From NCBI RefSeq assembly GCF_027923555.1, contig NZ_AP025523.1, positions 62,001 through 126,000 of the forward strand: a stretch of 64,000 nucleotides of DNA. Reading direction: 5' to 3'. The notes beneath the pieces are model-generated. The model was not told the DNA's origin, made no database searches, and was given only the letters and a program-made list of their open reading frames with translations. Positions within the stretch are counted from its first letter, which is position 1, and each line of letters starts with the position of its first letter. The position numbers and the translations under genes are program-made. Positions 1-64,000 of the stretch are shown one piece after another. The DNA is from Vulcanimicrobium alpinum. Lineage in GTDB: Bacteria > Vulcanimicrobiota > Vulcanimicrobiia > Vulcanimicrobiales > Vulcanimicrobiaceae.

Positions 1-252
1 GCCGTCGAAACCGCTGCGCCGGCGACCAAGCCGCGTACGCGCAAGACGACGGCGACAGCCGCCGGCGCGGCGAAGGCGCCCGCCAAGAAGGCCGCCGCGA
101 AAAAAACGACGGCGAAGAAGGCGACTGCCGAGAAAGCCGGCGCCGTGAAGGCGGCTCCGGCGAAGAAGGCGACCGCCGCGAAGAAGGCCGCGAGCGGCAC
201 GCGCAAGGCGCCTGCGGCGAAGAAAGCGACGACGACCCGGAAGAAACGCTGA
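1..252 (+). CDS. Lys/Ala/Thr-rich C-terminal tail of a DNA- or RNA-binding type protein (5' partial)
   Basis: The reading frame is open from the first base and ends at TGA 250-252. The visible 83 residues are almost only Ala, Lys, Thr, Arg and Pro, with AKKA/AKKT repeats like a histone-H1-type tail. Such tails occur on bacterial HU-like proteins, topoisomerase I and some other nucleic-acid-binding proteins; the folded domain lies outside the window, so the product cannot be named. The stop overlaps the presumed start of the next gene (CTGA), implying translational coupling. Confidence 0.6.
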   Translation, partial: AVETAAPATKPRTRKTTATAAGAAKAPAKKAAAKKTTAKKATAEKAGAVKAAPAKKATAAKKAASGTRKAPAAKKATTTRKKR

Positions 253-881
253 ACCTCGCGATCTTCGTCGACTACGACGGCACGATCACCGGCGTCGACA
301 CGTTCGATCTGCTGGTGCGTACCTTCGCGGGCGACGACGCATGGCACGGATTCGAGCGCGATCTGCGCGCCGGCCGCATCACGCTGCGCGAAGCCTTGGA
401 ACGCGAAGCCGCACTCGTGCGGCTCTCGCGCACCGAGGCGCTCGCGTTTCTGGAGCGGCACGCGCCGGTCGATCCGACGTTCGCGCCGTTCGTGCGGCGC
501 GCGCACGCGCACGGCGCGTCGGTCAGCGTCGTCTCGTCGGGGCTGCGGCAGATCATCGGCCCCGCGCTCGAGCGCGCGAGCGTCGACGTTCCGGTGTTCG
601 CGAACGACGTCGTCTTCGACGCGGACGGCTGGAAGCTGACGTTCCTCGACGATTCGGCGAACGGTCACGACAAGGCCGCGCGCGTCCGCGATGCACGCGA
701 CGCGGGGCTGCAGACCGTCTACATCGGCGACGGGATCAGCGATTTCGACGCGGCCCTCGCCGCCGACGTGCGCTTCGCGAAAGCCGGCCGCGCACTTGAG
801 CGCTACTGCCGCGACCAGGGCGTTGCAATGACGCCGTTCGCGACGTTCGCCGAGATCGACGTCGTGCCCGCGGAACGCTGA
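249..881 (+). CDS. HAD-superfamily phosphatase, MtnX/phosphoserine phosphatase-like
   Basis: The protein carries the HAD motif I as DYDGT near residue 10, the motif II region VSVVSSGL around residue 100, and a C-terminal GDGISDFDAA motif that supplies the Mg-binding acidic residues. This set and the size (about 210 residues) fit the MtnX-like (methionine salvage) or phosphoserine-phosphatase-like branch; the substrate cannot be read from sequence. The catalytic DYDGT lies upstream of the first in-frame GTG (315), so the real start must be further 5'. The only plausible codon is CTG 249, which overlaps the previous stop as CTGA. The start is therefore a non-standard, inferred one. Confidence 0.8.
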   Translation: MNLAIFVDYDGTITGVDTFDLLVRTFAGDDAWHGFERDLRAGRITLREALEREAALVRLSRTEALAFLERHAPVDPTFAPFVRRAHAHGASVSVVSSGLRQIIGPALERASVDVPVFANDVVFDADGWKLTFLDDSANGHDKAARVRDARDAGLQTVYIGDGISDFDAALAADVRFAKAGRALERYCRDQGVAMTPFATFAEIDVVPAER

Positions 882-945
882 GCCGAGCGCCGCGCGGGTC
901 GCGCGCAAAAACGTTGGGGCGCCGTACCGCTGCGAATCGAGGCGC

Positions 946-1844
946 ATGGGCGCGTGGGGAATCGGGCTGTACGCGAGCGATTTCGCGCAGGATCTGCGAA
1001 GCACGGTGCGGGCCGTCGCGCGCCTGCCGTTCGCGGCGGACGAACTGCTCTGACACGTGCGCGATGCCGAACCGCAAGCGGCCGACGATCCGGCGGATCC
1101 CGATCATACGGCGTTCTGGCTCGTCGGCGCCGATCAGTTCGCCAAGCGCGGGATCGACTGCGCGTCCGCGCGAGACCGGCGCTCGCGATCATCGACGACG
1201 GCAGCGACCTCGCAGCGATGGCCGCACGCGGGATGGACGAGAAGAGCCGCGCCAAACGGCGTGCCGCACTCGAGGAACTGCGCACGCGCACCGCTGCGCC
1301 CGTCGACGCCGCGGCGCGGCGAGGCGTGCTGCGAGCGCCGCAGGCGTTCGTCCTCGACGCCGGCGATTCGATCGTAGATCCGACCAGTGACGGCTCGCCG
1401 ATCAACCCGTACGCCGCCGGCAAGCCGTGGGCGTGGGTGCTGGAATGGAAGCAGGACGGCTGGGGAGCCTTCGTCGTGGCCGAACGCGGCCACGCGTTCG
1501 GATTCCTCGCTTGGTATCGTCCGCTCGTCGTCTGCGCGCAGCCGGCGGATCGACCCACACTTCGCGATCTGCTGCAGCCGTCGTTTCTCTGGCGCGCGCC
1601 GCGAGCGGGGGCGCTGACCGCGCGCCATGCGGCAAACATGCAGTTCGCGTCAGCCGGACGCGTCGCGCTCGATCCCGCGAAAGTCATCGCGGCGTTCGGC
1701 TCCTGCACGTCATCCCGCAGTAGTGCGGTCGATGATATCTCGATCGCCAACCATCTCGAGGCCCGCGAGCTCGCCGAGTTGCGGAAGACGCGGATCCGCG
1801 AGCCGGCGGTCGCCGCGCTCGCGGATCGCGTCGTCGACGCTTAG
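946..1844 (+). pseudogene. DUF4259-like protein, broken by an in-frame TGA and a frameshift
   Basis: Reading from ATG 946, the N-terminus MGAWGIGLYASDFAQDLR is typical of DUF4259 proteins. The frame meets TGA at 1051, continues convincingly in the same frame (HTAFWLVGADQFAKRGID, about 1108-1161), and then the sensible protein moves to another frame near 1165-1180 (ALAIIDDGSDLAAMAARG) and runs to TAG 1842-1844. The later part includes KPWAWVLEWKQDGWGAFVV. No single frame encodes the whole product, so as given the gene is inactive: either true decay or two local sequence errors. The 3' end overlaps the convergent S41 peptidase gene by 4 bases. Function of the family is unknown. Confidence 0.65.
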
Positions 1845-3271
1845 TGCGCGGTCGCGGCGGCGGGCCGCGCCGCGCCGTCCGTTTGTGCGATCCGGCCGTT
1901 GACGTACGTCAGCGCCGCCATGAGCTGCGGGTCGGTCTTGGGATCGCCCATCCGGATCCCTTTGAGTTCCTTCGGAAGCTCGCTGCGGATCTCGGGCTCG
2001 ATCCCGACGCTGTTGATGTCACGGCCCTTCGGCGTGAAGTAGCGCGCGGTCGTGATCTTCACCGCCGAGCCGTCGCGCATCGGGAAGATCGTCTGCACGA
2101 CGCCTTTCCCGAACGTCTTCACCCCGACGAGCGTCCCGACGCCGGCGTCCTGAATCGCACCGGCGGTGATCTCCGATGCCGAGGCGGTGTACTGGTTGAC
2201 GAGCACCGCGAGCGGCCGCGGCGCGATCGCGGTGTTCTCCGCGTCGTACTCCGTGTCGGTCCCGGCGCGCGACTGCACGCTGACGATCGGGCCGTTCGAG
2301 ATGAACTTCGACGCGACGTCGACCGCGGCGTTGAGATAGCCGCCGCCGTTGTAGCGAAGATCGAGGACGTACGCCTTCGCGCCTTGCGCGTCGAGGCGCT
2401 TGAGCGCGGTCGAAAGCTCGGCGCCGGTCGTCTGCCCGAAGACCGAGAGATCGACGTAGCCGACGGCGCCCGGCAGCATCTTCGAGGCGACGCTGGGCTG
2501 GTGGATCGTGTCGCGCGTGATCGTCACCGGCTCGAGATCTTTGCCGGCGCGCTGAATCGTCAGACGCACGCGCGTCCCCGGATCGCCGCGCAGCGCCTGC
2601 GTCACGCGCTTCTGCTGCAGTTCGACCGTCGTCGCGCCTTCGAGAAGTGCGGGGACCGGCTTGCCGTCGATCGCGGTGATCGCATCTTCCGGCAGCACGC
2701 CGGCCTTGTCGGACGGACCGTCGAGGATGACGTTCTCGATGTGCAGGAACTTCGTCTTGTCGTCGATCGAATACGAGATCCCGACGCCGCCGAACGACGT
2801 GCCGTCGAGCCCCTCGTTGAGCGCCGCGTACTCTTTCGGCGTCAGGAAGACCGTGTAGCGATCCTTCACTGACGAGAGCACGCCGGTGATCGCGGCGTAG
2901 GTGATCTGCGTCGAACCGGAGAGTGAATCGGCCGGTTCGAGTTTGGGCGCATAGGCGGCGACGGCGGTCGAAACCTCGCGCTGCAGCGCTTCCGCCGTCC
3001 TCGCATCGTCGCCGCCGGCGCGTGCCTGCGGCAGCGTCGGGTTCGCGACGTGTTTCTTCTTGAGGTACTCGATCATCGACGTGCGCGCGCCGTCGAGCGC
3101 GGCCTGCGCGTCGACCTTCTTGTAGAAGTCCGATGAGAGGCGCGCGTAGCTCTCGATGAGTTCTTGCGTCTGCCCTTGCGTCATCGCCACGGCGGCGGGT
3201 GTCGCCGCGGGGACCGGTGCGGTCGCGAGTCCCAGCAGCGCGGCGAGGGCCAAGGGTACGAGGCGGTTCAT
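1841..3271 (-). CDS. S41 carboxy-terminal processing peptidase (second copy)
   Basis: This 476-residue exported protease has an N-terminal hydrophobic signal peptide (MNRLVPLALAALLGLATAP), a PDZ region around residues 150-235 (FGGVGISY...GVLPEDAITAIDGKPV), and a C-terminal S41 catalytic core. The predicted Ser-Lys dyad is Ser364 (in YTASASEIT) and Lys389 (in KTFGKGVVQ), with Gln393 following; the 25-residue spacing equals that of known CtpA/CtpB enzymes. Such enzymes trim C-termini of envelope proteins. Its start overlaps the stop of the upstream paralogue by 4 bases (ATGA), so the two are translated together. Confidence 0.92.
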   Translation of the reverse strand: MNRLVPLALAALLGLATAPVPAATPAAVAMTQGQTQELIESYARLSSDFYKKVDAQAALDGARTSMIEYLKKKHVANPTLPQARAGGDDARTAEALQREVSTAVAAYAPKLEPADSLSGSTQITYAAITGVLSSVKDRYTVFLTPKEYAALNEGLDGTSFGGVGISYSIDDKTKFLHIENVILDGPSDKAGVLPEDAITAIDGKPVPALLEGATTVELQQKRVTQALRGDPGTRVRLTIQRAGKDLEPVTITRDTIHQPSVASKMLPGAVGYVDLSVFGQTTGAELSTALKRLDAQGAKAYVLDLRYNGGGYLNAAVDVASKFISNGPIVSVQSRAGTDTEYDAENTAIAPRPLAVLVNQYTASASEITAGAIQDAGVGTLVGVKTFGKGVVQTIFPMRDGSAVKITTARYFTPKGRDINSVGIEPEIRSELPKELKGIRMGDPKTDPQLMAALTYVNGRIAQTDGAARPAAATAH

Positions 3272-4692
3272 GAGGAGGCGTCCTTTGCGATGATCTGTTT
3301 TGCGGCGGTCAGCTGTTTGTCGGCCGGGGTGTCGATGATCGGCAGGTCGACGCGCTGGGTCACCGTGACGTCGGGCTGGATGCCCTTGTGATGGATGTCG
3401 CGTCCCTTCGGGGTGACGTAGCGCGCGGTCGTGATCTTCAGCGCGCCCTTGTCGGGGAGGTTGTAGAGACTCTGAACGACGCCCTTACCGAACGTCTTCT
3501 CGCCGACGAGCGTCCCGACGCCGTAGTCCTGCACCGCACCGGCCGTGATCTCCGACGCGCTCGCCGTGTAGCGGTTCACCAGCACCACCAGCGGCTTCGC
3601 GCCGATGGCGTTGCCCGTCGCGCTGCGCACGTCGCGGTTTCCCGCGCGGTCGATCGTCGCGACGATCGTCCCCTGCGGGATGAACAGGCTCGAGATGTCG
3701 ACGGCCGCATCGAGCAGACCGCCGCCGTTGTAGCGCAGGTCGAGGATATAGCCGCGCACGTTGCGGCGCTTGCCGTCGAGAAACGCCTGGCGCACTTCCT
3801 GCGCCGAGTTCGAGCCGAAGTCGGAGAGGCGGACGTACTCGATCCCGTCTTCGACCTTCGCACGGATCGACGGCACGCGGATCTGCGCACGCATCACGTG
3901 CACGGTGGTCGTCGCGCTGGTAGCGTGCCGCTTGATCGTGAGCGCGACCGTCGATCCGTTGGGGCCGCGGATCTCGCGCTCGACGGTGTCGAGCTTCTGT
4001 CCCGACGTCGACTTGCCGTCGACGGCGAGGATCGCGTCGCCCGCGCGGATACCGGCTTTGATCGCGGGGTTGCCGTCGATCGGGTCGACCAGCACCGCTC
4101 CGGTCTTCGCGTCCTGCACGATGTAGACGCCGATCCCGCCGAAATCGCCGCCGTGGAGCTGCTCGTCGAGGCCGCTGATCTCTTGCGGCGACAGGTATGT
4201 CGTGTACGGATCGCCGAGGCCGTTGAGCATCCCGGTCAGCGCGACTTGCGTGTAGGTGTCGCGCGGCGCGACGGACGCGTAGCGCTGCTGCACGCTGGCC
4301 AGCGTGTTCTCGAGGATCGCGAGATCGCGCGAGCGCTCGCCGGTCGCGGTGCTCTGCGGCACCTGCGGGCTCGCGACTTTTTTCGACTGCAGAAACTTGA
4401 CCAGCGCCGTGTGCTCGCCGGTGACCAGCAAGTTGTCGGCGACGGGCTTGTAGTACGCGTGCTCGACCTGCTCGTATGCCAGCACGATCATCTGGTGCTG
4501 GGGGTCGCCGCGACCGAGCAGCGTGGAGAGATCGAGGCCGATGACCTTGCGGTCACCGATCACGACGGTCGGTGCGGCGGCGGTGCCGAGGGGATCGGCG
4601 GACGCGCCGGCGCGCCCCGCGTACGCGGCGCCGCCGAGCGCGGCGGCGAGAACGACCAGGGCGGCAGACAACAGTCGAATGCGGGCGGTCAA
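3268..4692 (-). CDS. S41 carboxy-terminal processing peptidase (first copy)
   Basis: The 474-residue protein has an N-terminal signal/anchor (LLSAALVVLAAALGGAAYA), a PDZ domain (GGIGVYIV...GIRAGDAILAVDGK), and an S41 core with catalytic Ser378 (YTASASEIT), Lys403 (TFGKG) and Gln407. It is a tandem paralogue of the gene that follows it and lies downstream of the M23 hydrolase in the same direction, separated by about 150 bases holding two hairpins. In several bacteria Ctp proteases control the level of cell-wall hydrolases, so joint placement with ftsEX and an EnvC-like protein is coherent; the pairing of function here is inference. Confidence 0.92.
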   Translation of the reverse strand: MTARIRLLSAALVVLAAALGGAAYAGRAGASADPLGTAAAPTVVIGDRKVIGLDLSTLLGRGDPQHQMIVLAYEQVEHAYYKPVADNLLVTGEHTALVKFLQSKKVASPQVPQSTATGERSRDLAILENTLASVQQRYASVAPRDTYTQVALTGMLNGLGDPYTTYLSPQEISGLDEQLHGGDFGGIGVYIVQDAKTGAVLVDPIDGNPAIKAGIRAGDAILAVDGKSTSGQKLDTVEREIRGPNGSTVALTIKRHATSATTTVHVMRAQIRVPSIRAKVEDGIEYVRLSDFGSNSAQEVRQAFLDGKRRNVRGYILDLRYNGGGLLDAAVDISSLFIPQGTIVATIDRAGNRDVRSATGNAIGAKPLVVLVNRYTASASEITAGAVQDYGVGTLVGEKTFGKGVVQSLYNLPDKGALKITTARYVTPKGRDIHHKGIQPDVTVTQRVDLPIIDTPADKQLTAAKQIIAKDASS

Positions 4693-4800
4693 ACGGCGGT
4701 CCTTGTGGCGCGAGTGGGCGTGGACTTGCAGTATATCCGTAGAACCCGCCTCGCACGCGCTTTGTTCCAGCCGATCATGGAGGCTTAACGGTGCCGCCGT

Positions 4801-4845
4801 TCCCTCCGAGGGACCTGTGATCCAGCCCCCGTCAGGGTGACGGGG
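4801..4845. other. Two adjacent inverted repeats between the M23 gene and the S41 pair
   Basis: TCCCTC-C-GAGGGA lies at 4801-4813 and a perfect 8-bp stem CCCCGTCA-GGG-TGACGGGG at 4827-4845, directly after the M23 stop codon. Neither is followed by a T-run on the minus strand, so this looks more like an RNA-processing or stability hairpin, or a partial attenuator, than a full terminator. Confidence 0.45.
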
Positions 4846-6042
4846 TCAGCGCAGGTAGCTCATCGGGTCGACGGGCTGGCCGTGCAGGTCGACCTGGAAG
4901 TGGAGGTGCGGGCCGGTCGCGTCGCCGGTCGCCCCGGCGGCGCCGATCGCTTGCCCGCGCTGGACGTCCTGTCCGACGCCCACGAAGATCTGCGACATGT
5001 GGCAGTAGAGCGTCGAGAGCCCGCCGCCGTGGTCGATCGCGACCATGTTCCCGCAGTTGCCCTGATAGCTCGCGACGATCACGTGACCGCCGGCGGCCGC
5101 CGCGATCGTCGTCCCGGTGGGGACGCCGATGTCGATCCCGGCATGGAGGATCATGCGGTGGAACACCGGGTGCATGCGGTAGCCGAACGGCGAGGTGATC
5201 GGCCCCGACAGCGGCCACATCAGTTGGCCGGGTGCGCCCGGTTCGGGCGGGACTTCCTGGCCGGCGAGCCGCGCCGCGCGGCGCCGCGCTTCCCGCTCGG
5301 CTTCCAGCTCGCGCTGCTTCTCGAGGACGAGCGCGTTGAGCTGCGCTTCCTCTTCCTCCGACATCGAGTCGAGCTGCTGGACCTCGTTCTGCACCTGCGC
5401 GCGCTGCTGATCGGCGGCCGCGAGCAGCAGCGTCCGCTGCTGCGCCAGACTGTCGAGCGCGAGCCGCTGCTGGTGCACCTGGCTTTCCTGAGACTGCAGT
5501 TCGGCCCGCGCGCCGAGCAGCGAACCCTGCAGCGTCGCGACCTGTTTTTCGTCGGCGCGGCGCGCGCGGATCGTCGCCTCGTTCGCCTTCACCAGGAACC
5601 GGATGTCGTTCCAGCGTTCGACGAAATCGGCGAAGGAGCGCGCGCTGAGCAGGACGTCGAGATAGCCGAGGTCGCCGTGTTCGTACGCGTCGACCAGGCG
5701 CCGCGAGAGCGCGTCCTGGTGGCGATGCAGGGTCTTGCGCGCGGCGTCGAGCTGGATCGTGTTCCACGCCAGCTTGCGCTGCGTCGACCGCATCTGCGTC
5801 TCGAGATCGCCGAGATGGGCGTTGACCGAGGCGATGTTGCGGTTGGTCGCGGCGAGCTGGCCGGCGATCGCGGTGACGCGCGACCGTGCGTCGTCGAGCT
5901 GCGCCCGCTTCTGATGAAGCTGGACGTGCACCGCATGGATTTTCGCCTTCTGCGCTTGGATCTTCTCGTCGACGTGGCTGTGCGCGCGGACCGCGCACGG
6001 CACCAGCGCGACGGCGAGCGCGAGGGCGACCGCGCGGCGCAT
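4846..6042 (-). CDS. EnvC-like M23 peptidoglycan hydrolase with N-terminal coiled coil
   Basis: The start ATG at 6042 gives a clean signal peptide (MRRAVALALAVALVPCAVRA). Residues about 25-270 are a long Gln/Glu/Arg-rich coiled coil, followed by an M23 (LytM) domain. The zinc site is complete: His300 and Asp304 (HAGID), and His379/His381 (HLH). E. coli EnvC has a degenerate LytM domain and only activates amidases; here the metal ligands are present, so the protein may itself cut peptidoglycan, as in FtsEX-controlled hydrolases of Gram-positive bacteria. It lies in one operon with ftsE and ftsX, starting 2 bases after the response regulator stop. Confidence 0.9.
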   Translation of the reverse strand: MRRAVALALAVALVPCAVRAHSHVDEKIQAQKAKIHAVHVQLHQKRAQLDDARSRVTAIAGQLAATNRNIASVNAHLGDLETQMRSTQRKLAWNTIQLDAARKTLHRHQDALSRRLVDAYEHGDLGYLDVLLSARSFADFVERWNDIRFLVKANEATIRARRADEKQVATLQGSLLGARAELQSQESQVHQQRLALDSLAQQRTLLLAAADQQRAQVQNEVQQLDSMSEEEEAQLNALVLEKQRELEAEREARRRAARLAGQEVPPEPGAPGQLMWPLSGPITSPFGYRMHPVFHRMILHAGIDIGVPTGTTIAAAAGGHVIVASYQGNCGNMVAIDHGGGLSTLYCHMSQIFVGVGQDVQRGQAIGAAGATGDATGPHLHFQVDLHGQPVDPMSYLR

Positions 6043-6044
6043 CC

Positions 6045-6959
6045 TCAGCGGAGCTCCGCTTCGCTCACGACGACCGAGCCGCGCCGGCGTTTGGCTTCTT
6101 TCTTTACCGCGGCGGCGCGTTCGCCGATCTGCTCGTACGTCGAGGGGAAACGCGAACCGTTCACGATCGCGATCGAGACCGTGCAGCACGGGACGCGCGT
6201 GTCGCGCTGGACGGTGCGGATCTCGCGGTCGAACGCCGCGACGATCGATTCGCCGACCTCCCGCGCGCGCGCCGGCGCGACGATCACGACGAAGTCGTCG
6301 CCGCCGACGTGACCGACGAAGTCGTCCGCGGCGCCGTGCTTGCGCACCGCCTCCGCGATCGTCGTCGCCGTCAGCACGATCACCTGATCGCCGCTGGCGA
6401 AGCCGAACGCGTCGTTGAACGCTTTGAAGCCGTCGAGGTCGATGTACAGCACCGACCAGGGCGTGCGGGCGGCGAGCCGGCTGCGGATCTCGGCCTCGAT
6501 CGGTCCGTTGGCGGGAAGCTTCGTAAGCGGCTGGAGCGCGGCGTCTTCGGCGGCCCGGCGGATCTTGCCGCGCACGCGCGCCATCATCTCTTCGGGGGCG
6601 AACGGCTTGACGACGACGTCGTCGGCGCCGGCGTCGAGCCCGCGGATCGCGTCGTCCGGATGCATCCTCGCGGAGAGGACGATCACCGGGACGTTGGCAC
6701 CCTGCGGATGCCGGCGGATCGTGCGGACGAGCTCGGAACCGTTGCCGGCGGCGGGCAGGACGTCGACGACGATCGCATCGGGCCGCTGCGAGTCGAGCAC
6801 CGCCAATGCGCTCGCCGCGTCGTGCACGTCGACGACGTCGTAGCCGACGACCTCGAAGTTGGCGCGCAGGATCTCGCGCAGCCGCGTGTCGTCGTCGACG
6901 ATGAGGATCGTCCCCTCGCAGGGCGCGCGGCGTTCGCCTGACGCAAAGCGCAGGTTCAC
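6045..6959 (-). CDS. Response regulator with C-terminal degenerate GGDEF domain
   Basis: The likely start is GTG at 6959, overlapping the ftsX stop as GTGA; the long upstream extension seen in this frame is only the shadow of ftsX. The 304-residue protein has a receiver domain (ILIVDDD, phosphoacceptor Asp in VVDVLPA, Lys in VVKPF) and a C-terminal diguanylate-cyclase-like domain. The active-site loop reads GGDDF instead of GG(D/E)EF, so the conserved Glu is Asp; the domain may be inactive, weak, or a sensor or nucleotide-binding module. An in-operon signalling protein between FtsX and the hydrolase is unusual and suggests control of the FtsEX-hydrolase system. Confidence 0.87.
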   Translation of the reverse strand: MNLRFASGERRAPCEGTILIVDDDTRLREILRANFEVVGYDVVDVHDAASALAVLDSQRPDAIVVDVLPAAGNGSELVRTIRRHPQGANVPVIVLSARMHPDDAIRGLDAGADDVVVKPFAPEEMMARVRGKIRRAAEDAALQPLTKLPANGPIEAEIRSRLAARTPWSVLYIDLDGFKAFNDAFGFASGDQVIVLTATTIAEAVRKHGAADDFVGHVGGDDFVVIVAPARAREVGESIVAAFDREIRTVQRDTRVPCCTVSIAIVNGSRFPSTYEQIGERAAAVKKEAKRRRGSVVVSEAELR

Positions 6960-7828
6960 GTGCGCAGGTGCCGTCCGACCGAGAACCACGAGGCCAGCAG
7001 CCCCACCGCCGCGCCGACCGCCAGCAGTTCCAGGCACAGCGCGGTCTCGTTGACGTGGAAGGTGACGAACGCGAGGGTCTGCGCGAGTTTGGGGACGACT
7101 TGACGTTCCGCGACCGCGAGGACGCCGATCGCGAGCCCCGCGCCCAGGACGCCGGCGAGGATGCCCTCCGCGATGAACGGCATGCGGATGTACATGTTCG
7201 TCGCGCCGACCAATTGCATGATCGCGATCTCGCGGCGCCGCGCGAACACCGTGAGGCGGATCGTGTTGGCGATAACGATCGCCGCGGAGAGCGAGAGCAG
7301 CGCGATCAGCGCGATCCCGGCGCGGCCGAGCACCGCCGCCGTCTTCAGCAGTTTCTGCACCGTGTCGGCGGCGTAGTCGGTCTTCGCGACGCGCGGGTCT
7401 TTCGCGATCCACGCGGCGACCGCCGGGACGAGATCGGCGTCCTTCGCCTGCACGTGATAGGTGTTCGGGAGCGGGTTCGAGGTCAGCAGCGAGGTGTCGA
7501 AATCGCGTCCGAGCACCTGCTGCATGCGTTTGATGCCCTGCGCTTTGGGGACGTACGTCGCGCGCGCGATCCGGCGGTCGCGCGCGAACTTCGTCGCCAG
7601 CGCCCTGGCCTTCGCGTCGTCGACGTCGTCTTTCAAATAGACGGCGATCTCAATCTGCGAGAGGACGCCGGTGCCGAACGTCTGGATCGTTTCGCGCACG
7701 TACAGGAACGAGCCCAGCAGGACGATCGTGACCGCGACGGTCCCGATCGCCGTGAACTGCATCCCCGCGTTGCGGGTGAAGTTCGCGAGAACCTCACCCA
7801 GGAAGAACCGCAGTCTGCCCCAGTCCAC
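6956..7828 (-). CDS. ftsX: Cell division ABC transporter permease FtsX
   Basis: The 290-residue protein has the FtsX layout: a short cytoplasmic N-terminus (RLRFFLGEVLANFTRN), TM1 near residues 25-45, an extracytoplasmic loop of about 120 residues (EIAVYLKDDVDDAKA...), then three C-terminal membrane segments with the cytoplasmic signature TVFARRREIAIMQLVGAT. FtsX partners with FtsE and passes conformational change to periplasmic wall hydrolases during division. It overlaps ftsE by 35 bases (GTG start) and the response regulator by 4 bases. Confidence 0.95.
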   Translation of the reverse strand: MDWGRLRFFLGEVLANFTRNAGMQFTAIGTVAVTIVLLGSFLYVRETIQTFGTGVLSQIEIAVYLKDDVDDAKARALATKFARDRRIARATYVPKAQGIKRMQQVLGRDFDTSLLTSNPLPNTYHVQAKDADLVPAVAAWIAKDPRVAKTDYAADTVQKLLKTAAVLGRAGIALIALLSLSAAIVIANTIRLTVFARRREIAIMQLVGATNMYIRMPFIAEGILAGVLGAGLAIGVLAVAERQVVPKLAQTLAFVTFHVNETALCLELLAVGAAVGLLASWFSVGRHLRT

Positions 7829-8504
7829 GGAAATAGTATCCTCGCTCGTCGTCGTGCAGGATGCGCCCGTGTTCCAGCCGCACGACGCGGCGGCGCATCC
7901 GGTCGACGACCGGTTGGTTGTGGGTGGCGACGACGACCGTCGTGCCCTTGAGGTTGATCCGCTGGAGCAGCTCCATGATCTCGGTCGTGTTCGACGGATC
8001 GAGGTTCCCGGTCGGCTCGTCGCACAGCAGCAGCTTCGGATTTCCGACCAGCGCTCGCGCGATCGCGGCGCGCTGCTGTTCGCCGCCGGAGAGTTCCGAG
8101 GGGAACATCCGGCTCTTGTGCGAGAGGCCGACGAGGTCGAGCGACCGCGGCACCATCCGCATCACGTCGCGCGTGCGCGTGCCGGTGACTTGCAGGGCGA
8201 ACGCGACGTTCTCCCACACCGTCTTGTGCGAGAGAAGTTTGAAGTCCTGAAACACCACACCGATGTTGCGGCGCAGTCTGGGCACCCTGCCGCGGCGCAG
8301 CGTGTCGACGCGGATGCCGTCGACGACGACCTCACCCGAGGTCGGAACCTCTTCGCGGTACATCAGTTTGAGCAACGACGATTTCCCGGTGCCCGAATGG
8401 CCCACCAGAAAGACGAAGCTGCCTTTCTCGATTTCGAGATCGACGTCGTCGAGCGCTCGGGTGCCGTTGGGGTACACGAGCGAAACGCCGCGGAGTTTGA
8501 TCAT
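7794..8504 (-). CDS. ftsE: Cell division ATP-binding protein FtsE
   Basis: An ABC ATPase of about 236 residues with Walker A GHSGTGKS, Q-loop region VVFQDFKLL, signature LSGGEQQR, Walker B LLLCDEP and switch His (VVATHN). The sequence IKLRGVSLVYPNGTRALDDVDL is typical of FtsE. I chose ATG 8504; a GTG at 8519 would add five residues. It heads the minus-strand envelope operon (ftsE-ftsX-regulator-M23-S41-S41) and is divergent from the peroxiredoxin gene. Confidence 0.95.
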   Translation of the reverse strand: MIKLRGVSLVYPNGTRALDDVDLEIEKGSFVFLVGHSGTGKSSLLKLMYREEVPTSGEVVVDGIRVDTLRRGRVPRLRRNIGVVFQDFKLLSHKTVWENVAFALQVTGTRTRDVMRMVPRSLDLVGLSHKSRMFPSELSGGEQQRAAIARALVGNPKLLLCDEPTGNLDPSNTTEIMELLQRINLKGTTVVVATHNQPVVDRMRRRVVRLEHGRILHDDERGYYFRGLGQTAVLPG

Positions 8505-8612
8505 GTGGTCAACAGCCACTCCGGGGTCAAGTTACGTTCGTATTGGGCGGGTGCAGGCCGATACCTGCGGGTCCGTCTCCCGGTGTTCGGCGCGGCGGAT
8601 GAAAAACGTGAC

Positions 8613-8634
8613 GCTCCGGAGAGGGGCCCGGAGC
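8613..8634. other. Inverted repeat in the leader of the peroxiredoxin gene
   Basis: GCTCCGG (8613-8619) and CCGGAGC (8628-8634) form a 7-bp stem with an 8-base loop, about 50 bases upstream of the peroxiredoxin ATG and inside the 182-base gap between the divergent ftsE and peroxiredoxin genes. It could be a 5'-leader hairpin or an operator; nothing in the sequence decides this. Confidence 0.3.
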
Positions 8635-8686
8635 ACAGAACGGAAGCGGCTTTCTCGGCGTCTCTCTGGTCGGAGGTTTGAGTTTC

Positions 8687-9241
8687 ATGCTTCGCATGTC
8701 GGTCGCAATCGCGGTCGTCCTGGTCGTCTTGGCGGTCGCCGCGGTCGGCATCCGCCGCGCCTCGGCCCATCTTCAGCACGGTGCCGCGGCACCCGATTTC
8801 ACGCTGCAAGCCGCCAAGGGCGGGACGGTGGAGACCGTCGACTTGAAAGCCGCGCTGGCGAAGGGCCCGGTCGTGCTGTACTTCTTCCCCAAGTCGTTCA
8901 CGTCGGGCTGCACCGTCGAGGCGCATCTGTTCTCCGAGCACATCGCCGACTACCGGAAGCTCGGCGCCACCGTCATTGGCGTCAGCGGCGACGATCTCGA
9001 GACACAGAAAAAATTCTCCGCGCAGGAGTGCCGGTCGGCGTTTCTCGTCGCTTCCGACCCTGGGCTCAAGGTCGCCAAGGCCTACGATGCGGCGCTCGGC
9101 TTCGGCTTTGCCAACCGCACGTCGTACGTGATCGGGCAGGACGGCACCGTCGCGCTCGCCTACACGAATCTCGATCCCTCGCAGCACGTCGCGAAGACGC
9201 TCGACGCGGTGAAGAGCCTGCACGCGACCGCGGAGCGATGA
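8687..9241 (+). CDS. Membrane-anchored peroxiredoxin (BCP/AhpC-TSA family)
   Basis: ATG 8687 is preceded by GGAGG about 10 bases upstream. The 184-residue protein begins with a hydrophobic segment (MSVAIAVVLVVLAVAAVGI), then a peroxiredoxin fold starting at APDFTLQ. The peroxidatic Cys is in PKSFTSGC; a second Cys (QECRSAFLVASD) is placed where BCP-type enzymes carry the resolving Cys. It should reduce peroxides at the outer face of the membrane. It overlaps the PYP-like gene by 4 bases (ATGA), so the two are co-translated. Confidence 0.9.
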   Translation: MLRMSVAIAVVLVVLAVAAVGIRRASAHLQHGAAAPDFTLQAAKGGTVETVDLKAALAKGPVVLYFFPKSFTSGCTVEAHLFSEHIADYRKLGATVIGVSGDDLETQKKFSAQECRSAFLVASDPGLKVAKAYDAALGFGFANRTSYVIGQDGTVALAYTNLDPSQHVAKTLDAVKSLHATAER

Positions 9242-9618
9242 CGGGCGGCGACGAACGCCTGCTGCGGCTCGCCGACCTGCCGTACGAGCAGTTCGACGGG
9301 CTTCCGTTGGGCGCGATCGTCGTCGAGGGCGACGGCACGATCGTCGCCTACAACGACTACGAGTCGCGGATGGCGCACCGCGCGCGCGAGCAGGTGATCG
9401 GCCGCAACTTCTTTCACGACGTCGCGCCGTGCACCGCGGTCCAGGAATTCGAAGGCCGCTTCCACACGTTTTTCGCGGGCCGTGACAAGGAGCGCATCAG
9501 CGAGTCGTTCGCCTACCTGTTCCCCTTCCCGCACGGAACGGTCCACGTCGAGATCACCTTCGTCCGCCTCGCGACGGAGAAGCGCGTCTTGATCGCTGTC
9601 GAACGCGTTGTGCGCTGA
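9238..9618 (+). CDS. Photoactive yellow protein-like PAS protein
   Basis: This 126-residue single-domain PAS protein aligns without gaps across the chromophore region of Halorhodospira halophila PYP: GLPLGAIVVEGDGTIVAYN matches GLAFGAIQLDGDGNILQYN, and VIGRNFFHDVAPCT matches VIGKNFFKDVAPCT. Tyr38, Glu42, Arg48 and Cys65 correspond to PYP Tyr42, Glu46, Arg52 and chromophore-binding Cys69, all with the same offset of four; PYP Thr50 is Ala46 here. PYPs bind p-coumaric acid and sense blue light. Whether the chromophore is made or bound is unknown, and no tyrosine ammonia-lyase gene is in the window. It is coupled to a peroxiredoxin gene, suggesting a light or oxidative-stress link (inference). 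Confidence 0.85.
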   Translation: MTGGDERLLRLADLPYEQFDGLPLGAIVVEGDGTIVAYNDYESRMAHRAREQVIGRNFFHDVAPCTAVQEFEGRFHTFFAGRDKERISESFAYLFPFPHGTVHVEITFVRLATEKRVLIAVERVVR

Positions 9619-9634
9619 GCGCCGTCGCCGCGGG

Positions 9635-9660
9635 GCTTCGACAGGCTCAGCCTGACGGGG
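9635..9660. repeat. Dispersed hairpin repeat, copy 1 (between convergent genes)
   Basis: The sequence has the core TTCGACAGGCTCAGCCTGAC; CAGGC-TCA-GCCTG forms a 5-bp hairpin. It fills the 28-base space between the convergent PYP-like and YhaN-like genes, and the TCA of the loop is the complement of the TGA stop of the YhaN-like gene. Similar elements are at 42123-42148 and 48634-48660. Confidence 0.6.
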
Positions 9661-12064
9661 CTGCGAGGGCGCGGGCGGCGAGGTCGACGCGGTGGGCGCC
9701 GGCGCGTTCGGCTTCGCGCGCGAGTTCGTCGCTGGCGGTGAAGAGCACGATCTGCGCGTCGTGCGCGGCGTGCACGAGCAGCGGGAGGCAGCGTGCGATC
9801 CGTTCCGCGTCCCAGAACGCGAACGGATCGTCGAGGAGCAGCGGCGGCGTTTCGAGTCCTTCGGCGAACATCCGCGCCGTGGCGAGCCGCACCACCAGCG
9901 CGATCTGATCGGTCGTGCCGGCCGAGAGGTGCGCCAGGTCTTCGATCGCGCCGGTCTCCGGCACGCGCACGCGGATCGCGAGCGTCGCCGGATCGAGCCG
10001 GATCTCGCCGTAGCGCGCGCCGGTGATCGCGCCGACCGCTTCGGCGCTGTACTGCTCGAGCCGGCGTGCGAAGAGCCGGTGCGCTTCGTCCTTGCGCGTC
10101 TCGATCGTCGCGCGCGCGAGTTCGACCGCACGCCGGAACGCTTCGAGTTCGGCGATCCGCGCCTGCACGGCGGCGAGTTCTTCGTCGAGTTCGGCAACGT
10201 CGCGGACGGCGCGTTCGGCGTGCTGGAGTTGTCCCATCAGCGCGTGAACCCGCAGGTCGGCTTCGTGCGCGAGCGCTTCCGCTTCGGTACGCTGACGTTC
10301 GAGCCGGCGCATCGCGAGCTGATCGTCGCGCGGTGCCGGGTCGACGCCGGAGGCGACGAGCGCCTCGTACTCCGCCTGCAGCGCGAACTCGTCGTCGCCC
10401 TGCAGGATGTCGTCGCGGCGGACGGCGAGCATCGCCAGGCTGGCGTCGAGCCCGTCGCGCTTGCGCCGGCGCGCCGCGCGGCGTGTCGCGTGCTCGCGGC
10501 GTTCGTCGCGCGTCCCGCCGCCGTCGGGGGCCAGCGCGCCTGCGATCGCGTCGAAGCGCGCAGCCTCGCCGTCGGCGGCGCTGCGCGCGGTCGCGGCGCG
10601 CACTTCGGCCTTGCGCCGCGCCGTCTCGCGCCCGGCCAGCAGCAGATAACGCACGCGGCGGCGTGCGAGCTCGTCGACGCGGGTGATCCGCAGCGGCTCG
10701 AGGACGCGCGCGAGCGCCGCCGCGGTGCGCGCTTCTTCCGCCAGCGCGTCGTCGGCGAGCCGCTGCAGTGCGTCGGCGGAGCGGCGCCGCCGCGCGCGGC
10801 TGCGCGCGTTCGCAACCGCGGCGAAGCCGAGCACGGCGACGAACGCGGCGATCACCGCGGTCCACACCCACCAGTGCGCGATCGCGACACCGACATCGAC
10901 GGCGAACGCCGCAAGCGCCGCCGCGACGACCGCGCCGGCGGCCGGTCCGCCGCCGTCGCCCGCGCGGCGCGCCGCCGCCGCGTCGCTCGCCGCCGCTGCG
11001 GCCTTCGCGCGCGCGGCGTCGGCTTGGATTCCCGTCAGCCGCAGCGCCTCGAACGCATCGTCGTCGAACGTTCCCGCGTCGGCGCGCCGCGCCTCGAGCT
11101 CCTCGAGTTCTCCGGGTTGGGGCCGTTCGGCGATCAGATCGCGTTCGGCCGCCTCCGCGACGCTCTCCGCGGAACGCCACGAATAATACGCGTCATCGAG
11201 CGCGTGCAGGCGCTCGACGTCGAAGTCCGCGACGTCGTCGTACGCGGCGCGCGCTTGCTGGAGCCCGGCGAGTTCGTCGTGATGCTCGCGCAGTGCGGCG
11301 CTGCGCGCGCGCAGGTGCGCGGCGCGCAGCGCACGCACGTCGCGTTCGCATTGCGCCGCCGCGGCGAGCGCGTCGTCGCGCTCCGCGCGTGCCGCCGCGA
11401 TGCGGTCGCGCAGTTCCGCCAGGCTCTCGAGCGCAGCGCGGGCGTCGGCGGCTTCGCCGCGGCGCCGCTCTTCTTCGTCGCGAAGCGCGCGCAGCGGCGC
11501 GTTCTTGTGCGCGCGCTGCGTCCCGACGTGCTTGCGCACGGCGAGATCGAGCCGCGCGATCGCGCCGATCGCGGCGTCTTCTTTCGGCCCGCCGTCGAGC
11601 GCCTGCGCGAGTGCGGTCGAGACCGCGCCCGCCGCGTCGCCGTCGAGCGCGATCGCGCGCTGGCGCACGCACGCCGTCTGCATGAAGACCTCGAGCGGAA
11701 TACGCAGGTGCGCGTCGCCGGGGACGAGCGATCTGCCGGAGCCGACGCGCGCCGCCGCGTCGTTGCCGTCGGCGTCGTAGATGCGCACGCCCTTCGTGTC
11801 GCGATCGAACGCGCGATGAACTTCCCAGCGCGCACCGTCGGCGGTCTCGTAGCGCAGCACGGCAGCGAACGGCTCGCCGCGCCACGGCCGCCAACGTTCT
11901 TTCTCGCCGCGCTGCAGACCGTAGAGCGACGCGATGATCGCCGCCGCGAGCGTCGACTTGCCGGCTTCGTTGGGACCGCTCACCACATTGAGCCCGGGGG
12001 CGAACGTGACCTCGTGTCCGGCGAGCCGCCCGAACCCATCGATCCGTAGCGCGAGAAGTTTCAC
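9647..12064 (-). CDS. YhaN/SbcC-like AAA ATPase of a DNA repair nuclease complex
   Basis: The start GTG at 12064 overlaps the stop of the nuclease gene; the frame continues upstream only as a shadow. The 805-residue protein starts KLLALRIDGFGRLAGHEV, has Walker A GPNEAGKST near residue 35, long Ala/Arg/Glu-rich coiled-coil segments with a hydrophobic stretch in the middle (VVAAALAAFAVDVGVAIAHWWVW), and a C-terminal signature/Walker B (HLSAGTTDQIALVV, LLLDDPFAFWD). This is the SMC/Rad50-type ATPase layout of YhaN-like proteins. It forms an operon with the SbcD/YhaO-like phosphoesterase and probably a DNA-end-processing complex. Its stop codon lies inside a dispersed repeat. Confidence 0.85.
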   Translation of the reverse strand: MKLLALRIDGFGRLAGHEVTFAPGLNVVSGPNEAGKSTLAAAIIASLYGLQRGEKERWRPWRGEPFAAVLRYETADGARWEVHRAFDRDTKGVRIYDADGNDAAARVGSGRSLVPGDAHLRIPLEVFMQTACVRQRAIALDGDAAGAVSTALAQALDGGPKEDAAIGAIARLDLAVRKHVGTQRAHKNAPLRALRDEEERRRGEAADARAALESLAELRDRIAAARAERDDALAAAAQCERDVRALRAAHLRARSAALREHHDELAGLQQARAAYDDVADFDVERLHALDDAYYSWRSAESVAEAAERDLIAERPQPGELEELEARRADAGTFDDDAFEALRLTGIQADAARAKAAAAASDAAAARRAGDGGGPAAGAVVAAALAAFAVDVGVAIAHWWVWTAVIAAFVAVLGFAAVANARSRARRRRSADALQRLADDALAEEARTAAALARVLEPLRITRVDELARRRVRYLLLAGRETARRKAEVRAATARSAADGEAARFDAIAGALAPDGGGTRDERREHATRRAARRRKRDGLDASLAMLAVRRDDILQGDDEFALQAEYEALVASGVDPAPRDDQLAMRRLERQRTEAEALAHEADLRVHALMGQLQHAERAVRDVAELDEELAAVQARIAELEAFRRAVELARATIETRKDEAHRLFARRLEQYSAEAVGAITGARYGEIRLDPATLAIRVRVPETGAIEDLAHLSAGTTDQIALVVRLATARMFAEGLETPPLLLDDPFAFWDAERIARCLPLLVHAAHDAQIVLFTASDELAREAERAGAHRVDLAARALAAPSG

Positions 12065-13155
12065 GGGCCGATCTCCGCGCCGTCGAACGCCGCGACGACG
12101 CAGCGCAGCGCCGCGCGCGCGTCGGCGTCGCCGGCATCGGCGCGCGCGAGCAAGTCCGCGATCGCGCGGCCGCGCACGTTGGGCTGGTGCGCGAGCGCCG
12201 CGTAGTCGGCGGCGATCGTCTCGTCGATGAGTTCGAATCCGCCGAGCGCGCCGGCGACGCGTGCGGTCAGCAGGTCGCGGTCCAGACGCGTCCCGGCCGC
12301 GAGCGTTCCGCGCAGCCGCACCCGCACGCAGTCGTCCCGGCCCAAGCCCGCGAGCCGCGCTTCGAGCGCGGCGAGGATGGCGTGCTCGCTCTCTGCGTCC
12401 GCGAGCGTCACCTCGACGTCGCGCAGGGCGGTGCGCGCCAGTTCGACCGCTTCGATCGCGACCCGGGCGCCGTCGACGGTGACGACGAGCGCGCCGTGCG
12501 CGCCGCGCTCGCCGAACTTGATCGGCTCGGGCGATCCGGGATACGCGAGCCGGGGGACGCCGCCGTCGTCGACGACGGCACCGCCGTGGTAATGTCCGGC
12601 GAGCGCGCAGGTCGCGCCGGCGTCGCGAATCTCGGCGACCGTGAACGGTGCGGTCGCGCGCTTCCCGGGCGGACAGCGCTCTTCGTCGCTGCCGTGCACC
12701 AGCGCGATGCGCGCGCCGCTGCGTTCGAAGCGCGCGCCCGCGAACGGACGTCCCGGCTCGGCCGGCGCGTGGCCGAACCCGTACACCGTGAGATCCGGCG
12801 CGAGCGGATACGCCGACCACGCCGGCTCGGCGAAGACGTGGACGTTGGCCGGCAGGTCGTCGCGCGCGTACAGCGCGCGCGGCGAATACGGATCGTGGTT
12901 TCCCGGCGCGACGAGCACCGGACCGCCGAAACGCGCGAACTGCGCGCAGATGAAGCGCGCGGTTTGCGGGCCGGCGCGCTCGGCTTCGTAGAGATCGCCG
13001 CCGATCGTCAGCGCGTCGGCGCGCCGTTCGAGCGCGAGGTCGACGACGCGCGTGAACGCATCGGCGAGCGCGGCGCGTCGGCGCGTCCCGCCGCGCACGC
13101 CGGTGAAGACCGTCTCCAGGTGCACGTCGGCCGCGTGCACGATCGTGACGCTCAC
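12061..13155 (-). CDS. SbcD/YhaO-like metallophosphoesterase (DNA exonuclease)
   Basis: The 364-residue protein has the Mre11/SbcD metal-binding motifs in order: ADVHLE (N-terminus), GGDLYE, GNHDPY, HGSDEE and GHYHGG. The C-terminal half is the variable capping/ATPase-binding region. The GTG start is 1 base from the upstream acyl-CoA synthetase stop, and its end overlaps the ATPase gene by 4 bases. With the partner ATPase it should process double-strand DNA ends. The family is confident; the subtype (YhaO rather than SbcD) rests on the partner and on size. Confidence 0.88.
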   Translation of the reverse strand: MSVTIVHAADVHLETVFTGVRGGTRRRAALADAFTRVVDLALERRADALTIGGDLYEAERAGPQTARFICAQFARFGGPVLVAPGNHDPYSPRALYARDDLPANVHVFAEPAWSAYPLAPDLTVYGFGHAPAEPGRPFAGARFERSGARIALVHGSDEERCPPGKRATAPFTVAEIRDAGATCALAGHYHGGAVVDDGGVPRLAYPGSPEPIKFGERGAHGALVVTVDGARVAIEAVELARTALRDVEVTLADAESEHAILAALEARLAGLGRDDCVRVRLRGTLAAGTRLDRDLLTARVAGALGGFELIDETIAADYAALAHQPNVRGRAIADLLARADAGDADARAALRCVVAAFDGAEIGP

Positions 13156-13156
13156 G

Positions 13157-14632
13157 TCAGCGTTCGAGAAGGGTCCGCAGTTTCGGTTTTTCCACTTTCC
13201 CCATCGCGTTGCGCGGGAGCGCCTCGACCGGATAGAGCGCCTTGGGAACCTTGAAGCTGGCGAGGCGTTCGCGCAGTGTCGCCAGCGACGCGTCGGCGTC
13301 GAACGCGCCGTCGACTTCGAGAAACGCGACGGGGATCTCGCCGCGCGCCGGATCGGGCGCGCCGACGACCGCCGCCGCGAGCACGCCGGGGAGCCGGAGC
13401 AGTTCGGTTTCGACCTCGATCGGATAGACGTTGAAGCCGCCGCTGATCACCAGTTCCTTGAGCCGGCCGTTGATCGTGTAGCCGCGCTGGGGATCATACG
13501 TCGCGAGATCGCCGCTCTTGTACCAGCGGCGGTCCTGCGCGTCGCGAACGAACGCCGCCGCGCTCGCCTCGGGGTTGTTCCAGTACCCCGCGCAGACGTT
13601 GGGACCGTGCACGAGGATCTCGCCGGCCTCGCCCGCCGCGACGTCGTTCCCCTGCGGATCGGCGAGCCGCACGTCGACGTGCGGGAGCGGAAACCCGACC
13701 GTCCCTGCATAGCGCGGACCGTCATAGCGGTTGCTCAACGCGAAGCCGAACTCGGTCGAGCCGTACCGCTCGAGGATCGCGATCCCGAAGCGGCGCTCGA
13801 ACTCCTCGAACACCGGCGCCGGAAGCGCGGCCGAACCCGAGACGAACAGCCGCATCGCGTCGAACCGCGCAGCGGGCGCCGCGGATGCGAGCAGGCGCAC
13901 GTACATCGTGGGGACGCCGAAGAACATCGAGACCTCGCCGCCGGCGAGGATCGCGAGGACCGTCGGCGCGTCGAACCGCTCGCGCAGGATCGCGCGGCCG
14001 CCGGCGACGAGCGTCCCGTTGAGCCCCGCGCCCAACCCGTGCACGTGAAAGAGCGGAAGGGTGAGCAGCAGCGTGTCGGCGGCGGTCCAGCGCCAGGCCT
14101 CGACGACCTGCTCGCCGATCGCGGCGAGGTTGCCGTGCGTGAGCATCGCGCCTTTCGAGCGTCCGGTCGTCCCGCTCGTGTAGATGAGGATCGCAACCGC
14201 GTCGGCAGCGGGCTCCGGCGGGTCGGCGAGTTCGGGAGCGTTCGCGTCGCGCGCGATGCGCTCGATCTCGTGCAGGTCGATCAGCGTGCGGCCCGCGCGC
14301 GCGGCGAACGGCGCGCTCGCCTCGGAGACGCACACGGCGGCGGCGGCGGCGTCGTCGAGGACGTGCTCGAGATCGGAGGTCCGGTAGAGGACGTTGACCG
14401 GCACCACGATCGCGCCCGCGCGCAGTCCGCCCAGATATGCCAGCGCGAACCCCGGCCGGTTCTCGGCGTAGATCGCGACGCGGTCGCCTGCCGCGACGCC
14501 GGCGGCGCGCAAGCGGGCCGCGACCTGCAGCGACGCCGCGCGCAGGTCGGCATAGGTGAAGTCGTCGAGGGCGCGCGCACCGGGGCGCTCCGCCGCGTGG
14601 CGATCCAGCGCATCGAGGATCGAGCGAACCAT
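13157..14632 (-). CDS. AMP-forming acyl-CoA synthetase (malonyl-CoA synthetase MatB-like)
   Basis: The 491-residue ANL-family enzyme has the P-loop YTSGTTGRSKGA, the adenylate motif ERYGSTEFGF, YKSGDLA, the hinge GRLKELVISGGFNVYP and the C-terminal catalytic Lys in NAMGKVEK. It activates a carboxylic acid through an acyl-AMP to its CoA thioester. Patches such as LPLFHVHGLGAGLNGTL and MRLFVSGSAALP resemble MatB (malonate), but 4-coumarate or fatty-acid use cannot be excluded. It is upstream of and close-packed with the nuclease pair, and divergent from the branched-chain amino acid transport operon. Confidence 0.85.
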   Translation of the reverse strand: MVRSILDALDRHAAERPGARALDDFTYADLRAASLQVAARLRAAGVAAGDRVAIYAENRPGFALAYLGGLRAGAIVVPVNVLYRTSDLEHVLDDAAAAAVCVSEASAPFAARAGRTLIDLHEIERIARDANAPELADPPEPAADAVAILIYTSGTTGRSKGAMLTHGNLAAIGEQVVEAWRWTAADTLLLTLPLFHVHGLGAGLNGTLVAGGRAILRERFDAPTVLAILAGGEVSMFFGVPTMYVRLLASAAPAARFDAMRLFVSGSAALPAPVFEEFERRFGIAILERYGSTEFGFALSNRYDGPRYAGTVGFPLPHVDVRLADPQGNDVAAGEAGEILVHGPNVCAGYWNNPEASAAAFVRDAQDRRWYKSGDLATYDPQRGYTINGRLKELVISGGFNVYPIEVETELLRLPGVLAAAVVGAPDPARGEIPVAFLEVDGAFDADASLATLRERLASFKVPKALYPVEALPRNAMGKVEKPKLRTLLER

Positions 14633-14716
14633 CGCACGAGGTTTCGCCCGCGGGCGGGACTCCCCCGGTTCCGGAGGGTATCGTCCGCAGAACACTGCCG
14701 CCCCGGGGACCGCGCT

Positions 14717-15961
14717 ATGAAACGTTCCTTCTTCACTTTGGCTTGTGCCGCCGTCACGGCGGGGCTCGTTGCCGCCTCGACGCCGCTGCCTGCGCGCGCC
14801 GAGGCCGGCCCGAGCGACGTGGTCGTCGGCGCGGTCCTCCCGCTGACCGGCGAAGAGAGCCGCGTCGGAACGTACTTCAAAGCCGCCTACGAACTGGCGG
14901 TGAAGGAAGTCAACGACCGCGGCGGCCTGCAATTGCGTCAATACGGCCGCAAGGTCCCGGTCAAACTCGTCATCTACGACGACAAGACCGATCCGGCGAC
15001 GTCGCGCAACCTCTACGAGCGCCTCGCGGTGCAGGATCGCGTCGACGCGATGCTCGGCGGTTACTCGACCGATCTCGTACAAGCGCAGACGGTGGTGCCG
15101 CAGCAGCATCAAATCCCGTACGTCGGCGGCGGCGGCGCGGCGTCGGCGATCTACAAGCGCGGGTTCAAGACGATCTTCTCGCTGCTCGCGTCGATCGAGA
15201 ACCTCGCCTATTCCGAGTGCGACTTCATCGAAGAGATGCAGGCGCAGAAGAAACTGCCCAAACCGCTCAAGATGGCGGTCGTCTACGAGAACACCTCGCA
15301 CGGCCGCGACTTCGCGGCCGGCCTGCAAGCGCGCGCGAAGGCCAAGCCGCAGAATTTCCAGATCGTGATGAACGAGGCGTTCGACCTGCACGGCAAAGAT
15401 TTCACGCCGCTGCTGCAAAAGGTCAAGACCGCCAACGCGCAGGCGTTCATGTCGGACGCGCATCTCGACGACTACATCACGATGCAGCGCCAGTACGCGC
15501 AGGCCGGACTGCACCACGCGTACGTGACCTACGGCGCGCGCGGGCCCGAGAAGTCGGCGCGCGAGGCGCTCGGCAAGAACGCCGACTACATCGTTGCTGC
15601 GTCGTGGTGGAACCAGCTGATCCCCAACGCCGCCGTCAAAGCGTTCGACGACAAATGGGCGAAGGCGTATCCGAAGCTCAACGCCGAGTGGTACGCGGCG
15701 CTGCCGTACGAAACCGCGCGCACGCTGTTCATCGCGATGACGGAGACGGGCTCGGTCGACAAGGCGAAGGTCGTCGAGACCCTGCGTCACATCGACATTC
15801 GCGACACGGTGCTCCCCGGCGGGCACATCAAATTCGAAGCCGACGGGCAGATCAACGCACCGTTCGTCGTCACCCAGAACCTCCCCGACGGGCGGACCGT
15901 CATCGTGTATCCGCACGCCGAGAAGACCGGCGATGCGGTGCTGCCGGTCCCGAACCCCTGA
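14717..15961 (+). CDS. Branched-chain amino acid ABC transporter substrate-binding protein (LivJ/LivK type)
   Basis: The 414-residue exported protein has a signal peptide (SFFTLACAAVTAGLVAASTPLPARA) and the type-1 periplasmic binding fold: VVVGAVLPLTGEESRVGTYFKAAYELAVKEVNDRGG, with YGRKVPVKLVIYDDKTDP and GGYSTDLVQAQTVV. It collects the substrate for the LivH-M-G-F transporter encoded downstream. The ligand may be Leu/Ile/Val or another amphipathic small molecule, since the family is broad. A minus-strand dehalogenase gene separates it from livH. Confidence 0.88.
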   Translation: MKRSFFTLACAAVTAGLVAASTPLPARAEAGPSDVVVGAVLPLTGEESRVGTYFKAAYELAVKEVNDRGGLQLRQYGRKVPVKLVIYDDKTDPATSRNLYERLAVQDRVDAMLGGYSTDLVQAQTVVPQQHQIPYVGGGGAASAIYKRGFKTIFSLLASIENLAYSECDFIEEMQAQKKLPKPLKMAVVYENTSHGRDFAAGLQARAKAKPQNFQIVMNEAFDLHGKDFTPLLQKVKTANAQAFMSDAHLDDYITMQRQYAQAGLHHAYVTYGARGPEKSAREALGKNADYIVAASWWNQLIPNAAVKAFDDKWAKAYPKLNAEWYAALPYETARTLFIAMTETGSVDKAKVVETLRHIDIRDTVLPGGHIKFEADGQINAPFVVTQNLPDGRTVIVYPHAEKTGDAVLPVPNP

Positions 15962-15963
15962 GG

Positions 15964-16674
15964 CTACGCGTCCATGCGGTCCGCGAGCTCGCGCAGGTCG
16001 CGGACCGCGATGTCGACGCGATCGCCCGCGGTGAGGTCGGTCGACTGATTCGGCCCGTACTCGGTGGGGCGCGCGACGAACGCGGTCCGCATCCCGTGCG
16101 ATTTCGCCGCCGCGAGGTCGTCGTTGTGCGCGGCGCAGAGCATCACGCGGTCGGGCGTCGTCGCGAGCAGTTCGATCGCGCCCAAGTAGACTTCGGAGTC
16201 GCGTTTGTAATGGCGGAAGAGTTCGGCCGAGAAGAGGACGTCCATCGGCAGCGCCGCGCTGCGCGCGAGATCGGCGAGCAGACGGACGTTGCCGTTCGAG
16301 AGCGTGCCGACGATCCAGCGGACGCGCAGCCGCGCCAGCCCCGCGACCGTATCGGGCCACGGCCGCAGGCGATGCCAGCGGTCGACGCACCAGCCGCGGT
16401 CGTTCTCGTCGAGGGAGGCGTTGAAGCCGAACTTCCGGGCGAGGTCGTCGAACGAGTCGCGATGCAGCGCGTCCAGCGTTTTCCACGGCTCGTCCCTGCG
16501 CCGGACGCGATCCATCGAGGGCGCGTACGCGCCGCGCCACGCGTCGACGAAGGCGGCCCAGTCGACCGCGATCCCGCGTTCGCCCCCGAAGCGCGAGAGA
16601 TCGGCGATCAGGCTGGTGCGCCAATCGACGAGCGTGCCGAACGTATCGAAAAGGATCGCGTCCAGCTCGATCAT
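15964..16674 (-). CDS. Haloacid dehalogenase type II (HAD family)
   Basis: From ATG 16674 the 236-residue protein reads MIELDAILFDTFGTLVDWR, with the nucleophile Asp in FDTFGT. Other motifs are GTLSNGN (motif II Ser/Asn), HYKRDSEVY (Lys) and LCAAHNDDLAAAKSHGM (motif IV). These are hallmarks of L-2-haloacid dehalogenases, which hydrolyse 2-haloalkanoic acids to 2-hydroxy acids. The real substrate is unknown. It is the only gene on the minus strand inside the liv cluster; its stop is 3 bases from the livJ-type gene stop. Confidence 0.85.
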   Translation of the reverse strand: MIELDAILFDTFGTLVDWRTSLIADLSRFGGERGIAVDWAAFVDAWRGAYAPSMDRVRRRDEPWKTLDALHRDSFDDLARKFGFNASLDENDRGWCVDRWHRLRPWPDTVAGLARLRVRWIVGTLSNGNVRLLADLARSAALPMDVLFSAELFRHYKRDSEVYLGAIELLATTPDRVMLCAAHNDDLAAAKSHGMRTAFVARPTEYGPNQSTDLTAGDRVDIAVRDLRELADRMDA

Positions 16675-16763
16675 CGTTGCCTCCGCCGTCACGATAGCGC
16701 ACCGCGGCGCCGCCGTTTCGTAGCGGCGGCCACCATTCCGCCCCGCTCTCCGGGAGGTCCGCG

Positions 16764-17639
16764 CTGGACACCGTCGCGACGCTGATCTCGGCCCTGCTGG
16801 TCGCGGGGCTCTACGCCGCCATGTCGTACGGGCTGGCGCTGATCTACGGCGTGCTCAAGATCATCAACCTCGCCAACGCGGGGTTCCTGATGCTCGGCGC
16901 CTACGTTACCTGGTGGCTCTTCACATCGTTCGGGATCCACCCGCTCCTCGCGCCGCTCGCGATCGTCCCGGCGTTCTTCCTGTTCGGCTGGGGGCTGGAG
17001 CGGACGCTGGTGCGGCGGGTCCTCGGCGCCGAGCCGATCATCTCGCTGCTGCTGCTCTTCGGCGTGTGGCTCGTGCTGCAGAACCTGGCGTACGTCATCT
17101 GGACGGGCGACACGCGCTCGATCGAGATGCCGTTCGTCGAGGCGACTGTCAACGTCGCCGGGATGCCGCTGGCGGTTCCGCGGCTGTTCGTCTTCGCGAT
17201 GGGCGTGCTCGCGCTGGTCGCGCTGCAGCTGTTCCTGACGCGGACCTATCTCGGCCGCGCGATCCGCGCAACCGCGCAGGACCGCGACGCCGCGCGGCTG
17301 GTCGGGATTGACGTCGACCGCGTGATGGGGATCGCGTTCGGGATCGGGATCGCGCTGGCGGGATTCGGCGGTTCGCTGCTTTCGCTGCTCTTCTCGTTCA
17401 CGCCCGATTTCGGGCGCACGCTCTCGCTCAAATCGTTCTGCATCGTCGTGCTCGGCGGCCTCGACTCGATCGTCGGCGTCGCGTTCGGCGCGATCGCGCT
17501 CTCGCTCGCCGAAGCGTTCGGCGTGCGCTACATGCCGGCGTCGCTGCAGAACCTGATCTCGTTCGTCGTCCTCGTCGTCGTGCTGATCGCCCTGCCGAAG
17601 GGGATCGCCGGGACGCTGCGGGCACTGCGCCGTGGATAG
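16764..17639 (+). CDS. livH: Branched-chain amino acid ABC transporter permease LivH
   Basis: A polytopic membrane protein (about 291 residues) with MSYGLALIYGVLKIINLANAGFLMLGAY at the N-terminus, typical of LivH, and the EAA-like loop ATAQDRDAARLVGIDVDRV. The first in-frame ATG (16821) cuts off half of the first membrane segment. Upstream the frame is open to CTG 16764, which has GGGAGG at 16751-16756 with normal spacing and yields DTVATLISALLVAGLYAAMSYG. I therefore propose a CTG start. It overlaps livM by 8 bases. Confidence 0.87.
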   Translation: MDTVATLISALLVAGLYAAMSYGLALIYGVLKIINLANAGFLMLGAYVTWWLFTSFGIHPLLAPLAIVPAFFLFGWGLERTLVRRVLGAEPIISLLLLFGVWLVLQNLAYVIWTGDTRSIEMPFVEATVNVAGMPLAVPRLFVFAMGVLALVALQLFLTRTYLGRAIRATAQDRDAARLVGIDVDRVMGIAFGIGIALAGFGGSLLSLLFSFTPDFGRTLSLKSFCIVVLGGLDSIVGVAFGAIALSLAEAFGVRYMPASLQNLISFVVLVVVLIALPKGIAGTLRALRRG

Positions 17640-18576
17640 ACGCGCCGTCGCGCTCGTCGCCGTCGCGCTCGCGGCGGCGGTCGCCGTCCCGTTCGTCGCG
17701 GGGCAATCGGAGTACGTCCTCGACGTGCTCTTTCTGATCTTCCTGTACGGCGCGATGGCGACGGCGTGGAACCTGCTCGGCGGATTCGCCGGCCAAGTCT
17801 CGTTCGGGCATGCGGCGTTCTTGGGAATCGGCGCGTATACGACGGCGATCCTCACGCAAATCGGTGTCTCGCTGTGGCTCGCGGTCCCCGCGGCCTCGCT
17901 GCTCGCGGGGCTCTACTCGCTGGTGATCGGGATCCCGGCGTTCCGTCTGCGCGGCCCGTATTTCTCGATCGCGACGATCGGGATCGGCGAAGCGACGCGG
18001 CTCGTCGCGCTGAACTGGACGTCGCTGACCGGCGGCGCGTCCGGGCTCACCTTGAGCGCCGCGCCGCCGCTGACGCTGCAGTATTTCGCTGCGCTCGCGC
18101 TGTGCGCGCTGACGGTCGCGCTCGCGGCGTGGATCAAACGCTCGCGGTTCGGCTTCGCGCTCGCCGCGGTGCGGCAGGATCCCGATGCTGCCGAGACGCT
18201 CGGCGTCGCGACGACGCTGGTGAAGACGCAGGCGCTGTTTCTCTCGGCGTGCATCATCGGCGTTGCGGGGAGCGTGTACGCGCTGCACTACCTCTTCATC
18301 AGTCCGGATTCGGTGTTCGGGTTCTCGACATCGATCGGGCTGGTGATCATGCCGATCGTCGGCGGTCTGGGCACCGTCACAGGACCGCTCATCGGTGCGG
18401 TGGTGTACACGTTCATCCGCGAGCAGCTCGCGGCGACGCTCGCCAACGCCGACCTGCTCGCGTTCGGCTTGCTGCTGATCGCGATCGTCGTGTTCGAACC
18501 GCGCGGGATCTTGGGGATCGTCGACCGCGTGCGCCGCGCCGCGCGCGCGAAAGCGGCGCCGGCGGTGCAGCGATGA
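17632..18576 (+). CDS. livM: Branched-chain amino acid ABC transporter permease LivM
   Basis: The 314-residue protein has eight or more hydrophobic segments and the LivM signature AWNLLGGFAGQVSFGHAAFLGIGAYT, plus the cytoplasmic loop FALAAVRQDPDAAETLGV. It pairs with LivH to form the membrane channel. It starts at GTG 17632 inside the livH end and overlaps livG by 4 bases (ATGA). Confidence 0.93.
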   Translation: MDRRAVALVAVALAAAVAVPFVAGQSEYVLDVLFLIFLYGAMATAWNLLGGFAGQVSFGHAAFLGIGAYTTAILTQIGVSLWLAVPAASLLAGLYSLVIGIPAFRLRGPYFSIATIGIGEATRLVALNWTSLTGGASGLTLSAAPPLTLQYFAALALCALTVALAAWIKRSRFGFALAAVRQDPDAAETLGVATTLVKTQALFLSACIIGVAGSVYALHYLFISPDSVFGFSTSIGLVIMPIVGGLGTVTGPLIGAVVYTFIREQLAATLANADLLAFGLLLIAIVVFEPRGILGIVDRVRRAARAKAAPAVQR

Positions 18577-19310
18577 GCGACGTCGTGCTCGAGGGGACCG
18601 CGCTGACCAAACGCTTCGGCGGACTCGTCGCGGTCAGCGAAGTCCACGTCGCCGTGCAGCGCGGTGAGATCCTCGGGCTCATCGGTCCCAACGGCGCGGG
18701 GAAATCGACGCTCTTCCGGCTGATCGCCGGGATCATGAAGCCGACCGCCGGCCGGGTCGCGTTTCGCGGGCGCGACATCACCAACCGCCCCGCGCACGAC
18801 GTCGTCGTCGCCGGCGTTGCCGCGACGCACCAGATCGTGCGCCCGTTCCGCGAGATGAGCGTGCTCGAAAACGTGATGGTCGGCGCATTCTTCGGGCACC
18901 GTCCGCGGCCGCGCGGTGTGCATCGCGCGCGCGAAGCCGCGATGGAAGCGCTCACGGTGTGCGATCTGGCCGACCGCGCCGCGTCGCCGGCGCGCGCGCT
19001 CACGCTGGGCGGCCAGAAATGGCTCGAGGTGGCGCGCGCGCTCGCGACGCGTCCCGAGGTGCTGCTGCTCGACGAGGTGCTGGCGGGATTGAATCCGACC
19101 GAGACGGACCGCACGCTCGAACTGATCCGCGCGATCAACGAACGCGGGACGACGATCGTCATCGTCGAGCACAACCTGCGCGCGGTGCGCGGGCTGTGTT
19201 CGCGCATCGTCGCGCTGGTGCAGGGACGTAAGGTCGTCGAAGGCGCGCCCGAAGCGGTGCTCGCCGACGAGCGCGTCGTCACGGCATACCTGGGCCCGCA
19301 TCATGGGTGA
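18573..19310 (+). CDS. livG: Branched-chain amino acid ABC transporter ATPase LivG
   Basis: The 245-residue ATPase has Walker A GPNGAGKST, Walker B LLLDEVLAGLNPTE and the LivG-specific stretch ATHQIVRPFREMSVLENVMVG. The ABC signature is altered to TLGGQKWLEVARAL where LSGGQ is usual; LivG proteins often deviate here. Its last 8 bases overlap the start of the metalloprotease gene, so that gene is part of the operon. Confidence 0.93.
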   Translation: MSDVVLEGTALTKRFGGLVAVSEVHVAVQRGEILGLIGPNGAGKSTLFRLIAGIMKPTAGRVAFRGRDITNRPAHDVVVAGVAATHQIVRPFREMSVLENVMVGAFFGHRPRPRGVHRAREAAMEALTVCDLADRAASPARALTLGGQKWLEVARALATRPEVLLLDEVLAGLNPTETDRTLELIRAINERGTTIVIVEHNLRAVRGLCSRIVALVQGRKVVEGAPEAVLADERVVTAYLGPHHG

Positions 19311-21780
19311 ACGGCCGCTGACGGTGCGCGTGCGCCGGACGATCGCGGCGTGCACGCTCGCGTCGCTCCTGTGCGGCACCGCGCCGCCCGCGAGCGCGCA
19401 GCAAGCCGCGTTCCCATCGATCGCGGAGAAGACCGCCGCGATGACGCGCAAGGACGGCTTCCTGCCGCTCTACTACGACGCGCGCGGCGGTAAAGTCTAT
19501 CTCGAGATCGCGCATCCCGGCAGCGAACTGATCTACCAGACGTATCTGCCGTGGGGGATGGGGAGCAACGATGTCGGGCTTGATCGCGGCAGCCTCGGCG
19601 AGACGCGGATCGTGCGCTTCGAGCGGCGCGGGCCGCGCGTGCTGCTCGTCCAGCCCAACCTCGCGTTCCGCTCGAGCAGCGGCGATCCCGACGAACGCCG
19701 GGCGGTCGAAGAGTCGTTCGCGCAGTCGGTCCTCGCCGGCTTCACGATCGTCGCCGAGGGCGACGGACGCGTGCTGATCGACGCGACCGACTTCGCGCTC
19801 TCCGACGCGCACGGCGTCCTCGATGCGCTCGCTGCGGCGAAGCAGGGCGCGTTTCGGCTCGATCCCGCGCGCAGCGCGCTCGATGCCGACGAGCTCAAAG
19901 CGTTTCCGCGCAACACGCGGCTCGAAGCGACGCTCACCTTCGCCGGCAGCGAGCCGGGTCAGTACGTGCGCGACGTGACGCCGGCGCCGCAGGCGCTCAC
20001 CGTGCACGAGCGGCAAGTCTTCGTGCAGCTTCCGGATCCCGGTTACGTGCCGCGGCTCTTCGATCCGCGGGCCGGCTACTTCCACGTCGCCTACACGGAC
20101 GACTCGGCGCCGCTCGGCGCGCCGGTGATGCAGCGCCTGATCGTCCGCCACCGGCTCGAGAAAGCGGATCCGGCGGCCGCGCTGAGCGATCCGGTGCGGC
20201 CGCTCGTCTATTACGTCGACCGCGGCGCGCCCGAACCGATCCGCTCGGCCCTGCTCGAGGGCGCGCGCTGGTGGAGCGCCGCGTTCACCGCCGCCGGATT
20301 TCGCAACGCGTTCCGCGTCGAACTGCTGCCGCCCGGCGCCGATCCCGACGACGTGCGCTACAACGTGATCGAATGGGTCCACCGCGCGACGCGCGGCTGG
20401 AGTTTCGGGAACGTCGTCGCCGACCCGCGCACCGGCGAAATCATCCAAGGCCACGTGACGCTGGGCTCGCTGCGCGGCCGCCAGGATTATCTGATCGCCG
20501 AAGGGCTGCTGCAGCCGTACGCGCGCGGCGACGAACGCGCCGCCGAGGCGGAGCGAATGGTCCTCGCGCGGCTACGCCAGCTCGCCGCGCACGAAGTCGG
20601 CCACACGCTCGGGCTCGTGCACAACTTTCTCGGGAGTGCCGAAGGACGCGCGTCGGTGATGGATTATCCGCACCCGATCGTCGGCCTCGGGCGCGACGGG
20701 CGCATCGATCTCTCGAACGCGTACGCGCGCGGGATCGGGCCGTGGGACGACGTCGCGATCGCGTACGGCTACACGCCGCTCCCGGCGGGCCGCGACGAAG
20801 CGCCGGCGCTCGATCGCATCCTCGCGAACGCGCGCGCACGCGGGCTCGTTCTGCTGACTGATCAGGATGCGCGGCCGCCGGGGAGCGTGCACCCGCAGGC
20901 GCACCTGTGGGACAACGGCGCCGACGCGACGGCCGAACTTGCGCGGATGATGGCGATCCGGCGCGCCGTCCTCGCGCGCTTCGGCGAGCACGTCGTGCGC
21001 AGCCGCGAGCCGTTGGCGACGATGGAAGAGGCGCTGGTGCCGATGTATCTGCTGCATCGCTATCAGCTCGAGGCCGCGGCGAAGGCGGTCGGCGGCGCGT
21101 GGTATGCGTACGCGCTGCGCGGCGACGGACAGCAGCCGCAGCGGCCGGTCGCGGCCGCCGATCAGCGGCGCGCACTGCGCGGCGTCCTCGCGACGCTGAG
21201 TCCCGACGCGCTCGCCGTGCCGCGCACCGTGCTCGCGCGCCTTCCGCCGCGGCCGTTCGGGTACGATGCGACGCGCGAACTCTTCCCGCGCGAGACCGGG
21301 CTGACGTTCGACGCGCTCGCGCCGGCCGGCGTCGCGGCGGAGATGACGTTCCGCCTGCTCTTCGATCCCGAACGCGCGACGCGTCTGCTCGAACAGCACG
21401 CGCTCGATCCGGCGCTGCCCGGGCTCGACGAGGTGCTCGCGCAGATCGATGCGGCGGTCTTCGCTCCGGCGAGCGGCGACCCGTATCGTCGCGCGATCGC
21501 GCGCACCGTGCAGAGCGCGATGATCGATCGGCTGAGCGATCTTGGCACGACGGCGGCCGACGCCCAAGTGCGCGCGATCGTCGTGCAGCGGCTACGCGCG
21601 GTACGCGAACGGCTGCACGCTGTGCGCGGCGACGCCGAGACGCGCGCGCATGCACGCCTCATCGCCGCCGATCTCGATCGCTTCTTCGCGCGCAGGTGGC
21701 AGCGCGGCGAGCGGCACGAGCCGGCTACGGTGCCGCCCGGAATGCCGATCGGCGACGACGGACCGGACCTGGACCGGTAA
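19303..21780 (+). CDS. Large secreted zinc metalloprotease (DUF5117/DUF4953-type, gluzincin/metzincin-like)
   Basis: The 825-residue protein has a signal peptide (TIAACTLASLLCGTAPPASA) and a metzincin-type zinc motif HEVGHTLGLVHN around residue 430, followed by SVMDYPHP, which resembles a Met-turn region. N-terminal sequence (SIAEKTAAMTRKDGFLPLYYD) matches the DUF5117 module of zinc-dependent metalloproteases. It is translated in overlap with livG and ends 1 base before livF starts, so it is embedded in the transporter operon. A secreted protease feeding an amino acid importer is a coherent scavenging unit, but that link is inference. Confidence 0.88.
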   Translation: MGERPLTVRVRRTIAACTLASLLCGTAPPASAQQAAFPSIAEKTAAMTRKDGFLPLYYDARGGKVYLEIAHPGSELIYQTYLPWGMGSNDVGLDRGSLGETRIVRFERRGPRVLLVQPNLAFRSSSGDPDERRAVEESFAQSVLAGFTIVAEGDGRVLIDATDFALSDAHGVLDALAAAKQGAFRLDPARSALDADELKAFPRNTRLEATLTFAGSEPGQYVRDVTPAPQALTVHERQVFVQLPDPGYVPRLFDPRAGYFHVAYTDDSAPLGAPVMQRLIVRHRLEKADPAAALSDPVRPLVYYVDRGAPEPIRSALLEGARWWSAAFTAAGFRNAFRVELLPPGADPDDVRYNVIEWVHRATRGWSFGNVVADPRTGEIIQGHVTLGSLRGRQDYLIAEGLLQPYARGDERAAEAERMVLARLRQLAAHEVGHTLGLVHNFLGSAEGRASVMDYPHPIVGLGRDGRIDLSNAYARGIGPWDDVAIAYGYTPLPAGRDEAPALDRILANARARGLVLLTDQDARPPGSVHPQAHLWDNGADATAELARMMAIRRAVLARFGEHVVRSREPLATMEEALVPMYLLHRYQLEAAAKAVGGAWYAYALRGDGQQPQRPVAAADQRRALRGVLATLSPDALAVPRTVLARLPPRPFGYDATRELFPRETGLTFDALAPAGVAAEMTFRLLFDPERATRLLEQHALDPALPGLDEVLAQIDAAVFAPASGDPYRRAIARTVQSAMIDRLSDLGTTAADAQVRAIVVQRLRAVRERLHAVRGDAETRAHARLIAADLDRFFARRWQRGERHEPATVPPGMPIGDDGPDLDR

Positions 21781-21781
21781 G

Positions 21782-22486
21782 ATGCTGCAGATCGACGAGC
21801 TCGCGGTCGCGTACGGCGACGTGCAGGTGCTGTGGGGGATCTCGATGCGCGTCGAGCGCGGCGAGATCGTCACCCTCCTGGGTGCGAACGGCGCGGGAAA
21901 GACGACGCTGCTGCGCGCGATCTCGCGCACCGTCCTCGCGCTCTCCGGTGCGATCGTGCTCGACGGCGAGCACCTCGAGCGCGCCCGTTCGCCGCGCGTC
22001 GTCGAACTCGGCGTCGCGCACGTCCCCGAAGGCCGCAAGCTCTGGCCCGAGATGAGCGTCGAGGACAACGTTCTGCTCGGGGCCTATCCGGGGCGCGCGC
22101 GCCGCGACGCGCGCGCGTCGCTTGAGATGGTCTACACGCTCTTCCCGCGCGTCGCCGAACGCCGCACCCAAATGGCGGGGACGCTCTCCGGCGGCGAACA
22201 GCAGATGGTCGCGATCGCCCGCGGGCTGATGAGCAAGCCGACGATCCTCATGCTCGACGAACCGTCGCTGGGCCTCGCGCCGCTGATCGTCAGCGAGGTC
22301 TTCGCCACGATCGAGCGGATCAAAGCGACGGGGACGACGGTGCTGCTCGTCGAGCAGAACGTCCGCCAGGCGCTGGAGATCGCCGACCGCGGTTACGTGA
22401 TCGAGGCCGGCCGCGTGATGACGAGCGGGACGCGCGACGAACTGCTCGCCAGCGACGCGATCAAGAAGGCGTATCTGGGCTTGTAG
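21782..22486 (+). CDS. livF: Branched-chain amino acid ABC transporter ATPase LivF
   Basis: The 234-residue ATPase has Walker A GANGAGKTT, signature LSGGEQQM, Walker B LMLDEPSLGLAP, and the LivF-typical stretch GVAHVPEGRKLWPEMSVEDN. It is the second nucleotide-binding subunit of the transporter and starts 1 base after the metalloprotease stop. The gene ends convergently 3 bases from the dienelactone hydrolase gene. Confidence 0.94.
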   Translation: MLQIDELAVAYGDVQVLWGISMRVERGEIVTLLGANGAGKTTLLRAISRTVLALSGAIVLDGEHLERARSPRVVELGVAHVPEGRKLWPEMSVEDNVLLGAYPGRARRDARASLEMVYTLFPRVAERRTQMAGTLSGGEQQMVAIARGLMSKPTILMLDEPSLGLAPLIVSEVFATIERIKATGTTVLLVEQNVRQALEIADRGYVIEAGRVMTSGTRDELLASDAIKKAYLGL

Positions 22487-22489
22487 ACC

Positions 22490-23389
22490 TCAGGTGAGAT
22501 ACTTGCGGAACCAGTCGAGCGTGCGCGCCCAGGCGTCGGCGGCCGCGCTGGGGATGTAGCGGTCGCGCGTGTCATCGAAGAACGCGTGGCCCGCTTCGTC
22601 GTAGATCTTCACCGCGTGCGGTGCGGTGAGCCGCGCGAACATTGCGGTGACGTCGGCCGGCTTGATCGAGGTGTCGCGCGCGCCGAAGCTTCCGAGCAGC
22701 GGCGTCGTGATGCGGCTCGTGAAGTCGAACGCCGACGCCGTGGTCGGCGCTTTCGGATCGGTGCCGGGGCGGACGTTGCCGTAGAACATCGATGCGGCGG
22801 AGAAGGCGTGCGAGTCAATGATCGACTGCAAGACGATCCCGCCCCCCATGCAGAAGCCGATGATCCCGAGCGACGCGTCCTTGGCTTGCGTCTGCAGCCA
22901 ATCGTGTGCCGCGATGACGTCGGTGGGGACGAAGCCCTGTGCGCTCATCTGCGCCATGATCGGCGCGGCGACGCTGAAGTCGATGCCGCTCGGGTCCGGG
23001 GGCTTCACGCGGTCGAACAGCGACGGCGCGATCGCGATGAAGCCGGCTTTCGCGAGCCGGCGGACGACGTCGCGAAGCTGCGGATCGACGCCGGACGCCG
23101 CCTGGATGACGACGACGCCCGGGGTCAGCCGCGTGATGCTGCGCGGCATCGCCGCGTACGATCCGATCGGCGTTCCGGCCTTCGGCTGCAGGGTCGGCCG
23201 CGACACGGCGATCGCCGGATCGTCCTCGGCGACGATCGGCGGATGCGGTTTGCCGAAGCCGTCCGTTTGCGCTCCGGCGGCGGCGGCATTCGCGATCCCC
23301 GCCGCCGCGCCGGCGCCGAGCGCGACGAAACCGCGCCGTGAGACCTCGGGCTTGGTCGGAGGAAGCGGGTCGGTCGGATCGATCTTCAC
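22490..23389 (-). CDS. Dienelactone hydrolase-family protein with Tat signal
   Basis: The 299-residue protein carries a twin-arginine signal (SRRGFVALGAGAAAGIANA) and an alpha/beta hydrolase fold of the dienelactone hydrolase family. The nucleophile is Cys in GFCMGGG, with the acid in FGARDTSI and the His in EAGHAFF. It would hydrolyse an ester or lactone outside the cytoplasm. The substrate is unknown. A small secreted-protein gene lies just upstream on the same strand, 13 bases away. Confidence 0.88.
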   Translation of the reverse strand: MKIDPTDPLPPTKPEVSRRGFVALGAGAAAGIANAAAAGAQTDGFGKPHPPIVAEDDPAIAVSRPTLQPKAGTPIGSYAAMPRSITRLTPGVVVIQAASGVDPQLRDVVRRLAKAGFIAIAPSLFDRVKPPDPSGIDFSVAAPIMAQMSAQGFVPTDVIAAHDWLQTQAKDASLGIIGFCMGGGIVLQSIIDSHAFSAASMFYGNVRPGTDPKAPTTASAFDFTSRITTPLLGSFGARDTSIKPADVTAMFARLTAPHAVKIYDEAGHAFFDDTRDRYIPSAAADAWARTLDWFRKYLT

Positions 23390-23402
23390 GCGATGCTCCT
23401 GC

Positions 23403-23816
23403 TCAGTAGAGATGACCGCACGCCGTCGTTGCGGAGCCGGCTTTGTTGTTGGAGAACACGACGACGTTATAGTTCCCGGAGAGCAGCTTGCCTTCGTCGG
23501 CGTGCAGCGTCGTCTGAGAGGTACCGGCGTGCATGTCGGCCAGGACGTACGCCGGTGACGCGGAGAGCGAGTCGCAGGCCGCGCCGCGATAGAGCCGCGT
23601 CGACTGGATGCGTCCCGGCGGCGTTCCGTGCATTGCGACCACGACGCGCGTGTTCGCGCCGCGGCGGAACAGCGTTACGGTGCCGACTTGGCCGGATCCG
23701 TTGACCTGTTCGATGCCGCGCTGCGTGCCGAGGCCCGCATCGCCTGGATACGATTGAGCCGACGCGACTGCCGTAGTAATCAGGGCCGCGGCGATTGCGG
23801 CGAGAGTGCGCTTCAT
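23403..23816 (-). CDS. Small secreted protein of unknown function
   Basis: From ATG 23816, preceded by AGGGGA, the 137-residue product has a signal peptide (RTLAAIAAALITTAVASA) and a mature domain of beta-rich character with two Cys (GAACDS and the C-terminal TACGHLY) that could form a disulfide. I do not recognise the family with certainty. It is upstream of and probably co-transcribed with the Tat-exported hydrolase. Confidence 0.7.
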   Translation of the reverse strand: MKRTLAAIAAALITTAVASAQSYPGDAGLGTQRGIEQVNGSGQVGTVTLFRRGANTRVVVAMHGTPPGRIQSTRLYRGAACDSLSASPAYVLADMHAGTSQTTLHADEGKLLSGNYNVVVFSNNKAGSATTACGHLY

Positions 23817-23902
23817 AGATTCCCCTTTGCCCACGTGAGAACGGTCGTTGCTCCTCCGCCGTTCCTCTCTGCCTGCCCTGCGGTCAGGCGTGCGTCGTGC
23901 TG

Positions 23903-24136
23903 CTAGGGCATCAGCTCCGAGCACAGCGCCTCGGCCCGCGCGTGCAGCGCGGGCGAGTCGTCCGCGAGTACGTATCCGTCGCGCACGGGCGCTGCGGTTG
24001 CGGGAGCATCGGAATGCGCAGCGGAGAGGGCGCTTCGTAGTTCTTCGCGATTTGCGTACTGGTTGAGGGCGCCCAGCTCAGACCAACCTATTGACACCAA
24101 GTCTTTTAGTAGAAGCAAGGTCTTCGTTTTCGCCAT
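23903..24136 (-). CDS. Possible small protein downstream of dnaE2, in a lower-G+C pocket
   Basis: A 77-residue open frame starting MAKTKTLLLLKDLVSIGW, with ATG 24136 and a weak AAGGG upstream. It lies 82 bases after the dnaE2 stop. Bases about 24040-24230 are clearly less G+C-rich than the surroundings, so codon usage differs from neighbours; it may be a foreign or decaying remnant. No family recognised. Confidence 0.4.
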   Translation of the reverse strand: MAKTKTLLLLKDLVSIGWSELGALNQYANREELRSALSAAHSDAPATAAPVRDGYVLADDSPALHARAEALCSELMP

Positions 24137-24218
24137 TACGTCCAGCCCTTACAACCCATGCCTTCATGGCTTTGATTGTTCGCAAGCAGTTTGGTGGGAA
24201 ACCTTGCCGAAACGCAAT

Positions 24219-27200
24219 TCAGTGGAAATTCCGCGCGCGGACCTTCTCCGTTGTGCCGTAGGCGTCGAGGGTCCAGCAGCGCTTCATGATGACGTCGATG
24301 CAGCCTTGTTCTTTTTGGAGCGTGCCTTCGACGATCAGGCACTGCGAGCTGCGGATCGTGCGGCGGTAGCGCTCGTAGACGTCGGGACGGACGATCACGT
24401 TGGCCAGGCCCGTCTCGTCCTCGATGGTGAGGAAGACGAAGCCTTTGGCGGTGCCCGGGCGCTGGCGGGTGATGACGAGCCCGCCGATCTTGCAGACCAG
24501 GTTCTTCGGCATCGACGGGAGGCGGCTTGCGGCTAGGACGTTCTGCGTGTCGAGGAACGACCGCACGTGCGCGATCGGCTGGACGTCGCTCACGCCTGTG
24601 GCGTGGATGTCGAGCGTGGTCGTCTCGACGGCGGTGAGCGCGGAAAACGCGGCCCGCGGTTCGTCCTCGATCTCCATCGAACGTCCGAGTTCGCCGCGCG
24701 CTTCGCGCTCGTCGAGGCCGCGCAGCGCCCACATCGCCTCGCGGCGGGTCGCGAACCACGGCGCGAATGCGCCCGCCGCGGCGAGGTTCTCCATCGCGTC
24801 GCGTTCGAGCCCGGTGCGGCGCGCGAAGTCGATCAGATCGACGAACTCGCCGTCGCCGCCGAGCGCGCGTTCGAGCCGCTCGCGCTGCGCGTCGCCCATC
24901 CCGCGCACGAGGTGAAACCCCAGCCGCAGCGCGCCGTCGTCGTCGACGAAGCTCCACCACTCGCTCTCGTTCACCGCGACCGGCTTCACGACGACGTCGT
25001 GCCGGCGCGCGTCGTTGACCAGCACTTCGGTCGAGTAGAACCCCATCGGCTGGACGTTGAGGATCGCGGCGCAGAAGATCGCCGGCTCGTGACACTTCAC
25101 GTACGCCGACGCGTACGCGAGCAGGGCGAACGACGCGGCGTGCGACTCGGGAAAGCCGTAGTCGGCGAACCCCTCGAGCATGTGGAAGAGCTGATCGGCG
25201 GCGGCGCGGTCGATCCCGTTGGCGACCATCCCCTCGACCAGACGCGGATAGATCTGCGCCATCCGCTCGCGCGAACGCTTGTGGCCCATTGCGCGGCGTA
25301 ATTGATCCGCCTCGCCCGCGGAGAAACCCGCCGCTTCCATCGCCATGCGCATCCCCTGCTCTTGGAACAGCGGCACGCCGAGCGTCCGTTCGAGGATCGG
25401 CTTGAGTTTCGGATGCGGATACGTCACCGGCTCCTGACCGTTGCGCCGGCGCAGGAACGGATGGATCATGTCGCCCTGGATCGGTCCGGGCCGGATGATC
25501 GCCACCTGCATCACCAGGTCGTAGAACCGCTGCGGCTTCAAGCGCGGCAGCATCGACTGCTGCGCGCGCGACTCGACTTGGAAGACGCCGATCGAATCGG
25601 CGCGCTGCAGCATCCGGTACGTCGGCGCGTCGTCGGCGGGGATCGCCTCGAGCGAGATCGGCGCGCGCTGCGGATAGCGCCGCCGGTAGAGTGCGAACGC
25701 GTCGCGCAGCAGCGAGAGCATGCCCAAGCCCAGCAAGTCGATCTTGATCAAGCCGAGATCGGAGAGATCGTCCTTGTCCCATTGCACGATCGTGCGGTCG
25801 CGCATCGTCGCCCACTCGACCGGTGCAACTTCCACCAGCGGCGAGCGGGTGACGACCATCCCGCCGCTGTGAATCCCCATGTGGCGCGGAAAGCCGTCCA
25901 TCCGCCGGCACAGCACCATCATCAGCGTGCCCAACTCGCCGCCGACCGGACCGCGCAACTGCGCGTCGGGATCGGGGCCGAAGTCTTTCGCCGCGAATCC
26001 GTAGAGGTGCGAGGGATGCGCCTTCACCTTCGAGCCGTGAGCGTGCTGCGGGTCGGTGCGGTTCGCCGGCGCGCGCTGCGGTGAGGGCGCCGTGGCCGCT
26101 TCATCCGCATCCTGAAAGCCGGGCGTGACCGTGCGGCCCGGCGTCGCCGCCGGAACGTCGTCGCCGCGCGAGGGCACGACGTTGGAGCCGGCGTCGAAGT
26201 CGCGCCGTTTCGCGACCGAGCTCGGGAGCGGCGCGTAGTCGACGTGTTCGGCGCCGAGCGCGCCCGAGAGCGATTCGCGCGCGTCGTACTCGCGCACGAT
26301 CTGATCGATCTGGCCGAGCCCCAGGCCGAGCGCTTTGCCGACGTCGCGGATCGCCGAGCGCGTTCGGTAGGTGATCACTTCGGCCGCCATCGCCGCGTGC
26401 TCGCGGTCGTACCGTTCGTAGACGTACTGGATCACCTTCTCGCGATCCTGATGCGCGAAGTCGATGTCGATGTCGGGGACCTCGCCGCGCTCTTCGGAGA
26501 GAAAACGTTCGAAGAGCAGTTCGCCCGCGATCGGATCGACCGCGGTGATCTCCAGCGCATAGCACACCGCGGAGTTCGCCGCCGAGCCGCGGCCCTGCGC
26601 GAGGACGCCGAGTTCCTTCGCGGCGCGCGCGATGTCCCACACCACTAGAAAGTAGCCGGCCAGATCCATCCGCGCGATGATCCCCAGCTCGTACTCGAGC
26701 TGGCGCTCCACCTTCGGATCGAGCGGCCACGCGTAGCGCCCGCGCGCGCCGCGATAGACCAGCGTGCGCAGGTACGACTGCGGCGACGTCTCGTTCTCGG
26801 GGATCGGGAAGAGCGGAAATTCGCCGGCGAGTTTCTGCAGGCGGAACTCGCAGCGTTCGACGATCGTGATCGTGTTGCGCAGCGCGAGCGGAAACTCGTC
26901 GAACAGCCGCGCCATCTGCGCCGGTGTCTTGAGATGGTATTCGTGATTGGGACGCAGGAGCGTCCCCGCGGTCTGCAGCGACGCGCCGAACTTCACGCAC
27001 GCCAGCACGTCGGAGAGCAGGCCGTCGTCGCGGTTCGCGTACGCGACGCCGTTGGTCGCTACGTACGGAACGTCGAGCCGGAGCCCCAGCCGCACCAGCG
27101 CGCGGATCAGCGCGGGGTCTTCGGGACGCACGTGGTGCTGCAATTCGAGATAGAACCGGCCGGGGAAGAGATCGCGCAGCCGCGCGCCCAGCGCCGTCGC

Positions 27201-27692
27201 GGCGTCGCCGTCGCGCCGCAGCAGCGCTTTCTCGATCACGCCGTTGCGGCCGCCGGAGAGCGCGACCAGTCCGGCGGTTCGGCCGTCGAGATCCTCGAGC
27301 CGCAGCCGCGCGTCGCGCTTGCGCCCGCGCAACTGGGCCGTCGAGATCAGCCGCGCGAGGTTGGCGTAGCCGGCTTTGTCGGCGGCGATCAGGACGAGCC
27401 GCGGGCTGTCGGTGGGGACCTCCTTCGAGGGCCGCGCCGGGCGGCTGGGGCGGATCGGATCGGCGTCGTCGGTCTCGAGCGTCAGCTCCGCGCCGCACAG
27501 CGCCGCCAGGCGCGTACCGGCGGCGGCTTTCGCGAAGCGGACCGCGCCGTAGAGGCCGTCGCGGTCGGTCAGCGCGACCCCCCGCAGTCCCAGCGCCGTC
27601 CCGTGCGCGACCAGCTCCTCGGGGTGCGACGCCCCTTCGAGGAAGCTGAAGTTCGACCAGCAGTGGAGCTCGGCGTATTCCGGGAGGGCCAT
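24219..27692 (-). CDS. dnaE2: Error-prone DNA polymerase DnaE2 (ImuC)
   Basis: The start at ATG 27692 (MALPEYAELHCWSNFSFLEGASHPEEL) is typical of DnaE2; another ATG at 27707 would crowd the LexA box. The roughly 1157-residue protein has the PHP domain, the C-family polymerase core with catalytic acidic motif PDIDIDFAHQDREKV, and C-terminal helix-hairpin-helix and OB regions. DnaE2 is the polymerase of the ImuA-ImuB-DnaE2 translesion mutasome. An Ala/Pro/Asp-rich insert of about 100 residues (about 480-585) lengthens the palm region compared with most family members. A LexA box 18 bases upstream predicts DNA-damage induction. Confidence 0.94.
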   Translation of the reverse strand: MALPEYAELHCWSNFSFLEGASHPEELVAHGTALGLRGVALTDRDGLYGAVRFAKAAAGTRLAALCGAELTLETDDADPIRPSRPARPSKEVPTDSPRLVLIAADKAGYANLARLISTAQLRGRKRDARLRLEDLDGRTAGLVALSGGRNGVIEKALLRRDGDAATALGARLRDLFPGRFYLELQHHVRPEDPALIRALVRLGLRLDVPYVATNGVAYANRDDGLLSDVLACVKFGASLQTAGTLLRPNHEYHLKTPAQMARLFDEFPLALRNTITIVERCEFRLQKLAGEFPLFPIPENETSPQSYLRTLVYRGARGRYAWPLDPKVERQLEYELGIIARMDLAGYFLVVWDIARAAKELGVLAQGRGSAANSAVCYALEITAVDPIAGELLFERFLSEERGEVPDIDIDFAHQDREKVIQYVYERYDREHAAMAAEVITYRTRSAIRDVGKALGLGLGQIDQIVREYDARESLSGALGAEHVDYAPLPSSVAKRRDFDAGSNVVPSRGDDVPAATPGRTVTPGFQDADEAATAPSPQRAPANRTDPQHAHGSKVKAHPSHLYGFAAKDFGPDPDAQLRGPVGGELGTLMMVLCRRMDGFPRHMGIHSGGMVVTRSPLVEVAPVEWATMRDRTIVQWDKDDLSDLGLIKIDLLGLGMLSLLRDAFALYRRRYPQRAPISLEAIPADDAPTYRMLQRADSIGVFQVESRAQQSMLPRLKPQRFYDLVMQVAIIRPGPIQGDMIHPFLRRRNGQEPVTYPHPKLKPILERTLGVPLFQEQGMRMAMEAAGFSAGEADQLRRAMGHKRSRERMAQIYPRLVEGMVANGIDRAAADQLFHMLEGFADYGFPESHAASFALLAYASAYVKCHEPAIFCAAILNVQPMGFYSTEVLVNDARRHDVVVKPVAVNESEWWSFVDDDGALRLGFHLVRGMGDAQRERLERALGGDGEFVDLIDFARRTGLERDAMENLAAAGAFAPWFATRREAMWALRGLDEREARGELGRSMEIEDEPRAAFSALTAVETTTLDIHATGVSDVQPIAHVRSFLDTQNVLAASRLPSMPKNLVCKIGGLVITRQRPGTAKGFVFLTIEDETGLANVIVRPDVYERYRRTIRSSQCLIVEGTLQKEQGCIDVIMKRCWTLDAYGTTEKVRARNFH

Positions 27693-27709
27693 TGGGACCC
27701 CGAGCATAC

Positions 27710-27725
27710 CCGAACAGGTGTTCGA
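27710..27725. promoter_or_regulatory. LexA (SOS) box upstream of dnaE2
   Basis: CCGAACAGGTGTTCGA matches the LexA consensus of mycobacteria and Bacillus (TCGAAC-N4-GTTCGA) except for the first base. It is 18 bases upstream of the dnaE2 ATG on the minus strand, and 66 bases upstream of the divergent secreted-protein gene, so it could affect both. Confidence 0.85.
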
Positions 27726-27790
27726 TTTCCCGCTTCGGTCGTTTTTGCGGCCGGGATTTTTCGGACGCCGCCGGCGGTCCGAAAAGCCGA

Positions 27791-28576
27791 ATGCGTACCG
27801 TCCTTGCAGCCGCGGCGATCGCGGCAGTCCTTCTCGCTCCCGCCGCCGCCCGGGCGTCCGGCGCGGCGGCGCCGCCGCTCACGGCGGCTGATCGTGCCGG
27901 GCTCGCCGAACTCGCCGGCCTCGCGCACGAGCTGCGCTACGGCTACCCGGGCGAAGCCGCCCGCGTCGCGCGCGTCCGGCAACTGTGGAGCGGGCTGCGC
28001 GCGGCGTACCGGCCCTACGCCCAGCCCGCGCCGGTCGCCGGCGCATCGCACGGCGACGCGTACACGGACATGGACGCCGCGGTCGGTTTGCTCGCGTCGT
28101 CGTCGGCGTACGGATCGCCGGCGCTCGAAGATGCCGCGATCGTCCTCGAACAGCGTGCACGCGGTTTGGCCGCACGCGCCGACGACGCGCTCGCAGCGCA
28201 GCAGCGCCGTGCCGCGCTCCCCGCGATCACCGCCGACGATCGCGACGCGCTCGCTGAACTGACGCGCACCGCGCATGCGCTGCAGTCGGGGATCCCGGGC
28301 GATCCCGCGGGTCCGTTGTACGACGCGGCATGGAAGGCCGCGAACGCACGCGTCGACCGCGTCCAGCAGTTGTGGGTTCGCGCGCGTACCGCGTATCAGG
28401 CGTTCGCGCGGCCGACCCTGTTCGCCGGGCAGCCGCGTTTCAGCGACGGGCTCTCGGAGATGGACGAAGCGGTGAGCCTGCTCGAAACGTCGGCCAGTTA
28501 CGGCCCGGCGGCGATCGCGGATGCCGCGCTCGCGCTCGAATCGCGCGCGCGTGTGCTGGCGCAGCGCGCACAGTGA
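27791..28576 (+). CDS. Secreted protein with two tandem internal repeats, unknown function
   Basis: The 261-residue product has a signal peptide (VLAAAAIAAVLLAPAAARA) and two repeats of about 110 residues. Both contain LAELxxLAHxLxxGxPG, then VxQLWxxxRxAYxxxAxP, then MDxAVxLLxxSxxYGxxAxxDAA, then LExRARxLAxRA, so one unit arose from duplication of the other. No known family. It is divergent from dnaE2 across a LexA box. Confidence 0.75.
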   Translation: MRTVLAAAAIAAVLLAPAAARASGAAAPPLTAADRAGLAELAGLAHELRYGYPGEAARVARVRQLWSGLRAAYRPYAQPAPVAGASHGDAYTDMDAAVGLLASSSAYGSPALEDAAIVLEQRARGLAARADDALAAQQRRAALPAITADDRDALAELTRTAHALQSGIPGDPAGPLYDAAWKAANARVDRVQQLWVRARTAYQAFARPTLFAGQPRFSDGLSEMDEAVSLLETSASYGPAAIADAALALESRARVLAQRAQ

Positions 28577-28630
28577 GGCCTGCGGCGAGTTTTGAGATCG
28601 CGTTCAACTCACGATAAGCGAACCTTCACC

Positions 28631-29220
28631 GTGAGGGTTGCTCCATGGAGTCGACACACTGTCGCCCGAGGGGAACGCGCAGGAGTTGATCGACCACGAC
28701 GCGAGCCTCCTGCGCGCATCCTCGATGAAGCCGCGCACCGCAGATACGGCGACGAGGCCGTCGACGAGTTGACGCACGCGCTGCAGACCGCCCATTTCGC
28801 GCGCGCGGCCGGCGCCGACGACGAACTGATCCTCGCCGCGGCGCTGCACGACGTCGGGCGGCTGCCCTCGATCGCGCGGCGCGCCCGCACCTCGCTGCAC
28901 GAATACGTCGGCGGGGCGTTCGTCGCGGAGGCGATCTCGCCGCGCGCGGGGCGCATCGTCGCCGCGCACGTGCGGGCGAAGCGCTATCTGGTCGCGCTGG
29001 AGCCCGGCTATCGCGATGTGCTCAGCGACGCGTCGCGCGCGTGCCTCGACGCGCAAGGCGGTGCGCTCGATCCCGCGGGGACGCCTTCGAGCGCATGCCG
29101 TGGGCGCAGGACGCCGTCGCGCTGCGCCGCTGGGACGATGCGGCGAAGGTTCCGAACGGTGCGCAGATGGAGATCGACGACGTGCTGGCGGTCGACGCGC
29201 GCTTTCGTGGCCGCGCCTGA
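28631..29220 (+). pseudogene. HD-domain oxygenase-like (PhnZ-like) gene with a 3' frameshift
   Basis: The first part reads RRYGDEAVDELTHALQTAHFARAAG then LAAALHDVGRLPS and HVRAKRYLV. This matches the PhnZ-type mixed-valence diiron HD oxygenase pattern, including the Tyr-x-x-Glu (YGDE) before the HD motif. Near the G run at 29077-29080 the frame breaks. The sensible C-terminus (DAFERMPWAQDAVALRRWDDAAKVP) is in the next frame and ends at TGA 29218-29220. A single missing G explains it. The start is uncertain; GTG 28631 is the best in-frame candidate. Either decay or a homopolymer error. Confidence 0.6.
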
Positions 29221-30439
29221 ACTCATCGTCCGACCGGCGCGCTGGACCGACCGCGACGCAATCCTCCGGCTCACGCTCGCGATGGGCGGCCACGACGACG
29301 TCGCGCGCCGCGACGATCCGATGCGGCGGCTCGGCGCGGCACTGGGCCGCGCCGACACGCGCGTCGTCGTCGCCGAACGCGACGGCGCGATCGTCGGCTT
29401 CGCCGAAGTGCAGGCGCGCGTCTCGATGGTGGCGGACCGCTTCGAAGCGTGGCTCGGCGCGCTCGCCGTCGCGCCGCAGGCGCGGCGCGGCGGCGTCGGC
29501 GCGGCGCTGCTCGCCGCGGTCGAGCGCGAAGCGCGCCTGCTCGGCTGCGACGCGATCGTGCTCGAAAGCTCGGCCTGGCGCGACGATGCGTACGCGTTCT
29601 ATCGCCGCAGCGGGTTCGACGAACGCGCGCCGGCGGTGCGCTTCGCGCGCACGCTCTCCTCCGATGACGATGCCGCGCTCCTGCAGCGTTTTCTCGACGC
29701 GGCGGCGCGCGCGGCGAACGCCGTCGCGGCGGCAATCGCGGGACTCCGCGACGAAGCCTCCGTCGGTCAGGGTGCCGACGGCGCGCCGACCGAAGCCGCC
29801 GACGCCGCCGCGGAAGACGCCGCCCTGCGCGCCTTCGCGGCGCTGCCGTGCGCGATCGTCAGCGAAGAACGCGGCTTGATCGGCGCGCCGCCCGGCCCCG
29901 GCGACTGCTGGATCGCGCTCGATCCGCTCGACGGCAGCCGCAACTACCGCGCCGGCTACCCGCCGTACGCGATGGCGGCGGGTTTGGTGCGCGACGGCGT
30001 CGCGATCGCCGGCTACGTCGCCGACCTCACCTCGGGCCGCCGTTGGTGGGCCGCCGGCGGCGCGGCGTACGTCGACGGCCGGCCCGCGCACACGCGCCGA
30101 TCGCCGATCGCGGTCGTCCCGAGCCCCTCGTCGGGCGCGCCGCCGGCGCGCATCGCGATCCCCGGCGTTACGCGGATACGCGCCTCCGGAAGCACGGCGA
30201 TCGACCTCTGCCGGGTCGCCGACGGCTCGGCGGCCGCATTCGTCGCGCTGGATCGCGCGGTCGCGCACGCGCACGATCTTGCCGGCGCGATGGCGGTCAT
30301 CGTCGCGGCCGGCGGCTGCGTCCTCGAGGACGGCGGCCGGGTCCCGGTGCTGGCGCCCGACGCCGCGGCGCTGCACCGGATCGTCGCCGCGGCCGATCGC
30401 GAACTCGCGGAGGCGCTTACGACGGCGCCCGGTGGGTGA
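29207..30439 (+). CDS. Fusion of a GNAT acetyltransferase and an inositol-monophosphatase-like domain
   Basis: One uninterrupted frame of 410 residues. Residues about 1-150 are a GNAT domain (LIVRPARWTDRDAI, motif A ALAVAPQARRGGVGAALL, AYAFYRRSGF). Residues about 160-410 are an IMPase/FBPase-like domain: SEERGLIG supplies metal-binding Glu, DPLDGSRNYRAGYPPY is the signature, and HAHDLAGAMAVIVAAGG is the second motif. The domains would acetylate a small amine or protein and dephosphorylate a sugar phosphate, but no paired substrate is known. GTG 29207 overlaps the end of the HD gene by 14 bases. Confidence 0.82.
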   Translation: MAAPELIVRPARWTDRDAILRLTLAMGGHDDVARRDDPMRRLGAALGRADTRVVVAERDGAIVGFAEVQARVSMVADRFEAWLGALAVAPQARRGGVGAALLAAVEREARLLGCDAIVLESSAWRDDAYAFYRRSGFDERAPAVRFARTLSSDDDAALLQRFLDAAARAANAVAAAIAGLRDEASVGQGADGAPTEAADAAAEDAALRAFAALPCAIVSEERGLIGAPPGPGDCWIALDPLDGSRNYRAGYPPYAMAAGLVRDGVAIAGYVADLTSGRRWWAAGGAAYVDGRPAHTRRSPIAVVPSPSSGAPPARIAIPGVTRIRASGSTAIDLCRVADGSAAAFVALDRAVAHAHDLAGAMAVIVAAGGCVLEDGGRVPVLAPDAAALHRIVAAADRELAEALTTAPGG

Positions 30440-30506
30440 CGGCGGCGGCAAAAAAACTTTCGCGGACGCGTTAGTGCGGATGCGATTCCGGAGAGAAGTC
30501 GTGCAT

Positions 30507-30923
30507 ATGGGCGATTTCCGTACCCGGATCGCCGGTGATTATGCGTCGGTTGGTGCGGCGCGGCGTGCCTTGCGAAGCTATGCGCGGCTCTGCGGATTCA
30601 GCGGGGACCGTCTCGACGACATCGAGACCGCCGTCGGTGAAGCGCTGGCCAATGCGGCGGAGCACGGCAGTCGAGGGCGCGCGATCGACGTTTGCGCGTG
30701 GCTGAGCGACGACGTGCTGCACATCGAGATCGCCGACGCGGGGCCGGGTTTTCCGGCGTCGGCGCGTGCGCGCATGATTCGTCCGGCCCCGGCCGCGCCG
30801 CGCGGCTACGGCATTTTCCTGATTCACGCGCTCATAGACGACGTCGCCTACGTCGACGGCGGCCGGCGCCTGCTGCTCGGGAAACGCCTGCCGCGGGCCG
30901 ACGGGCGCGCCGAGCGCGCCTAA
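30507..30923 (+). CDS. RsbW-like ATP-binding anti-sigma/regulatory kinase
   Basis: The 138-residue protein is a stand-alone GHKL ATPase domain: N-box EAVGEALANAAEHG... (seen as ETAVGEALANAAEHG), G1 box IADAGPGF, and G2 box RGYGIFLIHALID. Such proteins act as anti-sigma factors or serine kinases in partner-switching systems. ATG 30507 has a purine-rich stretch (GGAGAGAAG) upstream. Its sigma or anti-anti-sigma partner is not adjacent; an SpoIIE-like gene lies at 60 kb. The 3' end overlaps the convergent small gene by 4 bases. Confidence 0.85.
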   Translation: MGDFRTRIAGDYASVGAARRALRSYARLCGFSGDRLDDIETAVGEALANAAEHGSRGRAIDVCAWLSDDVLHIEIADAGPGFPASARARMIRPAPAAPRGYGIFLIHALIDDVAYVDGGRRLLLGKRLPRADGRAERA

Positions 30924-31213
30924 GCGCCTTCGGCGTCCGCCGGCGGGCGGAAATCGACGTGCACGACGTTGTCGTCGGTGCCGGTGACGATTCCGTGCGA
31001 CTCGCCGTCGGCGTGCACGTGCCCGCACTCGTGACACGCCTCGAGCGCGTCCTGCGTCTTCTCCTCGAGGTACAGGTGCGCGTCGAGCAGCGCGTCGCGC
31101 GCTTCGGGCGACGGCGCTTGCTCGAGCGCCGCCTCGGCGCGCGCTTTCTCTTCCGCCGCCTCGCGGAGTTCGTAGATAGCGGTGACCTTGTCCGGCTTGG
31201 GCGTCTGCGGCAT
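30920..31213 (-). CDS. Small protein with CHECGH motif, unknown function
   Basis: A 97-residue, highly charged protein. Residues 15-55 are helical (ELREAAEEKARAEAALEQ) and residues about 59-65 contain CHECGHVH, a possible metal site with two Cys and two His. The N-terminal helical half may dimerise. No family recognised. It is convergent with the RsbW-like gene, with a 4-base overlap. Confidence 0.65.
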   Translation of the reverse strand: MPQTPKPDKVTAIYELREAAEEKARAEAALEQAPSPEARDALLDAHLYLEEKTQDALEACHECGHVHADGESHGIVTGTDDNVVHVDFRPPADAEGA

Positions 31214-31254
31214 CGGGCGAGTCGTCTACGCGCGCCGTGCAGCCGCGGCCTGCG

Positions 31255-32148
31255 TCAGCGTGCGAGTTCCGGCTTGATCGTGCCGAAACGGCCCGCGCGA
31301 TAGTCTTCGAAGGCGTCGCGAATCTCGTCGATCGTGTTCATCACGAACGGACCATAACGCGCCATCGGTTCGTGCGTCGGCTCGGCGCACAGCAGCAGCG
31401 CCTGCAGCGGTGTGCTCCCGGCGTTCGCGATCCCGATCGTTTCGCCGTTGTCGGCGAATACCGCATAGTCTCCCAAGCGAAGCTCGCGCGTTCCGATCGC
31501 GCCGACACCGTCGAAGACGTAGATCGTCGCCGTCCAGCCGCGCGGGACGGGCTGCACGATCTGCGTCCCCGGCGCGAGGATCGCGTGCACGTACGTCCAC
31601 GGCGTCACGGTGCGGACCGGCCCGCTCGCCCCGAACAGATCGCCCGCGATGACGCGCGCTTCGACGCCTGCGGACGGATGCACCACCGGAACGTCGCTCG
31701 CGCGGACGTCCTTGTAGCGCGGCGCCATCGCCTTGTCGGCGCGTTTCAGATTCGCCCAGATCTGAAAGCCGTGATTGCGGCCGCCGGTGCGCTGGAACTC
31801 CTCGCTCGGCAGTTCCTCGTGCTGGAGGCCGCTGCCGGCGACCATGTACTGCACGTCGCCGCTGCGCAAGCGGCCGCGGTTGCCGTGCGAGTCGCGATGC
31901 TCGTTGTCGCCGGCGAGGATGTAGGTGATGATCTCGAAGCCCTTGTGCGGATGCTCCGGCGCGCCGACCGCCTTGCCGGGCGCGATCTCGGTCGGGCCGA
32001 GCTCGTCGATGAGCAGAAACGGATCGACCTGCTCGACGCCGCGCGTCGGCAGCGGCCGGCGCACTTGGAAGCCGCCGCCCTCGAGCACTTCGACGGACGG
32101 GATGACGCGGGCGAGGGAGCGCTGCGCTCCGGAGACGTGAACGGACAT
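31255..32148 (-). CDS. Pirin-family protein
   Basis: The 297-residue protein has the bicupin pirin layout. The metal-binding motif is in HPHKGFEIITYILAGDNEHRDSHGNRG, followed by the GDVQYMVAGSGLQHEE stretch that is characteristic of pirins. Family members act as quercetinases or regulatory iron proteins. ATG 32148 is preceded by GGGAG. It stands apart from an arginase-family gene upstream on the same strand by 62 bases. Confidence 0.92.
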   Translation of the reverse strand: MSVHVSGAQRSLARVIPSVEVLEGGGFQVRRPLPTRGVEQVDPFLLIDELGPTEIAPGKAVGAPEHPHKGFEIITYILAGDNEHRDSHGNRGRLRSGDVQYMVAGSGLQHEELPSEEFQRTGGRNHGFQIWANLKRADKAMAPRYKDVRASDVPVVHPSAGVEARVIAGDLFGASGPVRTVTPWTYVHAILAPGTQIVQPVPRGWTATIYVFDGVGAIGTRELRLGDYAVFADNGETIGIANAGSTPLQALLLCAEPTHEPMARYGPFVMNTIDEIRDAFEDYRAGRFGTIKPELAR

Positions 32149-32210
32149 GATGCTCCCGACAACCGCCCGCGCCGGCGCAGGGCTGCGATCGTTTCCGCCG
32201 GGAAACCCGG

Positions 32211-32948
32211 TCACGCCGCGGCGTCGACGAGCGCGCGAACGGGCGCGAGCGCGTCGGGGAGATCGAACGCCGCCGGCGTCAGCGTGCACGCGACGCCCAG
32301 CGCGGCGATCGTGCCGCGCGCCGCGAGCGCGCGCAGCGCCTGCGCGACCGCCTCGAGCGACGGTCCGCCCGGCGCGGGAAAGCGCAGCGGCGGCATCTCG
32401 CCGGGATCGACGACGTCGAGGTCGAGGTGCACGTACCACGGCGACTGCGGGAGATCGGCATCTCCGAGCGTCTCGACCGCGACTTGCCGCACCGCCGATG
32501 CGGCCAGCGCTTCGCGTTCGCCCGGCTCGACGTCGCGCGCGCCGGCCAGCACGCAGCGCGTGTCGTCGACCGGCGCGAGGCCGATCGCGCCGGTCAGTGC
32601 CGCTCCGCCGCGTCCGGTCAGCATCGCGAGGGCCATCCCGCCGAGATAGCCGCTGCGCGTCGTGCGCGCGGTGTGAAAATCGCCGTGCGCGTCGAACCAG
32701 ATCACACCGGGCGCGATCCCGCGGCGCTGCAGCCCCGCCACCGTCGCCAGTGATGTCGTGCAGTCGCCGCTGAGCACGACGAGCGGTTCGTCACGCGCCG
32801 CAACGCGTTCCGCCGCGGTGCGATACAGATGCGCCAGCATCGCGCCCGGCGCGCCCTTCGCGACCACGATCGCATCGTCGGCCGCGTACGCTCGCGCGAG
32901 CGCAGGGAGCGGATCGGGGTGATGATAGGGGACGAGGAGGCTGCGCAT
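32211..32948 (-). CDS. Arginase/agmatinase-family Mn enzyme
   Basis: The 245-residue protein has the ureohydrolase metal motifs: SGDCTTS (in place of GGDHS), WFDAHGDFHT (DAHxD) and VHLDLDVVDP (SxDxDxxDP with His). It should use two Mn ions to hydrolyse a guanidino or formimino substrate. Shorter than arginases, so substrate is uncertain. The start ATG 32948 overlaps a possible ATG of the divergent ABC gene. Confidence 0.87.
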   Translation of the reverse strand: MRSLLVPYHHPDPLPALARAYAADDAIVVAKGAPGAMLAHLYRTAAERVAARDEPLVVLSGDCTTSLATVAGLQRRGIAPGVIWFDAHGDFHTARTTRSGYLGGMALAMLTGRGGAALTGAIGLAPVDDTRCVLAGARDVEPGEREALAASAVRQVAVETLGDADLPQSPWYVHLDLDVVDPGEMPPLRFPAPGGPSLEAVAQALRALAARGTIAALGVACTLTPAAFDLPDALAPVRALVDAAA

Positions 32949-32970
32949 GCCGAACCCTTCGCGGACGCCG

Positions 32971-34407
32971 ATGGACCGCTCCGCCCCGCCGCCGCTCGTC
33001 GCCCTCGATCGCGTCAACGTTCACCTCGACGGGCGGCACGTGCTGCACGACGTCTCGTGGCGTCTGGAGCGCGGCGAACAATGGGCGATCGTCGGCGCGA
33101 ACGGTTCGGGAAAAAGCACGCTCCTGCGCGTGATCCGCGGCGACTGCTGGATCGACCGCGACGGCGGGATGCGCACCTACGCGCTCGACGGGGTCGCCGA
33201 GCCGGTCGCGCGCGCCGCGCCGCGCATCGGCTACGTCTCGCCCGAGCTGCACGAACGGTACGTGCGGCTGGCCCTGCCGTTCGACGGCCGCACGCTGATC
33301 GCGAGCGGCCTGCACGACGCGATCTACCTGCCGCGCGGTGTGGAGCGTGCGGAAGCCGAGCGCGTCGAGGCACTGGCGCGGCGGCTCGACATCGTGACGC
33401 TGCTCGAGCGTCCGATCGGCGCGCTCTCGTTCGGCGAACTGCGCGTCCTGCTGGTCGCGCGCGCGCTGGTGCGCGAGCCGCGCGTGCTGGTGCTCGACGA
33501 GTGCGCGAACGGACTCGACCGGCGGATGCGCGCGCGGCTGCTCGACGTGCTGCAGCGGGCCGCGTCGGCGACGCACGTGATCGCCGCGACGCATCGAGCC
33601 GACGACGTGCCGGCCACCACGACGATGCATGCCGTTCTCGACGGCGGCCGCATCGTGTCGGCCGGCGCCGGCCCGCCGCCTCGACTCGCGCGCACCGCGG
33701 CGTCGCCGCAAAGCGCAGCCCCGGCGCGCGGCCGCGACGAACTCGTCGCGATCCGCGATGCCGACGTCTATCGCGGCGAGCGCCGGATCCTGCGCGACGT
33801 CGCGTGGACGCTGCACCGCGGCGAACACTGCGTGGTGCGAGGCCGCAACGGCGCCGGCAAGAGCACCTTTGCGGGGCTCGTCGCGGGGACCGTTCCGGCG
33901 GCGCTCGGCGCCGACGTGCGGCGTTTCGGCAAATCCGGTCCGTTCGACGTGTGGGAACTCAAACGGCGGATCGCGCACGTTTCCGACGCACTGCAGATCG
34001 CGTACGACGTGAATCCGATCGTCGAGCGCGTCATCGCCTCCGGCTTCGTCGCGAGCATCGGCGTCCTGCACGAGCCCGACGCGGCGCAGCGCAGCGCGGT
34101 CCACGACGTGATGCGGGCGCTGCGCCTCCAGCATCTCGCCGGACGGCGGTTTCTCGGACTGTCGTTCGGCGAACGCCGCAAAGTGCTGATCGCTCGCGGC
34201 CTCGTCCACCAGCCGGACCTGCTGATCCTCGATGAGATCTGGGGCGGACTCGACGCGGAGTTCCGCGCGACGCTCGGCGCGCAGCTCGACCGGCTGGTCC
34301 GGGGCGGAACGACGGTCATGCTGATCTCGCATCACGACGACGACGTTCCGCACTTCGTGCGCCGCGCGTGCACGATCGAGCGGGGCCGCGTCCTCGAAGC
34401 GAGTTAG
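32971..34407 (+). CDS. ModF-like protein with two ABC ATPase domains
   Basis: The 478-residue protein holds two full ABC domains: N-terminal Walker A GANGSGKST with signature LSFGELRVLLVARALV, C-terminal Walker A GRNGAGKST with LSFGERRKVLIARGLV and Walker B LLILDEIWGGLD. Signature Gly-Gly is Phe-Gly in both. This two-domain, membrane-free layout and the final DDVPHFV are typical of ModF/PhrA-type proteins near molybdate systems, but no molybdate genes are present. I start at ATG 32971; an ATG at 32947 would overlap the arginase start head to head. Confidence 0.87.
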   Translation: MDRSAPPPLVALDRVNVHLDGRHVLHDVSWRLERGEQWAIVGANGSGKSTLLRVIRGDCWIDRDGGMRTYALDGVAEPVARAAPRIGYVSPELHERYVRLALPFDGRTLIASGLHDAIYLPRGVERAEAERVEALARRLDIVTLLERPIGALSFGELRVLLVARALVREPRVLVLDECANGLDRRMRARLLDVLQRAASATHVIAATHRADDVPATTTMHAVLDGGRIVSAGAGPPPRLARTAASPQSAAPARGRDELVAIRDADVYRGERRILRDVAWTLHRGEHCVVRGRNGAGKSTFAGLVAGTVPAALGADVRRFGKSGPFDVWELKRRIAHVSDALQIAYDVNPIVERVIASGFVASIGVLHEPDAAQRSAVHDVMRALRLQHLAGRRFLGLSFGERRKVLIARGLVHQPDLLILDEIWGGLDAEFRATLGAQLDRLVRGGTTVMLISHHDDDVPHFVRRACTIERGRVLEAS

Positions 34408-35297
34408 CGTTCGACGACCGAGCGCGCGAGTGCGTCGCGATCGGCGACGAGAACGATCTCGGCGATGCGGTCGCCGGCGATGCGAAAGCGGAACGCAACG
34501 CGCAGCTCGCCGTCGTGCATCCACACCGCCCCGGGTTCGCCGTCGATGAAGGCGGGCAACGCGGCACGCGCACGTCCGAGGAACGTCCGAGCGACGGCCT
34601 CCGCGCCTTCGATGCCGGCCTCCAGACGATCGCTCTGCCAGTAGGCCGCCCCGCCCATCGCCGTCACCGCCGCGTCCGCACGCAGCGTCGCTCCCGGATC
34701 GAGCAGCGCCAGCAGCGCGGAGAACTCGCCCGAGCGCGACGCCTGAAGAAACGCGCGCACGAGTTCGTCGTGCCGCTGCGTCATTGCGTCACGGCCGGCG
34801 GATGCGCCGCGCACGCGGCGGCGTCCGCGGCTTGCGAGCTGCCGCGCCGCCTCCGGCGTCCGTCCGAGGATCGCGGCGATGTCGTCGAAGGGCACGTCGA
34901 ACGTGTCGTGCAGGACGAACGCGACGCGCTCCGCCGGCGGGAGCGCGTCGAGCAGGATCTTCAGGGCGATGCCGATCGTGTCGGCGAGCACCGCCTCTTC
35001 CTCGGGACGCTCGCCGGACGCGGCCGACGCGATCTCGCTTCGCGGATCCTCCGCGCTCAAGTCCTCGCGCCGGCGACCGCGCCGTTTCAGCGCGTCGAAG
35101 CAGACGCGCGCGACGACGGTCGTGAACCAGCCGTCGAGGTTCGCAACCTGCGCGCCGTCCGCGCGATCGATGCGCAGCCAGCTTTCCTGAAGCGCGTCGT
35201 CGGAGTCCGCCGCCGACCCGAGGATCCGCTGCGCGATGCGGCGCAAGCGGGGGCGCGCTGCCCCGAAACGCTCCGCGAGCCGCTCCGCATCCGTCAT
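34404..35297 (-). CDS. ECF41-like RNA polymerase sigma factor with C-terminal SnoaL-type extension
   Basis: The 297-residue protein has sigma regions 2 (RRIAQRILGSAADSDDALQESWLRI) and 4 (LPPAERVAFVLHDTFDVPFDDIAAILGRTPEAARQLASR), then a C-terminal NTF2/SnoaL-like domain of about 110 residues that carries IDGEPGAVW, resembling the NGxPG motif of ECF41 factors. In ECF41 this extension acts as a built-in regulator, replacing an anti-sigma factor. Its neighbours, a VOC protein and a DUF1801 protein, fit the small-enzyme context usual for this group. Confidence 0.9.
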   Translation of the reverse strand: MTDAERLAERFGAARPRLRRIAQRILGSAADSDDALQESWLRIDRADGAQVANLDGWFTTVVARVCFDALKRRGRRREDLSAEDPRSEIASAASGERPEEEAVLADTIGIALKILLDALPPAERVAFVLHDTFDVPFDDIAAILGRTPEAARQLASRGRRRVRGASAGRDAMTQRHDELVRAFLQASRSGEFSALLALLDPGATLRADAAVTAMGGAAYWQSDRLEAGIEGAEAVARTFLGRARAALPAFIDGEPGAVWMHDGELRVAFRFRIAGDRIAEIVLVADRDALARSVVER

Positions 35298-35377
35298 GCA
35301 TCGCCCGCGCCGGGGCGCCCGTCACGTTTCACCGCGCTCGTTCCGTCATAGAGATAGAGATGGAAGGAGCAGGAACC

Positions 35378-35719
35378 TTGACGGACGTTTCCCTCATCAC
35401 CTATACGGTGACCGACCTCGCCGCGGCCAAGCGATTCTTCGGCGAACTGATCGGTGCGGAGCCCTACGCGGACATGCCGGGCTACGTGGGCTACAGGAGC
35501 GGCGAGATCGAAATCGGGCTCGTTCCCAACGCGGCGAAGAGCGAACCCGACGCGCTCCCCTACTGGACGGTGCGCGACATCGCGGCGAGCGTGCACGCGC
35601 TCGTCGACGCAGGCGGCACGATCGTCCAAGAGATCAGGGACGTCGGCTACGGACTGCTGGTCGCCAGCGTGCAAGACCCCAACGGCGCGATCGTCGGCTT
35701 GCGGCAGCCGCCGGGATGA
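35378..35719 (+). CDS. VOC-fold (glyoxalase/bleomycin-resistance-like) protein
   Basis: A 113-residue single VOC unit (DVSLITYTVTDLAAAKRFFGELIGAEPY ... GYGLLVASVQDPNGAIVGL). A GGAAGGAG Shine-Dalgarno sits about 10 bases before TTG 35378, so I prefer this over ATG 35360, which would lie within it. The domain could bind a metal or serve as an antibiotic/enzyme module; the substrate is unknown. It is divergent from the ECF41 sigma gene and overlaps the DUF1801 gene by 4 bases. Confidence 0.85.
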   Translation: MTDVSLITYTVTDLAAAKRFFGELIGAEPYADMPGYVGYRSGEIEIGLVPNAAKSEPDALPYWTVRDIAASVHALVDAGGTIVQEIRDVGYGLLVASVQDPNGAIVGLRQPPG

Positions 35720-36117
35720 AGAAGGCCGGCAACGCGGAGCGCACGGGCTCTCCGTCGCAGCTCATCGACGCGCGGATCGAAGAGCTGGGCGATTGGCGCG
35801 GCGAGACGCTCGCGGCGATGCGCGCGCTCATCAAACGCACCGATCCCGACGTCGTCGAAGAGTGGAAATGGCGCGGCGTGTCCGTCTGGTCGCACGCCGG
35901 CATCATCTGCACCGGCGAAACCTACAAGAACGTCGTCAAGCTGACGTTCGCTAAGGGCGCACGGCTCGAGGATCCCAAGCGGCTCTTCAACTCCAGCCTC
36001 GACGGCAATGTGCGGCGCGCCATCGACCTGCGCGAAGGCGAGCGGATCGACGAGAAGGCGTTCGCCGCGCTCATTCGCGAGGCCGTCGCGCTGAACGAGT
36101 CGTCGCGCCGAACGTGA
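35716..36117 (+). CDS. DUF1801 (YdhG-like) protein
   Basis: The 133-residue protein matches DUF1801: RGETLAAMRALIKRTDPDVVEEWKWRGVSVWSHAGIICTGETYKNVVKLTFAKGARLEDP. These small proteins are of unknown function. It follows the VOC gene with an ATGA overlap and likely belongs to the ECF41-linked set. Confidence 0.88.
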   Translation: MKKAGNAERTGSPSQLIDARIEELGDWRGETLAAMRALIKRTDPDVVEEWKWRGVSVWSHAGIICTGETYKNVVKLTFAKGARLEDPKRLFNSSLDGNVRRAIDLREGERIDEKAFAALIREAVALNESSRRT

Positions 36118-36126
36118 CGGCGACGT

Positions 36127-37026
36127 TCACGCATCGGGGATCGTTAGCGTTCCGCGGATCACCGTGACCGCGGAGCCTGCGACGGTGATGCGTCCGATCG
36201 CATCGGGCGGCGTCCCCGTGACGCGCACGTGCGCGCAGCCGGGCCGCCGCACGTGCATCCCCTGCACCACGTCGTAGGCGGAGTCGCGCACGATCCCGTA
36301 GCGCGCGCAGTAGCCCGCCATCCCGCCGGTCGCCGAGCCGGTGAACGGGTCTTCGATCACGTCGCCGAAATCCGCGAAGTGCCGCGCCGCGAACGCGACG
36401 CCGGCGGGATCGCGCGCATCGGCGCGCGCGAAAACGTGGACGGAGAACCAGTCGCGGCCGGGATGGTCGTACAGCGCGTGCCGATCGGGCCGGCAGCGGT
36501 CGAGCGCGTCGCGCGACGCAAGCGCGATCATCAACTGCTTGGTCCCGGTGCTCACCGTCTGCGGCGTCGTGCCGGCGAGAATGTCGTCGTCGTCGAGCCC
36601 GAGCGCCGCCGCCGCGTGCGCGCGCGCGAACGTGTCGTGAAACGTCGGCGGAGGCTGCGACATCGCGTAGACGGGCGGCGTCCCGTGGCCGATCGTCACC
36701 GGCACGATCGCGGCGGGCATGCGCACGCGAAGCACGTCGGAGTCCGCGGCGATCCGCCCGGCTTCGGCGAGCGCGTGCGCGGTCGCGATCGTCGGATGGC
36801 CGGCCAGCGGGATCTCGGCGATCGGGGTGAAGTAGCGCACCGCAACGTCGGCGTCGGCGGCGCCGGGAAAGACGAAGCTCGTCTCGGAGAGGTTGATCTC
36901 GCGCGAGATACGCTGCATCGCCGCGTCGTCGAGGCCGCGCGCGTCGAGCACCACCGCGCAGGCGTTGCCCTCCAGCGGCACCGTCGTGAACGCATCGACC
37001 CAGGATATCTCGAACGAACGCGCCAT
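36127..37026 (-). CDS. PhzF-family isomerase/epimerase
   Basis: A 299-residue protein with VDAFTTVPLEGNACAVV at the N-terminus, catalytic Glu in REINLSETSFV, PLAGHPTIATAHAL, and DPFTGSATGGMAGYC in the second half. These are the standard motifs of PhzF proteins, which catalyse isomerisation or epimerisation via general acid/base at the Glu. It is convergent with the DUF1801 gene and divergent from the lipid kinase gene, with 56 bases between the latter starts. Confidence 0.92.
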   Translation of the reverse strand: MARSFEISWVDAFTTVPLEGNACAVVLDARGLDDAAMQRISREINLSETSFVFPGAADADVAVRYFTPIAEIPLAGHPTIATAHALAEAGRIAADSDVLRVRMPAAIVPVTIGHGTPPVYAMSQPPPTFHDTFARAHAAAALGLDDDDILAGTTPQTVSTGTKQLMIALASRDALDRCRPDRHALYDHPGRDWFSVHVFARADARDPAGVAFAARHFADFGDVIEDPFTGSATGGMAGYCARYGIVRDSAYDVVQGMHVRRPGCAHVRVTGTPPDAIGRITVAGSAVTVIRGTLTIPDA

Positions 37027-37082
37027 GCGCTCCGTTTCGCCGAGGTGCGTTCGAGGCGCTCCCGGGGTAACGACCGGAGGGC

Positions 37083-37985
37083 ATGGCCAAGCGCGTTCTC
37101 TTCGCGGTGAACCCGCGTGCCCGCAGCGGGCGTCCGGAACGCGACCGTTCGGCCGCCGCGCTGCGGGCGCGCGGACATACCCTCGTCCCGGTCGAGCTGA
37201 GCGGCGCGAGCGGCGAGCTCTCGCGCGCGATCGTGGCACACCGCGACGCGGTCGACGCGGTGCTGGTCGGGGGCGGCGACGGGACGCTGCTCACCGCGCT
37301 CCCGGGGCTCGTCGAAACAAAGCTCCCGCTCGCGATTCTGCCGCTGGGAACGTTCAACGAGCTCGCCCGCACGCTCGGCGTCCCCCACGATCCCGAGGCG
37401 GTCGCGGCGCTGCTCGACGAGGGCGCCTCGATCCCGCTCGACGTCGGCTGCGTCAACGGGGTGTTCTACTTCAACGAAGCGTCGGTCGGGCTCTCGACGC
37501 GCGTCGCGCGCCTGCAGACGGGGCAGGTGAAACGTGCGCTCGGAATGCTTGCGATCCCGGTGACGACGGTGCGCGCGATGCGCTGGCTGCGTCCGATGCA
37601 TCTCGAGGTCGTCGACGAGCGGGGTGAGGTGCGGCGCCTGCGCGCCGTCCAGCTCACCGTCGCCAACAGTTACCGCTTCGGCGGCGTCGTCGAGAACCCC
37701 GAAGGGAGCCTCGAAGACGGGAAGTTGTGGCTGTACTCGATCGACGTGCGCGGCTGGTGGAGCGCGCTGCGCGTCGTCGGCGCGGTGCTGGTGCGCCGGT
37801 TCGCGCACACGCCGGACGTCGTCGCGGTGCGCGGCTCGCGCTTCACGGTGCGGTCGGTTCACGGGCGCGCGCACCGCGTGTTCGCCGACAGCGAGGACGT
37901 CACGCATCTGCCGGCGGAGTTCTCGATCGTCCCGCACGGCGTGACGGTCTTCGTGCCGAGCGAACGGGTCGACGCGATCCGATGA
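37083..37985 (+). CDS. Diacylglycerol/lipid kinase-family protein (YegS/DagK-like), first copy
   Basis: The 300-residue protein has VLFAVNPRARSGRPERD and the nucleotide-binding GGGDGTLL with PLGTFNELARTL, the core of the DAGK catalytic domain, and a C-terminal beta-sandwich half. It phosphorylates a lipid alcohol, probably at the inner membrane face. It is followed by an ATGA-overlapped YqeG-like phosphatase gene. A second, divergent kinase of the same family is at 39955-40812. Confidence 0.88.
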   Translation: MAKRVLFAVNPRARSGRPERDRSAAALRARGHTLVPVELSGASGELSRAIVAHRDAVDAVLVGGGDGTLLTALPGLVETKLPLAILPLGTFNELARTLGVPHDPEAVAALLDEGASIPLDVGCVNGVFYFNEASVGLSTRVARLQTGQVKRALGMLAIPVTTVRAMRWLRPMHLEVVDERGEVRRLRAVQLTVANSYRFGGVVENPEGSLEDGKLWLYSIDVRGWWSALRVVGAVLVRRFAHTPDVVAVRGSRFTVRSVHGRAHRVFADSEDVTHLPAEFSIVPHGVTVFVPSERVDAIR

Positions 37986-38485
37986 GCCGGATGCTGGACT
38001 TCATGCGGCCGCAGTACTACGCGCCGCGCATCAGCGCCGTCGACCCGGCGGAACTTCGCGATCGCGGCGTCCGCGGCGCGATCGTCGATCTCGACAACAC
38101 GCTCGTCGGCTTTAGCTCGACCGCGCCGCTGGCCGAGGATGCAGACTGGGTCGCACGCGCGAACGAGGCCGGCGTGCGGGTCGTCGTGCTCACCAACAAC
38201 GGAACGCCCTGGGCGGCGGGCGTCGCTCGCGATCTGGGCGTGCCGTGCATCGCGAAGGCGCGCAAGCCGCTGCCGCACGGGTTCCGGCGCGCCCTGCGCG
38301 TCCTCGGCTTGGCGGCGCACGAAGCGATCGTTATCGGCGACCAGCTCTTCACCGACGTGCTCGGCGCGAAACTCGCCGGCTTGGCGGTCATTCTCGTCGA
38401 ACCGATCGTGCGCCGCGACCCGTGGAACACGTTGCCGCTGCGCTGGGCGGAAGGCATCGTGCTGCGCGGCGTTCCGCGCGTGTGA
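37982..38485 (+). CDS. YqeG-family HAD phosphatase
   Basis: The 167-residue protein matches the YqeG/HAD-IIIA family: FMRPQYYAPRISAVDPAELRDRGVRGAIVDLDNTLVGF gives the nucleophile Asp in VDLDNTL, VVLTNNGT is motif II, and IVIGDQLFTDVLGAKLAGL is motif IV. Related proteins include PGP-phosphatase-like enzymes, which would suit a neighbour of lipid kinases; the substrate is inferred only. It overlaps the kinase gene by 4 bases. Confidence 0.88.
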   Translation: MSRMLDFMRPQYYAPRISAVDPAELRDRGVRGAIVDLDNTLVGFSSTAPLAEDADWVARANEAGVRVVVLTNNGTPWAAGVARDLGVPCIAKARKPLPHGFRRALRVLGLAAHEAIVIGDQLFTDVLGAKLAGLAVILVEPIVRRDPWNTLPLRWAEGIVLRGVPRV

Positions 38486-38487
38486 CG

Positions 38488-39345
38488 ATGGACGATCGCA
38501 TCACGCAGGCGTGGGCGCGGCTGGGCGCGATCGCGCAGGCCGAGCACGCCGACTCGCGGATCGCGCCGGGTTCGCTCACCCGCGCGTGGCTGCCCGGCCA
38601 GGTCGTGCCGACCGCGATCGTGCTCCTGCACGGAATCACCAACGCGCCGCCGCAGTACGCGCTGCTCGGCGACCAGCTCGCCGCGCGCGGTCATGCCGTC
38701 ATCGTCCCGCGCATGCCGTATCACGGCTTTCGCGACCGGCTGACCGATGCGATCGCCGCGCTGCGCGCACCCGAGATGCAGGCCGCGGCGCTCGACGCCG
38801 TCGCGATCGCGGCGCTGAGCGGACGGCGCGTCGTCGTGGCGGGAATCTCGGTCGGGGCGGTGCTCGCCGGATGGCTGGCTGCGCGCACCGCGATCGACAC
38901 GGCGATCGCGATCGCGCCGTTCTGCGGGATTCGCGAACTCGCCGGGGGCGCCAACGATGCGCTGGGATGCGCGCTGCGCGCGCTCCCGAACCGGTTCGCG
39001 TGGTGGGATCCGCGCCGCAAGGAAGCGCAGCCGCCGCCCCACGGCTATCCGCGGTTCGCGACCCGGACGCTCGGCGAGTCGCTCGCGATCTCGACCGCGC
39101 TGGTCGACCCGGGCGCGCGCGTCCATGCGCGTCGCGCGTTCGTCGTCCTCAACGCGCGCGATCCGATCGTGAACAACCCGTTCGCGCGCCGGCGCTTCGC
39201 GCGGCTGGTGCGCTTCGGCGTCGACGTCGTCCCGGTGACGCTCGACGGGCTGCCGGAGATCCACGACATCATCGAACCGGAGATCCCCGAGGCGCGGACG
39301 GACCTCGTCTATCCGCGCCTGATCGAGCTCATCGAACGGCCGTAG
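38488..39345 (+). CDS. Alpha/beta hydrolase
   Basis: A 285-residue hydrolase with the oxyanion segment VLLHGITNAPPQY, the nucleophile elbow GISVG, the acid in FVVLNARDPIVNN and a His in LPEIHDIIEP. This is the esterase/lipase layout. It lacks a signal peptide. It follows the YqeG gene by 2 bases, so it is in the same operon; it overlaps the convergent PAP2 gene by 17 bases. Confidence 0.82.
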   Translation: MDDRITQAWARLGAIAQAEHADSRIAPGSLTRAWLPGQVVPTAIVLLHGITNAPPQYALLGDQLAARGHAVIVPRMPYHGFRDRLTDAIAALRAPEMQAAALDAVAIAALSGRRVVVAGISVGAVLAGWLAARTAIDTAIAIAPFCGIRELAGGANDALGCALRALPNRFAWWDPRRKEAQPPPHGYPRFATRTLGESLAISTALVDPGARVHARRAFVVLNARDPIVNNPFARRRFARLVRFGVDVVPVTLDGLPEIHDIIEPEIPEARTDLVYPRLIELIERP

Positions 39346-39958
39346 TCAGCGATGCCGCGGGCGCCGCATAGCGCACGATGACGGCGAACGCGGCGCACAG
39401 CGTCGCCGTCCCGAGCAGCAGGCCGCCGAGCACGTCGGTCGCGTAGTGCGCGCCGAGCGCCAGGCGCGACCACGCGATGCCGGCCGCGCATGCGCTCAGC
39501 GCGATCGCGAGCAGCGCGTCGACGGCGCGCGGGAACGGAGCGTGCCACGCGAGGATCGCCAGGCCGACGAAGAACACGATCGCGGTGACGGCATGCCCGC
39601 TCGGAAACGAGAGATCGGGCTCGTGCGGCCCGAGGAAGCCGTTGGGCCGGACGCGATGGAAACCGAGTTTCACCAACGCGTTGAGCGCCTGCGAGATGAC
39701 CTGCGCAGCGATCACCACGAGCACCGGCATCACGTTCGCGCGCAGCGTCATCGCGAGGCCGACGGCGAGCACGCCGATCGGCAGCAGGACGTACCAGCGC
39801 CCGAGGCTAGTGAAGAACAGCGCGAGCGGGACACCGTGGCCGCGCAGCGCGACCGCGGCCTGGTCGAGCGCACCGGGCGGGCGCGTCGAGACGAGCGCGC
39901 CGACGACGAGCATCGCGCAGCACGAAACCAGCGCGATCAGGAGCAGGCGCAACGTCAC
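39329..39958 (-). CDS. PAP2-family membrane phosphatase
   Basis: A 209-residue membrane protein with the PAP2 acid phosphatase motifs KLGFHRVRPNG (KxxxxxxRP), FPSGHA (PSGH) and SRLALGAHYATD (SRxxxxxHxxxD). It should dephosphorylate lipid phosphates at the outer membrane face. The GTG start at 39958 overlaps the stop of the lipid kinase gene, so kinase and phosphatase form one unit. Confidence 0.9.
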   Translation of the reverse strand: MTLRLLLIALVSCCAMLVVGALVSTRPPGALDQAAVALRGHGVPLALFFTSLGRWYVLLPIGVLAVGLAMTLRANVMPVLVVIAAQVISQALNALVKLGFHRVRPNGFLGPHEPDLSFPSGHAVTAIVFFVGLAILAWHAPFPRAVDALLAIALSACAAGIAWSRLALGAHYATDVLGGLLLGTATLCAAFAVIVRYAAPAASLTTAVR

Positions 39959-40812
39959 GGAACGTAGACCCGCAGCGCGCGCGGCACGACGCGGAACCGC
40001 GCAGGCGTCTTCTCGAACAGCGACCCGTCGATGCTGATGCGCTGACGGGCGCGTGCGCGGACGACGAATCCCTCGGCGGTGATGACGTGGGCGTCGGGCA
40101 GACGCGTCTGCGTGTCGCGTCCGATCGCGAGATAGGTGCGCAGCGCGCCGATCCGCGACGGATCGTCGGTGGTGAACAGGTTGAGCCGGCCGTCGGTGAT
40201 CGTCGCGTCGGGCGTCACCGGCGTCGAGCCGAAGTAGCGTCCGTTGGCGATGATGATGTCCTGCGTGCGCAGCGTGAGCTTGCCGCCGCGCCACGCGATC
40301 TTCGCGCGAAACGGGCGGTGCGAGAGCAGCGGCTTCGCGGCGGCGATCGCGTACGCGATCGGGCCCAAGAGGCCCTTTGCACCGGTCGACGTCGCACCGG
40401 CGATCTCCGAGGAGAGCCCGATCGTCGCAAAGTTCGCGAAGTGCGTGCCGTTCACGCGCCCGAGATCAACCTTCTCGACCTTGCCGCCGGCGATGACGCG
40501 GACGGCGGCATCGACGTCGTGGGTCGCGATCCCGAGCGACTGCGCGAAGCTGTTGCCGGTGCCGAACGGGACGACGCCCAGCACGCTCTCGCGGTGCGCG
40601 AGGACGTCGACCGCATGCGCCATCGTTCCGTCGCCGCCGCCGACGACGATCGTCGGGACCTGGCTTTTGGCGGCGCGCTTGACGAAGCGCCGCACCTCGA
40701 CGTGTCCGGTCGCGACGTGAAACGCGCCGACGGTGATGCCGTGCGCATCGAGCGCCGCGTGCAGGTTGCCGAGTTCGTGCGTCGTCTGGCGGGACGTGCG
40801 GTTGACGATCAC
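39955..40812 (-). CDS. Diacylglycerol/lipid kinase-family protein, second copy
   Basis: The 285-residue protein has PTIVVGGGDGTMAHAV with GTGNSFAQSLGI, the DAGK-catalytic core, and a C-terminal half (FVVRARARQRISIDGSLFEKTPARFRVVP). The first residue is a GTG at 40812; no better start is seen upstream. It sits in a minus-strand unit with the small acidic gene upstream and the PAP2 phosphatase downstream. Product is probably a phosphatidic-acid or sphingolipid-type phosphate, not decided by sequence. Confidence 0.87.
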   Translation of the reverse strand: MIVNRTSRQTTHELGNLHAALDAHGITVGAFHVATGHVEVRRFVKRAAKSQVPTIVVGGGDGTMAHAVDVLAHRESVLGVVPFGTGNSFAQSLGIATHDVDAAVRVIAGGKVEKVDLGRVNGTHFANFATIGLSSEIAGATSTGAKGLLGPIAYAIAAAKPLLSHRPFRAKIAWRGGKLTLRTQDIIIANGRYFGSTPVTPDATITDGRLNLFTTDDPSRIGALRTYLAIGRDTQTRLPDAHVITAEGFVVRARARQRISIDGSLFEKTPARFRVVPRALRVYVP

Positions 40813-40840
40813 GACCGCGTCGCGGCCCGCCCATTCCTTG

Positions 40841-41011
40841 TCAGCGATCGTCGTCGCCTCCGGCGCGGCCGCCGATATCCGCCGCCCCGGCCGTCGGAAT
40901 GGCGTCGTTCCGGTTCAGCCGCAGCTCGGGCGTGTCGTCATCCTCGTCTGCACCAAGGTCGAGTTCCGTCGGGATCTCCTCGAACTCGTCGGTATCTCCG
41001 CCGCCGGTCAT
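40841..41011 (-). CDS. Small acidic protein of unknown function
   Basis: A 56-residue protein, very acidic (EFEEIPTELDLGADEDDDTPEL). ATG 41011 is preceded by GAGGAG with ideal spacing, so translation is likely. It ends 29 bases before the lipid kinase start and is probably transcribed with it. No family recognised; it may be a disordered regulator or chaperone-like peptide. Confidence 0.6.
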   Translation of the reverse strand: MTGGGDTDEFEEIPTELDLGADEDDDTPELRLNRNDAIPTAGAADIGGRAGGDDDR

Positions 41012-41136
41012 CGTTGTTCTCTCCTCGTCCGCACGTGCTTCCCGGCGTTCGTTCCCACAAATCGAAGCAGCCGAACGTCCCGCACGTCGCCGACCGGCAC
41101 GCCAGGTGGCGGTAGGCCCATCCCGTAGCACAGGGC

Positions 41137-42111
41137 GTGCGATATCGAAAACTCGGACGATGGGGAATGCGCGTCTCGGCGGTGGGGCTCGGCTCGTGGC
41201 TGACCTACGGCGGCAGCGTGGAGGAAGATGCGGCGCGTGCCTGCATGAAGCGCGCCTTCGAGCGCGGCGTGACGTTCTTCGACACGGCGAACGTGTACGC
41301 GCGGGGGCGCGCGGAAGAAGTCGTCGGGCGTCAAGTGCGCGAGTTTCCGCGCGAGCAGATCGTCTTGGCGACCAAACTGTATTTTTCAATGGGCGACGGG
41401 CCGAACGACCGCGGTCTCTCGCGCAAGCACATCCGCGAGCAGATGGACGCGTCGCTGCGGCGGCTTCACGTCGACTACGTCGACTTGTACCAGTGCCATC
41501 GCTACGACGTGCACACGCCGCTCGACGAGACGGTGCAGGCGATGAACGATCTGGTGCGCGCCGGCAAGACGCTGTACTGGGGCGTGAGCGAGTGGGACGC
41601 CGACCAGATCGCGGCGGCGGTGCATCTCGCCCGCGCGCGCGGCTGGGCGGAGCCGGTGTCGAATCAGCCGCAGTACAGCGCGCTGTGGCGGCGGGTCGAG
41701 CCGCGCGTGTTTCCGACGTGCGCGGAGTACGGGCTGGGCAACGTCGTGTGGTCGCCGCTCGCGATGGGGATTCTCACCGGCAAGTACACCGACGCCGCGA
41801 AGCCGCCGGCGGGGACGCGCGCCGCCGGGTCGTCGGCCGACATGATGGAGGACTATTTCACCCAGCCCGTGCTCGACGCCGTACAGCGTCTGCGCCCGCT
41901 CGCCGACGAAGCGCGCTGCACTCTTGCGCAGCTCGCGCTGGCGTGGTGTCTTCAGCGCGATGTCGTCGCGTCGGTGATCGTGGGGGCGACGCGTCCGGAA
42001 CAGGTCGACGACAACGTCGCCGCCGCCGATCTCGAGATCGATCCGGAGATCTTCCGCCGCATGGACGACATCCTCGCCCCCGTCGCACCCTTCGAACCCT
42101 ACACGTCCTGA
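41137..42111 (+). CDS. Aldo/keto reductase
   Basis: The 324-residue protein has the TIM-barrel AKR motifs: MRYRKLGRWGMRVSAVGLGSW, FFDTANVYARGRAEEVVG with Asp and catalytic Tyr, LATK with Lys, QCHRYD with His, and the NADPH loop VIVGATRPEQVDDNV. It is of the Kv-beta/AKR6-like group (EQIVLATKLYFSMG). It would reduce aldehydes or ketones with NADPH. The GTG start at 41137 is inferred from the family N-terminus. Confidence 0.9.
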   Translation: MRYRKLGRWGMRVSAVGLGSWLTYGGSVEEDAARACMKRAFERGVTFFDTANVYARGRAEEVVGRQVREFPREQIVLATKLYFSMGDGPNDRGLSRKHIREQMDASLRRLHVDYVDLYQCHRYDVHTPLDETVQAMNDLVRAGKTLYWGVSEWDADQIAAAVHLARARGWAEPVSNQPQYSALWRRVEPRVFPTCAEYGLGNVVWSPLAMGILTGKYTDAAKPPAGTRAAGSSADMMEDYFTQPVLDAVQRLRPLADEARCTLAQLALAWCLQRDVVASVIVGATRPEQVDDNVAAADLEIDPEIFRRMDDILAPVAPFEPYTS

Positions 42112-42122
42112 CGCAACGTCGC

Positions 42123-42148
42123 GCTTCGACATGCTCAGCGTGACGGGG
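42123..42148. repeat. Dispersed hairpin repeat, copy 2 (between convergent genes)
   Basis: Core TTCGACATGCTCAGCGTGAC; CATGC-TCA-GCGTG pairs with one G-T wobble, a covariation relative to copy 1. It sits between the convergent aldo/keto reductase and 42135-42596 genes, and the TCA again complements the TGA stop of the minus-strand gene. Confidence 0.6.
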
Positions 42149-42596
42149 ACGGCTCGTCGCCGGAGGCGTTGTCGTCGTGCACGAGCGTTCCGAGGAACGC
42201 GCCGAGGATGTCTTGAGGAGCGTTGTTCTGCGGGCCGCCGATGACGCTCCAGTCGAAGTATTTGTTCACGTCGGAGCGCCGCAGCGTCGCTTCGAGCGTT
42301 TCCAGCGCTTCGTCTGACGTGATCATCCACAGCAGCACGACTGCGTCGACTTCGCGTGCGCGTTCCATCACGTGATAGCGATAGGCCCAGATGACGCCTT
42401 CATCGTCCTCGACGAACGCTTCGTTGAGTTGGGCGACGCGATTCTCCAGAAACCGCGTCGCATCGCCGGCGTCGAGCCCGTACCAAGCGGGCTTGGGGAT
42501 GAACGTCGTGAGGTAGAACTGCGGTGGGCTGTCGTCGTCGTCGTCGTCGATCTCGTCGATGTCGTCGAGCGGGTCCCGCGGATCCTGGGGGTCCAT
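42135..42596 (-). CDS. Hypothetical protein with acidic N-terminus
   Basis: A 153-residue protein starting at ATG 42596, with a run of acidic residues (DDIDEIDDDDDDS), then a compact domain PQFYLTTFIPKPAWYGLDAGDATRFLENRVAQLNEAF followed by WAYRYHVMERAREVDAVVLLWMITS. I do not recognise the family. The stop codon lies inside the dispersed repeat copy 2. Confidence 0.7.
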   Translation of the reverse strand: MDPQDPRDPLDDIDEIDDDDDDSPPQFYLTTFIPKPAWYGLDAGDATRFLENRVAQLNEAFVEDDEGVIWAYRYHVMERAREVDAVVLLWMITSDEALETLEATLRRSDVNKYFDWSVIGGPQNNAPQDILGAFLGTLVHDDNASGDEPSPSR

Positions 42597-42714
42597 CCGG
42601 GCGAGTGTACCCGTTTGCGGCGGCCGGTCCCCGCCGCAGCGGCGTGCAGCCCGAGGTTTTCCGCGCCGGCGGAAACGAGCGTCTCGTCGCACTCGACGTC
42701 GATGAGGTGTCCGC

Positions 42715-42870
42715 ATGTTCTCGTCCGACCCGCCCGAAGATGCGCGCGTGCGCGACTTCTACGAGGACGCGCGGGCCGGCGACGGATACGTGAACCTGGC
42801 GCACGTGTGGGCGTGGCGTCTCGAGGTGTGCGATGCGTTCAACCGGACGCGGAACGTCCTGCGCGAATAG
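42715..42870 (+). CDS. Small protein of unknown function (51 residues)
   Basis: ATG 42715 has GAGGTG 8 bases upstream, and the frame runs to TAG 42868-42870. The product includes VRDFYEDARAGDGYVNLAHVWAWRLEVCDAFNRT, a well-balanced helical sequence with Trp and Tyr unlike random high-G+C frames. It is divergent from 42135-42596 and convergent with imuB. Confidence 0.55.
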   Translation: MFSSDPPEDARVRDFYEDARAGDGYVNLAHVWAWRLEVCDAFNRTRNVLRE

Positions 42871-42909
42871 TCGACGCGCTGCGTTCGGCCGGCCCGTCGA
42901 CGCGGCGGC

Positions 42910-44415
42910 TCAATCGTAGACGCCGCGCACGCTCCACGCGCTGCCTTCGCGCGCGATGCGCAGCAGCGCGCCGTCGTCGAGGCACACGTCGTATTCGTCG
43001 CGTGCGAGCGGCGTGCCGTCGCCGGTCGCCGGCCCCCACCAGCGTTCCTCGACGCGCCACGGCCCCGCCGCGTCGACGACCTGCTGCGGCGGTGAGCCGA
43101 CGAAGCGCGGCGCGCCGTCGAGCACGCGCACGTCGACCGGACGCGGCTCGACGACGCGCAGTTGCAGCGTCGCCGCGGCCGGGAGCGGCGCGGGCGCGGC
43201 GTGCGGCACGCCCGGTTTCGTTGCGAGCGTCTCGATCGTGAACGGTTCGAGCGCGAAGCGGCGTTCGATGCGCGGTCCGTCGACGACGCGCGCGCGCAGC
43301 GCCGAGCCTTCGCCGAGCGCCGCGTCGAGCCGCGCCAGGACGACGCCGATCGCATCGGGGTCGGGATCGCTCGCCGCGAACAGCGAGAGCGCGACGCCGC
43401 CCGACGCCAGCTCTTCCGCCACGAGCCGCAAGCCGACGACGGGCGCCGGAAGCACGACGCCTTCCAGCCGCGCGCGCAAGAGTTCGAAGAGCGTCGCCGG
43501 CACCGCGGTCGGCTGCGCGACGCGCGTGTGGACCGTGCGCGCTTCACCGTCTTCGCACTCGAGCGTCAGCACGAGGCGGCCGGCGCGTTTCCCCGCCGCC
43601 GAAAGATCGTCGACGACCCACCCGACGAGCGTGCGCAACGCGAAGAGCACCTGCTCTTCCGACGTCGTTTCGCCTTCGCCGTAGAGGACGCGGTCGACGC
43701 GCAGCGCGCGCGGACGCGGGCGCAAGGGCCGCTCGTCGATCCCGCGCGCGCGGTCGTGCCACGCCGCCGCTTCGGCGCCGAACCGGCGGACGAACGGCCC
43801 GTGGGGAAGCGCCGCAAGGTCGCCGAGCGTCGTCACGCCGAGCAGCCGCAGCCGCTCGACGACGGCCGGATCGATCGCGAGCAGTTCGAGCGGGAGCGGC
43901 GCCACGAACGCCGCCGGATCGTCCCCGCAGATCGCCCCGTCGCCGATCCGCGTCGCTGCCCGCGCCGTGAACCGATTCGGCCCGCACCCGATCCGCGCCG
44001 CAAACTCACTCGGAGTTCCGAGCCCGTCGCAGGAGCGAAGGGCGGCCCGCACCGCGCCGATCCACGCCGCAGGATCCCCCGCGATCCCCTGCATCTCGAG
44101 AAACGCGCACCCGAGCCCGTCATCCTCGACCAGCGGCGACGCGGCGTCGAGCGCCTCGAGGACTTCGTGCCACACCCGCCCGTCGGCGACGGGATCGTCG
44201 ACGACCGTGCGCGCCTCGTTGGCGACCGCCTGCGCCTGCGTCAGCGTCAGCCCGGGCCGCACCCCCAGCGCCGCCGCCGTCAGCGTGCAGTCGACGACCC
44301 GTCCGCGTTCGAGCTTGTCGGCGAGGATCAGCGGCGCGTCGAGATCGACGCCTGGGACGGTCAGCTTCGCGACGGCTAGGCGGAACGCGGGGATCCAGAC
44401 GCAGACGACGGGCAT
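42910..44415 (-). CDS. imuB: ImuB, catalytically inactive Y-family polymerase-like mutasome hub
   Basis: From ATG 44415 the 501-residue protein has Y-family folds (AARIGCGPNRFTARAATRIGDG, helix-hairpin-helix LRLLGVTTLGDLAALP, then the little-finger region) but lacks the catalytic acidic residues: the N-terminal motif reads CVWIPAFRLAV and the SxDE motif is absent. This is the ImuB pattern, a scaffold that links DnaE2, ImuA and the clamp. Its C-terminus extends into an ImuB-C-type region (ERWWGPATGDGTPLARDEYDV). A LexA box 19 bases upstream predicts SOS induction. Confidence 0.93.
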   Translation of the reverse strand: MPVVCVWIPAFRLAVAKLTVPGVDLDAPLILADKLERGRVVDCTLTAAALGVRPGLTLTQAQAVANEARTVVDDPVADGRVWHEVLEALDAASPLVEDDGLGCAFLEMQGIAGDPAAWIGAVRAALRSCDGLGTPSEFAARIGCGPNRFTARAATRIGDGAICGDDPAAFVAPLPLELLAIDPAVVERLRLLGVTTLGDLAALPHGPFVRRFGAEAAAWHDRARGIDERPLRPRPRALRVDRVLYGEGETTSEEQVLFALRTLVGWVVDDLSAAGKRAGRLVLTLECEDGEARTVHTRVAQPTAVPATLFELLRARLEGVVLPAPVVGLRLVAEELASGGVALSLFAASDPDPDAIGVVLARLDAALGEGSALRARVVDGPRIERRFALEPFTIETLATKPGVPHAAPAPLPAAATLQLRVVEPRPVDVRVLDGAPRFVGSPPQQVVDAAGPWRVEERWWGPATGDGTPLARDEYDVCLDDGALLRIAREGSAWSVRGVYD

Positions 44416-44433
44416 GGGCGGAGCCAGAGAGTA

Positions 44434-44449
44434 TCGAACATACATTCGA
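44434..44449. promoter_or_regulatory. LexA (SOS) box upstream of imuB
   Basis: TCGAACATACATTCGA is a 16-bp operator matching TCGAAC-N4-GTTCGA with one mismatch (A for G). It lies 18 bases 5' of the imuB ATG, between the divergent imuB and membrane-protein genes. Confidence 0.88.
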
Positions 44450-44556
44450 TTGTCAATATCGCGAGAGGTGCGGATGTTCGCGTCTCGCGAGAACCGAAAC
44501 GCACGCTCATCGCGCCGCTGCAGCGGCGTTTCCCGCGACGGGGGAGGGAGGAAGCA

Positions 44557-45993
44557 ATGGACGACGCCTCCGCTGCACGCGCATCGGAACGCTACGGCGC
44601 GCTGTGGGTCGTTTGCGCCGTCGTCTTCGCAGTCGGCGCGGCGATCGCGTTCTACACGATTCCCACCGGGAGCGACGCGTTCTTCGCATACGCCGGGCGG
44701 GCGATGCTGAAGGGGCGCGTCCTGTACCGCGACGTGTGGGACAACAAGCTGCCCAGCATCTACTGCATCAACGCGCTCTGGCAGGTCCTGTTCGGCTCGC
44801 AATGGGTGCTGCGCTACGCCGCACAGCTCGGCGTTCTGCTCGCGACGGTGTTGCTGTTCGCCGTTTTCGCGCGCGGCGAAGGGGTCCGTTTCCGGGGGCC
44901 CGCAACCTTTGCGCTCTCCGTTCTGCTCTCCATGCCGCCGCTGCAGCATTTCGGATATACCGAACCGTACGCGCTGGCGTTCATCATGGCTGCGCTCGTC
45001 GCCATGCAGCGGCGCGCCCCGATCGCGAGCGGCATCTTCCTGTGCCTCGCCGCAACGTTGTGGATTCCGGCGGCGCTGACGGCGATCGCGATCCTCCTGT
45101 ATCAGCGCGAGCGGCAAGCGCGGATTCGTTTCCTCCTCAGCTTTGCGATTTCGGCGCTGGTTTACGGTGCGTTGATGATCGTCGTCCTCAGTCCGCCGGT
45201 TGTGGGCTCGCTGATCCACGACATGCGCAGCTACGAGAGCATGAAATTGCAGGCGGACGCAAAGGGGTTCAAGGGCGTGGTGCTCCATCTGCTCGCGACG
45301 CTCGAGTCGACCGCGCTGATCGTTCCGACTGTTCTCGCGATCGGCACGATCCGCACGCCGGCGACGCGGACGGAGCGCTTCGCGGTGACATGGCTCGCGT
45401 GCGCGCTCGCCGGCGCGTTCATCAACCTCAACCTGTTCCAGCACTACTTCATCCCGGCGGCGGCTCCGCTCGTGTTCGCCGTCGCCGTCTTCTGGGATTG
45501 GGCGCGGATGCCGCGGACCCGTCGCGTCGTGCTGGCGGTCCTGGTCATCGCGCTGATCGTCCGTCTCCCTTCGATCGCGGCGGCGATGCAGGACGGCATC
45601 GCTGCCGGGAAGGACGAGGCAGCCGCGACGGCCGCCGCAGGCAGAACGCTCGATGCCGCGCTGCCGAAGCAAAGCCGAATCCTGGTCGTCGGCACCTTTA
45701 ACGGGATCTATCTCAGCGCGAATCGTGACGCTTCGGGTCGCTTCGCGAACGCGTTCGGCTTCGCGCTCGCCTCTCCCGATCAGCAGCGGTCGCGGCAGAC
45801 GCAGTATCTCGACGATGCGCGGCATGCCGACGCCGTCGTCGTCGTGAACGCCGGCAGCATCGGACGCTTCGCAGCGCTCGACGGTCTCCTGCGATCCGAC
45901 TTTCGGCCGGTCTGCGTCGGCAGCATCCCGCAGATCGAGATCTCTTTCAATCGCCGGCTCGGCGCGCTCCAACCGCCCTGCTCCTCCCCCTGA
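44557..45993 (+). CDS. Polytopic membrane glycosyltransferase-like protein (GT39/ArnT-type layout)
   Basis: A 478-residue protein with about ten hydrophobic segments. The first extracytoplasmic loop reads YTIPTGSDAFFAYAGRAMLKGRVLYRDVWDNKLPSIYCINALW, like the acidic loop of GT-C glycosyltransferases that use polyprenyl-linked sugars. The C-terminal 120 residues are a periplasmic-type domain. ATG 44557 has GGGAGGGAGGAAG upstream, a very strong Shine-Dalgarno. The exact acceptor is unknown. It is divergent from imuB and heads a plus-strand group lying between imuB and imuA. Confidence 0.72.
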   Translation: MDDASAARASERYGALWVVCAVVFAVGAAIAFYTIPTGSDAFFAYAGRAMLKGRVLYRDVWDNKLPSIYCINALWQVLFGSQWVLRYAAQLGVLLATVLLFAVFARGEGVRFRGPATFALSVLLSMPPLQHFGYTEPYALAFIMAALVAMQRRAPIASGIFLCLAATLWIPAALTAIAILLYQRERQARIRFLLSFAISALVYGALMIVVLSPPVVGSLIHDMRSYESMKLQADAKGFKGVVLHLLATLESTALIVPTVLAIGTIRTPATRTERFAVTWLACALAGAFINLNLFQHYFIPAAAPLVFAVAVFWDWARMPRTRRVVLAVLVIALIVRLPSIAAAMQDGIAAGKDEAAATAAAGRTLDAALPKQSRILVVGTFNGIYLSANRDASGRFANAFGFALASPDQQRSRQTQYLDDARHADAVVVVNAGSIGRFAALDGLLRSDFRPVCVGSIPQIEISFNRRLGALQPPCSSP

Positions 45994-46039
45994 GGCGCAG
46001 CCGGCGGAGATACGGATGCGCCGGCGTAATACGCGCACG

Positions 46040-46807
46040 ATGACGAAGATCGCCGTCACCGGCGCCGCCGGAACGATCGGAAAGCCGCTCTGCACCGAGC
46101 TCGCGCGCGATCACGACGTCGTGCGCATCGATCTGCACGACGCCGACGTGATCGCCGACATCCGCGAGCTCGAACCGCACGTGCGCGCGTTCGCCGGCTG
46201 CGAAACGGTCGTGCATCTCGCGGGGATTCCGTCGGTGACGTCGTCGTGGGACGAGGTCCACGGCATCGACATCGGCGGCACGTACGTCGCGTTCGAAGCG
46301 GCGCGGCGCACCGGCGTCAAACGCGTGATCTTCGCGAGTTCGAATCACGCCGTCGGCCAGTACGAAGTCGACGCCGGTGCGGCGCTCTACGAACCGGCGT
46401 ACGGGCTCGTCGTCGGCGTCGGCGCCCCGTATCGCCCCGACAGCCTCTACGGCGTGTGGAAAGCGTACGGCGAAGCGCTGGGGCGATACTACAGCGACGC
46501 GTTCGGTCTGCAGGTGACGTGCACGCGCATCGGTTCGATCACGGCCGCCGACCGCCCCGACGATCCGAGCGTCGCCGACTCGTCGGGCTGGCTCGATCTC
46601 ACCGTCGAGCAGAAATTCAAACGCTACGCCGCGACGTGGATGTCGCAGCGCGATTACGCGCGGCTCGTGCGTGCGATCATGGCGCACGACGTCCCGTTCG
46701 CGATCGTCTACGGCGTCGGCGACAACGCAACGCGGTTCTGGGATCTCGAACCGGGACGCGCGCTGTTCGGCTTCTGGCCGCTCGACGGGGTACGCGAACG
46801 CGGCTGA
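46040..46807 (+). CDS. NAD-dependent epimerase/dehydratase (extended SDR), uronate-dehydrogenase-like
   Basis: The 255-residue protein begins MTKIAVTGAAGTIGKPLCTEL with the nucleotide-binding GAAGTIG, followed by VHLAGIPSV, FASSNHAVG and the catalytic YGVWKAYGE (YxxxK). The pattern HLAGIP...FASSNHA with DSLYGVWKAYGEALGRYY resembles uronate dehydrogenases, but epimerase is possible. It is downstream of the membrane glycosyltransferase-like gene and may process a sugar. Confidence 0.85.
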   Translation: MTKIAVTGAAGTIGKPLCTELARDHDVVRIDLHDADVIADIRELEPHVRAFAGCETVVHLAGIPSVTSSWDEVHGIDIGGTYVAFEAARRTGVKRVIFASSNHAVGQYEVDAGAALYEPAYGLVVGVGAPYRPDSLYGVWKAYGEALGRYYSDAFGLQVTCTRIGSITAADRPDDPSVADSSGWLDLTVEQKFKRYAATWMSQRDYARLVRAIMAHDVPFAIVYGVGDNATRFWDLEPGRALFGFWPLDGVRERG

Positions 46808-46828
46808 CGCCGCAGACGTTCTCCGGAC

Positions 46829-47296
46829 ATGATCGTCGCCGCGCTCGCGCTGGTCGCCGTCCTGCCCACCTACGGGCCGCTCCCGGCCCCCTCGCCGACC
46901 GCGCCGCCGGGGATGCGGATCCCGGTCGCGCCGACCGAAGCGCTGATCGTCAACTCCGGCTCGACCAACACCGCCGGCTATCGCCTGCGCGTCGACAGCG
47001 CGGGCCGCACGACGCTGCAGCAGGGCGACATCGCACTGCGAAAGACGGTCTCCGTCCGGCTGGCGCAACGGTTCTTCGCCGATCTGCGCGCGGCGGGTCC
47101 GCTCGACGCGATGCGACCGGCGCGCTGCATGAAGAGCGCGTCGTTTGGGACGACGATGACGATCGTCTATCGCGGGAAGACCTCGCCCGACGTCTCGTGC
47201 GCGAGCGCCGGCCGCCGCCTCGACGAGGACGCGCTCGCGCTCGCCGACGCCGCCGGCGTCACGATCACCGCGCGGCCGCTTCCGGGCGGGCCGTAG
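46829..47296 (+). CDS. Secreted or lipid-anchored protein of unknown function
   Basis: The 155-residue product starts with a short hydrophobic segment (IVAALALVAVLPTYG) followed by a Pro-rich stretch (PLPAPSPTAPPGMRIPVAP) and a globular part (NSGSTNTAGYRLRVDSAGRTTL... RFFADLRAAGPLDAM). A pair of Cys (MRPARCMKSAS, DVSCASAG) could form a disulfide. No family recognised. It is 21 bases after the epimerase gene. Confidence 0.65.
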   Translation: MIVAALALVAVLPTYGPLPAPSPTAPPGMRIPVAPTEALIVNSGSTNTAGYRLRVDSAGRTTLQQGDIALRKTVSVRLAQRFFADLRAAGPLDAMRPARCMKSASFGTTMTIVYRGKTSPDVSCASAGRRLDEDALALADAAGVTITARPLPGGP

Positions 47297-47302
47297 ACGC
47301 TT

Positions 47303-47349
47303 GCGCGGCTGCGTCGAGCGCGGCACATGAAGCCGCGCTGAAAGCGCGG
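47303..47349 (+). other. Mutually exclusive hairpins in the leader of the small secreted gene
   Basis: GCGCGGCT (47303-47310) can pair with AGCCGCGC (47331-47338), while CCGCGCT (47333-47339) can pair with AGCGCGG (47343-47349); the two stems share six bases and cannot form together. No T-run follows the second stem. This is an attenuator-like or switch-like geometry in the 156-base gap upstream of 47453, shown only by pairing on paper. Confidence 0.3.
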
Positions 47350-47452
47350 TGAGCGTTCTCTGAGATCGCGTGCATTCGCCGGATGCGCTGCGTAGGATGA
47401 CTGCACGGACACCGCATCCGCTCGCATTCATCCGCATCTTCCGGAGGTCCCG

Positions 47453-47779
47453 ATGTTCAAGAAAGCCATCATCGCCGCTGCGCTCATGACCTCGCTGGTC
47501 GCGCCGCTCGCGGCGCTCGCCGACGGTGAAGTCGAACAGCGCATCGACAGCCAGCAGACCCGCATCAACCAGGGCGTGCAGAACGGCTCGCTGACCTACG
47601 GCGAGTACCATCGTCTCGACAACGGACTCGACCGCATTCAGGCCCAGCGCGCGCGCGATCTGCGCCGCAATGACGGGCATCTGACGCCGGCGGAATACCG
47701 CCGGCTCAACCGCGAGCAGAACCGTCTCTCGGATCGCATCTACTTCGACAAGCACAACCGCGCGCATCAGCACCGCTAG
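47453..47779 (+). CDS. Small secreted helical protein
   Basis: The 108-residue protein has a signal peptide (KKAIIAAALMTSLVAPLAALA) and a mature part rich in Arg, Gln and Asn (RIDSQQTRINQGVQNGSLTYGEYHRLDNGLDRIQAQRARDLRRNDG) with two related halves around LTYGEYHRLD and LTPAEYRRLN. An AGGAGGTC Shine-Dalgarno-like GGAGG is 8 bases before ATG 47453. Function unknown. It is convergent with imuA. Confidence 0.75.
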   Translation: MFKKAIIAAALMTSLVAPLAALADGEVEQRIDSQQTRINQGVQNGSLTYGEYHRLDNGLDRIQAQRARDLRRNDGHLTPAEYRRLNREQNRLSDRIYFDKHNRAHQHR

Positions 47780-47784
47780 TCGCG

Positions 47785-48579
47785 TCACGAAGTCGCCCGG
47801 CGTGCATGCACGGACGCTGCCGCGACGTGCACGAACGGACGCTCGCGCACGTCGGTGAAGTCCGGGCGGTCTTCGAAACCCTCGCAGCGCACGAGCGCGT
47901 CGCCCGCCGGGGCGGCGCGTTTGTGTTTGCGCACGACCGCGCGCACGTCGAACCCCGCCAGCTCACCGCAATGGCCCGATGCGCCGTTCCAGCGCACACG
48001 CTCGATCGCCGTCTCGAGCCGCACCGAGGCGAAGTAGCGCAGTTCGGTCGACGCTTCGTCGCCCAGCGCGATCAGCAGCGCGTTCGCGCGATGGGTCAGG
48101 CTCGCCAGCCGCGTCCAGGTCGCCTGGCCGGTGCCGCGGCCGCTGGGAAGCGCCGGGATCACGACGACGGTGAACGCTCCGGAGCGCACGACGATGTCGG
48201 CGGCCCGCGCCGCCGCGAGCGGTTCGGCCGCGGGGACGAGCAGCAGCCGCTCGAGACGCACCCCCGCCGCCGCGAGCGCCGGCGGGAAGAGGTGGATCCC
48301 GATCAGCGCGCCGAGGCCGGTGCGGGTCGCGGACGCCAGCAGGCGTGCGGCGAGCGCCCCGCGGCCCGAACTCGGCGGCCCCTCCAGCGTCCCGATCGTG
48401 CCGCGGTGGAATCCGCCGCCCAGGATGGCGTCGAGCTCGGCGAATCCGGTGCGCACCAGGGCCTCGTCGCCGAGCGCGAAGGCGGCCGCCGTCGCGTCGC
48501 GGTGGCGGCGTTCGAGCCGCTCGCGAAGTGCCGCGAACGCCTGGCCTGGAGGCGCCGAGGGGGCGGGGTCGACGGGCAT
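47785..48579 (-). CDS. ImuA-like RecA-related mutasome protein
   Basis: A 264-residue protein of RecA/ImuA type: FAELDAILGGGFHRGTIGTLEGPPSSGRGALAARLLASA. The P-loop is GPPSSGRGA: the invariant Lys of Walker A is Arg, and the catalytic Glu region is weak, so ATPase activity is doubtful. ImuA proteins support the DnaE2-ImuB mutasome. ATG 48579 lies 16 bases downstream of a perfect LexA box. It is separated from imuB by four plus-strand genes. Confidence 0.87.
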   Translation of the reverse strand: MPVDPAPSAPPGQAFAALRERLERRHRDATAAAFALGDEALVRTGFAELDAILGGGFHRGTIGTLEGPPSSGRGALAARLLASATRTGLGALIGIHLFPPALAAAGVRLERLLLVPAAEPLAAARAADIVVRSGAFTVVVIPALPSGRGTGQATWTRLASLTHRANALLIALGDEASTELRYFASVRLETAIERVRWNGASGHCGELAGFDVRAVVRKHKRAAPAGDALVRCEGFEDRPDFTDVRERPFVHVAAASVHARRATS

Positions 48580-48595
48580 CGGACGCCCAGTGTAA

Positions 48596-48611
48596 TCGAA
48601 CGTATGTTCGA
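48596..48611. promoter_or_regulatory. LexA (SOS) box upstream of the imuA-like gene
   Basis: TCGAACGTATGTTCGA is a perfect 16-bp palindrome equal to the mycobacterial LexA consensus TCGAAC-N4-GTTCGA. It is 16 bases 5' of the imuA-like ATG on the minus strand. Confidence 0.92.
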
Positions 48612-48633
48612 TGTCAATGGCGATCGGGGCGGC

Positions 48634-48660
48634 GCTTCGACGGGCTCAGCGTGACCGGGG
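48634..48660. repeat. Dispersed hairpin repeat, copy 3
   Basis: Core GCTTCGACGGGCTCAGCGTGACC, the same family as 9635-9660 and 42123-42148. A truncated relative (GGTTCAGCGTGACC) follows at 48665-48678. Here the element lies upstream of divergent genes, not between convergent ones. Confidence 0.5.
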
Positions 48661-48746
48661 GAGGGGTTCAGCGTGACCGAGGGACGCGCTCGGCGCGACC
48701 GCGGGGAAGGGACGGAACGGTTGGGCGGGGATGATCCCGAGAACCT

Positions 48747-50039
48747 GTGACCGCACTGCCTACGATCTCCGCCTCGGCGATTCGCGTCGAGCCGCTTGCC
48801 TACGTCGACCGTACCCTCGCCAACGGGTTGCGCGCGATCCTCGTCCCCGACCGCCGCGTCCCCTCGGTCGCGATCAACGTCGCCTACCGCGTCGGCGGAA
48901 AGGACGATCCGCCGGGACGCTCGGGGTTCGCGCACCTCTTCGAGCACTTGATGTTCAAGGGCACGTCGCGCACCGCGCCCGAGACGATCGATCGCCTCAC
49001 CGAAGACGTCGGCGGCTACAACAACGCCTTCACGTCCGAAGACATCACCAACTACTACGAAGTGGTGCCGTCGAATCACCTCGAGCGCCTGCTGTGGGCG
49101 GAAGCCGATCGGCTCGCCTCGCTGACGGTGAACGACGCGAACTTCGCGACCGAACGCGACGTCGTGATCGGCGAGTACGATCAGCGCATCCTCGCCGAGC
49201 CCTACGGGATGCTCGACGAGCTCGTGAACCGCGAAGCGTATCGCGTGCACCCCTACGGGCGCGGCGTGATCGGCAGCCCCGACGAGCTCAACGCCGCATC
49301 GCTCGACGACGTGAAGGCGTTTCATGCGACGTACTACCGGCCCGACAACGCGGTGCTGGTCGTCGCGGGCGACCTCGACGTCGACGAGACCTGGCGCTGG
49401 ATCGAACGCCACTTCGGGGCGATCGCCACGCCGCCGTCGCCGGTGCCGCGCGTCGTCGCCGTCGAGCCCGAACAGACCGCCGAGCGCGTGTACGAGCATC
49501 GCGCGGCGAACGTCCCGCTCGCGGCGGTCGAAGAGGCGTATCACATCCCCGCCGCGGCGCATCCCGACGCCGCGGCGCTCGACGTGCTCGAGACGATCCT
49601 CGGCGCCGGACGTTCGTCGCGCTTGTATCAGTCGCTGGTGTACACGCAGCAGCTCGCGACGAGCGCGTGGGCGTCGGCCGATCTGCGCCAGCAGCCCGGA
49701 CTCTTCAGCGTGCGCCTCACCTGCGCGCGCGGCGTGACGCTCGAGGCCGGTCACGCGGCGCTGCGCGCCGAGCTCGAGCGGATTCGCGACGCGGCGCCGA
49801 GCGAGGCGGAGATGGCACGCGTCGGCACCCAGATCGCAAGCGCGCTGGTGCGCTCGCGGCAGACCTCGAGCGGCGTCGCTTTAGCACTCGTTCGCGCGAC
49901 GACGGAGCGCGGCGATCCGGCGGCCGTCAACGGCGATCTGGACCGTTATCTCGCAGTCACCGCGGCCGACGTGCTGCGCGTCGCGCACACGTATCTGCGG
50001 CCCGAGAACCGCACCGTGATCCGGTACCTTCCGCAGTGA
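48747..50039 (+). CDS. M16 zinc peptidase, catalytic subunit
   Basis: The 430-residue protein has the inverted zinc motif HLFEH (His63, Glu66, His67) with a downstream Glu in FATERDVVIGEY. The GTG start at 48747 gives the usual N-terminus (VEPLAYVDRTLANGLRAIL). M16 proteases of this type cleave peptides or process exported proteins. It overlaps the second M16 gene by 4 bases and should form a heterodimer. Confidence 0.92.
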   Translation: MTALPTISASAIRVEPLAYVDRTLANGLRAILVPDRRVPSVAINVAYRVGGKDDPPGRSGFAHLFEHLMFKGTSRTAPETIDRLTEDVGGYNNAFTSEDITNYYEVVPSNHLERLLWAEADRLASLTVNDANFATERDVVIGEYDQRILAEPYGMLDELVNREAYRVHPYGRGVIGSPDELNAASLDDVKAFHATYYRPDNAVLVVAGDLDVDETWRWIERHFGAIATPPSPVPRVVAVEPEQTAERVYEHRAANVPLAAVEEAYHIPAAAHPDAAALDVLETILGAGRSSRLYQSLVYTQQLATSAWASADLRQQPGLFSVRLTCARGVTLEAGHAALRAELERIRDAAPSEAEMARVGTQIASALVRSRQTSSGVALALVRATTERGDPAAVNGDLDRYLAVTAADVLRVAHTYLRPENRTVIRYLPQ

Positions 50040-51415
50040 CCGATCTGCAGAACGCCCCGCCGGCCGCCGGTCCGCCGCGCGACGCGACGATCGCGCGCGC
50101 CGAAGAGCGCATCCTCGACAACGGCCTGCGCGTCGTCGCGTTCGAACAGCGCAGCCTGCCGCTGATCGCAGCGCAGCTCGTCGTGCGCTCGGGCGGCGCC
50201 GACGAACGCGAAGACGAAGCCGGCCTCGCGGCGCTGGTCTCGGCGCTGCTGACGCAAGGCACGGCGGAGCGCGGCGCGACCGAACTCGCCGCCGCCGTCG
50301 ACGCGCTCGGCGCGCGGCTCGACGCGGCGTCGGGCTACGATGCGTCGGTCGTCAGCGTCAGCGCGACGACGCCGGCGTTTCCCGCCGCGTTCGCGCTGCT
50401 CGACGAGGTCGTGCGGCGGCCGGCGTTCTCCGCGCACGAGGTCACGCGCGTGCGCGCCAAATCGATCTCCGATCTCGCGCTGACGTACGCGAATCCGAGC
50501 GCCGTCGCGCGCCTGGTCGCGCAGCGCGTCGCATACGGCAGCGCACCCTACGGCCACCCGCTGGCCGGCACGGCCGCGACGCTCGAACGGCTCGATCGCG
50601 AGGGCGTCGCCTGGTTTCACAACGCGTACTACCGGCCCGACGACGCCGCGCTCATCATCGGCGGCGACATCCCGATCGACGACGCGTTCGTACTCGCGCA
50701 GCGCGTGCTCGGCGAGTGGCGCGCGCCGAACGTGCCGCTGGCGCCGCGCCCGCACGGCGCGATCCCGCCGCCGCGCGCCCGCGTCGTGATCGTCGACAAA
50801 CCGGAAGCCGGCCGCACCGCGCTGGTCGCGGGCCGCGTGACGATCGAACGCCGTTCCCAAGATTATTATCCGGCCGTCGTCGCGACCGCCGTGCTCTCCG
50901 GGTACAGCGGCCGCCTCAATCAGGAGATTCGCGTCAAGCGCGGGCTCTCGTACGGTGCGGGCGCGTCGCTCTCGGCGCGCCGGATGCCGGGGCTGTTCAC
51001 CGCGTCGACGCTGGTCGATCACGCGCGCGCCGTCGAGGCGACCGACGTGACGCGGGCGACGCTACGGTCGCTCGTCGATGCGCCGGCGACCGACGACGAT
51101 CTGATCGCTCGCAAAGCGACGGTCACCGGCGGGTTCTTTCGAGGCATCGAGACGATCGACGGCGTCGCCGCCGCGCTCGCCGAGCACGTCCTCTACGACG
51201 TGCCGATCGACGACCTCCAGCACTTCGCCCGGCGCGTGCAGGACGTCGACGCGGCGAGCGTCGGTGATTTCGCGAGCCGCGAACTCGCCGGCGAGCTGTT
51301 CGTCGTCCTCGCCGGAGACGCGTCGCGCTTCGCCTCGACGCTCGCGACGAAGCACGACGTGCACGTGATCCCAGCCGGCACGCTCGATCTCGGCAACGCG
51401 GCGGGGTTCGCATAA
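50036..51415 (+). CDS. M16 peptidase-like protein, non-catalytic partner
   Basis: The 459-residue homologue lacks the HxxEH site; the equivalent region reads EAGLAALVSALLTQG. It keeps the Arg-Tyr substrate-binding region typical of the partner subunit (GRLNQEIRVKRGLSYGAGASLSAR). As in alpha/beta processing peptidases, it likely supports substrate binding for the first subunit. It overlaps the PNPOx-like gene by 1 base. Confidence 0.9.
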   Translation: MTDLQNAPPAAGPPRDATIARAEERILDNGLRVVAFEQRSLPLIAAQLVVRSGGADEREDEAGLAALVSALLTQGTAERGATELAAAVDALGARLDAASGYDASVVSVSATTPAFPAAFALLDEVVRRPAFSAHEVTRVRAKSISDLALTYANPSAVARLVAQRVAYGSAPYGHPLAGTAATLERLDREGVAWFHNAYYRPDDAALIIGGDIPIDDAFVLAQRVLGEWRAPNVPLAPRPHGAIPPPRARVVIVDKPEAGRTALVAGRVTIERRSQDYYPAVVATAVLSGYSGRLNQEIRVKRGLSYGAGASLSARRMPGLFTASTLVDHARAVEATDVTRATLRSLVDAPATDDDLIARKATVTGGFFRGIETIDGVAAALAEHVLYDVPIDDLQHFARRVQDVDAASVGDFASRELAGELFVVLAGDASRFASTLATKHDVHVIPAGTLDLGNAAGFA

Positions 51416-52032
51416 TGCCGAACACGCAGATCGTCCGTCATCCCGAGCGCGCCGCCTACGATCGCTCGACCGTCGACGCGATCCTCGACGCCGCATACAT
51501 CGCGCATCTCGGCGCGATCGTGGACGGCGCACCGGTCGTGCTGCCGTACGTGTGCGCGCGCATCGGCGACGAGCTCGTGCTCCACGGCTCGCGCCTCGCG
51601 GGAACGCTCACGGTGATTGCGCAGGGAACGCCGGTGTGCACGACCGTCACGCACGTCGACGGGCTCGTCCTCGCGCGCAGCGCGTTTCACACGTCGATGA
51701 ACTATCGCTGCGCGGTCGTGCACGAACGCGCGCGGCTGGTCGACGATCCGGCGGAGAAAGCGCGCATGCTCGACGCGATGTTCGAGCGGATCCTGCCCGG
51801 ACCCGCGACGCAGGTGCGCGCGATGACGGACGGCGAGCGCGAGGCGACGTGCGTGATCGCGCTTCCGCTCGACGCCGCGTCGGCGAAGGTCCGCATAGGC
51901 GGCGCGATCGAGCCCGCCGCCGACGGCGATCCGTCGGTGTGGGCGGGCGTCGTTCCGCTCGCGTTGCGCGCGGGGACACCGCAGCCCGACGCCGTCACCG
52001 GCGCGGATGCGCCGCCGCCGCAGTTACGGTAG
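51415..52032 (+). CDS. Pyridoxamine 5'-phosphate oxidase-like flavin protein
   Basis: The 205-residue protein has the split-barrel flavin-binding pattern: AAYIAHLGAIVDGAPVVLPYVCARIGDELVLHGSRLAGT, then TVTHVDGLVLARSAFHTSMNYRCAVVHERARLV. These proteins often bind FMN or F420 or heme; the substrate is unknown. The ATG overlaps the previous TAA by 1 base. Its end overlaps the convergent quinone reductase gene by 9 bases. Confidence 0.87.
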   Translation: MPNTQIVRHPERAAYDRSTVDAILDAAYIAHLGAIVDGAPVVLPYVCARIGDELVLHGSRLAGTLTVIAQGTPVCTTVTHVDGLVLARSAFHTSMNYRCAVVHERARLVDDPAEKARMLDAMFERILPGPATQVRAMTDGEREATCVIALPLDAASAKVRIGGAIEPAADGDPSVWAGVVPLALRAGTPQPDAVTGADAPPPQLR

Positions 52033-52995
52033 CAGCAGCAGTTTTCCGGTCGTCTTGCGCGCTTCCAGATCGCGGTGCGCCTGCGCCGCGTCGGCCAGCG
52101 GATACGCCGCGCCGATGCTCGCCTTGAGCTTGCCGTGCTCGACGTACGCGAAGAGCTCCCGGGCGCGCTGCTGCACTTCCTCGGCGGTGCGCGTGTAGTC
52201 GACCAGCGTGGGGCGCGTGAGGTAGACGGAGCCGGCCGCGGCGAGCTTCAGCGGGTCGACCGGCGGCGTCGGTCCGCTGGCGTTGCCGAACACGACCAGC
52301 ATCCCGCGCGGACGGAGCGTCGAGAGCGAGCGTTCCCACGTGTCTTTGCCGACCGAATCGTACGCGACGTCGACGGCATGGCCGCCGACGAGACGGCGCG
52401 TCGCTTCGGCGAAGTCTTCGTCGGCGTAGACGACGACGTGATCGGCGCCGGCCGCTTTCGCGATCGCCGCTTTTTCGGCGGTGCCGACGGTCGCGATCAC
52501 CGTCGCGCCGCGCACCTTCGCGAGCTGCACGAGCAATTGACCGACACCGCCGGCGGCGGCATGGATCAGCGCGACGTTGCCGGGCTGCAGCGGAAAGGTG
52601 TCGTGCGTAAGGTAGTGCGCCGTGAACCCTTGCAGCATCAGCGCGCAGGCGGTGCGGTCGTCGACGTCGCCCGGAACTTCGACGAGAAATTGCGGCTCGA
52701 CGACGTTCGCCTCGGCGTAGCCGCCGGCGCCGGCCTGCGTGTACGCGACGCGCGTCCCCTTCGCAAAGCCGGTGACGCCCTCGCCGACGGCCTCGACGAC
52801 GCCCGCACCCTCGCGGCCGAGGATGGTCGGCAACGGGCCTTTGTAGAGGCCGGTGCGGACGTAGACGTCGATGTAGTTGATCCCCGAGACCACGTGCCGG
52901 ACGAGCACCTGGCCCGGGCCGGGCGCCGGGACCGGGACGTCGACGTACTCGAGAACTTCGGGACCGCCGTTGCGGTCGATGCGTATCGCCTTCAC
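52024..52995 (-). CDS. NADPH:quinone oxidoreductase-like zinc-independent dehydrogenase
   Basis: The 323-residue MDR-superfamily protein has MKAIRIDRNGGPEVLEYVDVPVPAPGPGQVLVRH at the N-terminus, GREGAGVVEAVGEGV, and the NADPH motif HAAAGGVGQLLVQLAKVRGATVIATVG. No zinc-binding Cys cluster is seen, in keeping with quinone reductases of the QOR type. The start GTG 52995 is preceded by no strong Shine-Dalgarno. It is divergent from a small ORF. Confidence 0.92.
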   Translation of the reverse strand: MKAIRIDRNGGPEVLEYVDVPVPAPGPGQVLVRHVVSGINYIDVYVRTGLYKGPLPTILGREGAGVVEAVGEGVTGFAKGTRVAYTQAGAGGYAEANVVEPQFLVEVPGDVDDRTACALMLQGFTAHYLTHDTFPLQPGNVALIHAAAGGVGQLLVQLAKVRGATVIATVGTAEKAAIAKAAGADHVVVYADEDFAEATRRLVGGHAVDVAYDSVGKDTWERSLSTLRPRGMLVVFGNASGPTPPVDPLKLAAAGSVYLTRPTLVDYTRTAEEVQQRARELFAYVEHGKLKASIGAAYPLADAAQAHRDLEARKTTGKLLLLP

Positions 52996-53060
52996 GGTCG
53001 CTCGGACCGCAGCAAGCGCAGCGCGGTTTCCGTCGCGCGCGTGCGGGTACTCCTGTGGTC

Positions 53061-53192
53061 GTGGAACGTCCGGATCTCTATGAAGACGACCTGACCGAAG
53101 AGCGCTATCCGACTCCGGCTGAGCGCGATCGCGAAGCGGGCGAGACGACGCTCGATCCCGACACGCTCGGCGACGGCGACGCCGACGGTTAG
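53061..53192 (+). CDS. Possible small acidic protein
   Basis: A 43-residue open frame (GTG 53061 to TAG 53190-53192) with product VERPDLYEDDLTEERYPTPAERDREAGETTLDPDTLG, coherent and acidic. It is divergent from the quinone reductase gene (66 bases) and overlaps the SRPBCC gene stop by 3 bases in a tail-to-tail arrangement. No Shine-Dalgarno is evident. Confidence 0.4.
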   Translation: MERPDLYEDDLTEERYPTPAERDREAGETTLDPDTLGDGDADG

Positions 53193-53713
53193 CGGAACTC
53201 GTCGGCGCCGGTCGTCGACGAGGTTCCGGGGACCGGCGGCGCCTCGCGCTCGTCGCGGAAGAGGTACGTTGCCGACATGCGGTCGAGCGCGTTCTCCGGC
53301 GCCGCGTCGACCAGACGCGCGACGTGTTCGAGGTCGCGCTGCAGGCGCGCCGCGAACGTCTCCCCGCCGATCGCCTCGCTGAGCGCGCCGGCGGCGCCGC
53401 GCAGGTGATATTCGATCCGGACGGCGACGTGCGTGCGCCGCGGAGCGAGCGCTTCGAACGTGACCTGCCCGCGGTGTGAGGTGCCGTCGACCGCACGCCA
53501 CGCCAGGCGGCGGTCGGGGATCGAGCCGTCGTCGACCGCGTCGAACTCGGTCCGCCCGATCGCGTCGACCACCCAGTGCGTGCGCCGGTCGTCGACGCGA
53601 CGCACGTCTTTGACGAAGGTCATCAGCTTGGGCAGCTCTTCGACGCGCGCGAACAGCGCGTAGAGCTTCGCCGCGGGTGCATTCATGCTGACCGCCGCAG
53701 TGTGCTGTGCCAT
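53189..53713 (-). CDS. SRPBCC/polyketide cyclase-type lipid-binding domain protein
   Basis: The 174-residue protein has the START/SRPBCC-type pattern AVSMNAPAAKLYALFARVEELPKLMTFVKDVRRVDDRRTHWVVD, then LAWRAVDGTSHRGQVTFEALAPRRTHVAVRIEYHLRG. These proteins bind hydrophobic ligands in a hot-dog-like cavity. GGAGGGAG lies upstream of ATG 53713. It is divergent from the YihY gene by 72 bases. Confidence 0.88.
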   Translation of the reverse strand: MAQHTAAVSMNAPAAKLYALFARVEELPKLMTFVKDVRRVDDRRTHWVVDAIGRTEFDAVDDGSIPDRRLAWRAVDGTSHRGQVTFEALAPRRTHVAVRIEYHLRGAAGALSEAIGGETFAARLQRDLEHVARLVDAAPENALDRMSATYLFRDEREAPPVPGTSSTTGADEFR

Positions 53714-53785
53714 CGTTCTCCCTCCGACGATACCGGCCGTTCGCAAGTACAGCGTACCCGCGCGCGTGGGTACGTACCAGCCCTG

Positions 53786-54715
53786 ATGAACGCGTTTTTG
53801 GACCTGGGACTCCTCAAGGCGACTGTCGCCCGCTTCAACGCCGACAAGGCTCCGCGCCTTGCGGCGGCGCTGTCTTACACCACCGTCTTCGCGGTCGCCC
53901 CCGTCATCATCATCGTCGTCGCGATCGCCGGCTACGTCGTCGGCGTCGCCAATGGAACCGGGCACGGTCATCACGTCGTCGAGGACCGGCTGATTGGCGC
54001 GATCGCAAGCTCGGCCGGGCAGGGAGCGGCCGAGACCGTGCGCCAGATGGTGACCGCGAGCTTCGACAAGCCGCGGCAGTCGATCGCCGCCCAAGTGATC
54101 GGTTGGATCACGTTCATCGTCGGCGCGGTCGGGCTGTTCGCCGCGCTCCAGGATGCGCTCAACACGGTCTGGCACGTCGAGCCGCAGAAGCGCACGATCT
54201 TCGTCGCGATTCGCGAACGCATCGCGTCGTTCGGGATGCTGCTCGCGATCGGTTTTCTGCTCCTCGTCACCACGCTCGCGAACGCCGTGATCGCGGTGAT
54301 CAACGCGCGCATCGCGGCGCTGCTGCCCTTCGCCGGCGCCGGCGTGCTGTTCGGCGTGATCAACGTCGTCGTCTCGATCGCGCTGATCGCAGGGCTGTTC
54401 GCGCTGATGTACCGCTACCTGCCCGACACCGAGATCACTTGGCGCGACGTGTGGCCGGGGGCGATCGTCACCGCGGTCGCGTTCGTGATCGGCCAGAGTC
54501 TCATCTCGCTCTACATCGCGCACGCCGGGATCGGCTCGGGATACGGCGCGGCGGGCTCGCTGCTGGTGATCCTGGTGTGGGTATACTACTCGTCGATGCT
54601 GCTGCTCTTCGGCGCCGAGTTCACGGCGGTCTCGAAGGAGCGCCGCGCCGCGGCGCCGGCCGCGACGCACTCCGCGAACGGCGCACCGCCGCGCGCCGCC
54701 GCAGCCGGACGCTGA
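53786..54715 (+). CDS. YihY/BrkB-family inner membrane protein
   Basis: A 309-residue polytopic protein with DKAPRLAAALSYTTVFAVAPVIIIVVAIAGY, LQDALNTVWHVEPQKR and the C-terminal GSGYGAAGSLLVILVWVYYSSMLLLFGAEFT. These are the standard YihY landmarks. The family is of unclear function, often called virulence factor BrkB. The Ala-rich C-terminus is disordered. Confidence 0.93.
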   Translation: MNAFLDLGLLKATVARFNADKAPRLAAALSYTTVFAVAPVIIIVVAIAGYVVGVANGTGHGHHVVEDRLIGAIASSAGQGAAETVRQMVTASFDKPRQSIAAQVIGWITFIVGAVGLFAALQDALNTVWHVEPQKRTIFVAIRERIASFGMLLAIGFLLLVTTLANAVIAVINARIAALLPFAGAGVLFGVINVVVSIALIAGLFALMYRYLPDTEITWRDVWPGAIVTAVAFVIGQSLISLYIAHAGIGSGYGAAGSLLVILVWVYYSSMLLLFGAEFTAVSKERRAAAPAATHSANGAPPRAAAAGR

Positions 54716-54724
54716 GAACGAACG

Positions 54725-56069
54725 CTACGATCGCACCGCGGCGGTGCCGCTGACCAGCCGCGTGTGCGACCACTTCTCGTACGGCTGTACCCGGCGGAAC
54801 AGCGAGACGACGCCGACGACGAAGAACAGGCTCGCGACGAAGGAGCAGTACCGCCCGAGCGCCTGTCCGAAGCCGACGCGCAGCGCCCGGTTCGTCCCCA
54901 CCACGCGCAGGTCGCAGATCATCATCCCGAAGGTCTGCCCGACCAGCGCGACCAGCACGATCGCATACGCCCACAGGGCGGCCCACAGCAGCATCTCGCT
55001 CGCGTTGAAGGAAATCGACGGATGCCCGGGTGACGCCGCGGCCGCCGTCGCGATCGCCTTCACGAACGGCGGGACGTCCGGATCGGCTTGCAATTCCTTG
55101 ACGACGGATCCCGGGGCGATCGTCGCCTGCACGATCCGGCCCGCCGTCGGCACGATCAGCTGGAGCAGAAGGAGGTCGATCCCGAACGCCGCGAAGCGCC
55201 GCCAGAAACCGGCGTAGCGCGCCTCGCGGGCTCCGTCGAACGCGAGCGGCGTCGCGGCGTTGACGGCGAAGCGTTCCGACCACCGTTGGTAGAGGGGATC
55301 GCGCGCGAACCGGTAGAGCGCCGCGATGCGGTTCGTGGCGTACGGCGTCGAGGCGGTCCACTCCGCGAGGCGCAGCGACGGTTCGGCGTTGAGTTCCTTG
55401 AGCTGCTCGGCGAATGCCGAGAGATCCATCTTGCGGCCGACGGGGTGGAACGTCGAAACGGCGATCGCGCGCATCGCCGCGTCGAGCGAGGCGCAGCACA
55501 GCAGGCCGACGCGGTCGGCGGTGTAGTCGATCTTTCGCAGTCACGCGCCGAAGGCGACCGAGATGACGCCGTTCTCGCGGCCGTTGGAACTGAGCAGCGA
55601 GGTGAGGCGCGTGTGTCCCGACGCGATGTGGCCGAGCTCGCGTCCGATCAAGAAGCGCCTCGTCGTCGCGAAAGTGGTCGACGAACTGCGCGGAGATCAC
55701 GATCGCGTACGGATCGCCGATCCCGATCGCGACGACCGGGACGAACGGGTCGTCGCGCACGAAGACGTGCGGCGTCGGCATCCGCAGCATCCGCGCGCAC
55801 TCGTCGACGATCGCGTGCACGTGCGCGAACTGGCCGGCGTGCACGCGCAGGCCGCCTCCCAGCAGCCGGCCGCGCGCGAACGCGACGTAGATCATCGCGA
55901 CGATCAGCAGCAGCGCCAATTCCTGCCAGCTTACCTGATGCTGCAGGATCCAGCCTAGGATCACGACGGTGAGCGGCAGCGAGAGCAGCGTCCACACGAA
56001 GACGCTCGTCTCGCCGCGTACGCGCAGCGATTCCGATCCCCGAAACGGTGTCGGCACCGCCTCGTCCAC
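54725..56069 (-). pseudogene. M48 peptidase-RDD fusion, disrupted by a frameshift and an in-frame TGA
   Basis: From ATG 56069 the N-terminus shows two membrane segments and IVDECARMLRMPTPHVFVRDDPFVPVVAIGIG, ending in FRDDEAL. Near 55656 the sensible frame changes, continuing FLIGRELGHIASGHTRLTSLL then VAFGA, a TGA (55541-55543) and LRKIDYTADRVGLL; a Trp (TGG) is expected at that codon. It ends with an RDD membrane domain (LLLLQLIVPTAGRIV ... FGQALGRYCSFVASLFFVVG). In the given sequence no intact product is made. Metal motif is RELGH where HExGH is canonical. Either a pseudogene or two close sequence errors. Confidence 0.7.
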
Positions 56070-56079
56070 CAGCCCTCCG

Positions 56080-57225
56080 CTACTTCAAACTGAATCCTGA
56101 CGGATGCGCTTGGCGCTCGTAGGCGAACTTTCCGTCTTTGATCCGGTAGAAGTAGCAGTTCGGGTCGAAGGCGTCGCCGTAGGGCCCGAAGGTATACGAC
56201 CCGGTGATCGTGTCGTAGGGGCCGCCGGTGCCGATCGCGCGCACCAGCGTGAGCCGGTTCGTCGCATTGGCGCGCCGCTGCGCGAGCTGGATCAGCTGAA
56301 CGGCGGCGTAGCCGTACGCCGCGACCGGCGTGAGCGCGCCGTGCCGGGCCTGGTAGTCGGTGACGTACCGCTGCGCCGTCGGCGCCATCGGATAGTACGG
56401 GACGTTCGACGAAACGACCATCTCGTCGGCGGCTTTTGCATACTGGCGGACCGTTTGCGCGTCGAAGAAGCCTTGCGAGCCGACGAACCGTCCCGCATAG
56501 CCCCTCGCGCGCAGCGCGGGAAGCAGATCGCCCATGTCGGCGACGTTGCCGGCAAAGACGACGCAGTCGGGCGAGGCCGCTAGCACGTCGCCCGCGGCCT
56601 TCGCGAAATCCGGCTTGTCGAGCGAACACGTCGTCGAACCGGCGGCGAGGTGGAGCGCGCCGGCCCGCCGGACGAACGCCTGCGCGACGCTGGGCCCGTA
56701 GTCGGCGTCCTGGGTCACGACGTGGGGCGCCTTCGCGCCGGTTTTCACCGCGTAGTCGGCGAGCAGGTTCCCTTCGGACGAATCTTTGGTCGGGAGGCGA
56801 AAGACGTTGCGGTAGCCGCGCGCGGTGAGACGGTCGTCGGTGACGGTCGGGACGACGAGCGCGATCTGCGCGTTCGCGTAGTTCTGCAGCGCGGTCAGCG
56901 TCGCGCCGGCGCTCAAGTGCCCGATCACCGCCATCGTGTCGGGGTTGCCGAGCGCGAACTGGCTCTGCACCATCGCGTCCGCCGCGGTGTTGTGATCGTC
57001 ATACGTGTCGACGAGGAGCGCGCGGTCGAACGACGAGCGCTGATCGTTCGCGTAGTCGACGGCGGCGCGCACGCCGGCGACGAGCTGCTGCCCGAACGCG
57101 CGGTCTTCGCCGCTCTGCGGGCACACCACCGCGAGCCGCAAGGTCGCGGTGAACGGCTGGATCTGCGCGACCTGCGTCGCACCCGCCGCGCTCCCGAGCG
57201 CGCCGAGAAACGCCGAACGGATCAT
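56080..57225 (-). CDS. Periplasmic substrate-binding protein of the branched-chain amino acid type
   Basis: The 381-residue protein has ATLRLAVVCPQSGEDRAFGQQLVAGVRAAVDYANDQ and IGHLSAGATLTALQNYANAQIALVVPTVTDD, typical of Leu/Ile/Val-binding family proteins. There are no permease or ATPase genes nearby, so it may feed a transporter elsewhere or act as a sensor. The N-terminal segment is only weakly signal-like. It overlaps the UbiA-like gene by 4 bases. Confidence 0.85.
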   Translation of the reverse strand: MIRSAFLGALGSAAGATQVAQIQPFTATLRLAVVCPQSGEDRAFGQQLVAGVRAAVDYANDQRSSFDRALLVDTYDDHNTAADAMVQSQFALGNPDTMAVIGHLSAGATLTALQNYANAQIALVVPTVTDDRLTARGYRNVFRLPTKDSSEGNLLADYAVKTGAKAPHVVTQDADYGPSVAQAFVRRAGALHLAAGSTTCSLDKPDFAKAAGDVLAASPDCVVFAGNVADMGDLLPALRARGYAGRFVGSQGFFDAQTVRQYAKAADEMVVSSNVPYYPMAPTAQRYVTDYQARHGALTPVAAYGYAAVQLIQLAQRRANATNRLTLVRAIGTGGPYDTITGSYTFGPYGDAFDPNCYFYRIKDGKFAYERQAHPSGFSLK

Positions 57226-58079
57226 CGCGCGACGACGTACGATGCGAGCGTCGTGCCGAGGAACGCGACCGAGAACGCCATATTGGTGAGAAAAACGCGA
57301 TCGTTCAGCACGAAGACGTCCTGGGCGAGCGTGATGAGCCGGTCTTCATACAGCGTAACTCCCGCGGCGAGCAGGACGCCGGCATAGTAGAGCCAGCCGG
57401 CGCCGGCGAGGACCCCGGCCGCGAGCAGCGCGAGGGTCATCGTCACGTGGAGAACGATCGGCCAGAGCCGCGCGTTGCGCTCGCCGAAGCGCGCGGGAAA
57501 CGAGCGCACGCCCAGCCGCACGTCCCAATCGAGGTCCATCAGCGCGTAGAGGATGTCGAAGCCGGCGACCCACACCGTGACCGCCAAAAAGAGCAGCAGC
57601 GCGGGAACCGTCACGGTTCCCGCGACGGCGATGTAGGCGCCAAGCGGGGCAAAGCCGTCGACCGCGCCGAGCACGAAATGCACCAGCCACGTGAAGCGTT
57701 TGCATAGCGGGTACGCGACGACGCCGAGCGCCGCGAGCGGGAGCAGTTTCACGCACAGCGGATTGAGCATCGCCGCGCTGACGAGCAGCACCGCAAGTCC
57801 CGCTGCGATCGCCCACAGCATCACTGAGGCGGGGAGCTTGCCGCTCGCGACCGCGCGGTTCGCGGTGCGCGGCACCTGCGCGTCGATCTTGCGATCGAAG
57901 AAGCGGTTCGCCGCCATCGCGGCGGTGCGCGCGCCGGCGACCGCGAGGGTGATCCACAGCAGCTGCCACCACGTCGGCACGCCGCGCGCCGCCATCACCG
58001 CGCCGACGTAGGCGAACGGCAGCGCGAAGAGCGTGTGCTCGATGCGGATGTCGCGCAGGAAGAGGCGCAGCGCGTTCAC
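57222..58079 (-). CDS. UbiA-family prenyltransferase (quinone biosynthesis)
   Basis: The 285-residue membrane protein has the two Asp-rich motifs, NRFFDRKIDAQVPRTANR and DLDWDVRLGVRSFPARFG, which bind the Mg-prenyl diphosphate. It attaches an isoprenoid chain to an aromatic ring. Next to a UbiD-like decarboxylase, it fits the menaquinone (futalosine-type MqnP) or ubiquinone route; which one is not decided. GTG 58079 overlaps the UbiD stop. Confidence 0.9.
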   Translation of the reverse strand: MNALRLFLRDIRIEHTLFALPFAYVGAVMAARGVPTWWQLLWITLAVAGARTAAMAANRFFDRKIDAQVPRTANRAVASGKLPASVMLWAIAAGLAVLLVSAAMLNPLCVKLLPLAALGVVAYPLCKRFTWLVHFVLGAVDGFAPLGAYIAVAGTVTVPALLLFLAVTVWVAGFDILYALMDLDWDVRLGVRSFPARFGERNARLWPIVLHVTMTLALLAAGVLAGAGWLYYAGVLLAAGVTLYEDRLITLAQDVFVLNDRVFLTNMAFSVAFLGTTLASYVVAR

Positions 58080-59641
58080 TTGACGCGATCCGTCCGCGGC
58101 GCGACCTCGCCCGGCGCGCGCGGCGGTTCGGCGAGCAGACGCGCGAAACGCGCCGGCCCTTGCCCCGACCACGCGTCGGCGCGGCCGATGCGCATCAGGT
58201 CGCCGATCCCGTACTCCGTCCAGCGCGCGTTCACCAATTCGCGGGTTTCCGCGTCGCTGCGGATTTCGGGCGGCCAATCGCGCGCGTATCCTTCGTCGGC
58301 GCGCTTGCGGGTCGCGTCGATCCCGAGCTTGTTCCCCAGCGCGAGTTCGTACGAGCCGGCGTGATCGAGATCGTCGACCGGCCCCGGCATCACGACGAAA
58401 TCGCGCGCGGGATCGACGTTGTTGAGCGCGTTCCACACCACGCCGCGCACGTCGTGCACGTCGACGTCGTGATCGACGACGACGATGCAGCGCGTGAGCA
58501 TCATCATGTGGCCCAGGCCCCACAGCGCGTTCATGACTTTCTTGGCCTGACCGGGGTACGACTTGCGCACGGCGACGATGACGAGATTGTGAAATCCCCC
58601 TTCCACCGGGAGATTGTAGTCGACTATCTCCGGAACCACCATCTGCAGAAGGGGCAGGAAGATCCGCTCCGTCGCCTTGCCCAGCCAGGCGTCTTCCATC
58701 GGCGGTTTCCCGACCACCGTCGCGCCCCAGATCGCGTCGGCGCGGTGGGTGATCGCGGTGACGTGCAGGGTGGGATACAGATCGGCGGCGCTGTACACGC
58801 CGGTGTGATCGCCGAACGGGCCTTCGACGCGCAGGTCGTCGTTGTCGACGTAGCCTTCGATCACGAACTCCGCGTCCGCCGGGACGTCGAGATCGACGGA
58901 GACGGCGTTCGTCATGCGCATCGGTTTGCCGCGCAGAAACCCCGCGAACGCGAGCTCGTCGATGATCGGCGGCAGCGGCGCGGTCGCCGCGTAGGTGAGC
59001 ACGGGATCGCCGATCACGACCGCGACCGGGATCCGGCGTCCCCACTTCTCGGCGTGCGCGCGGCCCTGCTTGTGGCGCTGCCAATGCATCCCCGCGGTCG
59101 TGCCGTCGTAGATCTGCACGCGGTACATCCCGACGTTGGGGCGGCGCGTCTGGGGATCGCGCGTGAACACGAGCGGCAGCGTGACGAACGGGCCGCCGTC
59201 GAGAGGCCACGTGGTGAGGACGGGGAGTTGTCTGAGGTCGGGCGGATCGATGACGACGGCCTGTGAGGGAGCTGCGCCCTTGACGCGCACCGGCATCGCG
59301 GCGCGTCCGGCGAACGCGAGATCGGCGAGGCGCGTCACCTTGGCTCCCAGCGTCGGGGGCACCGCGAGATCGATCGTGCGCCGCAGCCGCTCCTCGACCT
59401 CGCGCAGCGTGCGGGCGCCGAACGCCATCGCGGCGCGCCGTTCGCTCCCGAACTGGTTGGTCAGCACCGGGAAGCGCGAGCCGCGCACGTGGCTGAAGAG
59501 CAGGGCGGGGCCGCCGGCCTTGACGACGCGGTCGGTGATCTCCGAGATCTCGAGCCGGGGATCGACCTCGGCGTCGATCGTCGCGAGCTCGCCCGCCGCG
59601 CGCAGCGCTCGCGCGAACGCGGCCAGCGAATCGTAAGCCAT
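58076..59641 (-). CDS. UbiD-family decarboxylase (quinone biosynthesis)
   Basis: The 521-residue protein has UbiD patches: VGMYRVQIYDGTTAGMHWQRHKQG, AEFVIEGYVDNDDLRVEGPFGDHTGVYS with the catalytic Glu, and YPGQAKKVMNALWGLGHMMM. UbiD enzymes use prenylated FMN to decarboxylate aromatic acids. The UbiA partner in the same operon fits a menaquinone or ubiquinone precursor step. No UbiX (flavin prenyltransferase) is in the window. Confidence 0.9.
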   Translation of the reverse strand: MAYDSLAAFARALRAAGELATIDAEVDPRLEISEITDRVVKAGGPALLFSHVRGSRFPVLTNQFGSERRAAMAFGARTLREVEERLRRTIDLAVPPTLGAKVTRLADLAFAGRAAMPVRVKGAAPSQAVVIDPPDLRQLPVLTTWPLDGGPFVTLPLVFTRDPQTRRPNVGMYRVQIYDGTTAGMHWQRHKQGRAHAEKWGRRIPVAVVIGDPVLTYAATAPLPPIIDELAFAGFLRGKPMRMTNAVSVDLDVPADAEFVIEGYVDNDDLRVEGPFGDHTGVYSAADLYPTLHVTAITHRADAIWGATVVGKPPMEDAWLGKATERIFLPLLQMVVPEIVDYNLPVEGGFHNLVIVAVRKSYPGQAKKVMNALWGLGHMMMLTRCIVVVDHDVDVHDVRGVVWNALNNVDPARDFVVMPGPVDDLDHAGSYELALGNKLGIDATRKRADEGYARDWPPEIRSDAETRELVNARWTEYGIGDLMRIGRADAWSGQGPARFARLLAEPPRAPGEVAPRTDRVK

Positions 59642-59723
59642 CCGAACAGGTTTAGACGCCGGGAGTTATCGGTCTTGCGCCGAGCGATACGGGAATCGCC
59701 GCGTTTGCGCGAATCGGGGCGGC

Positions 59724-60017
59724 ATGGCTCAATTCATGGCGCTGGTCAAGCGCAATTATGCCGAGTTCACCGAAGCCGATTTCGCGCCACTGCTCGAGGG
59801 CGAGGCGGAACGCGCGCGCCAGCTCTACGTGCAGGGCGTGGTGCGCGCGATGTGGGGACGCAAGGACGTCCCGGGCGCGATCATGCTGCTCGAGGCCGAG
59901 TCGCTCGACGCGGCGCGCGGCTTCGTCGACACCCTGCCCTTGCGCGCCAAGGGGATGCTCGATCTCGACATGCTCGTGCCGATCGGACCGTATCGCGGCT
60001 TCGGCCCGCGCGGTTGA
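59724..60017 (+). CDS. Small YCII/muconolactone-isomerase-like protein
   Basis: The 97-residue protein reads MAQFMALVKRNYAEFTEADFAPLLEGEAERARQLYVQGVVRAMWGRKDVPGAIMLLEAESLDAARGFVDTLPLRAKGMLDLDMLVPIGPYRGF. This ferredoxin-like fold is typical of muconolactone delta-isomerase or YciI proteins. Function is not deduced. It is divergent from the UbiD gene. Confidence 0.8.
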   Translation: MAQFMALVKRNYAEFTEADFAPLLEGEAERARQLYVQGVVRAMWGRKDVPGAIMLLEAESLDAARGFVDTLPLRAKGMLDLDMLVPIGPYRGFGPRG

Positions 60018-60020
60018 GCC

Positions 60021-60599
60021 CTAGTCCACCTGGATGAGCGCGACCGACGCGTCGTTGGCGCCGGCGCGTTCGAGGATCGTCTCGGCGTTCGCAGCGCCGA
60101 GCAACGCCGGGTCGAACGCGACCGTGGAGGCGAGGATCGCGTCGTGACGGTGCACGCGGTGCGCGATCGACGCCCCGTCGTGCGGTGCGGCGACGCCGGC
60201 GCCCAGCGCCGCGCCGCGGCCATGCAGGCGCTCGCGTTCCGCGAACCCGCTGTCGACGATCGCGCAATGCAACTGGCCTGCGCCGACGAAATCGAGATGA
60301 TCGTCGCCGGGACGGATCGCGATCAGCGCGACGACCGCGGCGAGCGCATCGTCGCGATGGTCGCGCGCGTGATGTTCGACGACCCGCTCGAGCGTCGCGA
60401 TCGCGCCGGGAAGCAGGGCGCGCGAGGTGATCAGCGCGCGCACTCCGCTGCGCAGCAGGTCGGCGACGGCGATGCGGTCGTTCCCGGCGATCACCTGGCC
60501 GACGGCGACGAGATGGGTGCCGTCGCGCAGATGGACGGTTTCGGCGAAGGTCGTGCCGTGCTTGCCGTGCGGCGCGCGCGACGCCGTCGTAACCGTCAC
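60021..60599 (-). CDS. Degenerate PP2C/SpoIIE-like phosphatase domain protein
   Basis: The 192-residue product has the C-terminal look of SpoIIE-type PP2C phosphatases: DDALAAVVALIAIRPGDDHLDFVGAGQLHCAIVD and ending NDASVALIQVD. The usual metal-binding Asp-Gly motif of the first half is not evident (HLVAVGQVIAGNDR), so activity is doubtful. GTG 60599 overlaps the upstream gene stop. It might be tied to partner-switching regulators such as the RsbW-like protein at 30.5 kb; that is inference. Confidence 0.6.
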   Translation of the reverse strand: MTVTTASRAPHGKHGTTFAETVHLRDGTHLVAVGQVIAGNDRIAVADLLRSGVRALITSRALLPGAIATLERVVEHHARDHRDDALAAVVALIAIRPGDDHLDFVGAGQLHCAIVDSGFAERERLHGRGAALGAGVAAPHDGASIAHRVHRHDAILASTVAFDPALLGAANAETILERAGANDASVALIQVD

Positions 60600-61117
60600 A
60601 GCACGTACGCCGTCTCGCCGATGCGTGCGAGCGGCCAGCGTCCGGAGGCGAAGAGCGCTTCGCTCAGCACGAAACGGTGCTCCGGAAGTCCCACCGCCGA
60701 CGCCAGCGCGCCGCGATAGACCGCATCGGCCGCCGCGCCGGCCGCAACGCGCGCGAGCTCCTCGTCGGCGATGCGCGCGCGCGCCAGGGCGGCGACGGCA
60801 TGCGCCATGAAAATCTCCAGCCCGTTGTCGACGACCGCCGACATCGCCTCGAGCAGCACGTCGGGCCCCGTCGATGCGAGCGCGCAGTCTTTGAGCATCA
60901 CGACATCCCTTGCATCGGCGTCGCGGGCCGCGTTCGCGCGCGGATCGTTCGCGAGCGCGCGCGCATCCTTCCAATTCGTCACCCGCTCGACCCGCGGAGC
61001 GAGCCGCGCCGCCGCTGCGCGCTCGTCGTCGGAGAACGGAAGCCCCGCGAGCGCGAACCAGCTTCCGCGCCGGATCGCGGCGGCGTGCGCTGCGATCACG
61101 GCCGCGTCGAAGGCCAT
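60596..61117 (-). CDS. Hypothetical protein
   Basis: A 173-residue protein of Ala-rich helical type (AAVIAAHAAAIRRGSWFALAGLPFSDDERAAAARLAPRVERV...), with the centre VVMLKDCALASTGPDVLLEAMSAVVDNGLEIFMAHAVAAL. I recognise no family. It is between the TlpA-like gene and the SpoIIE-like gene on the same strand and overlaps the latter by 4 bases. Confidence 0.7.
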   Translation of the reverse strand: MAFDAAVIAAHAAAIRRGSWFALAGLPFSDDERAAAARLAPRVERVTNWKDARALANDPRANAARDADARDVVMLKDCALASTGPDVLLEAMSAVVDNGLEIFMAHAVAALARARIADEELARVAAGAAADAVYRGALASAVGLPEHRFVLSEALFASGRWPLARIGETAYVL

Positions 61118-61122
61118 GTGCG

Positions 61123-61194
61123 CTACGCCGCGACCGGCGGGAGCGCGAGCGCGCGGCCGGCGATCGTGTTGATTGCGATGTCGGCAGTGTGCAC
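61123..61194 (-). CDS. Possible 23-residue leader peptide
   Basis: GTG 61194 is preceded by a good Shine-Dalgarno (GAGGAG, about 9 bases upstream) and opens VHTADIAINTIAGRALALPPVAA to TAG at 61123. It lies 5 bases before the ATG of the hypothetical gene. Its size and coupling suggest a leader or coupling ORF; nothing proves translation. Confidence 0.35.
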   Translation of the reverse strand: MHTADIAINTIAGRALALPPVAA

Positions 61195-61220
61195 GGAGGG
61201 TTCTCCTCTACAGGTCCGCA

Positions 61221-61772
61221 TCAGCGAATTCCGAGTTTGTCCAGGTACGACGGCAGCAAGTCGATCGGATCGCCCGTCTCGTTGACCGCCAGCCCTTGCC
61301 AGGCGTAGCGCACGACGCCGTTCGCATCGATAAGGAAATCCGACGGGATCTTGTATTTCATCCCGGCGTGCAGCTGCGCGTCGGGCGCGATCTGCGCGTC
61401 GAGTTCGTCGATCGGGTAGAGCGTCACCGGAAACGGGAACGCGGCGTTCGCGATCGCCTTGCGCGCAGTTGCGGCGTCGTCGAGGACGTCGACGCCGACG
61501 AACTGCACGCGGTCGCCGTATTTGGCGAAATCGTCGCGCACGAACGGGAGCGCCATCCGGCACGGCTCGCACCACGATGCGAACAGGAAGACGTAGGCCG
61601 GCTTTCCTTGCAGCGCCGCGAACGCGAACGGCGCGCCGTCACTGCGGGCGAGCGTCAGCGCGGGCGCGTGCCTGCCGACGGCGTCGGAGAGATCGAAGAC
61701 CGTCGGCGGCGCACGGTGCGCGCCGAGCAGCGTGAAGGTCGCCAAGAGCGCGAGCGTGCGAAGCGCGAGCAT
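61221..61772 (-). CDS. TlpA-like thioredoxin-family protein
   Basis: The 183-residue protein has a signal/anchor (LALRTLALLATFTLLGAHRA) and a TlpA-type redoxin domain with the redox motif WCEPC in LFASWCEPCRMALPFV, then DFLIDANGVVRYAWQG. It acts as a periplasmic thiol reductant, for example for cytochrome maturation; no partner is adjacent. It heads a minus-strand group of four genes. Confidence 0.88.
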   Translation of the reverse strand: MLALRTLALLATFTLLGAHRAPPTVFDLSDAVGRHAPALTLARSDGAPFAFAALQGKPAYVFLFASWCEPCRMALPFVRDDFAKYGDRVQFVGVDVLDDAATARKAIANAAFPFPVTLYPIDELDAQIAPDAQLHAGMKYKIPSDFLIDANGVVRYAWQGLAVNETGDPIDLLPSYLDKLGIR

Positions 61773-61822
61773 GGTGGAATCTCGAAACTGCGACGAACGG
61801 CCGCGCCGTTCCCGGTCGAACG

Positions 61823-61851
61823 CAAAAGAGCCCGCCGTGACGGCGGGCTCT
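61823..61851 (-). terminator. Intrinsic terminator of pnp
   Basis: On the minus strand AGAGCCCGCCG-TCA-CGGCGGGCTCT forms an 11-bp stem with a 3-base loop (positions 61827-61851) and is followed by TTTTGCG. It lies 19 bases after the pnp stop codon. Confidence 0.9.
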
Positions 61852-61870
61852 CGTGTCGTCGGAGCGAGTG

Positions 61871-64000
61871 CTATTCGCCGCCGCTCGGACGCGGGCGCCG
61901 GCGTCGCGGCCCGCGGTCGCTGCCGCCGCCCCCGCCCGTTGGGGTGGGACTGCTTTCACGGCGCGGCGCACCGTTGCTGCGCGCGCCGTTGCCGTTCCCG
62001 GCATAGCCGCCGCCGTTGCCGCCGTCGTCCTCACCGCCGGCGTCCGCACCCAGCACGGCCTTGCGGCTGAGGTTGATGCGGCCTTGCGCGTCGATCTCGA
62101 TCACCTTGACCATGATCTGATCGCCCGGCTTCACGACGTCTTCGACCCGCTCGACGCGTTGCGGCGCGAGCTGCGAGATGTGCACGAGGCCTTCCTTGCC
62201 CGGCAGAATCGCGACGAACGCACCGAAGTTCATCAGTCGCGTCACCGTGCCGAGATAGGTCTCGCCCGGCTTCACTTCTTTCGTGAGCGCTTCGACCATC
62301 TGCTTGGCCTTCTCGGCACCCGCAGCGTTCGCGCCCGCGATGAACACGCGGCCGTCGTTCTCGATGTCGATCTTCACGCCGGTGTCGGCGACGATCTTGT
62401 TGATCACCTTGCCGCCGGGGCCGATCACGTCCTTGATCTTGTCGGGACTGATCTGCACGACGATCATCCGCGGCGCGAACTCGGAGAGTTCGGTGCGCGG
62501 CTCGCTGATCGTCTCCTTGAGCTTGTCGATGATGAACAGGCGCGACTTCTTCGCTTCTTTGAGCGCTTCGCGCATGATCTCGATCGTGATCCCGGCGACC
62601 TTGATGTCCATCTGGATCGCCGTGATCCCGTCGACGGTGCCGGCGACCTTGAAGTCCATCTCGCCCAGCGCGTCTTCGAGACCCTGGATGTCGGTGAGAA
62701 CCGCGTAGTCCTTGCCCTTGAGGACGAGGCCCATCGCGACGCCCGCGACGTGGCCTTTGATCGGCACGCCCGCGTCGAGCAGCGCGAGCGTCGAACCGCA
62801 CACCGACGCCATCGACGACGAGCCGTTCGACTCAAGCACTTCGCTGATCAGGCGCAGCGTGTAGGGAAACTCGTCTTCGGGCGGGAGCACGGGGACCAGC
62901 GCGCGTTCCGCAAGCTGGCCGTGACCGATCTCGCGGCGGCCGGGCGAACGCATCGGGCGCGTCTCGCCGACCGAATACGGCGGGAAGTTGTAGTAGTGCA
63001 TGTAGCGCTTGTTGGGGATCGCGAGGATCCCGTCCAGACGCTGTTCGTCGGAGATCGAACCGAGCGTCGCGGCGGTGAACACCTGCGTCTGTCCGCGGGT
63101 GAAGACGCCCGAACCGTGCACGCGGGGGACGTAGTGCGTCTTGCACCAGATCGGCCGGATCTCGTCGGGCTTGCGGCCGTCGGGACGAATCTTCTCGTCG
63201 ACGACCATCGTGCGCAGCTCGTCCTCTTCCATCGCTTTGAGGATCTTGTCAAAGTCCTTCGACTTGGAATCCTCGACGAGCGTGCGGACGTGCGCATCGT
63301 CCTTTTTGTCGAGCTTCGCCAGCGCGGCCTCGCGCGAGAGCGCGGAGAACGCGGCGTTGCGTTCCTGCTTGTCGGTGACGCGCATCGCCTTGGCGACCTC
63401 CTTGGCGAAGTTCTTGCGCATCCACGCGTCGAGCTTCGCATCGGAGGTGAGCAGCGGATACTCGCGCTTCGCCTTGCCGGCTTTTTTCGCGAGCTGATCG
63501 ATCGCCTTGACGATCTTCTTGATCTCCGCGTGCGCGTACGCGACCGCGTCGAGGAACACGTCCTCGCTGATCTCGCTCGCGCCGCCTTCGACCATCATCA
63601 CCGCATCGGCGGTGCCGGCGACGACGATCTCCATCCCGCCGGTCTCGTACTGTTCGAGCGTCGGGTTGGTGATGAACGCGCCGCTTTCGTCGCGGCCGAC
63701 GCGCACGGCGGCGACGTTCTTCTGGAACGGAATATCGCTGACGGCGAGCGCCGCGCCGGCGGCGCAGACGGCGATGACGTCGCTGTCGAGACCGGGATCG
63801 GTCGAGAGGACCGTCGCGATGATCTGGACGTCGTTGCGGAAGCCGTCGGGGAACAACGGACGGATGGGGCGATCGATCTGCCGCGCGGAGAGCACGCCGT
63901 GTTCGGACGGGCGTCCTTCGCGCTTGATGTAGCCGCCCGGGATCTTGCCCGCGGCGTACATCTTCTCTTCGTAATCGCAGGTGAGGGGGAAGAAGTCGAT
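61871..64000 (-). CDS. pnp: Polynucleotide phosphorylase (5' partial)
   Basis: The frame is open through the right edge of the window, and an internal Met at 63961 is not the start: the upstream codons encode IDFFPLTCDYEEK, as in PNPase. The protein has two RNase PH domains (IRPLFPDGFRNDVQI...; then RALVPVLPPEDEFPYTLRLISEVLESNGSSSMASVCG), a KH domain (VIGPGGKVINKIVADTGVKIDIENDG) and an S1 domain (GETYLGTVTRLMNFGAFVAILPGKEGLVHISQLA), plus a Gly/Arg-rich disordered tail. It is a 3'-5' phosphorolytic RNase of the degradosome. The terminator follows the stop. Confidence 0.97.
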   Translation of the reverse strand: MDFFPLTCDYEEKMYAAGKIPGGYIKREGRPSEHGVLSARQIDRPIRPLFPDGFRNDVQIIATVLSTDPGLDSDVIAVCAAGAALAVSDIPFQKNVAAVRVGRDESGAFITNPTLEQYETGGMEIVVAGTADAVMMVEGGASEISEDVFLDAVAYAHAEIKKIVKAIDQLAKKAGKAKREYPLLTSDAKLDAWMRKNFAKEVAKAMRVTDKQERNAAFSALSREAALAKLDKKDDAHVRTLVEDSKSKDFDKILKAMEEDELRTMVVDEKIRPDGRKPDEIRPIWCKTHYVPRVHGSGVFTRGQTQVFTAATLGSISDEQRLDGILAIPNKRYMHYYNFPPYSVGETRPMRSPGRREIGHGQLAERALVPVLPPEDEFPYTLRLISEVLESNGSSSMASVCGSTLALLDAGVPIKGHVAGVAMGLVLKGKDYAVLTDIQGLEDALGEMDFKVAGTVDGITAIQMDIKVAGITIEIMREALKEAKKSRLFIIDKLKETISEPRTELSEFAPRMIVVQISPDKIKDVIGPGGKVINKIVADTGVKIDIENDGRVFIAGANAAGAEKAKQMVEALTKEVKPGETYLGTVTRLMNFGAFVAILPGKEGLVHISQLAPQRVERVEDVVKPGDQIMVKVIEIDAQGRINLSRKAVLGADAGGEDDGGNGGGYAGNGNGARSNGAPRRESSPTPTGGGGGSDRGPRRRRPRPSGGE

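Follow-up and report, generated by a model that had tools for sequence, protein, structure and literature searches.

A GNAT acetyltransferase fused to an inositol monophosphatase-like enzyme in Vulcanimicrobium and its possible link to phosphonate use

We found that the window, i.e., the whole 64,000-nucleotide stretch of Vulcanimicrobium alpinus WC8-2 DNA analyzed here, encodes a protein in which a GNAT acetyltransferase is joined to an inositol monophosphatase (IMPase)-like phosphatase. With a probability of roughly 0.4, we read this fusion as a two-function enzyme that acts on small molecules in the phylum Eremiobacterota, linked to phosphonate utilization at least by origin. It would be a two-enzyme accessory, composed of a PhnO-like acetyltransferase and a phosphatase that perhaps replaces PhnN, and kept in the window organism without C-P lyase. 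Indeed, the gene context, with a Phn-HD neighbor in two genomes and a C-P lyase cluster in one, points to phosphonate utilization. This pathway includes both a GNAT step (PhnO) and a ribose 1,5-bisphosphate step.

RESULTS

Two intact domains in a single frame

The fusion gene lies at 29207–30439 on the forward strand and is a single frame of 410 codons, with a GTG start and a TGA stop, translated into 410 amino acids. Pfam recognized two domains: Acetyltransf_1 (PF00583) at residues 37–137, with 61.7 bits against a cut-off of 20.7 (E = 1e-16), and Inositol_P (PF00459) at residues 164–405, with 86.7 bits against a cut-off of 27 (E = 2.3e-24). The initial annotation had described a 410-codon frame carrying a GNAT and an IMPase domain and was right on this point: both Pfam domains are above their cut-offs, and the sequence carries the motifs IVSEERG, DPLDGSRN, and HAHDLAGA. 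We placed the GNAT domain at about residues 6–150 (29222–29656, forward strand), on the basis of PF00583 and of the predicted GNAT fold, and the IMPase/FBPase domain at about residues 157–405 (29675–30421, forward strand), on the basis of PF00459, the AlphaFold model, and VIA superposition.

In the GNAT half, the sequence RRGGVGA (residues 93–99; 29483–29503, forward strand) is what we take to be the acetyl-CoA pyrophosphate loop. In the IMPase half, three motifs encoded on the same strand are presumably the metal and catalytic ones: the metal motif IVSEE (residues 217–221; 29855–29869), in which SEE is invariant across the three fusions described below; DPLDGSRN (residues 239–246; 29921–29944), which reads DPLDGTRN or DPLDGSRN in all three; and HAHDLA (residues 354–359; 30266–30283), in which D357 is invariant in all three. 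The motifs of the IMPase superfamily (EE, DPxDG[ST]xN, and HDxA) are all intact in the window fusion.

SuhB is an IMPase-fold protein with a role beyond catalysis, reflected in PDB entries titled as SuhB-NusA or antitermination complexes. In the fusion, the IMPase or the GNAT half might likewise have lost its catalysis and act as a structural or regulatory domain. We consider this highly improbable, as all three fusions keep unbroken IMPase motifs and an unbroken acetyl-CoA loop in the GNAT.

The fusion gene has a G+C content of 77%, and a 615-codon antisense frame (28604–30451, reverse strand) runs over both this gene and the upstream HD gene; it is most likely a by-product of the G+C content. 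Downstream, an ORF at 30279–30923 overlaps the end of the fusion gene and encodes a histidine-kinase-like ATPase domain (PF13581), of a kind met in anti-sigma factors; no link between this ORF and the fusion was seen.

Predicted structure

The AlphaFold model of the fusion has a mean pLDDT of 81, lower in parts of the GNAT half. The initial annotation had proposed to check the linker by structure prediction: in the model, the first IMPase helix starts at residue 153, immediately after the GNAT-like half, with almost no linker in between. By VIA, the closest fit of the IMPase half is to the archaeal AF2372 (6b64_A), with a Z of 33.3 and an rmsd of 1.8 Å over 240 residues, at 33% identity. AF2372 and other archaeal IMPase structures rank first for a profile built from the three fusions.

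As the Foldseek and VIA matches listed for the whole model were IMPase-fold structures, the GNAT half was modeled by itself (pLDDT 74.9). Its best match was Ard1 (5c88_A; Z 18.9, rmsd 1.9 over 141 residues), and many GNATs matched at nearly equal Z (17–19); thus, the fold gives no substrate name for this half. The solved structures matched by the GNAT half include aminoglycoside and diamine acetyltransferases. No PhnO structure was among the PDB matches listed, which is uninformative either way.

Distribution and reality of the fusion

The rarity supposed in the initial annotation, which knew of no common architecture of this kind, was borne out: the full-length fusion, with its two intact motif sets, was found in three of the 149 genomes of the phylum, i.e., the window genome (G000), G090, and G022. 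The G090 protein is 56% identical to the window fusion over residues 6–403 and the G022 protein 52% identical over residues 4–404. Both alignments are colinear, in one frame, and unbroken through the domain junction. A hidden frameshift at 29660–29760, the doubt originally raised about the fusion, is excluded, because two relatives align in frame straight through this interval. The suspicion of a frameshift was misplaced for the fusion itself, and it held for its surroundings, since the HD gene has a broken frame some 130 bases upstream. This real break could suggest that an assembly or sequencing artifact joined two genes; the same in-frame fusion, at 52–56% identity in independent genomes, refutes this explanation, and we consider its probability negligible.

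In a tree of 61 sequences, the three fused IMPase halves are monophyletic (support 1.0), and in one of 15 sequences, the three fusion GNATs make up a clade together with the lone GNAT of a fourth genome, G076 (support 0.986). G076, apparently corresponding to the public contig JAFAMS010000512.1, carries the GNAT half only, at 54% identity. This stand-alone GNAT (L034/L050, positions 1246–1695) groups with the fused GNAT of the window inside the fusion clade and is perhaps the result of a loss of the IMPase half; no significant match to an IMPase remnant was found behind it in G076/L034. Many genomes of the phylum, that of the window included, also have separate IMPase-like matches.

No fusion was found in 398 genomes taken as Pseudomonadota on the basis of the label of record L039 (Acetobacteraceae), where up to four candidates per genome were scored; in these genomes, the matches listed at E 1e-16 or better were confined essentially to one domain. 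In the G151 phylum group, none of 324 genomes gave a match at E 1e-20, a result that shows little, as up to five candidates per genome were scored with no positive control. At E 1e-5, tblastn retrieved nothing from a collection of plasmids, which likewise shows little.

Among the public contigs listed as matches, one that carries the fusion (L033, JANYGA010000080.1, apparently that of G090) is labeled Rhodospirillales. The fusion genome groups in the window's own family, and the taxon label is probably wrong.

The upstream Phn-HD gene is broken in the window

Directly upstream of the fusion, within 28592–29220 on the forward strand, we found a gene for a Phn-HD/PhnZ-like phosphonate oxygenase, recognized by TIGR03276 and by similarity to PhnZ (4mlm), with its frame broken near 29074–29083. 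More precisely, positions 9–134 of TIGR03276 match 28715–29077 in the same frame as the fusion, and positions 135–173 match 29074–29190 in another frame, which stops at 29218–29220, 14 bases into the fusion gene. The overlap of the GTG start with the HD gene, as first described, is real in that it spans 14 bases, but it involves only the frame-shifted tail of the HD gene.

The window HD protein matches PhnZ 4mlm at E = 7.9e-19. Its HD motif and the Tyr and Glu of a Y-x-x-E motif, residues that we take as the signature of PhnZ-type oxygenases, align with those of PhnZ, in a gene that is broken here. The TIGR03276 cut-off of 214.6 bits was missed both by the window protein (112.4 bits, N-terminal part only) and by that of G022 (163.4–165.2 bits).

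The HD half is left open, by chance, in the frame of the fusion: no stop lies between them, and a 615-codon ORF spans 28592–30439. Annotation pipelines could mistake this ORF for a gene that fuses HD, GNAT, and IMPase.

The Phn-HD gene of G022 is intact and lies in a single frame, so that a programmed frameshift in the window HD gene is thought unlikely. The Vulcanimicrobium alpinus WC8-2 chromosome was assembled from Illumina and PacBio reads (PMC9758169); thus, the break is likelier a real mutation than a read error.

Phosphonate genes around the fusion

Strong Phn-HD matches were found in only two of the 149 genomes of the phylum, G022 (E = 1.1e-48) and the window genome (E = 3.5e-32), the next best match having an E of 4.2e-9. 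In both of them, the fusion directly follows Phn-HD. The G022 run consists of phnI, phnJ, a phnK-like gene, a gene for an ABC protein at the phnL position, phnM, Phn-HD, and the fusion. Here phnI (PF05861) is cut by the contig end, phnJ matches PF06007 at E = 5.5e-120, and the likely TTG start of the fusion overlaps the HD stop. The order after phnM in E. coli is phnN, which encodes ribose 1,5-bisphosphate phosphokinase, then phnO, which encodes a GNAT, and phnP.

PhnJ was found in G022 only, one of the 149 genomes, and the G022 cluster is the sole C-P lyase. Thus, the fusion is encoded in a run with phnI-J-K-L-M in one of the three fusion genomes, and the two others, the window genome and G090, where PhnJ was not found, are without C-P lyase. 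The PhnN and PhnP models gave no match at the cut-off level in G022, the window genome, or G090; for G022, which is 72% complete, this absence is weak evidence. In G090, no Phn-HD was found, and probes for PhnI, PhnJ, PhnK, PhnM, and HD found nothing on the 11.4-kb fusion contig. On this contig, the fusion adjoins two further GNAT genes, and enzymes of branched-chain amino-acid metabolism are also encoded (ketol-acid reductoisomerase, isopropylmalate synthase, and an aconitase-family gene).

A further neighbor, outside the enzyme itself, is a DNA polymerase III alpha (dnaE-type) gene at 24219–27707 on the reverse strand (PF07733 and PF17657), 47% identical to the gene of the same kind in the G022 locus (L048). 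In both genomes, no more than about 2 kb separates this gene from the cluster. It is found on the upstream side in the window and on the downstream side in G022, an arrangement that points to an ancient common location of the locus.

The initial annotation, made without this context, had guessed at an enzyme for an amino-sugar phosphate or at a protein-modifying enzyme. In the former case, both domains would act on one amino-sugar phosphate, by N-acetylation and dephosphorylation, in cell-wall or secondary metabolism. Relatives of IMPase hydrolyze sugar phosphates, which is coherent with this idea, as are the presence of two intact motif sets on one chain and the aminoglycoside and diamine acetyltransferases among the matched GNATs of solved structure. 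However, no amino-sugar gene was found among the neighbors tested in the three fusion genomes, and the identified neighbors in the window genome and G022 are phosphonate genes. We consider this explanation quite unlikely.

Membership of known families

The top-scoring NCBIfam model for the fusion was NF009321 (bifunctional FBPase/IMPase), although its equivalog cut-off of 264 bits was missed by both the window protein (113.1 bits) and the G022 protein (131.6 bits). The PhnO model, NF007530, has an equivalog cut-off of 142 bits and was missed as well (37.6 bits for the window and 29.3 for G022); for the window GNAT, its score was lower than those of the RimI and AAC(6')-Iz models. Aligned over 149 positions, the window GNAT half and E. 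coli PhnO share 31.5% identity. Furthermore, the three fusions are among the four best distinct matches of E. coli PhnO in the ORFs of 200 loci, a set partly chosen by similarity to the fusion and hence biased. E. coli PhnO falls outside the fusion-GNAT clade in the midpoint-rooted tree of 15 sequences (support 0.986). Despite the clear pairwise similarity, the missed cut-off and the tree do not support PhnO orthology of the fusion GNAT.

The IMPase half is nearest to dual FBPase/IMPase enzymes, as would be expected of a general FBPase/IMPase, acting on fructose 1,6-bisphosphate or inositol 1-phosphate, that gained a GNAT for regulation or detoxification and has phosphonate neighbors only incidentally. 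It is also coherent with this that the fusion is kept in two of three genomes without PhnJ, in G090 beside branched-chain amino-acid genes. Nevertheless, its rarity (3/149) is not what one would expect of a housekeeping enzyme. Separate IMPase-like matches occur in many genomes of the phylum, that of the window among them, and in both genomes where Phn-HD is strong, the fusion lies next to it. On balance, this explanation appears unlikely.

Survey of phosphonate regions in other genomes

We then surveyed 40 regions around phn or Phn-HD genes in genomes taken as Pseudomonadota: 20 came from 20 of the 83 genomes with PhnJ and 20 from 19 of the 38 genomes with Phn-HD. Most regions spanned about 20 kb, and four were shortened by contig ends (3.5, 10.7, 12.2, and 15.6 kb). 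The survey profiles detected a domain in 46/46 control loci, although these loci had been retrieved through their own similarity to the query or its profile. IMPase was found in none of the 40 regions and GNAT in two, at 2.3 and 7 kb from the HD gene and adjacent to it in neither. Thus, the survey did not provide an independent example of such an operon with the two parts as separate genes.

Divergent second copies of phnJ were observed at L161, L162, L163, and L164 (E from 2.4e-113 to 9.9e-119). These copies, in the genomes G225, G493, G221, and G348, are flanked by phnI, phnK, phnL-like, and phnM genes, and each of the four genomes also has a standard phnJ.

DISCUSSION

If the fusion is an accessory of phosphonate use, as we tentatively propose, its GNAT half, like PhnO, would acetylate aminoalkylphosphonates on their amino group, with acetyl-CoA as the donor. 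Acetylation would detoxify these compounds and make them ready for the cleavage of the C-P bond. FBPases take off a sugar 1-phosphate, and the IMPase half, as a putative Mg2+-dependent phosphatase of the FBPase/IMPase type, would remove phosphate from a sugar phosphate. The natural candidate substrate in G022 would be ribose 1,5-bisphosphate, converted to ribose 5-phosphate and Pi in place of the PhnN route to PRPP. In the window organism, the fusion may be the surviving part of the module, because phnJ is absent and Phn-HD is frame-broken; its role there would probably be aminophosphonate detoxification and sugar-phosphate hydrolysis.

Two papers describe C-P lyase operons without PhnN, PhnO, or PhnP, for which the replacements are only partly known (PMC10574752, PMC3463581). 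One of them records variant operons in which PhnN and PhnP have been replaced (PMC10574752). The other reports that PhnO acetylates aminophosphonates for their use and detoxification, and proposes PhnO as a detoxifying enzyme in Salmonella enterica, which lacks C-P lyase (PMC3463581). The persistence of the fusion without C-P lyase parallels the Salmonella case.

A more specific possibility is that the fusion replaces PhnO and PhnN with a single chain in a variant C-P lyase pathway, the GNAT acetylating the incoming aminophosphonate and the phosphatase turning ribose 1,5-bisphosphate into ribose 5-phosphate and Pi. We judge this unlikely; if true, phosphonate use would end in the pentose-phosphate pool and not in PRPP.

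Several observations speak against the phosphonate reading as a whole. Two of the three fusion genomes are without PhnJ, and one of these, G090, is also without Phn-HD. The GNAT lies outside the PhnO clade and below the PhnO cut-off. IMPase was found in 0/40 phn or Phn-HD regions, and the only C-P lyase cluster with a fusion comes from an incomplete genome.

In the literature collection searched, no paper brought together C-P lyase, phnO, and inositol monophosphatase, and the phrase "inositol monophosphatase" was absent from the GNAT-fusion papers among the matches listed. A conserved GNAT-phosphatase fusion at the place after phnM would be a concrete candidate for replacing PhnN, PhnO, or PhnP. 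More in general, the lineage-specific joining of two known enzyme families shows which activities a lineage kept together. As Vulcanimicrobium alpinus WC8-2 is cultured, the native host is available for work on the protein.

Comparison with known systems

The HD proteins of both the window and G022 match PhnZ/Phn-HD (TIGR03276), the window copy being frame-broken. The archaeal dual FBPase/IMPase AF2372 (PDB 1lbv and 6b64) has the DPLDG and EE motifs in common with the fusion; unlike the fusion, it has no GNAT domain. PhnN holds a place after phnM in E. coli, and we infer ribose 1,5-bisphosphate as the substrate common to PhnN and the fusion. The two are nevertheless unrelated, the BLAST match of PhnN to the IMPase half being only at chance level (E = 0.60). 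PhnN yields PRPP, whereas the fusion phosphatase would remove phosphate instead. Finally, E. coli PhnO (b4093) is also a GNAT of similar length (144 amino acids), encoded after phnM as the fusion is in G022. PhnO stands alone, whereas the fusion GNAT is placed outside the PhnO clade and is joined to an IMPase.
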